Of a stretch of 64,000 nucleotides of DNA, positions 1 to 64,000 are shown in pieces. How positions within the stretch are numbered: position 1 is the first letter of the stretch; each line of letters starts with the position of its first letter. Under the pieces are notes generated by a model. It was given only the letters and a program-made list of their open reading frames with translations, searched no databases and had not been told where the DNA came from. The DNA is from Acholoe squamosa (Eukaryota; Annelida; Polychaeta; Phyllodocida; Polynoidae). The position numbers and the translations under genes were made by a program. The stretch covers positions 56,065,339-56,129,338 of the forward strand of contig OX439043.1 in the NCBI GenBank assembly GCA_949317995.1. The letters are read 5' to 3'.

Positions 1-1418
1 GGCCACATGTAAAAATTGGTTGGCACATGCACATAAATTTGACATTATCAGCAAGGGATAACAACATCTGTGAAAATGGGCCTTCTCCAGGTATATTTAT
101 AAGCAAATGTCCACAACCATGCAAATGTCCACTTCCATGGGATTTTTTACATCATATTCCCCGAGGTGGGACTGGCATATCCCACGAAGCCAGAATAGTA
201 ACAGTTTATGATTGATTTTTCCTGTTGGTTTTTGCCACTATAACAAGAATAGTATATTGAAGCTTCTTGGCTGTAATACAGGGAGAGCTGTATCCTACCC
301 GTTACATGTAAGTGCTCCAGTGTGGAGAAAAAGAAAATAAAACTGTGCCAACACACCGTCAGCCCTCAGCCATTATGTATATAGTAAGTCTTATTTTTAA
401 CTTTGATAAACTTCAGAAGTACCTGTCGGGTATATAATAGAAACAAGCTTTATTTTACCTTTAATGAACCACGACAGAATCCGTCAAATTTGTATAGGAA
501 CAGTCTTTATTTCCTGGCTTCTTGACATCTAATTTCTTTTGTAACATTATGCTCACTTTAATTTGCTGCCATCAGACCATGCAGATTTGGAGACTGAGCA
601 TGTGCTAGCTGGGTAGATCGTATTTGTTATAATAACTTGGAATACGAATGCTGTTTTTTCCCACTGGGATGTACCTTTCCTGACAAGTAAATGTATCTAC
701 CAACAATTCTCTCTTTTATAAGTGAATCCCCGGGGGGATCCATACACTAGTCTATACGTGTTTATTTACATTTAGCCAATCCTCCCAATTTAAGACAAGA
801 ATCTAACAGAACAGTATGATACATATTATACACCCAGATAGTCGAATGTATAAACATATAAACGATTGTTAAGGTGTGAAATGTGCACAGCGTATGTCAA
901 TACTGTACCTTAAAATAAACAGTGAAACACATGGTTTCCTAATTTTCAAGAAAGAGATATCCTTTCAAATACATTGGAAGAATAAGGCTTGGGACTACAG
1001 AAAAATACTCGCCTAAGCATATTATTGACAATGTTGGCAATGCATTGTGATTTTAAATAAGGGGTAAATTTTGTTTTGGATCTTCACACCATCTGTGTAG
1101 TGTGAGTAACAAAAGCAGTGGCGGATTTAGAGGGGGACTTGGGGGAAAGCTCATGCTGTGTGGGGTAACAGAACAGAAGGAGCAGCTGTCAATGTTTATT
1201 AATTCAACCTTTGGTCTCCTACCAAGTAGCCATAGAACGTACATGCAATATTGAATAGTTGTTGACCAACCAACTCTCAACATTGGCTCAGCGTCCTTTC
1301 CTCATTGGTAATCTAGATTCCCAGTGTCCTCTCTCCAATTCCAAGAAATTACTGGACGGCCCCCTGGACGTCTCCTAGTGTCTAGTGTCTAGATTTAATT
1401 AGGGCATGTTTCTCATGC
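1..1418. other. intergenic, no gene recognised
   Basis: No reading frame here has recognisable protein motifs. The only structured item is a hAT-like terminal motif, CAGTGGCGGATTTAGAGG, near 1115. It matches the end of the small TIR element at 8043, but no partner end was found nearby, so it looks like a solo or truncated MITE end. Confidence 0.5.
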
Positions 1419-1649
1419 TTAAAATAAAAGACCACCCTATTTTCATGTTGATGTATTTTGATAGCCTTTGTGCAAATAAACAAGATTTTGGCATACTTAG
1501 TCAATTATGACGTCATACAATGCAGCAGAGGGGCCTGCTGCTACCCCTTATTGTAGTGCATAATTTACTAACTATGCCAAAATCCTGTTTATTTGTACAA
1601 AGGCTATCAAAATAACTCAACATGAAAATGGGGTGGTCTTCTCTTTTAA
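1419..1649. repeat. foldback (palindromic) repeat
   Basis: Two arms of about 90 bases are inverted copies of each other around a core of about 50 bases. The left arm reads TTAAAATAAAAGACCACC and continues with a block containing GATAGCCTTTGTGCAAATAA. The right arm carries the same blocks reversed with a few mismatches. Both outer ends are TTAA. It has no coding capacity. It is a non-autonomous foldback or MITE-like element of unknown family. Confidence 0.75.
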
Positions 1650-1653
1650 CATA

Positions 1654-2230
1654 AGGTGAGGCTCCACTACGCGATTTTTTGGTACAGTCTCACCTAATTT
1701 TATCCCTATAGTGCCTAAGGTATAGGGTGTTGATATTCCTATATTGTAAACATGAGATTCAAAATTGTAAATATGAGATTTCAGGGGTTATTTTATGGGT
1801 GATCTCTCTCCTTGTGTGCCATATTTACCAACTAACCTGCACCTGCATAGACTCTGTGATTGGGTGGGAGTTCAATATATAAACATCAACACAGTAAAAT
1901 ATAAATAACAACACAGCAGTCACACAGATCGCAGGGTCTTGTACTGTAAAAATCAAACCTGTCTGATATTGAGTTGCAGAGAGTCATCAGTGTGAAAGTC
2001 TGCAATATTTACATTAGGTCAACTTGATTTAGTAAACAAAAACATCTTTTGGCAACAAAAATGTGCCTGAGATTGTACACAAAGCCTTCCCCACATAAAC
2101 AGAAAGCTCTGTCAATCTTCTATTTACACCTTGAAATAATAACAAATACCACTCTATAGTCTGTGTTTGTGTCTGCTTTTGTGAGAATAGCTCCGATTTT
2201 CAGCAAAAATCACGTAGTGGAGCCTCACCT
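1654..2230. mobile_element. 577-bp TIR element (MITE)
   Basis: The ends are inverted repeats: the left end starts AGGTGAGGCTCCACTACG and the right end is its reverse complement with one mismatch (CACGTAGTGGAGCCTCACCT). The trinucleotide ATA flanks both ends (1651-1653 and 2231-2233), a possible target duplication. The interior is AT-rich and non-coding, so the element would need a transposase in trans. The family is not assigned. Confidence 0.75.
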
Positions 2231-3027
2231 ATACACCCTTCCGCAGCCAACAGCACACATCATAATCTTATCTAACACGGGAACACTAAGGTAATCACAC
2301 AATACTCTCTTATACAACAATCTTTACAAGTATATCATTTATATAGCTAATAAAAGTGACATACATGATAATTGGATGTATTCAGGTAACCTTGAGCGCA
2401 GGAAGTCATTTCTGATGTCTAAGGAAATAAAAAGTCGGGACCAATCTAGGCCAAGGCACTAGCAATGGGTGGTAGCCTTACATCACTGTGGACTTATTGC
2501 GTCTTGTGAAGATGAAGCTCATTAAAGAAGAAAATGTTCTTTTTGCGTTTTTATTGTCATTTGATATAAACGTTTGCTAACGTTTTAGGCGTTGAAATGT
2601 TCTTTACATTCTAATTACTTGGATTCAAATCACATATTGAATGAATATCTATGTCAATGTCTTTCAGATCATTTCTCAACATCTTGATTATGAGCAACAC
2701 TGTAAACAAATTATGCTGTCCAACGGAAAGCTCAAATGATAAAATCTCAATGTAAACCCCTTAGATCTAAGACAATTATTTTCAAAGTAAGCTAAATCAT
2801 TTCCTCTGTGTCTCCACATAAGCCACACCCGGACTTTTATAATAAGCTATGGGCCAGACTCTACTTTTTGATTTCGCAGACTTTATCTTTTAGTTAATTT
2901 TCACTAGTCGGAGGCTAGCAGTAAAATGTCATCCTTTTGTCCATAAATGATTCGTGTTTGCTTTTTACCATACTATTGAAAGTCGTTTAGAAAGGGCCGC
3001 TTTGAGGACTTATTCTAGTATCAAGAA
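2231..3027. other. intergenic, likely GPCR 3' flank
   Basis: No gene is seen. On the minus strand this is the 3' flank of the GPCR gene. An AATAAA (TTTATT on the plus strand, 2550-2555) could be its poly(A) signal, and another lies immediately beside the stop codon (about 3032). Neither assignment is certain. Confidence 0.4.
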
Positions 3028-4056
3028 TTAATTTATTGATGGGTCAACAGCATTGTTTGGCTTGAGACCCAGAAGCTTACGAAAGGACACCCTAAAATCT
3101 TCACTTTTCCAGGCATAAATGAGTGGATTCAGCCATGTGTTAGCCCAATAAATCACTACAGTAAAAATCTCTACTTGGGACCAGAAAGTTGTGCGATTTA
3201 CTGACATGATAACTGTAGCGATAACCTGGGGGATGTAACAAATAAAATATGTGCCCAATACTGTGATCATCATTTTAGCTATTTTCTTTTGCTGGCGGTT
3301 CATTGCAGCTTCATAGGTATCATAGGGCTGATTCTGTGCTGCAATAGCCTGTCCCTGCTTATGTGCTATTCTGGCAATTGCAATATAGAAAGCAACCGTC
3401 AAAACAGCTACAGTTGCCATTTGCGGCAGAAAGATATTGACATATACGAATCTATTGAGAAAAACAGGAAATTTACATGTCATACCAATTTTCAACTTGT
3501 TTGCAAATACAAAAATTGCCGTCAATTCGGTTACAAGAATGATCCAAGTTAGACCAATGATGAGGAAGGTTTTTGTGCGATTGACCCAGAGCGGATAGCG
3601 AAATGGGTGGGCGATGTAGAAATATCTGTCTATGGCGATCCACAAAATGCTCATCAGGTTTGTGCCCACTGATATGACACTTAGTGTTTTATCAATAAGG
3701 CAGACTGGGATGAAGATATCACCATCAGGCAAGTAGTGGTGAATCATATTCAAAGGGGTCAAGCTACCTCCCAACATATCAGCTGCCGCGAGGCTACAAA
3801 TCAGAAAGTTAGTGGTGGTTTGAAGTTTTTCAAATCGGAACACTGCCACAATAGTGAGTAAGTTGCCAAAGATGGCAAAGGCAGAGAATATGAGTCTTAC
3901 ACTGAGGTAGATTGCCATGACGGAGGTGGAGACCAAGGGATGCTCATAGGTGTTGTTTGAAGTGAAGCTACTGTTGCCCATTCCTGCTGTAGTTACATTG
4001 GTGAAGTTGTGAGCCCACCGTGGACCTTCTGTGGCTAAAGCCGTGGTGTTCTCCAT
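3028..4056 (-). CDS. rhodopsin-class (class A) G-protein-coupled receptor, orphan
   Basis: A seven-transmembrane plasma-membrane receptor of 342 aa with its whole coding region in one exon. The N-terminal tail has five N-glycosylation sequons (N3, N17, N20, N28, N34). TM1 is about 45-73 with N65 (the GN motif), TM2 81-107 with D93, TM3 117-149 with C119 and an intact DRY at 143-145, TM4 161-185 with W171, TM5 203-230, TM6 258-284, and TM7 292-315 with NPLIY at 310-314. C194 in extracellular loop 2 can pair with C119. The TM6 motif reads FICYIP, so the usual toggle tryptophan is Tyr274. The start is the ATG at 4056: an upstream in-frame ATG at 4182 exists, but a good acceptor (CTGCTTTTTACAG) ends at 4074, so 4057-4073 is 5' UTR and the rest is intron. 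The tail is short and lacks a palmitoylation cysteine. The ligand is unknown; biogenic-amine or adenosine-like is only a guess. Confidence 0.93.
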   Translation of the reverse strand: MENTTALATEGPRWAHNFTNVTTAGMGNSSFTSNNTYEHPLVSTSVMAIYLSVRLIFSAFAIFGNLLTIVAVFRFEKLQTTTNFLICSLAAADMLGGSLTPLNMIHHYLPDGDIFIPVCLIDKTLSVISVGTNLMSILWIAIDRYFYIAHPFRYPLWVNRTKTFLIIGLTWIILVTELTAIFVFANKLKIGMTCKFPVFLNRFVYVNIFLPQMATVAVLTVAFYIAIARIAHKQGQAIAAQNQPYDTYEAAMNRQQKKIAKMMITVLGTYFICYIPQVIATVIMSVNRTTFWSQVEIFTVVIYWANTWLNPLIYAWKSEDFRVSFRKLLGLKPNNAVDPSIN

Positions 4057-4073
4057 ACTTGGAAGACCTTTTC

Positions 4074-4087
4074 CTGTAAAAAGCAGT
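4074..4087 (-). promoter_or_regulatory. 3' splice site in the 5' UTR of the GPCR gene
   Basis: On the minus strand a pyrimidine tract followed by ACAG|GAAAAGG lies 17 bases before the ATG. This indicates a spliced 5' UTR exon farther upstream (above 4182), which was not located. Confidence 0.6.
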
Positions 4088-4348
4088 ATGCAAAATGACC
4101 AAGATGAATCGAAGTTAGTAAAAAGAAACATCAAAGAAAGGTCCCCTGTATATATATAGCTTACAACCCTGTCCTCATACAATAACCCCGCGTAACTTTT
4201 TCTAAACTATAGTAAGTATTTTAGTAGATAGGCGATCAGTTTAAGGACTGGACGCCTTCACATATGAATACCCATGTCATGGGAAAGTTATGCTGGTTGG
4301 GGAATGGGCATGACAGTGTCACCATCGGGTAATAAGCATAGAACAGTC

Positions 4349-5403
4349 GTAATACCTCGCAAATAAAGCGCGGCTTATACGCGATGATAGTGCCTCAATG
4401 TGCTTTATAGTACATTTTGTACCAGCAAAGATTTGGGTGAGCCTTATAGGCCCAGCAGGGATAAACACTAATGGCCAGTAATTCTGAGTGCTGGCCAGTG
4501 ATTTTTTTTTCAAAACCAACCTTCCTACTGGCCCGGGTGGCCAGTGGGCTTTTCCCGAACTAACATCCCGGGGACTAACATCTACTGCATCATCTGGTAG
4601 AAAAGGCTGTCATAGCTATGAGGATGCAATCATCAAAACATCAGAGAAAGTATGCTATGGTGTGCTAGAAAAATAAGTCTAAAGTGGGCCCTCCAATAGA
4701 GCTGATTTTTTACCTGATTTTGAATCAGGAACCATCGGGTATATATTTGGGTTATACTTATAGCTGTCTCCTGAAAAGATCTAGCATGCTTGATATTTCC
4801 AAAAGACCGCCCCGTTTTTATGCCCGATTTTGGGTCCTAACTATGTAAAAAAAAAGCTATTTTTTTACTGAAAATCATGCACAAGTTTTTACCCGATTTT
4901 TTTTACTATGGTACTTTCAATTGGTGTTGATGCATACTAGGAACATCAAGTTTTTACCCGATTTTTTTATCGGCCATAATGGAGGACCCACTTTATGGTG
5001 GTGTTGGAATTTTAACATACTGACATATGTTGTCCTTCGATTATTGGCCTATGGTACTTTCAATTGGTGTTGATGCATACTAGGAACATCAAGATGATAA
5101 CTTCTAGGTGAATATCTCCAATAACGTGCCTATCCTAGGGTTTCAATTCTTTTTACTTTTTGAAAAAAAAAAAATCTTTCATGTAACACAGGTTATTTCA
5201 GCTTCAAATCCCGGGCCAACAGGTTTAGCTGCGGGCCAATAGATTTCTAGGGCCTTTGGCCCGGGTGGCCAGTGGCGAAAAAAGTTAGTGTCTACCCCTG
5301 CATAGGCAAAGCGTATTATACAGTATTAAACAGCACAATGTCTAGTCCTCCAAAGTTGGGGTGCGTCTTATACGCGGGGTGCGCCTTATACACGAGGTAT
5401 TAC
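4349..5403. mobile_element. about 1.05-kb TIR element of the GTATAAGGCGCA family
   Basis: The left end carries GTAATACCTCGC followed by diverged TTATACGCG-type motifs. The right end has CGCCTTATACACGAGGTATTAC, the inverse of the left. The ends match those of the shorter elements at 14156, 23783 and 49319. The interior has two copies of a CCCGGGTGGCCAGTGG motif (near 4530 and 5260) and a perfect 45-bp direct repeat (4906-4950 and 5049-5093). No transposase frame was seen. The assignment is weaker than for the other three because the left end is diverged. Confidence 0.5.
4906..5093. repeat. perfect 45-bp direct repeat
   Basis: The same 45 bases, starting CTATGGTACTTTCAATTGG and ending AACATCAAG, occur at 4906-4950 and 5049-5093, 143 bases apart. 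The second copy is followed by unrelated sequence. Confidence 0.9.
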
Positions 5404-8042
5404 ATGTATTTGGAGAGAAATCATGAGTCGAATATTACAAAACAACGTGCACTGAAAACGCACCGCTACTGGAAAGTCGTCATATATGATGAGTTTAGGG
5501 TCATCAGAGGGTCGTGAGGCCTTTATGACTACCCCAAGTCGTCATACTGATCACCTAGGCTCTACTACTAGCTTGGGTGTTTGCCATAAGAGGTCCCTTC
5601 TATGACTTCTGTGCTACTAATGAAGTATACTGGGTTGTATATAGGCTCATAAATATACAATGCTCTTATTGTATTGTTGCTATGACAAGCGAAATAATAA
5701 GGAGTATTTGACGAAGATTTTCTTGTAAAGGATGGAAACGTTTAAATAGAAATATAGAAAGAGAAATAGATCCTTATGCTTATAACACCTCTCTTATGGA
5801 TAGTGCTGGAGTATAAGTCCATATCTATTCAGTCTATGACACAGTAGATGGGTGTACTCACACAGCACTACATAATGGTCAAATGACCTATGATAGTGGG
5901 TTCAGAAGAATAAATACTGATTCATGGGTGAGGGCATAGGATATATGTTACAGAAAGTAATCCCCCTCCCAAATAAAACCAACACTATGTGTTAATTGTT
6001 AGAAACAATACCACCGGGGTAGGATGTATGTAACTACTGCACAGGACAATATGGCTGTAAAGGGAACACTTAGTGAAGACTTTAGGTTGTCAGTGATGAC
6101 CAACAGTTGTCACCTATGACTACCCCATGACGACCTAAAGCTGTAGATTTAGGTATCGTCAACCTGAGGACCTAAAGTCGTCAGTATTGGCGAGTTTTGG
6201 ATCCTGTAGGTTTTCAGTGTGGCAGTGGGTGACGTTCTGGATAATTTTCGTCCATGTCTGTATTTTGGTGCATCGCATGCTAAGATATCTGAAACAGGCG
6301 CAGAGAAAATATATTTCAAACGAAGAATGGTAGCAACTTGCTGGAATTCGGAATGTAGGTCGAATAATACTCCAGATCCACACTTGCCAAATAGCTGCGA
6401 AAATATCGCTTGTGAAATTGACATCACGAATTCAAGCGAATTGATAAGACAGAAGATTAATCATTTCACAGACTTCCGTGAAATGCATTGGAAAAAAATC
6501 AAACTGAAGGAAATGTTAGTTCCCATGTGAATGTCAACCAGATGTCAACAAGTTGTACCTATGCGGTAACTTCTGTACTCTTTCAGTTTACAAAATAAGA
6601 ACATTTTAGAATGAAAGTAGGGAATTGCTTATAGCATAATCGGAACCTTTAAAAAGGATTGCCTATGATCTTTTCCTTTGTTTCTTATATTTTTTTTTCT
6701 TGTGTTATCTCCATAGACATTATATAAGAAAAAAAAATATGTAGATCTCCGCTCACGTTGCTACGTCCAACGGTGTGACGAAAGTAATGGGTTTTAGAAA
6801 AGAAGATAACACTTTTACGCGTATAGTAAATCATGTATGTTTTAGATAACAAATTATAGAAATGTTTTACTAACCTTACACTGTTGTTGGAGATGGGGTC
6901 TTGTAAGTTGTGGAGCCCTGTATGTAGTGTGTGTGGTCAAAAGGCGATTGGGCTAATGACGCGATGTCCAATAACAAGCAATGTATAAATACTGATCACA
7001 CCTGAAGGCAGGTGTATCATTATGCTAATTATAATCTGTCCAGCACTATCTGTATATGAAGGCCTTGGATAATGATCCTGTTTCCACATAATTATTCTTT
7101 TGTTTAACTAGAACATTTGTTCATTGATACATGATAAATTCACTTCTGCAAATTAGTTGAATGGCATGTTGAACATTTTATAACACAATTCCATGACATA
7201 AATACCAAATAGAGGAGGAATTGGAGGTTGTAGAGGCTCCCAAGATTACACTCCAAATGACCAAAGTAAGTGCAATTCTGACCCCCATTGGCCCTGTATT
7301 TGACCACCCAATCAATCCTATTGGGCTGTGGTTGGAACCAAGTAAGTGATTCTTCCCAAATATCAACAGCTTTGGCACTAAAGATTTGATGTAAAAACTG
7401 AATTTTCCCCATCAGGATACCAAACTCTTGACATTTTATTTGACTTAGCCTCTTGACACAGTTCACTGGTGTTGGATAAGGGGGTTTCCCCCAATAATGA
7501 GAAGGCCCCCAATATGTAAGAATAGCGACCCCCCCCCCCCCAATCGAGACCCCCCCCCCGTCCAATAAATATTGTTTCCTATGTACGACCCTGCAACTTC
7601 AGCCTGGAGTCTTTTTGTGAAATCAGTGGCAGTCCATACAAAAAGTTTTTCAGTGTGAAGGACATTCGGTCCTGCAGCTTTTGAATTCTGCAGGCCCAGC
7701 ACGACTTCCGCAGGACCAGTAAGCATTCATCAGTGATAGTAATCCCTTGTTGTCCTGCATGTTTTAATCATTGGAATAATCTCGATATGCAAAAGGTGAG
7801 GAAATTTTTACTGGAGGCTGTGAAAATCATTCATAACATTCATGATTTCTATTCTACTGCAGAAACCTGTTCTACACTGCAGAAACCTTAATAATTGTCC
7901 GATTTACAATCTGTAGTTTAAAAAACTAGCATATAGAGCAAAGTCTACCCAGTCATTCAGACTGGTAGTCTTCATTCTTCTGCCAGTCTTTTAGACGTTT
8001 TGCCGGCTATAACTGGCAGCTGATAGGTTTTCTTATTGACTG
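5404..8042. other. intergenic, no gene recognised
   Basis: Reading frames of up to about 140 codons occur, but none has recognisable motifs. Related fragments around GACTACCCC and GACGACCTAAAG occur near 5460-5550 and 6065-6200, which suggests an old degenerate repeat. Homopolymer C runs occur at about 7530-7560. Confidence 0.45.
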
Positions 8043-8179
8043 CAGTGGCGGATCCAAGATTATGAAGGGGAGGGGGCACACCCATTGTTTAATACAATAT
8101 CTTTCGCTAGATTTTGGGGCCACTTTCAAGTACTGGCAAAAGGGGACCCCCACCCCCCCCCCATCTAAATCCGCCACTA
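8043..8179. mobile_element. small hAT-like MITE
   Basis: It begins CAGTGGCGGATCCAAGA and ends with the inverse, AAATCCGCCACTA, about 137 bases long. CAGNGGCGG ends are typical of hAT-type non-autonomous elements. The flanks share GACTG, but a clean 8-bp target duplication is not evident. It has no coding content. Confidence 0.6.
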
Positions 8180-10179
8180 GACTGACCCTCTGCCTATATG
8201 CAGCCTCTTGTTTGACATGAAGTTGATGATGGTAACTAGATCTTATTCTACAACCTAATTACAGAGTCACCTCAGTACTTACAATGTGTCCATCATACTT
8301 ATCTGTTCACCTGTTGATAAAACCCCCTTAGTGGATTCTCTTATGCATTCCATCTATGGTATAGTTCTGTGGATGAGAGTGGACACACCCAGTTTCTGAT
8401 GTAGGTTTGACGTCATTTTGGTCAAGGCATTAAATGAATGATCAGACTCAGTGCATTGACTTCATTTTCTTAAAATGAGGTCATTAGGCCTACCCGGCTG
8501 TATGGCGGATATTGTGTTTATAGATATTGCATTAGTTGTGATAATGCATAAATGTAGCCCTGACGATCGAGTGACTCTCCAAATAAAGCGGCAAACAAAT
8601 TTTCGCCCCTTTTGAGCAAAAAATCCTGCGCGCCACTAAAGAATAAAAGGGGGGAAGAAAAGATTTCAGGCCCCTCCGAGGGGGAACGGAAAAATTTCAG
8701 ACCCCTCTGAGGGGGGGGGGCCGGAAATATTTTCGCCATGCATGCGCGGAATTTCACCAATCCCCCTGTTGTTAAAAAATGGCCACTCCCTAACTGCGTC
8801 AAAACGCCACTTATGGCAGCTAGATAGTTATAAGTTTGACCCTTTCTGTTGATGAGAATAGTCTATCGTTTGCTCAATATCCTACCACACACATTATGTC
8901 ACATTTGCTGTAAAATTCTCAAAACCAATTCATGACGTTAAAGATCGGTTAGAAGCTACTTATCTCAGACATTCATACCTGCTATAAACGTTTTGTACAA
9001 CTTGTATTCGTAAACCTTATTTTGCTTCTAACCTTTGTGCTTTTTGTAATTTTTGACTATTTGCAATCCCAAGAAAATGTCCAAAATATAGTTATATCTG
9101 GAGGTTCCATCATTGGCCACAGGTGGCATGTCTGAGCCACTGTCATTCTCATAGACTACAACATTGTGTAACACCATTTGGGATGGAGGAGATCTTAGAG
9201 GGAATCAGGGAGGGTGCCCACAATTACCCTGAGTACAGTTTTCACTATTTTTTTAGAATGGTTTAGAATTTCACACACAGATTTATGGGTACATTTCCAG
9301 CATGAATCAATGGAAAAGTGACCTTGGGTTAGCTCCTACCCCATCTTTAACCTTGGGCGAATTGTTAAAATCAGATATTGGCAAACTGCACTGACAATCA
9401 GTTATCAAGAAAATGAAAATAAAGATAGCATAGCTACACTGATTATGATACATAATAACTAATAGGTTCTGAGATTCTGCTAGATATCAATCCCAATAGG
9501 AATTCGCTGTCAACATTAAATTGAAAATATTTTATTGGCAACTTTATATCACATCGTGGAGCGTTTTACACAAATAACATAAGTTAATACTCGCATTGTT
9601 GATCAAAATCTATAACTGTATAAACAGTCTGTCATATCCGAGAACTGTATGATGGTAGTGTTACTACAATGCATTTCAATTTTATGCCCATACTGTTTGC
9701 TTGATAAGTTTTTGGAAGTCCTTGATGCGTTCACAACACTTGGCCACTATAGAGACACAGGTCAAATTCCTCGTGTGATAACCCTCAGTGGTGACCAATT
9801 CGAGTACTACTTTGTATCAAATAAAGTTAATTTGGGCAGAAACGTTCCACAACTCATTTGTCATATCCAAGATTATTACACGATTTCTTTGATTTTGGGT
9901 GCTTTTTATGGATATTCCCGTTCTGATACCTGTCGATATTGCATGCCCCATGGCATGAACCCTGAGTTTGATATCAGGCACGCTTTGGGGGGATATCAGG
10001 CATCCGGTGCATGAATATCACCCAGCTGTAGCCACTACATTCATAGAATGAAAGGCTTCAACTCTGGGAATGACTCTACCAGTAATGAAATTATGGCCGA
10101 CTCAAACTGGCCACAATGCATTAGGTGACCATTCGACATCAAGACTCTTTTGTCCAGCTTTCGACAAGACCAGCCCATT

Positions 10180-10183
<4 letters not shown>
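8180..10183. other. intergenic; one unrecognised ORF
   Basis: No gene is recognised. An open frame of 121 codons at 9649-10014 (plus) has protein-like composition (cysteine pairs CPYC and CRYC), but no known motif, no splice partners and no clear promoter. Its length is within chance for this much DNA. Near 8640-8720 a GC-rich phrase (CCCCTCYGAGGGGG) is repeated. Confidence 0.4.

Positions 10184-10241
<58 letters not shown>
10184..10241. repeat. (GA)n microsatellite
   Basis: About 29 uninterrupted AG dinucleotides. Open frames that cross it encode an artificial Arg-Glu repeat and are not genes. Confidence 0.98.
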
Positions 10242-10244
<3 letters not shown>

Positions 10245-10977
10245 GTGATTCTTCTATTGATGCCTATTTGCACAGGTCCTCCGGGCTGGCCTTGGTCGTG
10301 TTATATCTGCACAAGTCAACATGTGTGAGCAAAGCCATTGCTACTTTTTAGTATTACAATGATAATTTATATACGCACCTGGACTTATGTCTGTCTGTCA
10401 TAGCATTATGTAAAATAAGCATACCACAACACATGAACAGGTTTTCTAAAGATCACATCATGCACATGCCAACCTCTCTACAATACTTGGAGACGGTGGG
10501 CAGTGGTCTCTGTTTTTTTTTTTTTCATTTACATAAGCAGTTCATTGTGTACACACACAAGAGGGTCTTTCGCTTCATGAGTTGCTCTGTTACTATCCTA
10601 TCCCGAGATACAGCTGGGTTAGTGAGCAACTCGGGAGAGATATAGGCCCAGCTAGGAGTAACTCGGCAGTAGGCAAACCCAGAGGAGAGCTACTCCAGCT
10701 GAAGTTCACATGTACTCAGCATATGTCTGCAGTACTGGTAGAAGCAGTTAAACAACAGACTACACTGAGCATATCAACATTATACCACAGAGCAACTCAC
10801 TGAATACAGCTCATGTATACGAAGCTCAGAGAGGCCTGCACAATAAGACAGCTAATACACAGATATGGAGGAGGAAGAGGACCCTGCCGATCTCTCCAGG
10901 TTAGAATACGATTGACTTGTTTCTTGTTGAAATTCCCCCATCTTCGTATCATCTATGACTATCAACTCTATAGCTTG

Positions 10978-10978
<1 letters not shown>

Positions 10979-11027
<49 letters not shown>
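10979..11027. repeat. (CT)n microsatellite
   Basis: About 24 CT dinucleotides, followed by a pyrimidine-rich stretch to about 11220. It is the reverse complement in type of the (GA)n tract 740 bases upstream. Confidence 0.98.
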
Positions 11028-11031
<4 letters not shown>

Positions 11032-11149
11032 TAACACACACCCTCCTCTCATCTACCCTCTCTACTTCCTCTTTCTTCCTCTCTACCTCCTCCTCTCACA
11101 CTTGCCCTTGCAGTTTCTCCCTTAGCCCCTCCTTCCTCTTCCTTCCCTG

Positions 11150-11156
<7 letters not shown>

Positions 11157-11203
<47 letters not shown>
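11157..11203. repeat. second (CT)n microsatellite
   Basis: CT dinucleotides with one TTTC interruption, in the same polypyrimidine block as the tract at 10979. The whole block 10979-11222 is strongly strand-asymmetric. Confidence 0.95.
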
Positions 11204-11484
11204 ATCCCTCTGCCTCTCCCTCAGATTTTTCTGGTTCTCTGTGCAAAGGTAATTGTCTCAATCCTTCAGTACCTCAGCCACGCCTACTTCAGAGCAGGAC
11301 CCTGCTGTGGAGGTGGGGGAGAGCTCCATACCCTTAGTACGTGCTTTCCCTCTGACTGGCACACCGTTGTATACTCTAGGAGTAGCTATAAATATCCATA
11401 CGAGCAGGCCTGAGTCCCTCAGTGTCTGTCACACTACCTGTATGAGGTGTAATACATGTTGGGGGGGGGGGTATTGAGGTGCTC

Positions 11485-12150
11485 GACATATGACCAATGC
11501 TGATGTTGAGGCAGAGAGAAAGGAGCATCAATGTCGGTAGTGGCAGTGAAAATGACAGCAAAATGTCGTATGAGGAGAAGGCCGACGCTGAAGGATGGTG
11601 TTTTTAATTTGGTGTAGCCACAGTAGCAGATGTTGTAGAAGAGGATTAACTAGTGTTTGTTATCATCCAAGGTGCAGCCTTGACAGTGTCGAGAAACACT
11701 GGACGAGAAGGACTGTGAAATTTCGAATTTCTGATCTAAAATTTCGAGACTATCAAATATTTTTAACTGATTAAGTTTACCATACTTTTGCTAGATATTA
11801 TTCACTGTTTTAAATTTTAGGGGCCATTTACCGAATCGTCATTGTGTTTGTTTTATTGCACTTGTGTAGGTTAATTTGTGATTCAGAATTCCAATTATCA
11901 TCACCCCTCCCCATTTAAAATTAGTTTGGTTTATCATTATTAGATTTTCCATATAATGTAAAGGTTGAGATCTTCGGCATATGGCTGATGTTAAAGCAGA
12001 CAGAAAGGAGCTTTGGTGTTGATAGTGGCAGTAATATTCAAAATGAAGCAAAATATTGTACGAGCAGAAGGCAGAAGCAGGAGAAGTGTTGTAGCAACAG
12101 TAGCGGATGGTGTAGAAGAGGGCTAACTAGTTCTTGTCATAATGTATAGA
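11485..12150. repeat. diverged tandem duplication (about 490-bp period)
   Basis: Segments 11485-11670 and 11975-12150 share the same order of blocks: ATATG, CTGATGTT, AGAAAGGAGC, GATAGTGGCAGT-type, AGCAAAAT, GTAGAAGAGG and TAACTAGT. They have many substitutions and small indels. The sequence between is AT-rich. No function is apparent and neither copy is open in a convincing frame. Confidence 0.65.
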
Positions 12151-12431
12151 TCGGCATCACGAGCTGGGCCATTAGAGCACGAAATTTGCCTTCTAGGTAT
12201 GTTTTTTTCTGGATAAAAAAAAAAACATCAAAAGTTTAATGGGTGGGAGGGACAGTGATCAGGGCAGAGTCCCACACTAACTTTCAAATTATATGTTTCC
12301 TATACCATTCCAACTCTTAACAGTAGTCCTTAGAAATTCTTTCTCAATATAACGTGTACTCTCGTTTATCTAAGAATATGGGTTCTGCAGGTTTAAAACG
12401 ATAATTATAGCTATCGCAATGAAATTCCCTC

Positions 12432-13182
12432 CAGGAGCTTAATTCAAAAGATCCTGGGATCACGACCCCAGCGATCTTAGGAATAAATCAGCCTTATCCT
12501 ATTAAGCGATCTTAAGAGTTGACTGGGTTCACATATCCTAGCCAGCACTAAGATCGCATCGATCTTAGCCTCAGCCCTCCTACACTATTCCTAGAATTAC
12601 TGACTGGGCACAGGGGTAAGAGTCCCAAAATAAAGGAATAGCTGTGGAGTCACTCTTCTTCACAAGAGTGCTTATACCATCGTTCCCCGTCCCCATATGG
12701 GCTAACAAAAGAGCACAGGGTGCAGTTGACCCCCGTACAGTATTCAAGAGTTGTTCCCATGAATGTATGATTTATGCTTGCCTATTAGAAGCATTGTGCC
12801 CTCCCCCCAGGACAAAGAGAGAGAAGGGAAGAATTACCTTACAGTGCACTTAATGCATGAGTAGCCCTAAGAGCCCTCAATGACATTCAGCAAACGTCCT
12901 CCCTCCCCTCTTTATGTATGCAGCAGGCTATTCACTCTTTCAATCAGGAGTGTTCCCTGTAAGTGCTCTTGTACCCTGGTGAAACCACTTTGCATTTCTT
13001 TCACTAAGATTGCAGTGATCTTAGTGGTGGAAATGGAATAGTGAAGTGATCCCAGGACTAGCTATTCTGGACAGGCCTGCAACCACTGCATTACATAGGG
13101 TAGACCAGCCAGGTATTATGATATGTGCCTACACTAAGATTGCTGGGGTTGGGATCCCAGGATCTTTTGAATTAAGCTCCTG
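12432..13182 (+). mobile_element. 751-bp TIR element, copy 1
   Basis: Both ends carry the inverted repeat CAGGAGCTTAATTCAAAAG followed by ATCCTGGGATC. Subterminal palindromic motifs of the type CTAAGATC/GATCTTAG occur repeatedly (for example near 12470, 12550, 13003), resembling transposase-binding repeats. A 69-codon frame (12644-12853) is conserved in the second copy but has no recognised motif. No target-site duplication is obvious. It is probably a non-autonomous DNA transposon of undefined family. Confidence 0.85.
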
Positions 13183-13310
13183 ATAGATTTGCTGGTGCGC
13201 CTGCTAGAAAATAATTGAATTTCGATATCACTTTTTTTTTTGCACATGACATGTGATGTTTAGGGGAACTACATTACATATACTTTGAGGTCCTTGGTTG
13301 AAAATAGGGA

Positions 13311-14062
13311 CTGGAGCTTAATTCAAAACATCCTGGGATCCCAACCCCAGCGATCTTAGTGTAGGCACATATCATAAGACCTGGCTGGTCTACCCTATGT
13401 AATGCAGTGGTTGCAGGCCTGTCCAGGTTAGCTAGTCCTGGGATCACTTCACTATTCAATTTCCACCACTAAGATCACTGCAATCTTAGTGAAAGAAATG
13501 CATAGTGGTTTCACCTGAGTACAAGAGCACTTACAGGGAACACTTCTGATCGAAAGAGTGAATAGCCTGCTGCATACATAAAGAGGGGAGGGAGGACGTT
13601 TGCTGAGTGTCCTTGAGAGCTCTTAGGGCTACTCATGCGTTAAGTGCACTGTAAGGTAATTCTTCCCTTCTCTCTCTTTGTCCTGGGGGGGGGGGGCACA
13701 ATGCTTCAAATAGGCAAGCATAAATCATACATTCATGGGAACAACTCTTGAATACTGTACGGGGGTCGACTGCACCCTGTGCTCTTTTGTTAGCCCATAT
13801 GGGGACGGGGAACGATGGTATAAGCACTCTTGTGAAGAAGAGTGACTCCACAGCTATTCCTTTATTTTGGGACTCTTACCCCTGTGCCTAGTCAGTTCTT
13901 CTTGGAATAGTGTAGGAGGGCTGAAGCTAAGATCGATGCAATCTTAGTGCTGGCTAGGATATGTGAACCCAGTCAACTCTTAAGATCGCTTAATAGGATA
14001 AGGCTGATTTATTCCTAAGATCGCTGGGGTTGTGATCCCAGGATGTTTCGAATTAGCTCCTG
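13311..14062 (-). mobile_element. 752-bp TIR element, copy 2 (inverted)
   Basis: This is the reverse complement of the copy at 12432-13182 along its full length, at roughly 90% or better by eye, including the internal 70-codon frame (13633-13851, minus). That frame diverges from copy 1 only after a C/G-run length change. The two copies are head-to-head with a 128-bp spacer, so 12432-14062 can fold into one long cruciform. Confidence 0.85.
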
Positions 14063-14155
14063 GCTTAAGTACCAAATTTGGGCACATACCAAATATAATT
14101 CTGTATAAAAAATGAACGCAATGTTCCGAAAGATCAGAGTCCAGAAAAAAGCTAT

Positions 14156-14449
14156 TACCGTAATCTCCCGCATATAAGGCACAGCCCGCGTATAAGGCGC
14201 ACCTAGAGTTTTGGAAAATTCTCAAAAAAATGAAAAATTCATAACTTTGGTTCTACTGAATGAATTTTCAAAATTCAAAGACCTATGTGTAACTTTGGCC
14301 CCATAGACCCCCCTAGGCTCCCATATATCCTGTTATGGCTAAGGGGGCATGTAACATATCAAAAGAAAGGTCTTGGAGTCCCCCTTATGGTTGCAATGAG
14401 AACTAAAACTCCCGTATAAGACGCGCCTTATACGCGGGAGATTACGGTA
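14156..14449. mobile_element. 294-bp TIR element (GTATAAGGCGCA family)
   Basis: The left end is TACCGTAATCTCCCGCATAT and the right end is its inverse, GCGGGAGATTACGGTA, each followed inward by TATAAGGCGC motifs. The interior is non-coding. It belongs with the elements at 23783 and 49319 and probably 4349. Confidence 0.85.
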
Positions 14450-14986
14450 TAAATACATCCATGAATGTCTAAATCAAATAGAAAATGCTCTGAGGCGATA
14501 CATGGAAAGAAGGCAAGGGAGCTCTTGGGAGTTGAATGCTCTCTTTGCACATAGGCCTGTCTCTGGATTTATAAAAAAAAATATCTGTGGTCATATATTG
14601 ATGGACCTCGGAAGTATTCTTTAATAAACCGCACATTATGCATTATAACAGACACTAGTTAGTCCTCTTCTACAACACCGAGATATTTTCTGTCTCGTCT
14701 CGTTTGAGCTTCAAGCAAGACAAAGTCATATTTGTAGAGGGGGGTGTAAATTCCAGCTTGCATGTAGAGGTTTTAGCAGTTTTATTGAAGGTGTAGTGCC
14801 TTATTTGACTTAGGCATGCCGATGGTTGGAATTGGATAGAATTAATTGATCTCTATTTTTAAACTGGGAACGCCCTGTTATTTCAATTATCTATCAAGTG
14901 GTGTAGAATTATAAATGTGATGTAAGTACTCTGGTAGGCTATTATAAGGTCCTATTGATCACGATTCTTTTCCTTTACCCAAACAG
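14450..14986. other. 5' flank / intron of ankyrin-SOCS gene
   Basis: No coding signal is seen. The last bases before 14987 form a pyrimidine-rich 3' splice site ending ACCCAAACAG. The preceding exon was not located; it should end two bases into a codon. Confidence 0.6.
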
Positions 14987-17900
14987 CTTGATTGAGCTCA
15001 TCAAGACCGGAAATGTCCACCTTTTACGCCACGTGACTCGTTCCAGTCGCAACCGGAAGCAGGAGGCCCTAGACCTCGCGCTGCATGAGGCTATAAGGAG
15101 AGGGAGCCTAGAGTGTTTCCAGATCCTTCTACAAGGTGGCGCCAGCATCCATTCAGTGAACCTCTATGGGGAGACCCTTCTAACAACAGCACTGAGCAGT
15201 GGTAGAGGTGCTATGGTTGAGGCATTGTTCAGGGAGGGCTATCAAGTAGATCATAATGTAGGAAATAGTTTGGATACAGGGCAAATTGTGCCTCTCCAAT
15301 TGGCAATAATGCGAAATCAGCCTGAGATGGTAGAACTGCTTCTTAAAGAAGGAGCAAATACTGAATACTGTGATGTAGACAAAGACACTCCAATTATTAG
15401 TGCCACAAATGCAGAGTCCTTGGAAATTGTTGAATTGTTACTAAAATATGGAGCTAATGTCAATGCCATAGGGTTTGAGGGTAACACATCATTACATCGA
15501 GCTGTAGAATTGAACAATACTGGTCTATTGTCATGTCTTCTGTTTGCAAAACCTGTAGTTGATGTACATAATGAACAAGGCAACACTGCCCTCCTACTAT
15601 CTACTGAATTTGGATATGTTGAATGTGTTGAATCTTTATTGAGAGCAGGGGCAAACCCGGGTATAACAAATAATAACAATCAGAATGCCCTCCACTTGGC
15701 TGTTATAGATGGTAACATAGATATAGTAGCTTCGCTGCTCCACAGTTCTGACCTGGATATCAATGCTGTTGACCAGTCTGGGAACACTGCTGCAGTCATG
15801 GCTGCCTTCCTGAAACATGAACTTGTATGTCTGTATCTGATAGATAAGGGAGTAGATATCAGCATCCAAGGTGAATCAGGTCGAACTGTGATACACTGGG
15901 CAGCTGCTCATGGATTAATTGAGCTGCTCAGAGCCATTATCAAGCACCCCAATGTGAATGTTGATGTGGAGGATGCCAGCAAAGACACCCCCATTCTACT
16001 TGCTACTCAGGGTACACATTATGATTGTATAGGTCTACTGCTGGAGGCCTGTGCAGACCCATCCAAACAGGGATCAAGAGAATCCAACTGCCTTCATTGG
16101 GCAGCCTCAAAGGGGTGTCCAAAGGAGCTCCTCTATGTTATGCTGGATAAAGTTTGTGATATCAATGCTAGTGATGTTGATGGAGCAACACCACTTATTC
16201 TTGCCGCTAAATATAGAAGGTATTCTGCAATGCAAGAAATTCTTGATAGGGAAATAGAATGTGATTTGAATGTACAGAGCAATGATGGGAGGACTGCATT
16301 GCATTGGGTAGCAAGTCAAGGTTATCATGACATGGTCTGGCAGTTATTGAAGAAAGAGGCTTCAGTGGATTTAACTGATATCACCATGGATACAGCACTG
16401 CATTTGGCTTCCAAGGGCAAACATGCTGAGGTGGTAGAAGAGTTACTGAACTATGGGGCAAATTCCAACATAGTGGATTCCAAAGGAAGACTACCTTTGC
16501 ACTGGGCTTGTGCTGAGAACGACGTTGATGTTGTGAATGTACTTCTATGTGCCCCAACACAGTTAGACACAATAGATAAGGATGGTGATGCTGCTATTCA
16601 CTTAGCTTCTAGATCATACAATGAGTATATAGTGGAGGCTCTAGTCAAATCTGGAGCTGACTGCAATATCTTTGATGCCAGAAACAGAACTGCATTGTGT
16701 TATATGTCAGAAGCTGGAAAATTAAAAACAGTTGACTATTTGCTACAAGCAGGAGCATTCGTTGATTCTGAGAGGTTTAAAGCGACACCGCTAATCCAGG
16801 CTTGCAAGAAATGCCATGAGGATGTATCCAGGCTACTTCTGGATTATAGGGCATACACTGAACATGTTGATGAACTTGGACGGACAGCATTTCTGTGGGC
16901 TGTGGCCAAAGGTACAGAAGACACTGCAAGGAGCTTGGTTGAGCTGGGTACTAATACAAGACATTGTGATAAGAGTGGGGACACTGCACTTACCCTAGCA
17001 GCCTGGCATGGCCACCCTAATCTACTATCATATCTGATACCACTATCTGATATTGAACACAGAGAAGAGGATGAAGGAATGACTGCACTGCACCTTGCTA
17101 TTTGCAGGGAAAAGAAACAGTGTGTAAGCGTCTTGCTAGATGCAGGTGCCAATGTGATAGAGCTGAGCAGAACAGGAAATAATGCACTTGTGCTTGCTGC
17201 AATCCATACCTCAGGCCCAGATATAATGTCTTTGGTCCTGGACTGTGATCAGGATCTGGATCCTAATGCTAAGGGTGAGAAGGGTAGGTCTGCTCTACAC
17301 TGGTCAGTAGGGGACCCTGAGTCAGTGGCTGTCCTGTTGGAAAAGACACCTCCAGGGATATTGGAATTGAACACAGAGGATGACAATGGTGCATCACCCA
17401 TACTGCTAGCAATTGCCCATGGTCAACCAGAATCTGCCAGACTGCTTATTGAAGCTGGATGTGATCCAAACAAGCTACATCAAGATGGCAGAAGACCCCT
17501 GCACCACTGTGCCCTCTATGGAGATGCTGTAACACTAGAAATATTACTCAACAATGGAATTAGCCCAGATACACCTACAACAGAAGACAGAACTGCCCTT
17601 CTCATGGCCTCCATTGAGGGGAACATGGATATTGTGAAGCTCCTGCTACAACACAATTGCCGTGTTAATGATGATGACGCCTTAACACCTTTGTCAGCTG
17701 CAGCAGATCGACAGTTCCACGAAGTCATGGAACTGTTGTTGGAGGCTGGAGCTGAACCCGATACCATTGGGGAAGAACGGCATACCCCGCTGATGACTTG
17801 CACATTCCAGGAAGACCTTCGGGGGATGGAGATCCTGCTGAAGGCTAATGCTGATGTCAACCAGTGCATAGACTCAGGAGGAAACAGGCTCCTCCATGTG

Positions 17901-18206
17901 GCAATCATGAAGAGAAATACTGAGGCCCTGCTCCTGCTCCTGGCTGCAGGTGTAGGAGAAAACCATGTGAGACAGATAATAGCTGATGGTATCCTTAGTT
18001 ACTTTGTACAAAGCCCAACTACTATGGCAGGTCTCAAGAATGTAGCATCTACCCCAAGGCCTTTACAGCAACTATGCAGACTCTCCATACGAAGAGTTTT
18101 AAAGTTTCCACTAAAAAAGAAACTGGATAAGTTAGACCTTCCGGCCATGTTAAAAAGCTATCTTGCGATGAATGACATTGAAAAAGTCAAACTCTCAAGT
18201 GACTGA
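14987..18206 (+). CDS. giant ankyrin-repeat/SOCS-box (ASB-like) protein, 3'-terminal exon
   Basis: A single open exon of 1072 codons. The frame stays open to a TTG at 14955 but has no ATG start. A good acceptor ends at 14986, so the exon enters with one base completing a split codon and the N-terminus is missing. About 29 consecutive ankyrin repeats of about 33 residues fill almost the whole exon, many with the TALHLA or TPLLLA core and a LLxxGAN-type end. The last 50 residues form a SOCS box. The elongin-BC box is L-Q-Q-L-C-R-L-S-I (18063-18089, Cys codon at 18075), and the cullin-5 box reads LDLP-AML-KSYL (18132-18164) in place of LPLP. Family knowledge: ASB proteins recruit substrates through the ankyrin domain and bind elongin B/C and Cul5-Rbx2 to direct ubiquitination. 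Known ASBs usually have far fewer repeats, so this length is exceptional. The substrate is unknown. A plain ankyrin scaffold is the alternative if the SOCS box is inactive. Confidence 0.93.
18054..18170 (+). other. SOCS box region of the ankyrin-SOCS protein
   Basis: The encoded segment runs from PRPLQQLCRLSIRRVL to LKSYL. The BC-box pattern (L, then three residues, Cys, then three residues, aliphatic) is intact. The downstream Cul5 box keeps the second proline and the L-K-x-Y-L tail, but the first proline is Asp. The region follows directly after the last ankyrin repeat and a short linker, as in ASB proteins. Confidence 0.82.
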
Positions 18207-18215
18207 TATTTTTGC

Positions 18216-18790
18216 GATAAAATTTTTTTTTTCTTTTGTTGCATATCAACAGACATTAAATCTAATGTTATTACCAATGCAAATGAGAGTGTCAAGCATG
18301 TATACGCCAACTAGTCCAAATAATATAAAAATATTGAATGTGGATTGTTAGTATAACTACTATAGTGTACTATAATAAAAAATCATAATCTCATGGTTCT
18401 TCTTGCATTACTAGGCCTCATATTGCTTCCATCAATGTAAGGCCAATACACGTTTGGCGTTCTCTTACAGCCATTATAAAGAGGCAAAATTAAAGAAAAT
18501 TATAAAATGGTTTCCCAGGTTCTTTGTTTGCTTCTATACCTCAAAACAGTTCTGTATTGTTACCTGTGGTTGAGAAGTACAATCGTACCCCTGGGTAGTT
18601 TATAACTCTCTAAACCTCTATAGAATAACATATTTTTCTCCTCCCTAAGAAAATGAAGAGATTCTCTAGAGCTTCATCATAATCTATAGGGCTAGAATCC
18701 TTTGAAAAAAAAAAAACAACGTTCAGTCAAATAGGATCCCTCGTCATTTCCAGCATCATGTGTAGTTATAGTCCTGGATCTAATTCTCAA
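18216..18790 (+). repeat. 3' UTR duplication, copy 1
   Basis: Starting just after the ankyrin-SOCS stop, this segment is repeated at 19640-20315. Shared blocks include ATCAACAGACATT, CCAACTAGTCC, TGGTTCTTCTTGCATTACTA, CCAATACACGTTTGGC, AAGTACAATCGTACCCCTGG and CTAAGAAAATGAAGAGATTC. Indels and about 10-15% substitutions by eye suggest an old tandem duplication. Confidence 0.88.
18374..18379 (+). promoter_or_regulatory. poly(A) signal AATAAA (proximal)
   Basis: AATAAA lies 168 bases after the ankyrin-SOCS stop codon. The same signal in the same context recurs at 19848-19853 in the duplicated 3' UTR copy. Confidence 0.6.
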
Positions 18791-19139
18791 AAGCCCTCCA
18801 GAAACCCTGGCCAAAGTATGCTCTGCAAGTGTTTTATGTACCTTACATATGGAACTGAACTTTTCAGAACATTAGCCCAAAATTTAGGTGTCCCAACATC
18901 ATGCAAATCGAAGTGAAAGGTGAAATTCCAGGTCAAATTTGCTGAACTAAAGTCAAAGGCCTAGATCTAGTCTGGTAGGGAGGTCCCTGGAAACACCATA
19001 ACTCCAAAGTGGCTGACATGCATGGACATAGTTTCTTCTTTTTGTTTGCCCTTGACTTCTGGAGATGTGGCATCAGGTCATGCATATGAGCCTGGTGTAT
19101 TCTAGTTAGATTGGGGGATCCCAACCTTGAGAAATAACT

Positions 19140-19575
19140 CATTGTTGCCTAGTAACAAGATGATCTTAAATGCTTAACAAGATATTTTAACTCCAATTTA
19201 TACAAAGTGAGTCACGGTTTACCCACCACCAACAACCAGTACAAGATATTTTATCATCATTGTTAGTTAGATTATGAAGTACACTTTTACCTAGCAACCA
19301 GCTAATTTACACCGTAGGTCTTAGCAACAGGCATGTTTCATGATGAAAGAGGAATTCAAGATTTCCCCACCCCTATTAGATTAATGCCAGGGGTTTCTAT
19401 AAGCTTGTTGCTATAGTAGATAGTTACCTAGCAACCAGTCGATTTCAACTGATATGCCTAGCAACAAGTATTTCATGTGCTTATAGATTACATCTAACCC
19501 AACCCAGCCTTTCCCGCCATATCAAAACCAGGGGTTATCACACTTGACAATAATATTTCATCTTAGTAACAGGTA
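19140..19575. promoter_or_regulatory. array of RFX-type X-box palindromes
   Basis: Two full matches to the RFX X-box pattern GTNRCC-N-RGYAAC occur: GTTGCCTAGTAAC (19144-19156) and GTTACCTAGCAAC (19433-19445). Further half sites or near matches (CCTAGCAAC, TTAGCAAC, TTAGTAAC) lie at about 19290, 19320, 19458 and 19563. Spacing is near 130-146 bases, so the array could be a degraded tandem repeat. Binding by RFX factors is inferred from the motif only. Confidence 0.45.
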
Positions 19576-19639
19576 ATTTATGTGCTGATTGGATGTATAG
19601 CTTACCAAGGCATGAAAGTGAAATTTTCAATGCAATGAG

Positions 19640-20315
19640 TGTTTTTTTTTTTTGGTTTTTTTAGATAGTTGCGCATCAACAGACATTGTTATCAATGTTA
19701 TTGTGGTTACGAGGAAAAACACATTCTTCAAAGTAAGACATTGTTATCAATGCAAATAAGCTTGCCAAAAATGTATGCACCAACTAGTCCGAATAATATA
19801 AAAGAAATTGAATATAAAGTGTTAGTAAAACTACTGTAGTACACTATAATAAAAATCATAATCCCATGGTTCTTCTTGCATTACTAGGCCTCATATTGCT
19901 TCCATCAATGTAAGGCCAATACACGTTTGGCCTTCTCTTACAGCCATTATAAAGAGGCGAATTAAAGAAAATAATAGAAAGTGTTTACCAGGTTCTTTGT
20001 TTTCTCCTATACTTCAAAACAGTTTTGTATTGTTACCTGGGGTTGAGAAGTACAATCGTACCCCTGGGTAGTCTATTATTTGAAATCTATGTAAGCTCAG
20101 GCTTATAAGAAAGAGGGAGCATGGTACTCATGCTTTCACTCCAGGTACCCGTTTGTGCAGCAAACCCTATAGAATTATGTATTTCTCACCACCCTAAGAA
20201 AATGAAGAGATTCATCATATAATCTATAAGGCAAGAATCCTTTGAAAAAATGCAAACCTTTCGTTAGATGGGACCCCTCGTCATCTCCGGCGTCATCTAT
20301 AGTTATCCCCATGGA
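19640..20315 (+). repeat. 3' UTR duplication, copy 2
   Basis: Second copy of the segment following the ankyrin-SOCS stop, about 1.43 kb downstream, with its own AATAAA at 19848-19853. It has about 70 extra bases near 20085-20170 relative to copy 1. No duplicated coding sequence precedes it. Use of its poly(A) signal would give a long alternative 3' UTR. Confidence 0.85.
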
Positions 20316-22956
20316 ATGAGTCCCAGAAGGGGAAAAATATAGAAGGGCCAACCTTGGTGGCACTGATAGCACCTCCCCACATTATCTAGTGGCTGCTTAG
20401 TCATCCAGGCGGCAGCAAGGGTCTCATTTCGACTCCACGACATGGAGAATTGGTGCATTTGTAACATTAGTTTTACCAAGTTGATACACTAGATGGCGCT
20501 CCAGTAGCCCCACTGCTTACATGGGCATGTCCAAACCAGTCATGCCCCTGCAGGAGTAGCAAAGTGGCATGGTCGCCACTAGTGCCATCTGCTGTACCTG
20601 ATGAAAGGGTCGTCATAACATACAGGTAATTACTTGCATAAAACCAATGGCATCCCTCTACCTCTGAATCGACAAAGTTTTCCACCACTCCCCCATTCTC
20701 ATAAAAAAATAAAATGAAATAAGCACCGTTTTGTGCTCTTTATACTTATTTCAGCAGTACAATGTGGTTAGCCGAGGGAAAAGGGGCTTCCAAAGAAAGA
20801 AATTTCGAGAAAAGGCATCATGAGAATAATAAAGGTAATAACTATATGATTTTTTTATGCTTATATTAGAAATGGGCATTCCATTCTGTTTTCACTATGA
20901 TAATTTTGTTGTGCAAATACTTTATAATGGTTCTTTGGACTTTCTCAATTTAGAAAGAAACTCCATTTCCACGGCAACCAATATCAATAAAAAGAGCTAC
21001 TTTGGAACTAAAATATTCTTTTTACATTTCAAATATGGACTTTATCAAATGAAAACAGCCTAGATCAATTTTTCACGTCAAGCTCTGTGGGACCCCCTGG
21101 TCGTAAAGCCTGGTACTAAAATGCTGCATTGTAATGCTACCTTGTTGAGTCAATTGCAATTAGACAGCACTGCATGGCCTCGCATTTACAGATTTTTCAG
21201 TTTGGGGTAAGCATTTTAGATGTCAACTCATTGATTAAGCACGTTTTTTTTAAATATAAATCCCCGTAGATTTGAGTAAAGTACATTGTCAGATACATTT
21301 ACATGAAAATGCAAAAATTGAAGTTTAAACTTTAGAAGGCATTGTTTCATGTAGGTTGATATTTGACAATATAATAATAGATAAAGCTGGACACATTGAA
21401 CAGACTTTTCAAAATAGTTTTATTGCATTTTTCACAGTCTAACTATATGGAACACTTAGGCTACATTTCATGGGACAACAAATTAGCAGAAAACCACCTC
21501 CCTGTCAACACATATTGCAGTGCATACAATGAGTGAACCACATCTTTATAATCAAACCAGTCAGAGCAGTGATATCAGCAATGTTGTTTTACTATAGGCA
21601 TTTGTAAATAACAATGTATTCCTTTGGAAAGCCTTAGCCAGAGGTGCTATACCATAGGTATACTTTAAAGACTTATCTTTTTTGGGGAATATTACTATTT
21701 CTTAGAACTTCAGGTCAAATTCAAAAACCATGACCCTTTACAGAAAGATTGAGCTTTGGGGTCATTTTTCACCTATTCTGGTTAGGGCAGTATACTGATA
21801 GGATGAAGATGACAGGGGTATGTTCTGCTTGTAACTACCATGTACATGTAGACCGTATATAGCTATAATTATTACCATCAACAACCTTCAATCTACACTA
21901 TATGGCGCGCTGTGAGTTCAACCAAATATAATCTGCGCACTGATATCGTGACTAGAATCTCCAAAAATAGTTGGGTGTAGCGAGTTCTATATCCTGTCAA
22001 ATGCCATGTATTATACATACAGAAATAAGATAACTTAATAAGGCACCGTTGTAATTCTTCTTTTGAATGTATCAAACTGTTTCATTTAATTCAACATGAC
22101 ATACCACAGATGTCGTATTTTTTCTATGCAAAGCAATTTTTCTCATGGGTGCAAACCTTTTCAAGTCCTAATTTGGTGATATATTTTTGTTCTTCTTTAA
22201 ACATAATGATTAATGAATATATGTGCATTGCTTCTACCCATAGACAACTGACGTATACAAACATACATATACATTGTTATATGGTATTATATAGTATAGA
22301 TCACATCTTGCGCTACTCATATCAATCTACCCAGCCCACTATCTTTGCCAAATGTCTATTGGGGAGGATCTATATCCCTACTTGGCTATTCTTATGTAGC
22401 ATTCCATGTGCCTGGCACTTTAAAACAGAACCTTATCCTTTTCAGACAATACATTCAGGAAAACTCATCAACCACCAACAACAAAACTAAACAGAATTAT
22501 CTCAAACTTCATAAATAGATACTTAAAATCACTGATAACTCCACTGGTCACAGTTCACATTTTTTTTCTTACCACTTGTTTCCCAACCATACTTAGGCTG
22601 TCAAGCGAAAGCGCGAGTAAAACATTTCATGATCTTGCATTTAGTCCCTTAATCTAGAGTTCTCAAAGACTCAGTGTGCCAACTTGAAGTTCGTAATGAA
22701 CCTATGGTAATTCAAATGTAATGCAAACTGCACCATTCGAGCAGCAAGCCTCCACTTCAGGTATTACATTGAGTGGTTCTTAATGTGATCATAACCATTT
22801 ATGGGCGAGGTAATTATGCCCATATCCTCATGGTACATGATTGCAGCCCTTGTGAGCAATTACCAATTTTGCATTCATGCACCTTGCTATTAAATCATAT
22901 GGCAGGATAAATGCCAGTCAGCATGATCCACCAATGTATTGCTGGTGAGTTACTCT
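20316..22956. other. intergenic, no gene recognised
   Basis: AT-rich sequence without coding motifs on either strand. A minus-strand AATAAA (TTTATT at 21419-21424) is a candidate distal poly(A) signal for the SLC7 gene ending at 29762, but this is speculative. Confidence 0.4.
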
Positions 22957-23667
22957 GGGACCATCCATTATGTACGCACCAAGGGAGGTGGGGGGTCAAG
23001 CCAAATGCGTACATGTGCGTACAGGGGAAGGGGAGGGTATAGGGCCATTTTTGCATACGCACAGAGGTATTTTCAGACCAATTTTAGGGTGTTTCTTGCC
23101 TATTTTGAGATGCTTATTTTCTTAGCTCAATTGTCATGACTGTAGCAATGAAGTTTCTTTCTATATTGCATGTATTTTGTAATTGATAAAAAGGAGTCTC
23201 CAAATGAACAGAGTGCCTTCAAATTGAGTTACATAAATTCATCATTATTACGTCATAAATACATCATAACTTTGTCATTAATCATTAATACATCATAACT
23301 CATTTTGCAATTTACCTCATAAATAGGTAATTAATACATCATAAGTATGTCAAAAATACGTCATAACCATTCTTTTTTTTTGCCACTGGTTTGTCCTGCA
23401 ATACATTATAAATACATAATAAATACGTCATAATTATGTCAATTTTTTTTTGCCATGTAGCTATGAGGTAGATATGATGTATTTATAATGAATTAGGGGC
23501 TGAATGGTAAGGGGCTGAATGGAACGTGCTGAATGGTCAGTGGCTGGTTAGCTGGGGACTGAATGGCCCGAACCCGGTAGCGCCAATGCATACTTGGTGC
23601 AACAGGGGGATGGGGGGGGGAGTCAAATTTTAGTCAAAAAGTGCGTACGTAATTTATGGATGGTCCC
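22957..23667. mobile_element. 711-bp TIR element
   Basis: Left end GGGACCATCCATTATGTACG and right end CGTACGTAATTTATGGATGG-TCCC are inverted repeats with few mismatches. Termini of this kind are common in invertebrate MITEs. The interior (23245-23480) holds many copies of a TACRTCATAA-type motif and then repeated GGGCTGAATGG, so it is simple repeat, not coding. No target duplication is clear. Confidence 0.8.
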
Positions 23668-23782
23668 TTGACACGCCTGCATTTCTGCAAAATGAGACCA
23701 CGAAGCATATAACCTAAGAGCACCATACATTGCTTAAAGGTTAGAGCGTAGAGGTACATAATGGTTGCTTCTCCACCACATG

Positions 23783-24048
23783 TACCATAATACACCGCGT
23801 ATACACCACATCTTTTACGTGTGAGGATAGGCTCCTGGTGTGCTTTATAGGATTGAGGCCAAAATCATCCCTCATAAATTCTAAAGTAGTTTTGGGCCAT
23901 CAGGGGATACAGCTACCCATAGGTTTTTGAATTTCAAAAATCCATTTTTCAGAACAAAAGTTATTTCATTTTAAATTTTTCTAGCAGATCCATGAAGTCT
24001 GGGTGCGGATTAAACACGAATGCGCCTTATACGCAGGGTATTATGGTA
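23783..24048. mobile_element. 266-bp TIR element (GTATAAGGCGCA family)
   Basis: It starts TACCATAATACACCGCGTAT and ends with the inverse, CGCCTTATACGCAGGGTATT-ATGGTA. It lies 115 bases after the previous element. It is non-coding and in the same family as 14156 and 49319. Confidence 0.8.
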
Positions 24049-27000
24049 GGAGTTATGAGTAATTTCTGGCTATATATAATATACCACAATACATTATGAC
24101 TGAGAAACGGACAACACTGGAACTGTAGTCTATCAAATTAAAGGTGTTGGGTTTGAGGAAACATACTGTATAGCTGCCTCTAGGCATCTTGGGAGTTTCC
24201 TCTAACAGGATTAAAAACTGGTAGCTTAGACCTCTTGACAACTAATCAGAAACAAAGTAAACTTTAAAACAATGGCATCTAGATTGATGTCTGTATTGTA
24301 GCTATCATAGCCTGGCCACTACACCCTTCTCAAACTATTTGTGCATCTACCCTACTACATTGGCTGGATTATTCAGATCACAATATATTTACAGTGAACT
24401 TCCCATATGCTAAGACCACATCAATACTACTAATTCTTACCTCTACCTCCTGCCTAGGATACATTACATTTCTAAACAATTACTTGTTCTATAGCCTACA
24501 TTCACCTAACCTCTACAGGTCTCAACTGATACTATACTATCACTAGTATGCTTACAGCTTGCACTTTGCACAAAGGCATGGGTATGATACATGCTAAAGC
24601 ACAGACCGCACTACATCACTGTATATGTTTGTATATATATCACACAATTAACTCAGATAATCAGATGAACTCAGTCATCCTGGACCTGCTGTCACTAGAG
24701 ATAACAGCAAATCTGGAATTATTTGTTTTTGCTGAATTGTAACTGATGTATCAGCCCTGGGTTGTATTTGGAAATATATTAACTTAGTCTTCTTCATACA
24801 TATAGCCAATATTTCCTTTAAATACATGGATATCCTATGGTGTTAATGGCAGCCAAAGATCCTCTCAGTGTTATTGTTCCATCATTTTCTTTCTGAAGTA
24901 AAAGATTTTTAAGGTGTAACCCTTCGCAACTCAAGACATTGTATCATCTATAAAAACATCAAACTACTTTGGTGATCAGATCCCTTACTAAAGTAGGCAT
25001 GTGCATAGGAGGTAAGAAATGTGCATAGGAGGTACAAAATAGAGTCCTATCCATCTGTCCAGGCTAGGGAATGAGGGAAAAGCATTGCTGTGAAAGGAAG
25101 TAGCCAGACTAGAAAAACATAAAGCCTCCCTTTCATGACCTTTCAAGACAAGACATATCAATTCAATTTGTGAAAGCTAACAACTAGATGTAGACATTTG
25201 TAAAACTATTTTTTAGATAATCAAATAAGGTCTTAACAACAATAATAGTAGCATCGAAATAAGCTAAAATGTTTAAAACAAGCAGTAACTACAGCAAGTG
25301 TTGACAAAATGAACAAATGATATCTGACAAAAAACAAATGTTTATCAATATTTAATGTGCATATATTTTGATACAACTTTATCAACTAAAGCATTCAACA
25401 TGAAATGAAGAAAGAACTCAACATATACAGAATAGCTTAGGGCTCTTTTACCAGTGAGTCTAGTCCACAAACCACTCTCACTCCACACACCCACAGCCTT
25501 GACCCTTGGTAGAACATAACAGGCTTGTCTCCTTGTGGCACAGAATATGAATCATGGAATAAAATCTAAAGGGGAACACACTAGGTCATCAGTAACATGG
25601 CCAGTACTGTTAGTGTGATTGTGTGAAGCTTGTTCAGCCATACAACAGATTATCATTATCCTTGATGCTAACTCCAGATTACACAAGCTCTCATAATTCC
25701 AACTACAATACACATACTACTACTCTATGTGAGATGCCACAAAATGCAGGAAGTCCTACCATTCTAGTTAACTTTTTCATTAAATAATTACAACTTAATG
25801 CATGTGTTCCTGTGAAATAAATCCCTGTGGAAATGTGGCATTTCTGCATCTCATCCTTCTTTGTCAGCATCATTCCCTCCTCCATATACTAGGTTACATA
25901 TATAATGGTATCTGTCTCACTGACAGCTCAAAATGCAGTCCTATAGGGATCTATAACCAGTGGCACTATTCTACACTATTGGTTCATAACCTACATTCTG
26001 TTACATCATCACTACTAAGATGATTAGAGTGCCAAGACAACAGCCATTTTCATAACTATCCCGAAAGTTTAGCGACAATGATGATTCTAACATTGGCTGA
26101 TTTTACAAGCTGTGCTATATTGGCACTTTTACAAATATGCGCTACACGACTGCACATTTTTTCCAGTTTGACGGATTCAGTTTTTTGCAACTACTTTGTA
26201 TTACAACTACACATGCAGCAACTGTGCCGCTTGAATGCCAGAGTTGAATTGCAGGGTCAAAGATATTTCAATTTCTCTAGAAATTAAATATTCACTGGAG
26301 ATATATGCTTGGGGCCAATTTTGGCGTTCAATATCCCCTTTGTAGAGAGCATTCAGCAAATACATATTTTAGCCACTCTGTCACCAGCAACTAACCCGTT
26401 CTTAGCATGAATGAGTTCTTCTTTAATGTGAGCAAGTTACACACTAAGGTCCACTATCAGGGCACACTAATATACATAAATGGACCAGATCCTACATATA
26501 TTTATAAACCCTTTTTGGTTCACCCACATTGTGTTGAAGGTGCATGATCAGGTTTATGTTTCCTCAGGTAATACAGCTCAACAGGTTTGGATAGATAGAT
26601 GTTCTCAGACATATGCAAAATATCTATCTATCCTGGGACAAATACACAGTGAACATACAGATAACTTTATGCACATGAATCCGCTCCCCAAGCATACATT
26701 CTATACATGTATCACCCAACACTTTATCACCCGGTTATTCCTTCTTCGTTCGCATTCATATCTTGGCCTTACATACTCTCAGGCAATATTCTATCACGAC
26801 AATAACTTTCATAAATATATCTATATCGGCCACAAAGCATATAAATTCATGTTTATTTACTAACCTCTAACACCTATAACTTCACTAGATTGCTTTTCTG
26901 GTTTTTAATTATGAATCATACTTTGCTACGATCAGCGTCTTACCTTACAATGCATGCAGCTTTGTGCAAGAAAGTTTTAGTGCAAACCCTGTCAATATGA

Positions 27001-29761
27001 GATACACTACCTCAGGTGAGGAATATGCTTTATACTCTGTACCCTTCAGAATTCCTTCCTGATTGTGTCTGACAGAGAACTCCAGATACAGATCACAGAT
27101 ATGATCCTTAACTCAGTATTGTAGGGTCTCCGACGTAGTGCAAAGCACCATTCATAGACCCACAGGCTTTACATACCTATACATGATTATACTAGCATAA
27201 GAGTTTTTATCAATCTACATTCAATATTATGTAGAAGACATAGAACTGCAAGCTACATTTGACAAAACCTGATATATGCTAAACCCCTCAACACAGTCCC
27301 CGATGTTAACATCCAAGTAATTCATCCTTCACTTTAGTCTAACTTTACAAGTTTCTCTGTCACCTGTATGGTGTTCACTATTTTGTATTTGAGGCAATGA
27401 TTTTGAGCAGCATGTTTTACACATCTTTTTACAGACATGTACTTCATACCGCTGAGATTATACCTCAGCCCATAATCTTTGATGAGTATGTAATATTCTT
27501 AACAGTAAATGTTATATCCTTTGCCTAGTACTTTAACTAGATGTTGCCAGCCTGTTCTGTTAATATAGGCTTACAGGCTGAAGCTTCACTATACAACAAG
27601 CAGTGCTCAATGACATGATTCTTTCAGGTTCTTCAGTACCTGGTTGATTTAAAAGACCTAGCTAACATCATATACTAAATGCTCCATTAGTTATGCATGT
27701 ATCATACAAGACCTATTGGGTAGATACACTTCTGGAGGGTTGGTCTGATGCAGCAATGTAACATCATTATTTTACTCAGTGGTGTATGGGTGTATCATGC
27801 CACCAAAAGACTATGAAGCCTTAATTTAATTAATTGCATTTGTTAACAAATTCAGCATCACAGGCTAAATGTCTAAGATACATCACAAATAGCTGGGTGA
27901 TCAGGCTTCAGATCATACCGTAATATACTCACAGAAACAACTTGGGTAAAAAATAATATGGCACCCATCTATTTTTCCAACATTTCTACATTAGCAAGGA
28001 TAAGGCTAACAAATATATATTTCTTTCACTTAAGACTTTACAGTTCATTCATACTCTCATTAGGATGTTAAATGGAAAAACAAAATAGGGTGTCATCATT
28101 CCTATCTGTGTCTTCATGTCTTTGTTATATGTTAAGACACTTAGTATTATAAAGCAACTGAAATAAATCATCATGACCCCGGAAGACATTAAAGTAATAA
28201 TATTGATTAGTACCTTATTGATGTAAAAATGACTTTTTTTCCATTGGAATGCCTCAGGTACCATAATTGGTATACTTCAAATAACATTTTACCGCATTCA
28301 ATACAAGTGCACAGTGCACTTAATAAATAGACAAGGCCAAGATGTAGTATTATATTCCTTGGTCATTTCTAGAATTACGATCAGTCAAAAATAGGGTGAG
28401 CACTTATTACAGCACACAGCTTCAGTATGTAAAATAGGGTGGTATGTCCTTAATTATACAATATGTCATCTCCTAGTGTTGTGTTCAGTTCTACTTTACA
28501 GACATACCCATTGTATTGTGGGGAGTCATAAGAAGCTAGCTCCAGATACAGAATTCACTTTTTTCTATTGCAGGTATATGATAGCATTTCAGATCCCTAC
28601 TCACTCCAGTGATTCCAAAAACCAAGTCTACTTCATGTAGTTGCCCCTATTTGGCACAAAAGAAATGATAATCTCCAATTACAACTGCTACATCTATAAT
28701 TGCCAGTGTGTTAGAATATTCCCAAACTGAGAAATTATATATTGTTTCAGAATCTATAGTGCAAGCGGTTACCAGCATTTTAATAAAATGCCATAATGTC
28801 CAAGAGGTAGTTAGGAATTGGCTATGTCAATTTGCTAGATATTTTCCCATGTACAATATTAGAACAGTATATATTACTATAACATCCTTTCAACTATACA
28901 AGGTAGTATATGGCACAGGGAGCAAAACAGAATATTCAAATATAATATATCAATTACATTTTAATAAAGGTTCAAGTAGTGTATAGAGTGTTTTCATTGA
29001 ACCCATAAATTTTCAATCTTTACACTTTAATCTCCAGTATTAGAACCACTGCTGTAGACTTATGTATAAGAGATGTCGTTATATAAATAAAACATCTCGA
29101 GCATCTGCGGTAGGAAAAGGAAAGCAGTGTTTGTCATTTACTAAATTTCCTTTTCACACTTAATCATTATCTGGTTCCCATCCCTGAGACAACACTGGTC
29201 AATAAATTTTGCATACCTATTATTAAGATCCCATGTTTTAATTTTGTGTGAGCCAGCCACACGATCTAAAAGCAGGATTGAGCTAATATTTCCTAAACCA
29301 CAGTAACACTGTAACACAGTCACTTTAAATCTTCCCTAATGTGATAACAAGGATGGCTTTTTGTCATTGGGTCATCTTTCTACACAATGTTCATAGACCT
29401 TTATCTCTGGGATAAATTAATAACCGCATAACCTAGAATGCAATGATTCTGATTGTATAATTCTTAATATAACCAGGGAGTAGAATCCCAGCTGTAGCCC
29501 CAGAGTTCATTCATCAGCCTTTCTATAACAATGCCATAATCAACACTGCCAGTCTTATTTGTTTAAACTTGGTACCTCATCATCCAACATTCAGTTATAA
29601 TGGGACCTCAAGTGGACAAAACCAGCTGATGTGACATTAGCTTTTTTTCTTGCCTTCACACTGCACAGACTAATTAATTGGGGCTATAGAGTGAAACATT
29701 TCAGTGTGAAGAACACAAAGGTCCTGGCGAATATATCGAAGACTATACAGATGTGTTAACT
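24049..29761 (-). other. no gene recognised; 3' flank or long 3' UTR of SLC7 gene
   Basis: 5.7 kb of AT-rich DNA with no coding motifs and, unusually for this window, no visible TIR elements or tandem arrays. On the minus strand it lies directly downstream of the SLC7 stop codon. Several AATAAA candidates exist (for example at 26852-26857), so the UTR end cannot be fixed. Confidence 0.4.
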
Positions 29762-29922
29762 TTAGACGGCCGCTCCTTTTTCCTCTGGGACGACCAACAT
29801 AAGTTTTTGTAGATCACCATTAACCCTGTCCATGAACTGTTTGAAGATCTTCGGCTTGGAAGTCCACTTGACGAAGATTAGGTAGACCGGTATGCCCGTA
29901 AGGATGATGACAACACCAAAAC
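29762..29922 (-). CDS. SLC7A8-like: SLC7 exon h (TM12, C-terminus)
   Basis: Completes Gly and encodes [17 protein letters not shown], the last helix, then a basic cytoplasmic tail ending [10 protein letters not shown] and the TAA stop at 29762-29764. The tail is short, as in LAT1 and LAT2. Confidence 0.94.
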
Positions 29923-32900
29923 CTGCAAAGTAAACACCACAAAGCTAATTCTCTAGTTTTGAATTTTCACAATTAACTTTTTTTTTTTTTTGTACTTGTT
30001 TTATCTATTTCATCAATTCATCTATTTATTATTTTTGTGATACCTATCTATTCTATGAAGGAGGGAATATGACTCTACTGTTGGAAATTATTTTTTCTTC
30101 CTTCTACTTGATACATTATTTCTTTCTCTGATGCACTATACTGGGGGTTTTATTATGTGTACCAATACATTTTCCATGACATGCATCCTTACCTGTCTCA
30201 ACAGGGCTGGCGTACAACGGTACAATTACCAAAAACACAGAGAAGGCAACATAGATGATGGGCCAACCAAGGGCAACCTGGAAGAACAAAACAGTAAACG
30301 GTCACAAATCATAGAAAGTGTGCATATGGGGCCTCACATGTCATTCGCCCAGACATGTGCCAAGAATCATGAAAAATAATTCTTATAAGTATGCTTCTTT
30401 TATGATAGCAAGGACACATCTGACATAAATGATAATGTGATTCTCTTAATCTACAGGTCAAAATAGTCTGGACCTGAGATTTTCATGGAGGTATGATGAT
30501 TGTTTCTGTAGGAAATGAAGCCCCCAACATGGCTTGTAACTTAGGCCCCTAAATGTCATTCGCCCAGACACAATTTCGCCCAGACAATTTTGGGCCCATT
30601 TTACCCCCCTGGAGCCCAAAATATTCATATGGGACCATCAAAACCCATATGTAACACAAAGATCTCATCCAGCCTGACACTTTGAGCCAAAAAAATAGAG
30701 GGGGAAACTAAAATTCGAGTAGGGGCTGGAATACCTCCAAATTCGTCATATGCAAACCTTCTATGATTTTCGACCAAACTATGTAGCAAAACATGATGGA
30801 AGACTTGTATGTTAGAAGCAAGAACATCAAAAAGAAGGATATTCCTCTGGTAATATACGCAGTGTCTGAGATAAACGATATATGCAGCTCCCACACCTAA
30901 CAAAACAGTCTCACAATATTTGACTTGGATGTTATGGTCTCAAATATTAATTTGCATGTATGGGATATCTGGTTGAGTTGATTAAAGATATGACGATGGC
31001 AGAAGAGTACAGGGTGATGAATCTATTCTCCTGTCTGTCTGTTATCAATATAAGGGTCTTGTTGGACACCTTATCTCAGACAGGTAGCACATTAAGCCCG
31101 CTTAACACTAAGTACTTTATCAGTGGCATTAAGTGTGAAAACACTTCTAATCCACTTTAACCCACTTTGACCCAGACACACCCCAATTCACCTATGTACT
31201 CAAATAAGGCGAAGCATACAATGCTATCTGCACAGGCATCACGGTTTAGGGATTAGTTGTTAACAGATAGGTATGTGACCTGGATTAACACCCAGCAGTC
31301 TGTATCATTGTGATAGCCTGGCCTGTCCACTGGGATATAATCATTTAAATCTACTCTCTAAATACAGCACTTACAAATTTAAACTATTTTTTTTTCTTCA
31401 AAAATACAAGGATGCGTTCATAAGAGAGGCCTCAGAAATTCATCTTGATCCAGTGGACTAAGTTCTCTTATAAAGCTCTTACTTTCATTTCCGTCTGCCA
31501 TATTGTGGTTTATTAAAGCATATCAGATTGAACAAAAGGAATATTTATAAGTTAGGAAATTGAGAAAAATACTTATACTTACTTTGATGGGGCGAGGCAT
31601 GTTAGGTCTGGTTCTCCTGAAGTACAGAAGAGCGACCACCGACATGCCGATAGAGAGCCAGTTAACAAAGGCTACGTAGTTGATCAGGGAGTACATGTCA
31701 GTGGAGCATAGGTAAACCAACGAGAAGCTCCCCTGTAAACAGAAAAGAGTTGTGTCATGAATACAATAACAGTTTGTTCATGCATGCATTGGTACAGTGC
31801 TAAGAACTGGAAAAGCCATTGTCAAATGCGGTATTCTCATATTCTTTTTCTATAACCCAATAGAATGCACAACAAGCCCAGAGGCCCGGTGAATACAACA
31901 CCAAGATGAAACTCAATTACTACTTTTTCATTATGAAGACAGAAGTATGCACTAAAGATTCTCAAAGAGGGTTAATATGAAATAAGCTGTGGTAACTTAC
32001 CATAAAGATAACGGCTGGTGCAGGTGTTAGGCGCGTGACTTGCACCATGCTAAGGACCTCCGGCATGTGCCCTTCACGCGATCCTACAAAGAACAATCTG
32101 AAAAACAAAAGGAGGATATCATTACTAGGCACTTCATACTTTTACAGCTACAGAGGGCATTTCATAATTTGGATGACGCTACTATGCTTATGCCATTAAA
32201 ATGCACATAGAGTTTTTCTTGATCGATGGGGAAACATCAAAGAGAGTCCTGATAGCCATAAAATTCTGCCTCTTCATGTGTAGCATAGAGAAATCAGGGT
32301 ACCTTAAAACTCCAAGTTCTATTAGTAACATTCAAACTTTTTTAATTCCAGCTTTTTTTATATCACTGTCTGCCGCATCATCCCACAAAAAACTTATCTA
32401 TTATTTACCTTTCTATACTGGTACTACCTTACCATAGCAAGAAATTTATTTCTCATACTGTACATTTACAGTATATATGCATCACCACTGCTGTCCCTAG
32501 CCTTGGTTCCTGCCTCATCTCCCTCTAGTCCCCAGCCTCCAAATTACTCCTCACGCCTACCCTGCCCGCCCACAGTGCCTGCATATCATTTTGCACATTT
32601 GATATTAGCTCAGAGAGGGTGTATAGGGATTCCTGGCTGCCAGTAGTGTTTACTTTATTGTCTTTCCCACACCCTATACCAGGGACACAGCATGATGGGT
32701 AGACCTGTACTAGACAGGCCTTGACCTTGAGACCAGTCAATGACATTGAATAAAAGCTGTACCTGACCTTGGCAGGTTTGTAGAGGTTAGAGGGTGATAG
32801 GGGAGGTGGTTTGATTCCAAGTACTGATACCCACAGTGTGACATCTGCCTCATATTAACCCTTTAAGGGCCGAAACTGCATTATTGCATCATGCCGACCC

Positions 32901-35900
32901 AACAGGATTGATACACTCCCGAAGTGTGATCATGATGCTCCAATGAAGTGCTGGCGAGCAGTCTCGCCAGCATTTCATTGGTGCATCATGACGACCAATG
33001 GACATGATGCACTCCTGCGTTAACGGCCCTTAAAGGTTTAACCCTTGATTGACAGCATGATGCCTCCAGGTGTGTGATATATAGACCTGGTTAATTTAGG
33101 ATGCTGAGGGTGAGGGCTGATGAGGGGGATTCAAATGAAATACAATCTAGCAGCAGCCTTTAGGACCCCAAATATATGTGTTTAACTTTAATATGGTGGC
33201 AAGCATAGGCTTAAAATGGGTGATTATGCGGGATTGTACAATCTTCTAGGTATTATGCTGGCTAGTCCCTTGTCCCACTGCATAAAGACACGCAAAATAT
33301 CCCTTAGAGTGCCCATGCAGACTGAACGGCTTACCTTTTGCTTACGTATTAGAAAAAAAAACTATTATGGATAAAAGCCTTAAAAATTGTATTTCTTCTA
33401 TTTTTCCTAAATTACATGCCAGCTGATGGTGTAAATCCAGGAATTATACAAATTGTGACCATAAACTGACTTAATAACAGCACTAAAAAGACTGCTGATT
33501 CCAATAGGCACTATGTTAACTGCATGATGAACATGATGGGGGTGTGACCCCTGTCACCCCCTGCTCTCCCCACTGTTGGCCTCTTGACAGGGACCTCGGC
33601 AGGGGGAGTATATAGGCTATATAGGTTCCTATGTCTGGCCCAGTGCAAAATCGAGTGCAAATCCGCCTCCCTCCCCATGATTCAGGATTGTTTCTCCTCT
33701 CTTCACTTTCTCTAAATTTGAATGACTCACTGCCCCCCACACCAGCTTTCCTACACCCCTGGTCTTTACATCATAGAAGTTAAGATGGGTCAAGAGTCTT
33801 AAAATCAGCATATGACATGATTTTTCTTAAAATCGACATGTGACATGGGAAGCCCATCTACACCCCCACTTAGGGGAACTCAGGGACAATATATGAAACA
33901 AAAGGAGGAAATTTGCATTTTCAATCTCTGAAATGTTGAGGTCCCAGCGTCAAGTTCTAAAAGGATTGTAGAAGACTGCAATATGCAGTGCAGTTTCTGG
34001 TATCCCCTTGGGTGTGTACACAGTCATGCCTCTATTATTGATACGAGAATACATTGAATAGACACCCAGCCTCCTCACAACAGCTCTCCCCACTTCACCA
34101 CTGTGGACAGAGGCGTCCACTTGTCGATACTTGTCTGGGGGCACGCTGTCAAATGACGTACGCCGGTACGGCATGTCAGCATCTCTTTGTCCAGACGCTC
34201 TCCAAGCATATGGCTCTAGTGCCTCAGTCAGGTCTGACAAGTTGAGACGAGGACACCCAAAGTTATAAATACTCGCATCATATAATGTTCATTAATTAAA
34301 TATTTCGACCAAGATGCAATTCCTTTTTCAGGTGCGCTCAGAGTTGAGATCATGCTACATTTGATGTCAAATCTCAGATTACTACGAGAGGAAATGACGT
34401 CTACATGTGTGCTAATAATTGCCTATGGACTTGGGGAATGGGAGGTGGGAGGGAGGGAGGGAGGGAGGGAGGGAGGGTGGGTGGGTAGGAGCCATATTCT
34501 AGCTTTTAGCTTGCCTGCCATAGATATGCTCGCTATATGTACACAAAAGTGAACGTTTATAAAGATTTATTATGTTTGAACTCTTAAAATGGATAGCAGT
34601 GTCTTTAAAATACCTCAATTATTCCATCATCTGTATATTTCTGAAAAAATACTTTCTTTATCAACCTTGATTGATTAAAAGATTCCTCTGCTAAATAATA
34701 TATGCTTCAAAAACATCGCCAACGGAACAGGGACCTGACTTGAACACCTTGCCACTGATTACTTATAGACACTCTCTCTCATATGGAAGCCCCAGTAGAG
34801 CCCGTCATCTCATAGTATAAGACCCTATCATTTCTCCAAGGTAACCTTCTCAGTGTCTAATATCCGCTTTCATTTGATATTCTAGCAGTACCAGCACACC
34901 TTCGCCCCATATAAGGCCATGTGGATAACTAGCACTGTAATATATCATTGTACAGTCATTTTTTCCTTATGGTCCATATCACGTATTAATGTAGGGTGAC
35001 AGGTATGCATAAGCTTTCTCCTCTGGGGCTGAACTGAGTTAATTAAGATGCCATGTTGACGTATAACTTATAATATAGGGCAGCAATGTGCATTGCTCGT
35101 AACTCGAAAAGAAATAAATCAATAGCCTTGAGCAAGTCTAGCTTGTGGTCTGACATCAGCACTCCCTCACCCAGGTTATTGGCACCACCAAGCCATTATT
35201 CGCATAACTCCTGCCAAAACTGCCCTATTCGCACCACACTGCCAAAATAGGTGGGAAAGTTGATACATGGATCAACATCATATACCTTAACCATTGCAGG
35301 CAAAAAGCGTCTTATGGCAGCCAACTAACTGACTCTGTAGAATATAGACAATTACTCAAAATTTACAAAAGTTGGTACTGAAATACCCTTCCCTGCAAGA
35401 CCCCTACATCTCCTCCTTTAATGGCACTTCAAATTCATTAAGTAATTCTACTTCTTATAGATCTATATAAAATTTCCATCTTTTTTTAAACTTATTCGCA
35501 CCACCAAAATGACTGAAAATGACGGGACCCATAGGCGTCTCCTATAACTCTTTTCGAGTTAATGAGGGGTATGTATGATATCACCGATCTGTGTTAAGAT
35601 TAGATTAGATTCAATTACGATGTATATCATGTGGAACGTGACTTCGTGGAAGATTGTCCAATCCTATCTGTTTCAGCGAAGAAGCTTCAAATTCAACATT
35701 TACCGTAGCTTTTAACTCAGGACATTTCCCATTACTGTAGACAAAAAGTAAAAGAGGAAAGCTTCTTCAACCTCCATACCAAAGTAAATAGAAGTTAAAG
35801 GGGCCTTTGCAGGAGAAGTGAGTGGCTGAGTAGTTGCACAAATATATCTAGAATCATGGCAGGCCAATTTTGCACTCAGGCATTTGCCTTCACTTTGACG

Positions 35901-38900
35901 TTGTTGTGATCCACGCAAACACTGGCGAGTAACTTGATATTTCAGTGAATTATCCCGCTGATCCCGCGGGAGTGTACCAACCCTGCAGAACCAGCCTGGT
36001 GCATCATGCCCATTGGTCGTTATGATGCACCGATGCTCCAATGAGCAGTTGAAGTGCGGGCGAGTAAACTGGTCAGCACTTCATTGGAGCATCATGCCGA
36101 CCCTCCGGGACCAGGGGACTACTATATGAACCCCGTAGGTCCAGCATGATGCATGAATGTAGCCCTGGCGAGTTACTTGCCAGGGCTGCAGTCATGCATA
36201 CGACGACCACTGGGCATGATGCATTAATGCATCAGCGGTATACAAGCCATACCAATGAACACAATATGTAAAGGGTTAATCTATGTTCATGATAGACATA
36301 GAGATATGCAAAGTGTGTGCGAGGCAGTTGGTGTACAGCAGCCCACCTCTCCCAGCTCACAATCAGCTCACTGTCCACATGCTGCAGCAGTTTGAGCAGC
36401 TCACAAATAGGAACATAATAGTATATAGTACTGTAACAAATCTCCCCATATTGGCCGTCATCTTGTCCCCCTGCACACAGCACTGGTCCCTACACACCAA
36501 CCAGCAGTGTGACTGAAGGGTGGAGTAAAATGTTAAAATAACGCGAAAGATGTAACTTAACTTATATACTTTGGTCCCCATGGTGGTCATCATTCCTCGC
36601 TGAATAACGCTGTGGTCACCACTGTACACTCCTACAGTCACCCACACACTTTTTTCCTCGCAAAATGCACCGGCTTTTCATATCATCTCTGGCTTGCAGC
36701 ACGACACATCCCACAACTTACTATTCATATCTGACTCTACGCCCACTCTGCATGTACATGTCCTGCCTTCCCACTGAATACCTTACTATCAAAAATACTT
36801 TTAAAGCCCCCCCCCCTTTCCTACGCCCCTAAATTCGATTCCATGGGCTTCGCAAGAAGCCTTGGCAAGTTATTCACGATGAGAAGGCTACATCCATGCA
36901 GCATGAAGACCAAAGGGCATTATGCATAAAGACCAAAATGCAGGGGCGTAGGGAAAAAAAAGGGCAAGTGGAGACTGAGTATGTCTGCCTCCCCTCCCCC
37001 TCCCCCCCCCAAAAAAAAAAAAATAAATAAATAAATAAACATTGCCAGTGATACAGAGCTCCTTAGTTAAACCTATGAGACTGTGGCATCTACCATGAAA
37101 TAATTGCCAAGACCTCATAATAAAATACACGAGCATCCAAAACATTGCATCTCAAATCAGATCAATATGTTAATGGGATAGGGAAAGTGCATTATGCATT
37201 GCCACACTATGGGGTATTTGATGGTCCCTCCATGTATGGCTGAGAGGCAGTGTGGCATTTGGTCAAATCTGACACATAGATATTCTCTGTATATGATTAG
37301 GGGGTGTGGATATATCACTGCTGTAGAGTGGAAACAGCCTGCTGGGGAGTTGTCTGCACAGTACCTGATTTAATCAGGACGTCAGGATCTAGTCCAACCC
37401 TCCAGGGCTATAAAGAGAGAGCAGGTGATGGCACTATTATCAACGCCTAATGTGCCACCTTTACCGGCAAGACATCCCCAGACGGCCAGCTCTGCTCAAT
37501 AAACCAGGGCACCTGATTAGTTTCTGGCTATTCATCATTTTTCTTCCTTTTTCTCTTTTCCCTTATCTAGATTCAGTCTTAAATTGGTACTGATTATTTC
37601 CTTAATCTTCTAAAACAAAATGTCCATAATCTTCTAAATTAATTAAAATGGCACCAGCTATGGAATGAAGTGCAGAGCAGTTTAACAAAATGAAATTGCA
37701 AAATTTCAATTCCAAATATCATTGGCTGTAAAGCAAATAGCAGGTAAAATGAGTTACAGCCAGCAGAGCCATTACCTTGTCTGCTGAGGAAGTAGGGGAG
37801 CAGCTCATGGTGGGAAGATGGCGTGCAGAGAGCTTCAATCGTGCCTCTACCACTATGAGTGGTGTATGTGTGTGTGTGTGTGTTTGGGGAGAGGAGGCTG
37901 GGTATGCCCTAACAGGTGGCAGCAGTCTTTCCTCCAGTGCCTATAGGTCTATTAGCGGCCACAAGCTCAAGGGCACGACCACCTTCACCCATATAAACAT
38001 CCCCTAATATATCTCCCAACTAGGGTTATCGGGAATGTACAGACACACAACCAAATACACGTCACTACTCAAATTGTTTATCCAATTAACTATCCATGTA
38101 TTTATTTATTTATTTATTTTATGTTTCATTATTAGTGGTAAAGTAAATGACTCCCACCCTATTCGGTCTCTAATCCCTGATATTAAAGAGGTTAACCCTA
38201 GTCAGTCAGCTGAACCGTGGTTATGGCGGGGAGGTGGTGAGGATGGAATGGTCTGCCCAAATGTAAGCTCTGTTTCAAAGACCTGCATTTTTATCACTCC
38301 TATAAATTATACTAGTATAAACGGTTTTCAACAGGAATATTGGGGAAGCCATTGCTATCAGTCAATCTTTTGGTTAGAAGTGGAAAAACATGCACGAGGC
38401 CGTTCATTCAGTTAACCCATCCCGTCCTACTGCACGTAGCTATCCTTCCCACCGAGTCACGCACCAACCCTGCACCATAAGTAGTATACAGGTAAAGGGG
38501 TTTGTGTCAGGATCTGTGGTGCACACATTGTACAGCTATAGAAAGCCACTACAAAGGCAATTGACGTGCTGGTATTTGGTATAGCATAAAATGTCCCTTG
38601 TGCATTTAAGGTAATATTCAGCCCTGGCAGATATTGACTAAATCACTTGTCAGAGCCAAGTCGAACAATGCAATACTTTTGGTGCATTCTCTGACATTCA
38701 ACATCATTTATGAAATGCTAAACAGAGCAAATAATGACAGTATAATGTTAAAGGAAAAGGCATAAAAGTCTCTTGTACATCTAGGCTAATTCTCAGTCCC
38801 TTGCTACACTTATTGTCCCATTTTCAAGGCCGAAGCTAATCAGCCTCCATGTAAATGACATTAGAGGAAGTGTGGACTTTTCAAGGAGAAATAGTGGTTA

Positions 38901-41900
38901 AATGCATTGTGTCTTTCTGCCATGATGCACTAACTCTATATACTGGCTATTCGTTGCTAAAAGATTCCCTGAAGATGGCCATCTAATCTCTGGTACTCGT
39001 TGGTATAATGGCGAGAAATAACTGTAGAGGGCAAAGAAGGACGCCACACCGGGACGCCATGCAGAACCCTTAAGTACTTGTACAGTAACATAATAAACAT
39101 CTATAGTAAACCTGCTGCTGCATTTTATTTCCTGTATTTGCTTTTATCTTCCCTTATGATTCATATTGCATTCACCCCTCGTCTGATATCAATTTCCATA
39201 TTTTAATAAACTGTAACGCTAATAAGGCCGTGAGAATACCTTTCCTTTTCCACCCCCGCACTGGAGGCGGCATGTGGGCGTCAACAGGTGCATCAATATT
39301 CATGAACCACCCAAAGGTTTTAACGTTAACACCTCTTCTACCACAGTTGGTGACAGTCCACCTACAGATCACATCCTACAGACCACCACCCTCATCGCTT
39401 TTCAATTTTGTTTCAATTACTTCTTTACAATATTGCTGTCTGTCGACATAATAAACCGTTTAAAGGTTACACGCATCCCTGTTTGTGTCGAATCCTAAGT
39501 TTAGGAAAAGCCATATGCCTGTAAATTGCTTTACAGTACTGTAATATAAATGGTTAGTGTAAAATAAAGTTCTATTTCATAGGATCCTCATGTTCCTTAC
39601 CAACCTTTTGCGATATCAAAAGAGTAGGAGTCTTCACTTGAGACCAACATTTTTTCAGCCTTAGCTCGTATACAAAAATCTTGTTTAATCTTAACCCCTA
39701 GGTGCCCAAGCGTGCTTTAAAGCGCGGTTTTGGGCTTAAATACATGTACATTGAAGGAAACTATCATCCAGATACTTCTACTGGTCCAATCTGCAAAGTT
39801 AGACTCTCTATAGAACGGCCATGACCTCCCCATCACAATACAACCATCCATTTTTCTCTATCACCATTATACCTAACACAGGAGTCAATATTTGAAAATG
39901 ATTCATTAGAGGGCCACCCTCCAGGGGGCTAAGACCAGACATGACACAATTATTACGCTAGATCATATACATCTAATGTCCCATACTGCCATTAGATTCT
40001 AAAAGAAATGTTCATATCCATAGAGATAATCCATGCATTGTTACTAGCACATTATGTCTCCTGAGTGGTAGTACACATATATATGCAGAATTGAATGAGG
40101 CCTCAGAATTACAGGTATTATGGATGTGGGGGACTATATAGTACACAAGAGAGACTAAATACTACCAATGACAGCAAATGGAATGTTTTAGAAACTATGG
40201 TTACCAAACCTGACCAATAAATTTCATGTCCTTAACTGAAAGTCTTCACTGAGTTATGAGTATTCAGGAAATGCAATACAGAGCTGATATCAAAAGATAA
40301 GATCAAAAAAACACATGGGCTTATTAACTAAGTTTGATTGATTGATTGATTGATTGATTTTATTTCAACAAAGCTACGCGGTTTACACAGCGAAATTTCA
40401 TCTTGTTGGAATTAATACAGTATGCAAGGGCTTAAAAGGTAGCCACAAACACTACGTACAAGGTATTGTCATGGTTATTTCACTGATTTAAATAACATAA
40501 GATCAGTAGCGATTGATGTAAGATCGATTTTTGGCTATATTCGACAAGGCAGGTATCTTCAACTTGGGACTCGAGATTTGGGGTGTAGATAATTTATCAA
40601 GAGAAGCAGAGGGGGGGCAGGACTGATGGCCTGAACCTATCCAAGAGATATGTTATAATGTAATCTATATAAATGTTGATTCTGTAATACGGTTGATTGG
40701 AGTGCAGGACTGATGGCCTGAACCTATCCATTTTCAAGTAAAATACAATCATGAAATAATAAAGAAATAAAGCAAAAGTAAGGATAAATCTTATTTACTA
40801 GTAATCCAATGAAATACATATAAGTATTGCTAAAGGAGGGCAGGACTGATATCCTGAACTTATCCCATATTTGTTTAATTATGTAATAGACAATAGTGAC
40901 ACTCTTATGACGATGTATAGGTACCTGTGTTAATAATAGTGGAAGATAGGCAGGTCTGATGATCTGAACCTGTCTAGGAGAGTCAAGAAAAACTGAATGT
41001 ACTATTTGTTTACAAGAGGTTGGCCCGTTGTTTCACAATACTAAAGTCTAGTTTGGCAATGGTTGTTTTAAAGTGGCTTTTGTTATCCATAAATTGTGTT
41101 TCTTTACTGAGTGAGTTCCAAAGAACCATGCCTCTATGTAGGGGTGATTTCCTGACTAATTGTAGTTTGGGGCGTTGGCTTTTGAATTGAATTTTTCTAT
41201 CACCTCTGGTACGTATATTTTGTACAGTGATAATGTTATCCTCGTCATGTGATAATTTGTACATAAGCATGATTAATTGTATGTCACGACGTTTGACTAA
41301 TGTAATACAATTGCACTGTCTATGAAGATCAATTTCAGAGATATCCATAGGGTTCCTAATTTTAAGGCAATCTCTCAATCCTTTGTTTTGTAGAATTTGT
41401 AGACTATCTTGATTGACCACACAAAGACTGTCTAGTATGAAACTACAATACTCTAATGCAGGCAAAATACAATGTTTGTAGATTTGCAGAGCTTCATCTT
41501 GATTGATTAAGTAACGAATTTTGTGGGATGTAAACAGTCTATGATGGCATCTCCTTTTAATAGACGAATAATAAGCCTTGTAGTTTAGATTTTCATCAAG
41601 GGTGACCCCTAAATAGCAGAAGGTAAGTTTGGTGTGAACTTCAATGTTGTCAATTTGGAGGGGTATAGGCTGGTGTAGGGCTGTCTTGTAGGGTGTTCCA
41701 AAGACAACTTGGACAGTTTTTTTCTGAATTGATAGTCAATCTATTTATAGCACACCAGTTTAGTACTATATCAAGGTCAGGTTGAGCCAGATGTTTTAGA
41801 TCAGCTCTGGTATTGGCTTCTGTCATAAGCACTGCATCATCAGCGTAGAGTATGATTTGGGAGTTTTCAACTAAGGTAGGCAACTCATTGATATAGACAG

Positions 41901-44900
41901 AGAAATGTAACGGTCCCAAAATAGACCCTTGAGGGACACCATAAAGAACATGTGTTAGGTTGGAAATTGAGTTGTTGGCTCTAGTCATGTGTTGACGAAA
42001 TTGTAGATAGCTCTTGAACCATCTTAGTAGAGACCTATTCGCACCTAATTCAGAAATTTTCATAAGTAACCTGCCATGATGGACTGTATCAAAGGCTTTC
42101 CTCATGTCTATAAAAAGGCATGAGGAAAGTTTGCCCCTATTGATATTTGAGTAAATGTATTGGGTTAGAGTATAAACAGCATCGGTTGTAGAGCGACCAG
42201 GAGTGAAGCCAAACTGATGTTTTGACAATTTATTATTATCAAGCATGTGATTTATCAATTGTTGGTGGACCACTCTTTCCATAATTTTACTTATGATTGG
42301 CAGTAATGTTATCGGCCTCCAGTTAGTAAGCTTATTTAAGTCTCCTTTCTTGGGAATAGGAATAATTGTGCCTGTTGCCCACTTGTCTGGGAAGGAGCCA
42401 GTAGTTAGGCTGCAGTCAATCATCGTTTTTTAAATGAGGAATTATTTCAGAGAGAAAATCTTTCATAATACTAGAGTTGACATAATCTACTCCAGAGGAC
42501 TTAAGTCTCTCAATCATACTGACATATTTTTTAACATCTTCTAGTAGTACTTCTCTAAAGAGGAAGTCCCCTTCGAGGTTTGCGGGGAGTTCTAGGACCT
42601 CATCCATGGAAATGTTGCCAGGATAGTTTTTAAAAGCTTTTGCTAGTTTTTCCCCAACTTGGCCATAGAAATTATTAATATAGTCTGCTGTCTTGTCATG
42701 GGTGACTGATGTCATTATCATCAATTAGGTGTATAGTACTATGTGTCTTACTATTGTTGCCTAAAATTGGATTTATATTATGCCAAAAAGATTTAGGGTC
42801 ATTTTTATATTTATTTAATGTGGCCCATACTCTGTTCCTATTTTCTTTGGTGATCTCTCTAGAAACCATGTTCCTGAGAGTCTTTGCACGTTGTGAGGCA
42901 TCAAGGTCCCCACCAAGCGTGTTGTGGGCTTTCCTGTATGCCTCTTTTTTCTGACGAATCAGACCTAAGATGTCATTAGTAAACCACCTCGGGGTGTCTT
43001 TCCTAATGTTGTAGGTTTTGATTGGACATTTATCATCAAGGAATTTTATTATATGCGACTCAAGAAAGTCCCAGTGAAAAGAGGGATTGTTGGCTGTATT
43101 AAAATCATGCCAGTCAATGTTATCAATAAAAGTCACCAATTCAGCTTTCTGGTAATCTCTATAGATTCTGCCAGTAACTTTTTCAATGATTTTCTTATGT
43201 CCCTGATGTTTAAGAACAATAAAGGTGGGAATGTGATCCGAAATGAGAAAATTTACTGTCCCTTGTAAAGCAATTATATTGCTATTAGAGTATATGTGAT
43301 CAATGTAGGTGGCTCCTAAGGGGTGGAGCCGAGAGGTACCAGTTTCAATCAACTTGAGATTATGATCTCTTAAGAGTCTAAAGATTCTCTTACATTTCCT
43401 GCTTTCTCTATGCACCATGTCGATATTACAATCACCTAGTATATGAATCTCATGTTTCCTTAGCGACCTATGTGAAATAGTATTCTCTAGGGCTGTAATG
43501 AAATTACAAATCGGTGCCCTAGGGGGTTTATAGCAAGTAATTACCGTTCTAATCCTGTTATTGGGCTTATTAGTGGTAACCACTAGTATTTCAGCGTCAT
43601 CAGTAATTAGTGATAAATCATTTCTCACTGAACTAAATAGGGCAAAGGGTTCACTTACATAGCATAAGAGTCCTCCAGCATGTCAGTCTCTACCTAGCCG
43701 GAATGTAGTATGACCATGAACCTCAATTTTGCTGTCACTAACTAAGTCATGTAACCAGGATTCACATACACAAATATAATCAAAATCTGTGAAAAGTTCA
43801 TTAATGATCTCGAGTCTATTACTTGCTAGTATGCTTCTAGTATTCATTCCTATCAGCTTAACCCCTTTAGTCCCAAGTATTGTGGTAATATAATTGTGAA
43901 ATAATGTAAAATCTTCAAATAATTCTGGGCACCAAAAGGTTAATGTCCAAAATACAGTTCCGTCAGGAGTGCCATTGCACCATTAAGTACCATGTAAGTA
44001 CCAGGTAATGCTAAGAGTCAGTCCCATACTTCTACATACCCTCTATCTGGTCAGCCATAGCTAACCCACCCTCTCCTCCCAATAGAGATTCACAACCCCA
44101 GAACATCACCTTTTCATGCCGATAGAATTAGTATATTAAACGTGAGCACTTAATGAGGATCAAGTACCGTGGTGACCTGTCTGCACCAAATCATGTCTGG
44201 TAATGTCCCTTTCTCAATGTCCTACATACCTGGTTAATCTGTGAAGCATCCCATAGTTTACTCTCTTCAAACCTTTAAGGGGCGCTGATGCATTAATGCA
44301 TCATGCCCATTGATCGTCATGATGCACCAATGAATTTATTGGAGCATGCCGACATTACGGGTTTGATACATATGTGGATCAACACGGTTAAGGGTACGCC
44401 CATGAGGGGGTGCGTGGGCGTACCTTTAACCGTGTTGATCCACATATATACTCGTGGAGGGTCGACATCAAGCTCCATTGAAGTGCTGGCGACCAATGGG
44501 CATGATGTATTAATGCATCAGCGGCCTTTAAAGGGTTAATACTGCAGACTGAAAATTGTACTGGACCTATTCACACAGTCAGGTGCTGCTTATAAAACAT
44601 ATAAGAACAATTTACCTTCCAGTTTGGTTTTTATTGATAGGTGTATACGGTCAAATCGAATCTCTCACAACACCTCTATGGACCTTTTGATGAAAGCACG
44701 ATGCCTTTAATAATGATGGTTTCATGTCTGTTTATCAATACAATGCACCAAGACAGTTTCATATAATCAGGTATTACGGTAATTGTAAAATTTCTAATAA
44801 CTCTTAACCTGCAATGCCTAATTTTCACTAATAGGGGTAGTCTGTGATATCATAACAAATGTCTGACAACGCCTCCATCAGTCCATGGGCCTTTTTTATG

Positions 44901-47900
44901 AAATAACAATGCACAAAAAGTGCCTATTTTTCGAAACAATACCAGCAAATAGGAGCATTCTATTGGCACATCCGGGTTAGACTTAGGAGAATGAACCATG
45001 CTTACAGTCTTCGACATTCCCAATCTACTGACAGTTTTGCTGAGAAAGTGAACATTTTTCTCAGTGGTCTTTCATAGACCTACTGGTATATATACAAAAT
45101 TGTCAAGTCCAAATTGAAATAATGTATTTTCTTCATGTCCATCGATATTGAACACATCACATAATTCTCCATTATGGGATTTCTGTGGGAATTATGTGAG
45201 CTTCTTTTCATAATCACCAAAAGTTCTTGTTCTCTTTGCTATTCCAGGCCAATCGTTTATGTTAAAAATGTCCTTTGACATTACAACAATGTGGGAGGCA
45301 TTATGATATACCAGGAGTGACATGAAGAATAGTTTCCGTGGTAACCTTTAGTGATATATGGCACGGTATATGATGAGAGTATTGTTTTAATAGGGTAGAA
45401 TATCCAATTTTTAGATGAGAACAAGATCATAGGTTCTCTAGGGAGCTTCATTAATATTAGACAGACATGCAGACACACTTGAGTTTTCACCTACGCAATT
45501 ATGATGAATTATGGCAGTTACTGGTACCGGTACTCTAATACAAGGATAGAATATATGCACTCCAACCCGTCAATTAGCAGTAATACATGTATACCTGTTT
45601 ACTGGAGAAGATAAGAAAACTGAGCCAACTAAGCCCCTCATATTGTTCTTAGAAGCAGTCCATCATTAAAGTGATAAAATGAGATCTAATTGAATCTGCC
45701 CGAATCACAAGATAGACCCAGGCAGATGGATCTTTTGAAAAACTGAGGAGTTTCCAGCTTTGTAATATACTTTTTTTTTGTCGGGGGGGGGGGGGGGTCT
45801 TCACTCTAACGCCGGCATTTCCTAACCCATGAATCAAAAACCTAGGTCGCTGCTGCCAACTTGAATATAAATGACATTTTGTACACATGTTCTCTCCCTG
45901 ACTATTATATAGAAAACTGATAATCACTAATAGGTAAACTTATGTCGATACATATCATGATGGTTCAAGGCATTTTTCCTGCTGACCTAACCTTTCCCTC
46001 TGCTACTAAATGTTGTTTGCAGTATGACCTTTGGCCAGTTCTAATAACCGGCCATTCTCCAGGACCGAGTCACGCTCACTCTGTCAACAACCCATGTCCT
46101 GCACCAGGGGGCAGGCTGACATTTAACCCTTTAAGGACAAAGGGTCCTCATGATGCACTAATGCAGTGTTGATGAGTCTTGTTAATTGTAAGAACTACGA
46201 CCAGGGCACTGCGTTGGAGCATCATGACGAACATGGTTGAGATGTCTTAAAGCATGCACCCGTCTACTACACGTATTTGTGCTCTTTAATGCCCAGGCTC
46301 AATAGTTACACAACTTGGAGGTCCACCAGGCCATCCATTTATCTAGACCGTTCAACTACATGTACCTCTAATGACCTTATTCTGACCCTGCCTTCGGAGA
46401 ACTAAATCAAGTCTATATACTGAAAAGAAAATTCCCTCTTTACCCCTACTCCTAAAAGAATCTGTAAATACATGTGTACCTGAACGAAAACCATGGACCA
46501 CTGATGATGACATATCTCCTCCATCCTGATCCTTAATTTACTTGCTAATACACTTTTGTGATTTTTTACTGCAGAGAATGGGACCCTAATTTTTCTCTTA
46601 GTCCCTCTCTCACATTGATATGACGACTGTGTTGTAATACATGTCATGTTGTGTCCCCATCTCAGGAGTGTCACATTAACCTAATTATAAAGTACAACAA
46701 GTAGCACATTAGCGCAGTTGGCATTTGTAAACAAATGTGAAGATCATTCCGTCAATAGAGGCATGAATACATTAACATACATGCTATGAGTGAAGCATAC
46801 ACTTTTACTTGTGTAAAAGAGCATAAATTTACAGCAAAACCTCCCATACAGGATGCACCTTTAACAATCCCTCGTTTGTGAATGTTGCCCATGTCATAGT
46901 ATCAGTGATGAAACCATTTGAAAACATTCTGTTTCCTTTGTGCCAATAGTGTATCATCTGTGAACATTCCCCATATCCTAGTACCAATATCATAATGTGT
47001 TATTTGTGAAGGTTCCCCATGTCCTAATATCAATAGGTCATCAATAAGAAGAGGAAGATCATTCATTCTGGCTTAATCAATTGATCAAATACTTACACGA
47101 ATAAATGATCTTCCTAAAAATGGATGTAAGTAAAGGGGACTCACCTTGCAGTGGTAAAGAGAATGCCATTCACACCACCAAAGGTAGAGAGGGCTACAAA
47201 CACGGGCATGATCCACCACATAACACCGTAGAGACGTTTCGAGAACGTCTGAAACAAAGAGATAGAGTACTGATTAATTTACACTTAATGCTTTGGTGTT
47301 TAGATACAATTGACTTTTTTATAGTTGCAAGATTCCCTTCTATATACCGAATTATTTTTTTTTTTTTTTAAAGATTTTGATGGTTTCCGCTACCGGGTAA
47401 AATTATTTTATTTATTTACTGGACCTAACCTAGGAAATAATTTTTTCAGAACACCGGGGAGAGATACCTAGTATTTCCCAGTGCTAAAATGAAAACAAAC
47501 CCTTGGTTTGCTCCCATTCTGACTGACTTTCACCAAGAATGTGGGTCTATATGCTAATATTGACTCTGACTACTGTCAAGTGTTGACTGTCAACGTGACA
47601 CCAGTCTAATAACATCAAACTCCATGAGTTTGGGACCACTGGCAATCTTTATTGTCACATTTTAAAACACAAACATAAGCCTGATGAGTCCCCATGGGAT
47701 GAAACTACTCCTTAACTACCGGTTGTCAACTGGTAGTTACTGTCTCCATGTAACCTGCTTCCATGGATACTGTGTACACTGTCACCAAGTGACAGATACA
47801 CATGTGACTGTTGCCAAGCAATGGTGTTCTGAATGACGTCACACCCATCGGGTGAAACCGTCATTTGGAGTGGTAGCTTAGTGTAAGAAGGACGTGAGAC

Positions 47901-50900
47901 GATCTAGCCCTGTCGAAATAGATACCGAATTATAATCCGGTAATACACGATGGCACAGTAAATCCTATGGTTGCACTGACAACCTTTTTTTTCTCTTTTT
48001 ATATGCGATCATATTAACCGCCATCGGTCTATATGATGAATGAATGCAGCATTGGTTTAGTTGTTAGGGCTTTTATGTATTGTAAGGTTCCAAAATACTC
48101 CCAAAACCTCCAAATTATCTTGTGTAATTCCAGAAAAGGACTAAAATGAAAAGATAAATTTAACCTGTGCCGACATGTTTCGGTTTTTTCAAACCTTGGT
48201 CAGGGCTCTTTTTATTTTAGAGATGTGAGGGACTCTATTGCCTTTAGGAGCCTTATTCAGCCTTCATGGTTGCATAACATTCCATAATAAATAATTTGAA
48301 TGAGGTAACATGACAACATTTTCAAAAATGACTCCCAATCAATGGGAGTTGTATAGGAGAATAGTCCATAGACCTTTAATGTATTGTAATGACCATCACG
48401 ACACATGTCAAATAGGCAAAGTCGCCCCTAACTCGACCACTATGAATACTTCTCACAAGTATTCGGGGAATGTGCAATGCCTTCATATTGTGATTAATGG
48501 TATGCCATCAATCGACATTTATGTGCTATCTGAAGGAAGTTGAACCAGGTTGGTCGACTTAAGGTACCAACATGGCTAGTGGTCGAATCAGGTGCGCCAA
48601 GTGGATCACTTGATCTGGCACCTGGCGAGATTCTACAGTCAACACAGGGAGTTATCTGATTGGTTGATAAATCACTTACCACAGCTACGGCGGAAGCGGT
48701 GAGGATCTCGGGGGGAGAGACTGTGGTGAAATATGCAACATTGGCAAGGACATAAACAACGGTAACCAGGGTACAGGAAATGAAGATAGCGCGGGGGAGG
48801 TTCTTGTAGGGATCCTTCAGTTCTTCGATAACGTAATTCAAATAATTCCTGAAAAGTAGAAATAAATGTGATTATTTGTTCTGCAACTTTTAGATAGGAA
48901 ATGGCTTTGCTTAGAAAATGTTGACATATCAAAGAAGTATGTATTTTAATTGACACGTTTTTATAATGTTATCAGGTTTTATCTGAGATAACTGGTCCTC
49001 CATACTTTGATTTGTCGAATGTATTCCCACTCTACTGATGGTAGGAAACATGAAGGGTACACAATTCCTGCCATGCTAAGTAAGATCATTTATTTTCACA
49101 ATTTCAAGATAAGAATCTATTTAACGATACTGGTTAATAATGAAAGAAAATATATATTATTTCGTATAATCCAAATGAGTACATGTCTATATAATTATCC
49201 TTATGTATAGTTCCAATGAATATCAAAATGATATCATCAATTGGTTATCTACTATTTGAAACGGGTATCAAATACAACGACAAAGGGTGGCTGATTAATA
49301 GGGTGGTGGTCTTCGTGCTACCATAATCTCTCGCGTATAAGGCGCAGCTCACCTATAGGAGGTCTGTTTCACGTATAAGGCGCACCTCTAAGGGCAGATT
49401 TTTGTTAGTTTACTACTGTTCTATAGTAAAAATAGCCCCCTTATAAGGCGCACCCCAAACTCAAGGCAATGTCCCTCCCACGTATAAAACTCAGCAGCAT
49501 TTTGTTTGGCGTATAAGACGCGCCTTATACGCGAGAGATTACGGTACATGTTAACAGGTGCAACACCCTTATACACCCAGGAAGCATAATAAATGCTATC
49601 AGGGAGACATGGCAAAGCATTTCCCATCCAGATAAGGTGACAGATAAGCCATCAGTGATAATCAGGCTACATACCATCCATTATAAGCAAACAATCCTTG
49701 ATAGAACGCCAACGATAACGACCCAACATTCCATATCGTGTTTTTAAACGGGTCGTGAAAAGCTTCATGTTCTCCTGGAAATATAAGAAGATAACGAGAA
49801 TTGAATTATGATAAGATTTATCGATCTGAAAGGTGAACACTGCTTTTTGCATCATTTTATAATCTATGAGATACAGCCAAGATCTTGCGGTCTGAAGACC
49901 CACAGATTACATATTATACAGTATATTGTAAATCAGGCATGGGCAAAAATCGGGAAGCCATACATTTACTTGATATAAAAGCCTTCTATTCTTCCAAAAC
50001 AGCCCTCCTTATCACTCATTTGAGGAAAATACAAATCATTCAAAGTTTTAGAAATCAGGGAATCCTGATAAAACCTGAAGACTTACATCCTTGAATTTTA
50101 GATATTGTTTTATTGATTGCTTCGTTTCTCTAATACTCTGGTAAGAGATATTTAATTTTGATAGAAATATCCATGAGCACAACATTCTATTTTAAGGTCT
50201 GGCAGCGTTTCTACATCTGCCAAATCTGAATGGAGAAATAGTGGGGATAATAGTGTCTCTTGACCCTCACAAGTCAGATCTATAAGCTCCCTATAAGCTG
50301 CAATGTTGACTGATGCTGATTTAACCTCAGCAGAGAATTACACTCTGGGAGTTTGTAAGTACATGTATAGTGGGGTCACTGGCCAAAATGGTTCTGGCCT
50401 AGAATCGATCCTGAATACATAAATTAACATTGATTAGCCACTTGCTAAATCTCGAGCCGCCGTTCGGGCGAATTATTGCAAATCCGACAATTTAATTTAT
50501 CACAAAAGTATAGGAAAAATTGGGTCGGATTAGCAAAATTCCGTCCGACCGACAGCTGTGGAACCAGTGCTTCAGGTGGGTATTCCACTGCGTTGCCGGT
50601 GAGTGCGACCGACCGACATAATACTTTTACTATATCAAAAATTGGATTAGAATTACCCGCTTTATCCAATCTAAGAGTGCATTTATAAATTTCACCCACA
50701 GCAGAATCAATCCTCCCCAAAATGAAGCTGTAGCAGAGAGAGAATCAGGGATTCATTCTGCCCTAAGTACTTATTTGATGGATCAGGTACGTAATGTCCA
50801 TGTCAATGGGCCCCACACCACCCATTGTCAACTAAAAGCATTGGGAGGCGGCTACAGTCAGGAGGGACATGCATTTTGTATGTGGCCTGGAGTAGGATAG

Positions 50901-53900
50901 ACTAGACCTGGAGAAAAGACCTAATAATGATAACAAAGATCTATATGTCATATATGTATACTACCCTGGTATAGGTTTATTTTACGCTCTTCCTGGTCGC
51001 CCTAAGTAGGTTGAAGTAAATTTCTATTATCATGTTTTCATTCCTCTTTTCTATCATTTTTATTGCAACCGAATGTTTAATACTCAGATATCTGATACTC
51101 CCCTTGCTACAAGTATCTTTATGAGGAGGATACGTCTGCCATAGGTCTGTATCTGCAATAATCCTTTCTTTATTGAGCAGCACAGCGTTTCATCTGCCTC
51201 CAGCTAGTTTTAATTGTTTATTTCTGACTTTCTCTGTTAGCTCACTGCCTATCTCATGCTCCTTCACCTGTACCTGCATCCCCCACCCAGCCCTGCATCA
51301 TACTTCATATCTCAGTTGCGATAAGCACCACAAGTGGCATGTCAACAAGATCAGGAATGACGTGTAAACGGCATCTGCGCAATAACTTAGTTCCCAGGTG
51401 CATCATTAAAAGGTTCCATCAGCAGGAGTATACCCCAGACTCCTACCTCAGCGGCCATCACTACCTGGGGCCTGTTACGGCTAACTGCGCAGCATGAGCA
51501 GCTCACAGACACACCTGAATCACTCAGACACGCGCCTCAGATATTGCATGGTCTCCAGTGTCACTCTGTCCTCATCCGATCACCAACACCTATGGGCAGT
51601 GTCACAATGATATGAATGGAGACTATTCTATTCCCCAGTCTTCGTTCTATGACTGATGACAATATCAGCACTACAAGTCACCCTCAATTCTACACAACTG
51701 GTGCCTTAACATCCAGCTGCCCTACCCTATTGATGCCTTAATCCTTTCAAAGCCGCCTGAACCTAGACTGCAGTCTTATCCCCCTAGGCCTTATCCCTTT
51801 GGGCCATCCCTTTCCTACCCATGATGCTATATATTCAACCAGTAACTACTAAACCCTTCCCTACCCTGCACATTACAAATTCTACACAACTGGTGCCTTA
51901 ACCCTTCCCTACCCTGCGCATTACATAGTCTATACAACTGGTGCCTTAACCCTTCCCTACCCCCACAATACTTATTCTACATAACTGGTGCCTTAAGCCT
52001 TCCCTCTGCATATTCTACACAACTGGTGCCTTAACCCTTCCCTACCCTGCGCATTACATAGTCTATACAACTGGTGCCTTAACCCTTCCCTACCCCCACT
52101 ATACTTATTCTACATAACTGGTGCCTTAAGCCTTCCCTCTGCATATTCTACACAACTGGTGCCTTAACCCTTCCCTACCCTGCGCATTACAGTCTATACA
52201 ACTGGTGCCTTAACCCTTCCCTACCCCCACTATACTTATTCTTCACAACTGGTGCCTTAAGCCTTCCCTCTGCATATTCAACACAACTGGTGCCTTAACC
52301 CTTCCCTACCCTGCTCTCTACATGTTCAACACAACTGGTGCATTGACCCTTCCATCTAACACAACTGTTGCCCTTGCAGTGATGAGATGGGGGCGGGCTG
52401 CCTGGGGAGCCCTAAGTACAGGTATTGATCACTGACAGGTCAGGTTTGTAGACTACAGGAGGAGAGGCGAACCCAGACGTGGCAGCATTAGCATCTCGTT
52501 ACTGGTAAGATGCTACATGAGGTGGGCACTAACAGCCAGTCTATCATCACTGTAACAGTCACTCTACCATCACTGTCTACAGTAATAGAACAGCAATGGA
52601 CGAACTGCATAAAACAACAGCATTACTAGAAGTACTGGGTGTGCAGTCTATACCGACCTAGCGGATTGTCCAACGGACGCCGCCATTGCTGAAGCTAGTT
52701 GCCAGCTCTTATCACTGATAACAGCTATCTGATGGGTACTACTGCCCCCCCCCCGAGAGGACCGCAGTGAATAGCTGGTGATATTGCATTGGCTGATTAT
52801 CAAACCAGCTAAGTCGGAATATGAGCTGCCATGTGATATTATTCCCACAGCAGTGATTATTGGTTTGCTGTTGTATACATGCATTAGTCTACTGTTACTA
52901 TATTGAATAGAGTAGTCTGGGTCTAGGGGAGGTGAGGTCTGATAGGAGAGTCTGTAGGTCTTGTAATGTCAATGTTAGACTACATGGGATTACATGAATA
53001 TACCAGCATGCAGACAGGGCTGGGTGTAAATCACAGACGGCATGTGATACCGGCACAACCTCATAAATATTGCATATAATATCTAACCTGGAGATATGCC
53101 TCCCCTGGTGTTTATTAAGGCGAGCAGGTGCAGGTCTGACTACTACATGTAATATTAATGGGAAGTCTATTGTATTCCTAGACCACTTGAGTAAATGAGG
53201 GAATTGGAAGGAGGGACTCAGTGACTGAGTTCATTGTTAAAGTGGGGATAGGGTATTTTATTTGGAGTTAGACTATAGGAATTTATACAGTTTTATATAC
53301 CGATATGGGGCTTATTATTTGTTGCGTGACGAGAATGCTCAAGCACCCAACACCTTTGGGTTGACTCTTGTGGCGGAAGAGTGGAGAGTGTAACAATCAA
53401 TCTCAATCATCAACACCTGAGAGCCTTTCCCACCCTTCTATAGCTACTCCAGCCTTTAAATACGACTACTGCTGTAGTCTACTTAAAAGGCATTGGATGA
53501 ATGTGGCTGAAATGTACACAGGTCAGGGCCAGCCAATCAGACAGACTTTTATAAAGCTTCCTACCTTCACGTAGCTACTAATCTCATATCTGTTAATGGA
53601 CATCACCCTCATCACCCACCTCTGCCAACCATGGAGGAACATGGAGAATTCCTTCCTGTCTACAACTACATACGACCACTCCAAATAAAAGTTATTCTCA
53701 TCACCAAGCAATGAAAAATGTGATGAGTGAGAATTTTATTTATCTATTTCTTTTTTTATAAGCAGTTGATAAAGATAGAAACCCCTGTATCACGGTTGCC
53801 TGCAGGTAAGAAAAAAAATGCCTTTTAAAAGTAAATTATCATTAACATTTAAAATTCATAGCTTGCTGCATTGCTGGAGCCCTAAGCTTTAATATGATAC

Positions 53901-56900
53901 CAAAAGCTCAGCTTTAGCGGACATGTTTAAACGTATTTAAATGGTTTACAGAAGTTGAAATGCTTTTTTGCATGTTTGTATCAATGATGTTATATAAATC
54001 CCTTCCCACGAATTCAGGAATCCTGAAGAGAAATTTGAACTAAATAATAATTGAATCATTCTCTGGCAAACACTAATAATTACCAGACGTGTCTTTTGAT
54101 TATATGGTGAGCTACTCTCATTCCCCAGACAATACTGGCGAGTAACTCACTTATCAACCACATACCAGGCTTGACAGGCGAATATCTCACTAATAACCAC
54201 ACCAGGTAGTGTGTCAATTTAGGATTATATCAACAAGTCATGGGACTCTGGAGGAAGCAGTGTATGGTGCATCTGTAATCACATTTTATGTCTACACCTT
54301 AATCATGCAGATGGGGTCCTGGGCAGATGTTATCATGGCCAGATGTTATCAGTGATATATTCCTTTTATCTCCTGACACATCCCGTTCCTAAAATCATTT
54401 ATCACACAATCACTGGCAGAGGAACTCACACCGGGATCATACCAGCATAGAGGGACCTCCGACCTTATCGGAAGAATCAAGAAATATCTGCTGTTTTATA
54501 ATATGAAACTTTCAAAATTCAAAGTTCTTATCATAACATGCAGGGTGAATTGTCCCCAGGTGCCAGGAACAAATGCTTGGGTTTGCTCTGCATGTTTCCA
54601 TTAATGACATCAGAGCACTGTAAGAAGAACAATGGCGTATTGCACAATGACATGCAGTGTGTATGAAGCATGACATGTGTGTCTGTATGGGGGTGTCAGA
54701 GAGGGAGGCAGATATTGTGGAGGGCTGGAGGAAGTCAATAGTAGAGAGATGGGGATGCCAGCAAGCCTCTGTCTGAGGCGTAATGCCACTATGTAAATGA
54801 GGCAAATGACGTCAGAAGGCGGGCTAATGCGTCACGGGGCCACGCCCACACGCACTACTACGCTGTGTTTACAACCAGGGAGTCACGTACACAGGTGGGG
54901 TCAGTCTGGAGGAGGTGGTATGGTTATTGGCTTGTTGTATATTGGACGGGGGTATACCCGAAGATGTGTGCGTGGGAGGAAGCAATGAGAATAAAGGACC
55001 CTATAGCTACAACCCGTCATACCTGTCATACATAACAAGAAGTGCCTTATTTTAAGGCACCACTACGTCAGAACACTAGGGCTCCAGGGTAGGGTGAAAA
55101 TTCGGAAATCATCCTAATTTTCTGGACTCTCAATAGGAAATGCCTACAGGAAATAAATGGCAAAATTTGGATTTCCCAACTTCTCAGAATAATAAAAATT
55201 TGGAGAACCTCTTTTTCATTACTTCTCATGAATTTTGGTCAATTGAAGGGTTGGCTTATAATGGTGTCTTAATTGTTTGGTATATAATATTATGTTACAA
55301 TTTAGGCTTACATGAGAGGTGGGCTAAGAACCTTAGGGGCAAAAGCTTTGATCACGAAATGTATTATCAGCTTGGAGTAAAGAGAAATGTCGTAGAGTGA
55401 TGAAAGGAAAACAATCATTCAGTGATATATATATATATAGTGATATAAATTGTGGCCAAACCGACGAGGATCGACCTTTCACTGTCAGTGTGTGTGTATG
55501 AAGCATGACATGTGTCTCTGTATGGGGGTGTCAGAGAGGGAGGTATCACCGGCGAGGATCGACCTTTCACTGTCTACCCCGTTTATCTTTACATCACAAT
55601 GGCTGCTGATGTATTGCCTAGCGTGCCATGGGCTAAAACCAGCACATACAGGACCAGGCCTCCCAAGGTCGCCCACTGTTTCCTCTATCATGTAGGCCTA
55701 GAGCCCAGGGCTACGGCTTAGTCTTGCCCCTGTCCATGAATGATATATCCTTGCCTTCTTAATTTTCTTTTCATTTTCAATTGCCTCCTTGTATTTTTTC
55801 AATGTTTTCATTTTCTGATCACATTATGAAAAGCTGCACGGGGTAGCCCTAAGGAAATGGGTTTAGTCGTTATAATGTAAACGTTTGGCATCAATGACAT
55901 GGGTAGAGACCACTTGCAGTTTGTATAACCCATGTCTATGGGTGTGGACCACAAAAATTGACATGGCGACATGGGCTATTTTAGGCTAAGTGACATGGGA
56001 CATGAACAATTTCTTAAAATTGACATGGTGACATGAACAATTTCTTAAAATCGACATGGTGACATGACCATTTCTTAAAATTGACATGGGGACATAGCCA
56101 TTCTTTAAAATCGACATGTGACATGGGGGACCCCCCATCCACACCCCCATGTCTGGGCTAAAACTCTACAGCCGGGGTGATAAGCAAGTCTGCATAGGCA
56201 ATTCTATGACTATGTAGACCCCCCCCCCTCCCTGCATGTAGGATCCAGGCACTCATATCACTGCTTGGGGACGCTTGGGGACTCAAAGAAGGGATAACTT
56301 GAGCTAACCCCCGGGTGTCAGCAGCTCACCTGAGATGCCCTGAGCAGCTCTCAGTACACACCGCCATGTGAACTGAACTGGAAGACAAACAGAAGGCGTT
56401 TATGTTTAAAACTCCTTTTCTGTGATCTAAAGTGGCCCTAGCACAAAGAGCCTTAATCGGTGGGACAGTCGCATGGTCATTATAGGACCATTGGGTATAG
56501 GACTCAGTATGGAGGCCTAATGGAGCCGCAATTTTGAATTTCGCTGGTTGAGGTAAAAACCACTGATAACACATACCATGATGGGTACCTTGTCCCTGGC
56601 TAACAACCACTTCCAGGGACATGCTGGTCCAATCTTATCAGTATGCGTCGCCGGGACCAGCTCCAGACCAGCTAGTGGCCAATATTAGTTTCAGTCTCTA
56701 GGTTATATGTGAGGCCAAAGTGGCGATCTCAGAAAGATATGAGTTCAATATGTTACTGGTATCTTTCTAGTGATAGCACAAATTTAATCAAGCCTAAACC
56801 TACTGCATGCAGGACGCTCAATGGGAGGAGCTCCATTTGCTGATTTGAAGGCAGAATTGAGTCTTGAAGCGAAGAAACTATGCACCAATCGAAGCAAACC

Positions 56901-59900
56901 TGTTGATCCAGAGCTCGGATAACCTAATTCAACCATAACCTAATTCCCAGATAGCAACAGGTTCTTGGGAGGATATTGGCAATCGGTCAAAGGGGACTCA
57001 CAGCCCACCACTATGGCTAAATGCTTCATTGGTGAGAGTAAATATGGGTAGAGGAAGCTGAGTTCTATTCTGATATGGGAAGTAACGATTGTGTATCTAT
57101 AGGATCGAGTGCACAGTGGGGGTAATCAGGGTGAGAGCAATTGGCTGACCCGATGGAACCTATACATAGAATATTGATTACTAAGCAGACGGTTGAGGCG
57201 TAGAGATTTATAAACCTTTAGAGACGACACCACGCAGTGTGATGATGCTGTCCCACAGAGTCACGAACTCGTAGGTTCGCCATTGGTGAACCATGTAAAC
57301 CGTTGTTGAGCATTGGTATACCAAATCAACCCATGGGAATGCAGCACTCAGCAAGTCTAATGTTCGCTGTTGCTGCTCAGTCAGGTATCTACTCCGGCAA
57401 ACTACTACAGGGTATATGGGTAAGGTCGTCAGAAAGTGTAAGATTTTGCTCTTGAAGGCCCTGAAAAACTAATTTTCTAATTACTTTATATAACCTTAAC
57501 AAAATTGTCAAGGTACATCTCCTCAGCTCAGAAGACCAAAAAATACCGATCTAGGCCATCCGGTTCCATTTTTATTGCTTGTTTTGTGTCATGTAACGTC
57601 CGGTACCAAAATAATGAAATATGGAGGTAATTGAAGTTGGTCTCAGTAATAAAAGAATGTCCCATTGTGTATAACAAACACATGAAATAACAAGGCCAAT
57701 ATGTCTATTATTGACTTCAATGACAGAATGGAACAAAATTTGAGTTATGCATGCACAGTAGACTGCCTCCTACATGATGATAAAAGTACCGGACGTTACG
57801 TAACGTCCAGTACTTTTATCAGAATTATTTCACATAAGCTGCTCTTATATGGAGACAAATGCTGGTAGACACACAATTTCTTCACCAAAGTAGGGGATGA
57901 TAGGGCCCTTCATATGGGTAATAACAAAGATTTTGAAACTTCATTTTTTCCATGTTTTATAACCGATTTAGATTTAGGTACCGGACGTTACAAATTACAG
58001 ATTTCCATTTTGAAAGACACATCATGAAAATTCTCACTTAGTAACATGTCCAAACCTCATGGAAATGATATCTATGATCATATACAATACAAAAAATAAC
58101 TTTGGGATACTCTATAGTGTTCTTTATTCAATACAGGACACTTGTAAAAAATACAAAAAGTATAAAAAAGAACAAACTTGGCCGTTTTTTCACTTCGGCA
58201 GGCTATAAGTCTTAAAGTTTTTGATGGATGACCACAAATTTACATTTTTCTGATAGCCCAAAGTGTTCTCTATCAAATGAGTCTATGTTAGACAAGATTG
58301 GTTCACAACGTCTTTCTCCAGAGTCATAAAAGTCCAAAATCACCCAAAAACACAAAATCTACTGCTTTTTGGCGACCTGACCCATATACATCATTCATAC
58401 AAACACCCTGCCTGCTCCACTACTTTCAGTTTCAGTCAGTGGATTTCTTGCAACCAGTAGTTTTCTAATTATATGATAATACCGATATGTTAATCCCTGC
58501 CTTTTTTTCAGCTGAAATCATTTTATATAGGAAATCGCAGAAGTTCTACAAAGAAGCTCCATGGGGTAAAAATACTAAAATATTTCTGCATGCAAATATA
58601 ATGTCATTTCTCTGATTAACACTACTTCAGTCAGAAATATAGGCAGTATACATGCTGTTATCTGAGACTAATATGACCATAGTCGCTACCACAGTATGGT
58701 TTATGATTTATCAACACTAGGATGGATACTTGGTTTGCAGCAACTGAAACCGGAAGTCTGTAACAGCGTCTCTTAATTGCTGTGTGCTGATACTCATGAC
58801 CTCAACTAGCTTACATCCGGGTTCAAAAGGGGCATTACATCCAGACTAGCAACAGAAAAGCATGATCCCTATTTCTACAATTGCATTTATATTATCCTTC
58901 ATTCCACTGCGGCGTCCCTGGTACCCATTGGTATATTTACAGATCTAGTAGCTAGTTTTCTCGTTATCCATCCTATATCCCTAGATTACTAGTAGGCCTC
59001 TCCACCCAAGTACCATGAGATTACATGTACAAAGAGCAATCATCAGAGTAATGTGGCCACTCCTGTTGCACCCACCACAGAGAGGATTACGATAACAATA
59101 GTTTGCTATGTTGTTATCAGCTACAAATCCCTGTGCAGTCTCACCTCGTGACCTGACGTGGTCAGGATAAAACAGGTATCATCTGGTTCACTTATCTGAT
59201 AACAGGGACGACTTCTTATGCCTCTAAGTTGTAACTACAAAGAACTCAACATTGAAGTATTGTGTATGACGAGAGGGCCATCATTTAAACATAAAGCCTT
59301 GCAATCTTGATGTGATTTTCAGAGAAATCCCAGGGAAACAGGAAGGATTCCTACGCTGGGAGATGAAAAATATAATGCAGCAATGTAAATTGCTAATAAC
59401 TCGAAAAGTGAAAAGCTTTTTTTTTTTTTGTTTGGATGAGTGGAGTAATTGATCCTGTACTGTTGAGCTATGAATCTGAATATGAAATAAAACACAAAGT
59501 CATTGCTTTTGACTTAAATCATTTATTGGAGACTTTTCCTTTATTTGCTCAACAGAGCAGGAGATAAATATTGCAATCAATAAATTGGAATGTGGGATGG
59601 GGCTGCAGGCAGCGCTGGAGTAAGCCAGGGGGGAGGGGGTTCTGATGTAAGACAGCCGCTACTCGCCTGTGACTGGCTCCCATGAGTTGTGCACTCATCC
59701 TCTTGCATCAGCACTCCCTCACTCAGATTATTGGCACCACCAAGCCACCATTCGCATAACTCCCTCCAAAACTGCGCTATTCGCACCACATTGTCAAAAA
59801 AGGTGGGAAAGTTGATACATGGATCAACATCATATACCTTCACCGTTGGAGGCAAAAAGTGTCTTATGGCTGCCAACCAACTGACTCTGTAGAATTTAGA

Positions 59901-61085
59901 CAATTACTTAAAATTTACAATAGTTGGTACTGAAATACCTTTTTCTGCAAGACCCCTACATTTCCCCCTTTAATGGCACTACAAATTCATTAAGTAATTC
60001 TGCCTCTTATATATAAAATTTCGATCTTTTTTAAACTTATTCGCACCGCCAAAAGCTGTTGTGATGATAATGATCGTTGGATCTCGGCAGTTTTATTGTA
60101 TTTCTTGAATTCAAACACCATCTACACCAAAATGCGCTGCCCATAAAAAAAACATCGAAAAGGGTGTTTAGCTCATGCAGTGTCTATACTCTAGCCTCTG
60201 GCAGGCAGTGACTGTTGAGTGCAGGATTCTTGTGGAGAGGGCACCAACCAATCAATAAATTCCTCCTCAACAATGTGAGAAACAGGCCTTTCCGCTTAAT
60301 ATGCTCTATAGAAAAGCTCAGAGGGCTCCAGTTAAAAAGAGCGTCTTAATCCAAGTGTCTTATCTGGCCCAAGTCTGAGCTGAAAGTCGTCTGCTCTGGG
60401 TTCACACCTTGTCATTATACCACTTATTTATTGCATGTTGAATGGCCTTTGTAGGGCGTGGTGACGTGTGCAAATAATCCGGATTATCCCAACAATTGTG
60501 GTGTAAAGCATCTCTTTGGTGCATGCACTCATTTTTTTGGTCACACCCTTCGTTACTGAGTTTGCATTTATATGGAGCAGGAGGATATATAGTGCTGGAT
60601 TATACACTGTATAAGCAAAGTTTATATCAAAAACCCTACTGGTGATATCCCGGACCATAAGGCAAGTGGCCAGTCACAGTGGTCACTGCCACATCAACTC
60701 TTATACGATTGCATCTTGTCTAGGGATATACCTACTATTCATGAAGAGTACTGAAGTAACTGTTTTATGAATATTTCATACGAAAGGCTTTTTCTCCTGC
60801 AAAGATTGTTCTTATGGAACATCAATCTCCATTTGGCAAATCCCCTAATAAATGATCACCACCTTCCCACCATTTCACTTTTTCTAAACTCTAGTCCCTT
60901 CCTGAGGCGATGGCTAAATGTGTGTTATATTATATATTTGATAAAAGGGTTTTACTGACCTCTGAAGAGTTGCACTGCTCCTGTGACTATAATTAGTACC
61001 AGTGCTAGTAACTTGGCGTAGGTAAAGATATCCTGGACTCTTGTTGCCCATTTGACGTCCACGCAGTTAACTACCGTCAAAACCA
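29762..61085 (-). CDS. SLC7A8-like: SLC7 light-chain amino-acid transporter, LAT1/LAT2-like (8 exons, 5' part missing)
   Basis: Eight exons join without a frame break: 61085-60960, 49774-49675, 48848-48680, 47248-47145, 32097-32001, 31732-31583, 30277-30193, 29922-29762. Together they give 329 residues, covering about TM5 to the C-terminus of a family about 500 aa long; exons for TM1-4 lie beyond 64000. Hallmarks are [17 protein letters not shown] (TM5), [14 protein letters not shown] (TM6, with the gating Phe and substrate-site Gly-Trp region), [39 protein letters not shown] and GIPVYLIFV. These fit LAT2/LAT1 better than b0,+AT or xCT. Family knowledge: these are sodium-independent exchangers of large neutral amino acids that work as heterodimers with SLC3A2 (4F2hc); the disulfide cysteine would be in the missing part. 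Introns of 15.0 and 11.2 kb are swollen by transposons and satellites. Confidence 0.93.
30193..30277 (-). CDS. SLC7A8-like: SLC7 exon g (TM11)
   Basis: Encodes [20 protein letters not shown] and then LYASPVET, plus one base of Gly. The acceptor is TTCTTCCAG and the donor GTAAGG. The T-P-V-E-T/C-G transition into the next exon is typical of LATs. Confidence 0.94.
31583..31732 (-). CDS. SLC7A8-like: SLC7 exon f (TM9-TM10)
   Basis: Exactly 50 codons (150 bases, phase 0 at both ends). Two hydrophobic helices end in the basic linker [14 protein letters not shown], matching the R-x-x-x-P-x-x-x-RPIK linker of the family. The acceptor is GTTTACAG and the donor GTAAG. Confidence 0.95.
32001..32097 (-). 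CDS. SLC7A8-like: SLC7 exon e ([11 protein letters not shown] motif)
   Basis: Completes Arg and encodes [17 protein letters not shown], then [15 protein letters not shown]. The RLFFV-G-REGH intracellular loop is one of the best conserved stretches in the SLC7 light chains. Donor GTAAG, phase 0. Confidence 0.95.
32859..33037. mobile_element. piggyBac-like foldback MITE, copy 1
   Basis: The flanking target is TTAA (32855-32858 and 33038-33041). The left end is CCCTTTAAGGGCCG and the right end CGGCCCTTAAAGG is its near inverse. In the centre, CCAATGAAGTGCTGGCGAG and its inverse form a strong hairpin. TTAA plus CCC-start termini are typical of piggyBac-type elements. The element is 179 bases and non-coding. 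Confidence 0.75.
34438..34489 (+). repeat. GGGA/GGGT G-rich tract
   Basis: About ten runs of three G separated by A or T (GGGAGGGAGGGAGGG-type). On the plus strand it fits a G-quadruplex pattern; on the transcribed SLC7 strand it is C-rich. Confidence 0.85.
35078..35565. mobile_element. dispersed repeat, full copy
   Basis: About 490 bases ending in short inverted repeats: TAACTCGAAAAG near 35099 and CTTTTCGAGTTA near 35550. The interior (35155-35515) recurs at 59706-60060 at roughly 90% by eye. It has no recognised protein motif. It is a MITE-like element of unknown family. Confidence 0.7.
35985..36275. mobile_element. piggyBac-like foldback MITE, copy 2 (left end unclear)
   Basis: The right end AAAGGG lies beside TTAA (36276-36279). 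The interior has three hairpin modules, including GATGCTCCAATGA with its inverse TTCATTGGAGCATC, and AGCCCTGGC with GCCAGGGCT around the loop GAGTTACTT. The left terminus was not identified. Confidence 0.6.
40334..40360 (-). repeat. (TTGA)n / (AATC)n LINE tail
   Basis: Six tandem TGAT units mark the 3' end of the minus-strand LINE, replacing a poly(A) tail as in CR1/L2-type elements. Confidence 0.85.
40617..40976 (-). repeat. four-copy motif in the LINE 3' UTR
   Basis: A 27-base motif (plus-strand GCAGGACTGATGGCCTGAAC and CTATCCA) occurs at 40617-40643, 40704-40730, 40840-40866 and 40950-40976 with growing divergence. Intervals are 87, 136 and 110 bases. It lies between the last LINE frame and the tail. 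Confidence 0.85.
41650..42423 (-). pseudogene. LINE reverse transcriptase fragment
   Basis: Reverse transcriptase motifs lie in order: [36 protein letters not shown] (motif A), [11 protein letters not shown] (motif B) and YADDAVL (motif C). The catalytic Asp residues are present, but the frame breaks on both sides. The part after NSEK is out of frame because of an A-run length change near 41720. Confidence 0.9.
42696..43900 (-). pseudogene. LINE endonuclease domain (broken ORF)
   Basis: Exo/endo/phosphatase-type endonuclease. The N-terminal part contains a CESWLHD motif, then a TGA at 43683-43685 (probably a decayed CGA Arg codon) and an open frame from 43628 to 42696 with GDCN and SDH. It nicks target DNA in intact relatives. 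The frame is lost before the reverse transcriptase. Confidence 0.85.
44271..44535. mobile_element. piggyBac-like foldback MITE, copy 3
   Basis: The right end CCTTTAAAGGG abuts TTAA (44536-44539). The left end is a mutated ACCTTTAAGGGGCG beside TCAA. It contains the family's ATGCATTAATGCATCA and GAAGTGCTGGCGA blocks plus a long nested hairpin at 44370-44449. Confidence 0.72.
44370..44449. repeat. long near-perfect hairpin
   Basis: The left arm runs from ATATGTGGATCAACACGG to TACGCCCA. The right arm runs from TGGGCGTACC to GTTGATCCACATAT. They are complementary over about 33 bases with one G/T mismatch, around a loop of about 12 bases (TGAGGGGGTGCG). It is embedded in the foldback MITE and transcribed within an SLC7 intron on the minus strand. 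Confidence 0.9.
46127..46250. mobile_element. piggyBac-like foldback MITE, copy 4 (truncated)
   Basis: It starts CCCTTTAAGGAC after TTAA (46123-46126) and carries ATGATGCACTAATGCAG and GGAGCATCATGACGA blocks. The right terminus is not recognisable, so this is a decayed copy. Confidence 0.55.
47145..47248 (-). CDS. SLC7A8-like: SLC7 exon d (TM8)
   Basis: Encodes [20 protein letters not shown] and then [14 protein letters not shown], plus AG of an Arg codon. The acceptor is GTTTCAG and the donor GTGAGT. The 15-kb intron downstream (32098-47144) contains the LINE. Confidence 0.94.
48680..48848 (-). CDS. SLC7A8-like: SLC7 exon c (TM6-TM7)
   Basis: Completes Trp, then [20 protein letters not shown] and a hydrophobic helix ending at VAYFTTV, then [13 protein letters not shown]. 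The motif NYLN-x-V-x-EE is diagnostic of LAT-type SLC7 proteins. The donor is GTAAG and the exon ends in phase 0. Confidence 0.95.
49319..49546. mobile_element. 228-bp TIR element (GTATAAGGCGCA family)
   Basis: Left end TACCATAATCTCTCGCGTAT and right end GCGAGAGATTACGGTA are inverted repeats; TATAAGGCGCA motifs recur inside. It lies 128 bases upstream (in plus coordinates) of SLC7 exon b, inside the intron between exons b and c. Confidence 0.85.
49675..49774 (-). CDS. SLC7A8-like: SLC7 exon b (TM6)
   Basis: Encodes [20 protein letters not shown] and then [12 protein letters not shown], plus TG of the Trp codon. The FAYNGW core is the conserved TM6 unwound segment that contacts substrate. The acceptor is ATTTCCAG, the donor GTATGT. 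It is separated by an 11.2-kb intron from exon a. Confidence 0.94.
51690..52375. repeat. minisatellite with 133-bp higher-order unit
   Basis: About 13 copies of the core AACTGGTGCCTTAACCCTTC. Three variant subunits (with TGCGCATTACATAGTCTATA, CCCCACTATACTTATTC and CTCTGCATATTCTACAC) alternate in order. The marker TATACAACTGG recurs at 51931, 52064 and 52195, giving a super-period of 131-133 bases. Confidence 0.92.
54658..55585. repeat. dispersed direct duplication
   Basis: The block TGTATGAAGCATGACATGTG to GAGAGGGAGG occurs at 54658-54709 and 55495-55543. In addition, GAGGATCGACCTTTCACTGT occurs at about 55466 and 55553, flanking the second block. This suggests staggered local duplication; no coding role is seen. 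Confidence 0.8.
55950..56120. repeat. 31-bp minisatellite
   Basis: Five copies of a unit around TTCTTAAAATTGACATGGTG with GACATGAACAAT spacers, at steps of about 31 bases. A related fragment (CTTAAAATCGACATGTGACA) occurs at about 33828. Confidence 0.9.
57590..57992. repeat. palindromic element with GTAACGTCCGGTAC motif
   Basis: The outer ends are inverted: GTAACGTCCGGTACC at about 57594 and GGTACCGGACGTTAC at about 57976. The centre is a 44-base palindrome (57779-57822) made of the same motif head to head, with one mismatch (TACCGGACGTTAC against TAACGTCCAGTA). No coding frame is present. Confidence 0.85.
59706..60060. mobile_element. dispersed repeat, second copy (rearranged)
   Basis: Matches 35155-35515 in the same orientation at roughly 90% by eye. 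The element's left end appears separately at 59378-59412 (AACTCGAAAAG), so about 290 bases intervene. The right end is missing. Confidence 0.75.
60960..61085 (-). CDS. SLC7A8-like: SLC7 exon a (TM5)
   Basis: Encodes [20 protein letters not shown] and the following helix to QLFR, plus one base of a Gly codon. The acceptor is ATTTCAG; the donor is GTCAGT (consensus-like but with C at +3). It enters with two bases of a codon and leaves in phase 1. No earlier SLC7 exon was found between 61086 and 64000. Confidence 0.92.
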
Positions 61086-64000
61086 CTGAAATAAAGCAAA
61101 GTGTGGGTTAGAACAGTCTAGGTTGGATTTAAAACTTTCTATTACTAAAATAAAGCAAAAGATTTATACATAAACCTCCATGTTCATAAACATATCAATC
61201 AAGTTGTTTATTCAGAAATATCCATACTAAAAGCCATGTATACACTATTATGTACAAATAGCTTTTCAATTCATGCTTTTCGCGACGTTATCTGCAAAAG
61301 GCTTTGCAACCGTTACTGTAAATACATGTAATTTTACCGATAAAAGCAAGAGATCAAGATAAGCGTCCGAATCATATACATAAACAGCTGGTATCTTGTT
61401 GACACAGGTAAGCATCAAAGCTATAGACTACCTTCTTTGACCATTGAGCCACTGTTCCCTAGTCCAACTTCTGATACACTCATTGTACTTTGAGACCTAT
61501 TTTTATTTCATCACAATGATTACATGAGAAAACGGATTATGTTCCACATGTAACGGGTCTTACATAGGATATTTATTATTGTTCATAATAAAACCAAGAT
61601 CTATAGGTGGCTTTTATGTTTCTCTTCCTTTCCTTTCTCATTTTCCATTATCATATACTTAATTTCTGAGATGTTTCTAATACGGTCAGTACAGATATTT
61701 AAAGTGAAAATATCCAAATTTCACATGAAATTTCAAAACTCATCGGCCAGTTAACAAGCGTATTATTGTTAGTACAGTATATGCCTATACTTGGCAGACC
61801 ATGGACCTGGGCACATATTCCATTACATTATTTTCTCTATTTTGACCAGTGGTACTGTGGCCGTTTGAGACCATGGAGGGAGGGGGGTATTATATAATGG
61901 GCTGAGCGGTAGGAAATACGTGCCAATACACATCACACTTCCACATCCAGTTTAAGCCCTTTTCAGCCCACATGATGCTTTCAGTTTCATTACTGTATCA
62001 CCATGCATCATCTCCATCCTTTTGGGAGGATATCAAACTGATATTGATACATAAATGCAGATATGATTGATGTCGAGTTATGACATTATCTCTGTGGCTA
62101 TATCCATGCATTCTGAAGAGGTGTACAATATATGAAAGCATTATGGACTGCCCCTTAAGGTTACCGGCATTATTATAACCTGCCCAACCATGCACACTAA
62201 CCTCCTTTCCAGTACACTACTATATAGGTATGTATGGCAAGTTTTATTGAAGGTGACTTTTTTTAATTGAAGGGGGTTAGGGTTGGAAGGAGGGGTCTTA
62301 TCATGATACCCTGTTATGAAAGTTTTGAGCAGATTGCATGATTTATTTAGTTGATAAGCCTAATCAGATCTTTCTCTCATCCCATCTTGCTGTTGGTGTA
62401 ACATCAACGAAAACATTATTCAAATATGAAATATGGTTTAACGGTTTGCGATTTTAACTTACTCCCTTTACAAATTACAATTTAAGAAAAGTGATCATCC
62501 ATAAAAATAAAGGAAAAATCAATGTGATGGTCCATTCAATATCAGAGCTATAGAATCTAATTAAAGTTTTAACATGAGGAAACAGATTTCACTGGAACAA
62601 TGATTTCATGTAGTAGTGTACTGGAATCCACATGTTATCATGTATAGAGTAGTGACACCTGGTGTCTGGACGTTACGTCACGGTGGGAAGGTGTCACAGA
62701 TGTCACAGATTATAACTCTGGGAGATATCAATCCTGTAAGTTCCCACAGTTCACCACCATCACCATATGGTTATTACATACACCATAGCCTTGTAACAGT
62801 ATTAGGTATAGGGGGTAAAAGGTCAGCTTGTACATGTAGTCTTATTTGTGGCCATTTTGAAGTGGTAGGGGTGTACTGTCGAATGAAATAGGGGACACAG
62901 TACGGGTACGTTTATATATGGCACGTCTGTTACATTGAAGGTTTTAATATCCTATAAAATATCTTGCTGGTTAAAATGCTGATAAAAGCATAGAAAGTCA
63001 TTTGGGTTCAAATTCCTATCAATCAAAGCCCGTTACAGCAGCTTACATGATAAAAACTATGAACGTTATAAGCACAGAACAAAAATCATTTTAAATCATG
63101 TTAGAAATTGACATCAATTTCTGTAATTGATTCTTTAGTTGTATTTGAAGTTATCTGTGTAGTCTCAAAAACAGTGAATTCATGAAGTGTGTATACGCTG
63201 GTCTTACAGCAGGGCAGTATGTATGTGGACCTCACCTTAGCTACAGACCCAGTAGTCAGTGTGGACATGACCTCACCTAACTTACAGACACTGTGGTCAG
63301 TGTGGACATGACCTCACCTAACTTACAGACACTGTGGTCAGTGTGGACATGACCTCAACTGACCTACAGACACTGTGGTCAGTGTGGACATGACCTCACC
63401 TAACTTACAGACACTGTGGTCAGTGTGGACATGACCTCACCTAACTTACAGACACTGTGGTCAGTGTGGACATGACCTCAACTGACCTACAGACACTGTG
63501 GTCAGTGTGGACATGACCTCACCTAACTTACAGACGCTGTGGTCAGTGTGGACATGACCTCACCTAACTTACAGACACTGTGGTCAGTGTGGACATGACC
63601 TCAACTGACCTACAGACACTGTGGTCAGTGTGGACATGACCTCACCTAACTTACAGACGCTGTGGTCAGTGTGGACATGACCTCACCTAACTTACAGACG
63701 CTGTGGTCAGTGTGGACATGACCCCAACTGACCTACAGACACTGTGGTCAGTGTGGACATGACCTCACCTAACTTCAGACTCAAGATGTCATTGACATCC
63801 ACATTTTTCCGATGACGATTATTGCGATTTTTATTTTAAAGTATTTGGAAAGTGTATAGATGTAAAAAGAAATGGTGACAATTATAGATGAATATCTAAA
63901 GCTGAAGTGGGGAGGGGTTGGGGCAGGGGTTATCATCTATGGATCTACAGGCACAATATTATCAGCTGACACTTTGGGAAGAAATGTCTTTGGAGATAAT
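61086..64000. other. 5' part of SLC7 intron; no exon found
   Basis: The minus strand was searched by eye for the conserved SLC7 TM2-TM4 motifs (for example CYAELG or GGEY-type) and none was found. The remainder is AT-rich, apart from the 41-bp minisatellite at the right edge. Confidence 0.55.
63257..63780. repeat. 41-bp minisatellite with AAB higher-order repeat (123 bp)
   Basis: Thirteen units, starting every 41 bases from 63257 (63257, 63298, 63339 and so on), each beginning CAGTGTGGACATGACCTC. Type A continues CACCTAACTTACAG and type B continues AACTGACCTACAG. The order is AAB AAB AAB AAB A, so the true period is 123 bases. Some A units share an ACGCTG variant. A diverged unit precedes 63257. 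Confidence 0.97.

Follow-up and report, generated by a model that had tools for sequence, protein, structure and literature searches.

A long ankyrin-repeat protein with a SOCS box and a two-repeat alternation in the genome of the polychaete Acholoe squamosa

Results

The window (the whole stretch of 64 kb that was analysed) is part of contig C9 of the 1.48-Gb genome of Acholoe squamosa, which comprises 63 contigs. At positions 14987-18206 (+) it contained a single unbroken coding exon in which base 14987 completes a split codon and is followed by 1072 codons and a stop. The stop-to-stop frame around this exon (14907-18206, +) was 1099 codons long, and the chance of an open frame of this length was about 1e-23 by an arithmetic estimate that assumes equal base use. 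The exon was preceded by a predicted splice acceptor with a pyrimidine-rich tract (14947-14986, +), ending in CAG at 14986 and with C or T making up 80% of the 20 nt that precede the AG. Residues 1-26 of the encoded protein (14988-15065, +) probably represent the remainder of a further repeat or cap started in the previous exon. The earliest in-frame methionine was residue 76, within repeat 2, so the start codon would lie in an upstream exon. A search for this first exon returned no candidates with a stricter donor filter and 10 with a looser one, none of them convincing, although both filters were crude. Downstream of the exon, an AATAAA at 18374-18379 (+) is a possible polyadenylation signal, going by its motif, and ATTAAA motifs occurred at 18255 and 18489.

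Elsewhere in the window, one open frame at 3028-4206 (-) encoded a Rhodopsin-family GPCR (7tm_1, 3.2e-35), and a piece of an amino acid permease was found at 48494-48871 (-) (AA_permease_2, 2.3e-8). The region 41010-43982 (-), which resembles a decayed non-LTR retrotransposon, carried a reverse transcriptase at 41653-42429 (RVT_1, 8.1e-37), with adjoining open frames that matched no family. There were two tandem arrays, with 3.6 copies of a 133-bp unit at 51879-52353 and 13.5 copies of a 41-bp unit at 63228-63780. Upstream of the ankyrin-SOCS exon, a peptide encoded at 12620-12853 (+) was nearly identical to one encoded in the opposite orientation at 13633-13875 (-), and the pair suggests a mobile element with long inverted termini.

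In the Pfam scan of the protein (threshold E of 10), Ank_2 matched with an E-value of 1.6e-152, Ank matched 24 stretches, and SOCS_box reached 5e-11 over residues 1049-1086 of the 1099-codon frame. The SOCS_box score was 43.1 bits for the whole frame and 49.2 bits for the C-terminal tail alone, against a cut-off of 23.5 bits, in line with the SOCS box claimed in the initial annotation. Delimitation by hand yielded 29 contiguous ankyrin repeats over 968 residues (aa 27-994; 15066-17969, +), with a mean length of 33.4 and a two-repeat alternation, which bears out the roughly 29 uninterrupted repeats first read from the sequence. A profile made from these 29 hand-cut repeats recovered 29 as well, a result that is circular for this protein itself. 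The last repeat was followed by a linker (17970-18050, +) that resembles, by alignment, the part of ASB7 (8y1u) just upstream of its BC box, and then by the SOCS box (aa 1022-1059; 18051-18164, +), with the BC box LQQLCRLSI and the CUL5 box LDLPAMLKSYL. An ankyrin solenoid followed by a C-terminal SOCS box is the architecture of ASB proteins, as had been proposed for this exon.

The motifs printed for ASB9 are L-X-X-L-C-R (BC box) and L-X-phi-P-X-X-phi-X-X-Omega-L (CUL5 box) (PMC7280518), Omega (aromatic) being our interpretation of the printed {W}. LQQLCR and LDLPAMLKSYL fit these two motifs, and the tail aligned with ASB7 in the PDB (E 0.0015), with which it shares a PR.LQ.LCR..IR pattern; the elongin-BC box is intact, as claimed at the outset. 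Weaker PDB matches of the tail to ASB9 (0.056 to 0.097), SOCS1 (0.22) and ASB8 (0.83) were not significant. The tail differs from those of ASB9 and ASB8 in that similarity fell below significance, while the L-x-phi-P form of the CUL5 box is shared with ASB9.

A recently silenced or misassembled copy of the gene, without a working protein, would account for a first exon that was not located with the two donor filters, and it would sit well with the inverted, mobile-element-like sequence upstream. Set against this are the intact 1099-codon frame, intact BC and CUL5 boxes, the good splice acceptor and the downstream AATAAA motif, and we consider such a copy very improbable.

A SOCS_box profile search of the genome produced 439 candidates, of which 150 were scored and all 150 were above the cut-off, giving at least 150 SOCS boxes on contigs C1 to C18. 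The same search of 14 control genomes gave matches in two and none above the cut-off. When nine further relatives were scanned, a SOCS box above the cut-off was found in L016 and L021, neither of which is among the 150 listed, so the true number exceeds 150; boxes below the cut-off were found in L005 and L011, and none was seen in five of the nine. Ankyrin-matching frames were present within 1.5-kb flanks at 22 of the 30 top-scoring SOCS loci, the ankyrin-SOCS gene of the window included. Four of the remaining eight were scanned, and comprised two SH2-SOCS proteins and two without another domain above the cut-off; the recovery of SH2-SOCS genes served as a positive control and indicates that the search was sound. 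Of the 150 scored SOCS boxes, 88 fell in open frames of at least 300 residues, and among 10 long frames scanned, all seven taken from the SOCS list combined ankyrin repeats with a SOCS box. Human ASBs number 18, and over 80 SOCS-box proteins had been reported by 2015, according to the figures given in PMC4403949.

Some SOCS loci formed tandem sets with identical box scores (e.g., C12:8439557, 8441605, and 8443654). Unlike these, the protein encoded at 14987-18206 has no close paralogue in the genome. Its best-scoring genomic match reached 31% identity over 340 residues, with 100.8 bits compared to 2412 for the self match, and the top identity among 76 genomic matches was 42%, over 127 residues. 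Four stretches in viral contigs matched a pattern, and none was a relative. Marker searches gave eight matches to C1q and none to the molluscan haemocyanin domain or the annelid erythrocruorin linker; these two negatives came without a positive control and are not evidence of absence. Giant or expanded invertebrate ASBs were not recognised among titles and abstract starts in the literature, a partial coverage that does not imply their absence from print.

The CUL5 box read LP[LIV]P in 25 of the 30 top-scoring SOCS boxes, a sample biased to consensus since these were the best-scoring of the 150. The other five read LxLP, with T, H, C, Y or, in the present protein only, D. In the PDB tail alignment, ASB9, which recruits CUL5, read LVLP at the same site, so proline at position 2 is not obligatory; Asp at this position is unusual, yet by itself no argument against CUL5. 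The initial annotation had suggested that LDLP might weaken or shift the choice of cullin. That LDLP is a minority state holds, but the concern itself is weak given the ASB9 residue and the fit of the other positions to the motif, and LDLP considered as a defect is weak on the same grounds. The protein could alternatively be mainly an ankyrin scaffold that binds elongin B/C, with LDLP recruiting cullin-5 poorly or recruiting another cullin, and hence no working CRL5 receptor. The rarity of Asp (1/30 top boxes, the protein itself, with another non-proline residue in 4/30) agrees with this, as does the mention of ASBs in complex with cullins 1, 2, and 4 (PMC7672578). However, ASB9, with Val at that position, is described as assembled into a CUL5 ligase (PMC7950132; PMC7280518), and the remaining CUL5-box positions of the protein fit the motif; a scaffold that is not a functional CRL5 receptor is improbable, if less so than a silenced copy.

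By open-frame length, the ankyrin-SOCS gene was second of the 150 scored SOCS loci (1654, 1099, 995, 948, 852, 836, 813, and 751 residues, then 690 or fewer). The longest, L061 (C2:1672900-1678350), has an ankyrin-SOCS frame of 1654 aa at L061:306-5267 (-) on contig C2. It resembles the present gene in having a long ankyrin array and a SOCS box within one open frame, and differs from it in its greater length, in insertions between repeat blocks and in a CUL5 box of LPIP. With a permissive profile, which was trained on the protein encoded at 14987-18206 and so favours it, repeat counts were 35 for L061, 29 for this protein, 23 for L010, 20 each for L003 and L063, 16 each for L005 and L064, 15 for L062, 10 for L065, and 8 for L066. 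Under a strict count, in which only repeats with at least 20 aligned positions were kept, the protein stayed at 29 and L003 at 20, while L061 fell to 22, L010 to 18, L005 to 13, L063 to 11, L064 to 9, and L062 to 7. The protein was then first of 17 frames tested, followed by L002 with 27, in whose own frame a scan found no SOCS box. Besides the gene itself, the comparison took in L003 and six more long frames; the other 142 listed SOCS frames, at 690 residues or fewer, could accommodate no more than about 20 repeats within a single exon. Ranks by repeats and by length both concern single open frames. The description of the arm as exceptionally long thus stands by the strict repeat count and fails against the longer frame and higher permissive count of L061; unique length was not borne out by this survey of the protein's own genome.

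Among the top PDB sequence matches of the protein were the long solenoids of ankyrin-1/2 and NOMPC. These are membrane-cytoskeleton and channel proteins with 24 to 29 repeats, and they are not known to have a SOCS box. The 29 repeats found here differ from the 4 to 11 given for five ASBs in one table (PMC2942773), which agrees with the earlier statement that vertebrate ASBs have fewer.

Repeats of the protein separated by even lags were more alike than those separated by odd lags, whether compared by BLOSUM (difference 0.231, p = 0.0002) or by identity (difference 0.025, p = 0.0014). Mean repeat identity was 27% at lag 2 compared to 23% at lag 1, and because the lag-2 value is only 27%, the duplications are old. 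Odd repeats had Arg at position 4 in 7/15, His at position 8 in 11/15, and Trp at position 9 in 6/15, whereas Trp at position 9 occurred in 0/14 even repeats. Six LHW-type sites started at aa 302, 369, 438, 504, 635, and 770, with spacings of 67, 69, 66, 131, and 135 residues, i.e., two or four repeats.

Parity was tested on strict repeats (at least 20 aligned positions) in 17 open frames. Period 2 was detected in the protein encoded at 14987-18206 (p = 0.0002), in L003 (p = 0.0005), and in L005 (p = 0.022); in the remaining 14 frames p never fell below 0.14. Period 4, a multiple of 2, had p = 0.013 in the protein and p = 0.0002 in L003; period 3 had p = 0.0007 in L018 and p = 0.049 in L002. 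In contrast to the present protein, L061 was without two-repeat alternation (p = 0.17 in the permissive set, 0.85 in the strict set). The periodicity may also set the protein apart from ASBs such as the human ones.

Comparison across proteins revealed a two-repeat register common to the protein, L003 (C1:46.29 Mb), and L005 (C1:67.65 Mb), with p = 0.0002 for each of these two out of nine partners and 0.23 or more for the other seven. Both relatives have fewer repeats, and L005 (682 aa; L005:661-2706, contig C1, -), with four LHW sites spaced 65, 67, and 67, differs further in a SOCS box of 21.3 bits, under the cut-off. These patterns are consistent with a subfamily in which the three proteins would share common descent from a two-repeat block, and a two-repeat unit, shared with at least two relatives, seems to have been the starting point for the growth of the solenoid.

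Discussion

The protein encoded at 14987-18206 is a long member of a known ankyrin-SOCS family, which has very many genes in this genome. A new feature is the alternation along its repeat array, in which two repeats form the unit (p = 0.0002). It has the domains of an ASB protein in the expected order, with intact motifs in an unbroken frame, and many similar genes occur in the same genome. Judged by its sequence, it most probably serves as substrate receptor in an elongin BC-cullin-5 ligase and is a long representative of the ASB kind, and we infer that it is expressed, binds elongin and cullin, and brings about ubiquitination of its substrates.

Since the protein ends in a SOCS box after an ankyrin array, it probably picks targets for destruction. 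Elongin B/C would dock on the SOCS box, which would also engage cullin-5 with RBX2 through its CUL5 box, and the 29-repeat solenoid would offer one or more substrate sites. If it resembles those of ankyrin and NOMPC, a solenoid of 29 repeats presumably makes about one superhelical turn. In ASB9, the substrate is described as sitting on the N-terminal repeat (PMC7280518). A far N-terminal site in the present protein would be displaced along the superhelix, so that the site would have either to lie closer to the SOCS box or to be carried back by the superhelix.

A broader reading is possible, and we offer it as a tentative one with low confidence. The genome may hold a greatly enlarged repertoire of SOCS-box receptors (at least 150, many of them ankyrin proteins), including very long solenoids built from duplicated multi-repeat blocks. 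The ankyrin-SOCS gene would then belong to a subfamily with a two-repeat polymer, in which odd and even faces differ and form a periodic surface where substrates that are large or repetitive could bind.

With a working SOCS box, the protein would have a substrate arm far longer than those of the five ASBs in the table of PMC2942773. It could then be tested here how far from the cullin a substrate can lie, and whether recognition is the role in which repertoires of ankyrin-SOCS proteins expand. The two-repeat periodicity hints at the way in which solenoids of this kind lengthen.
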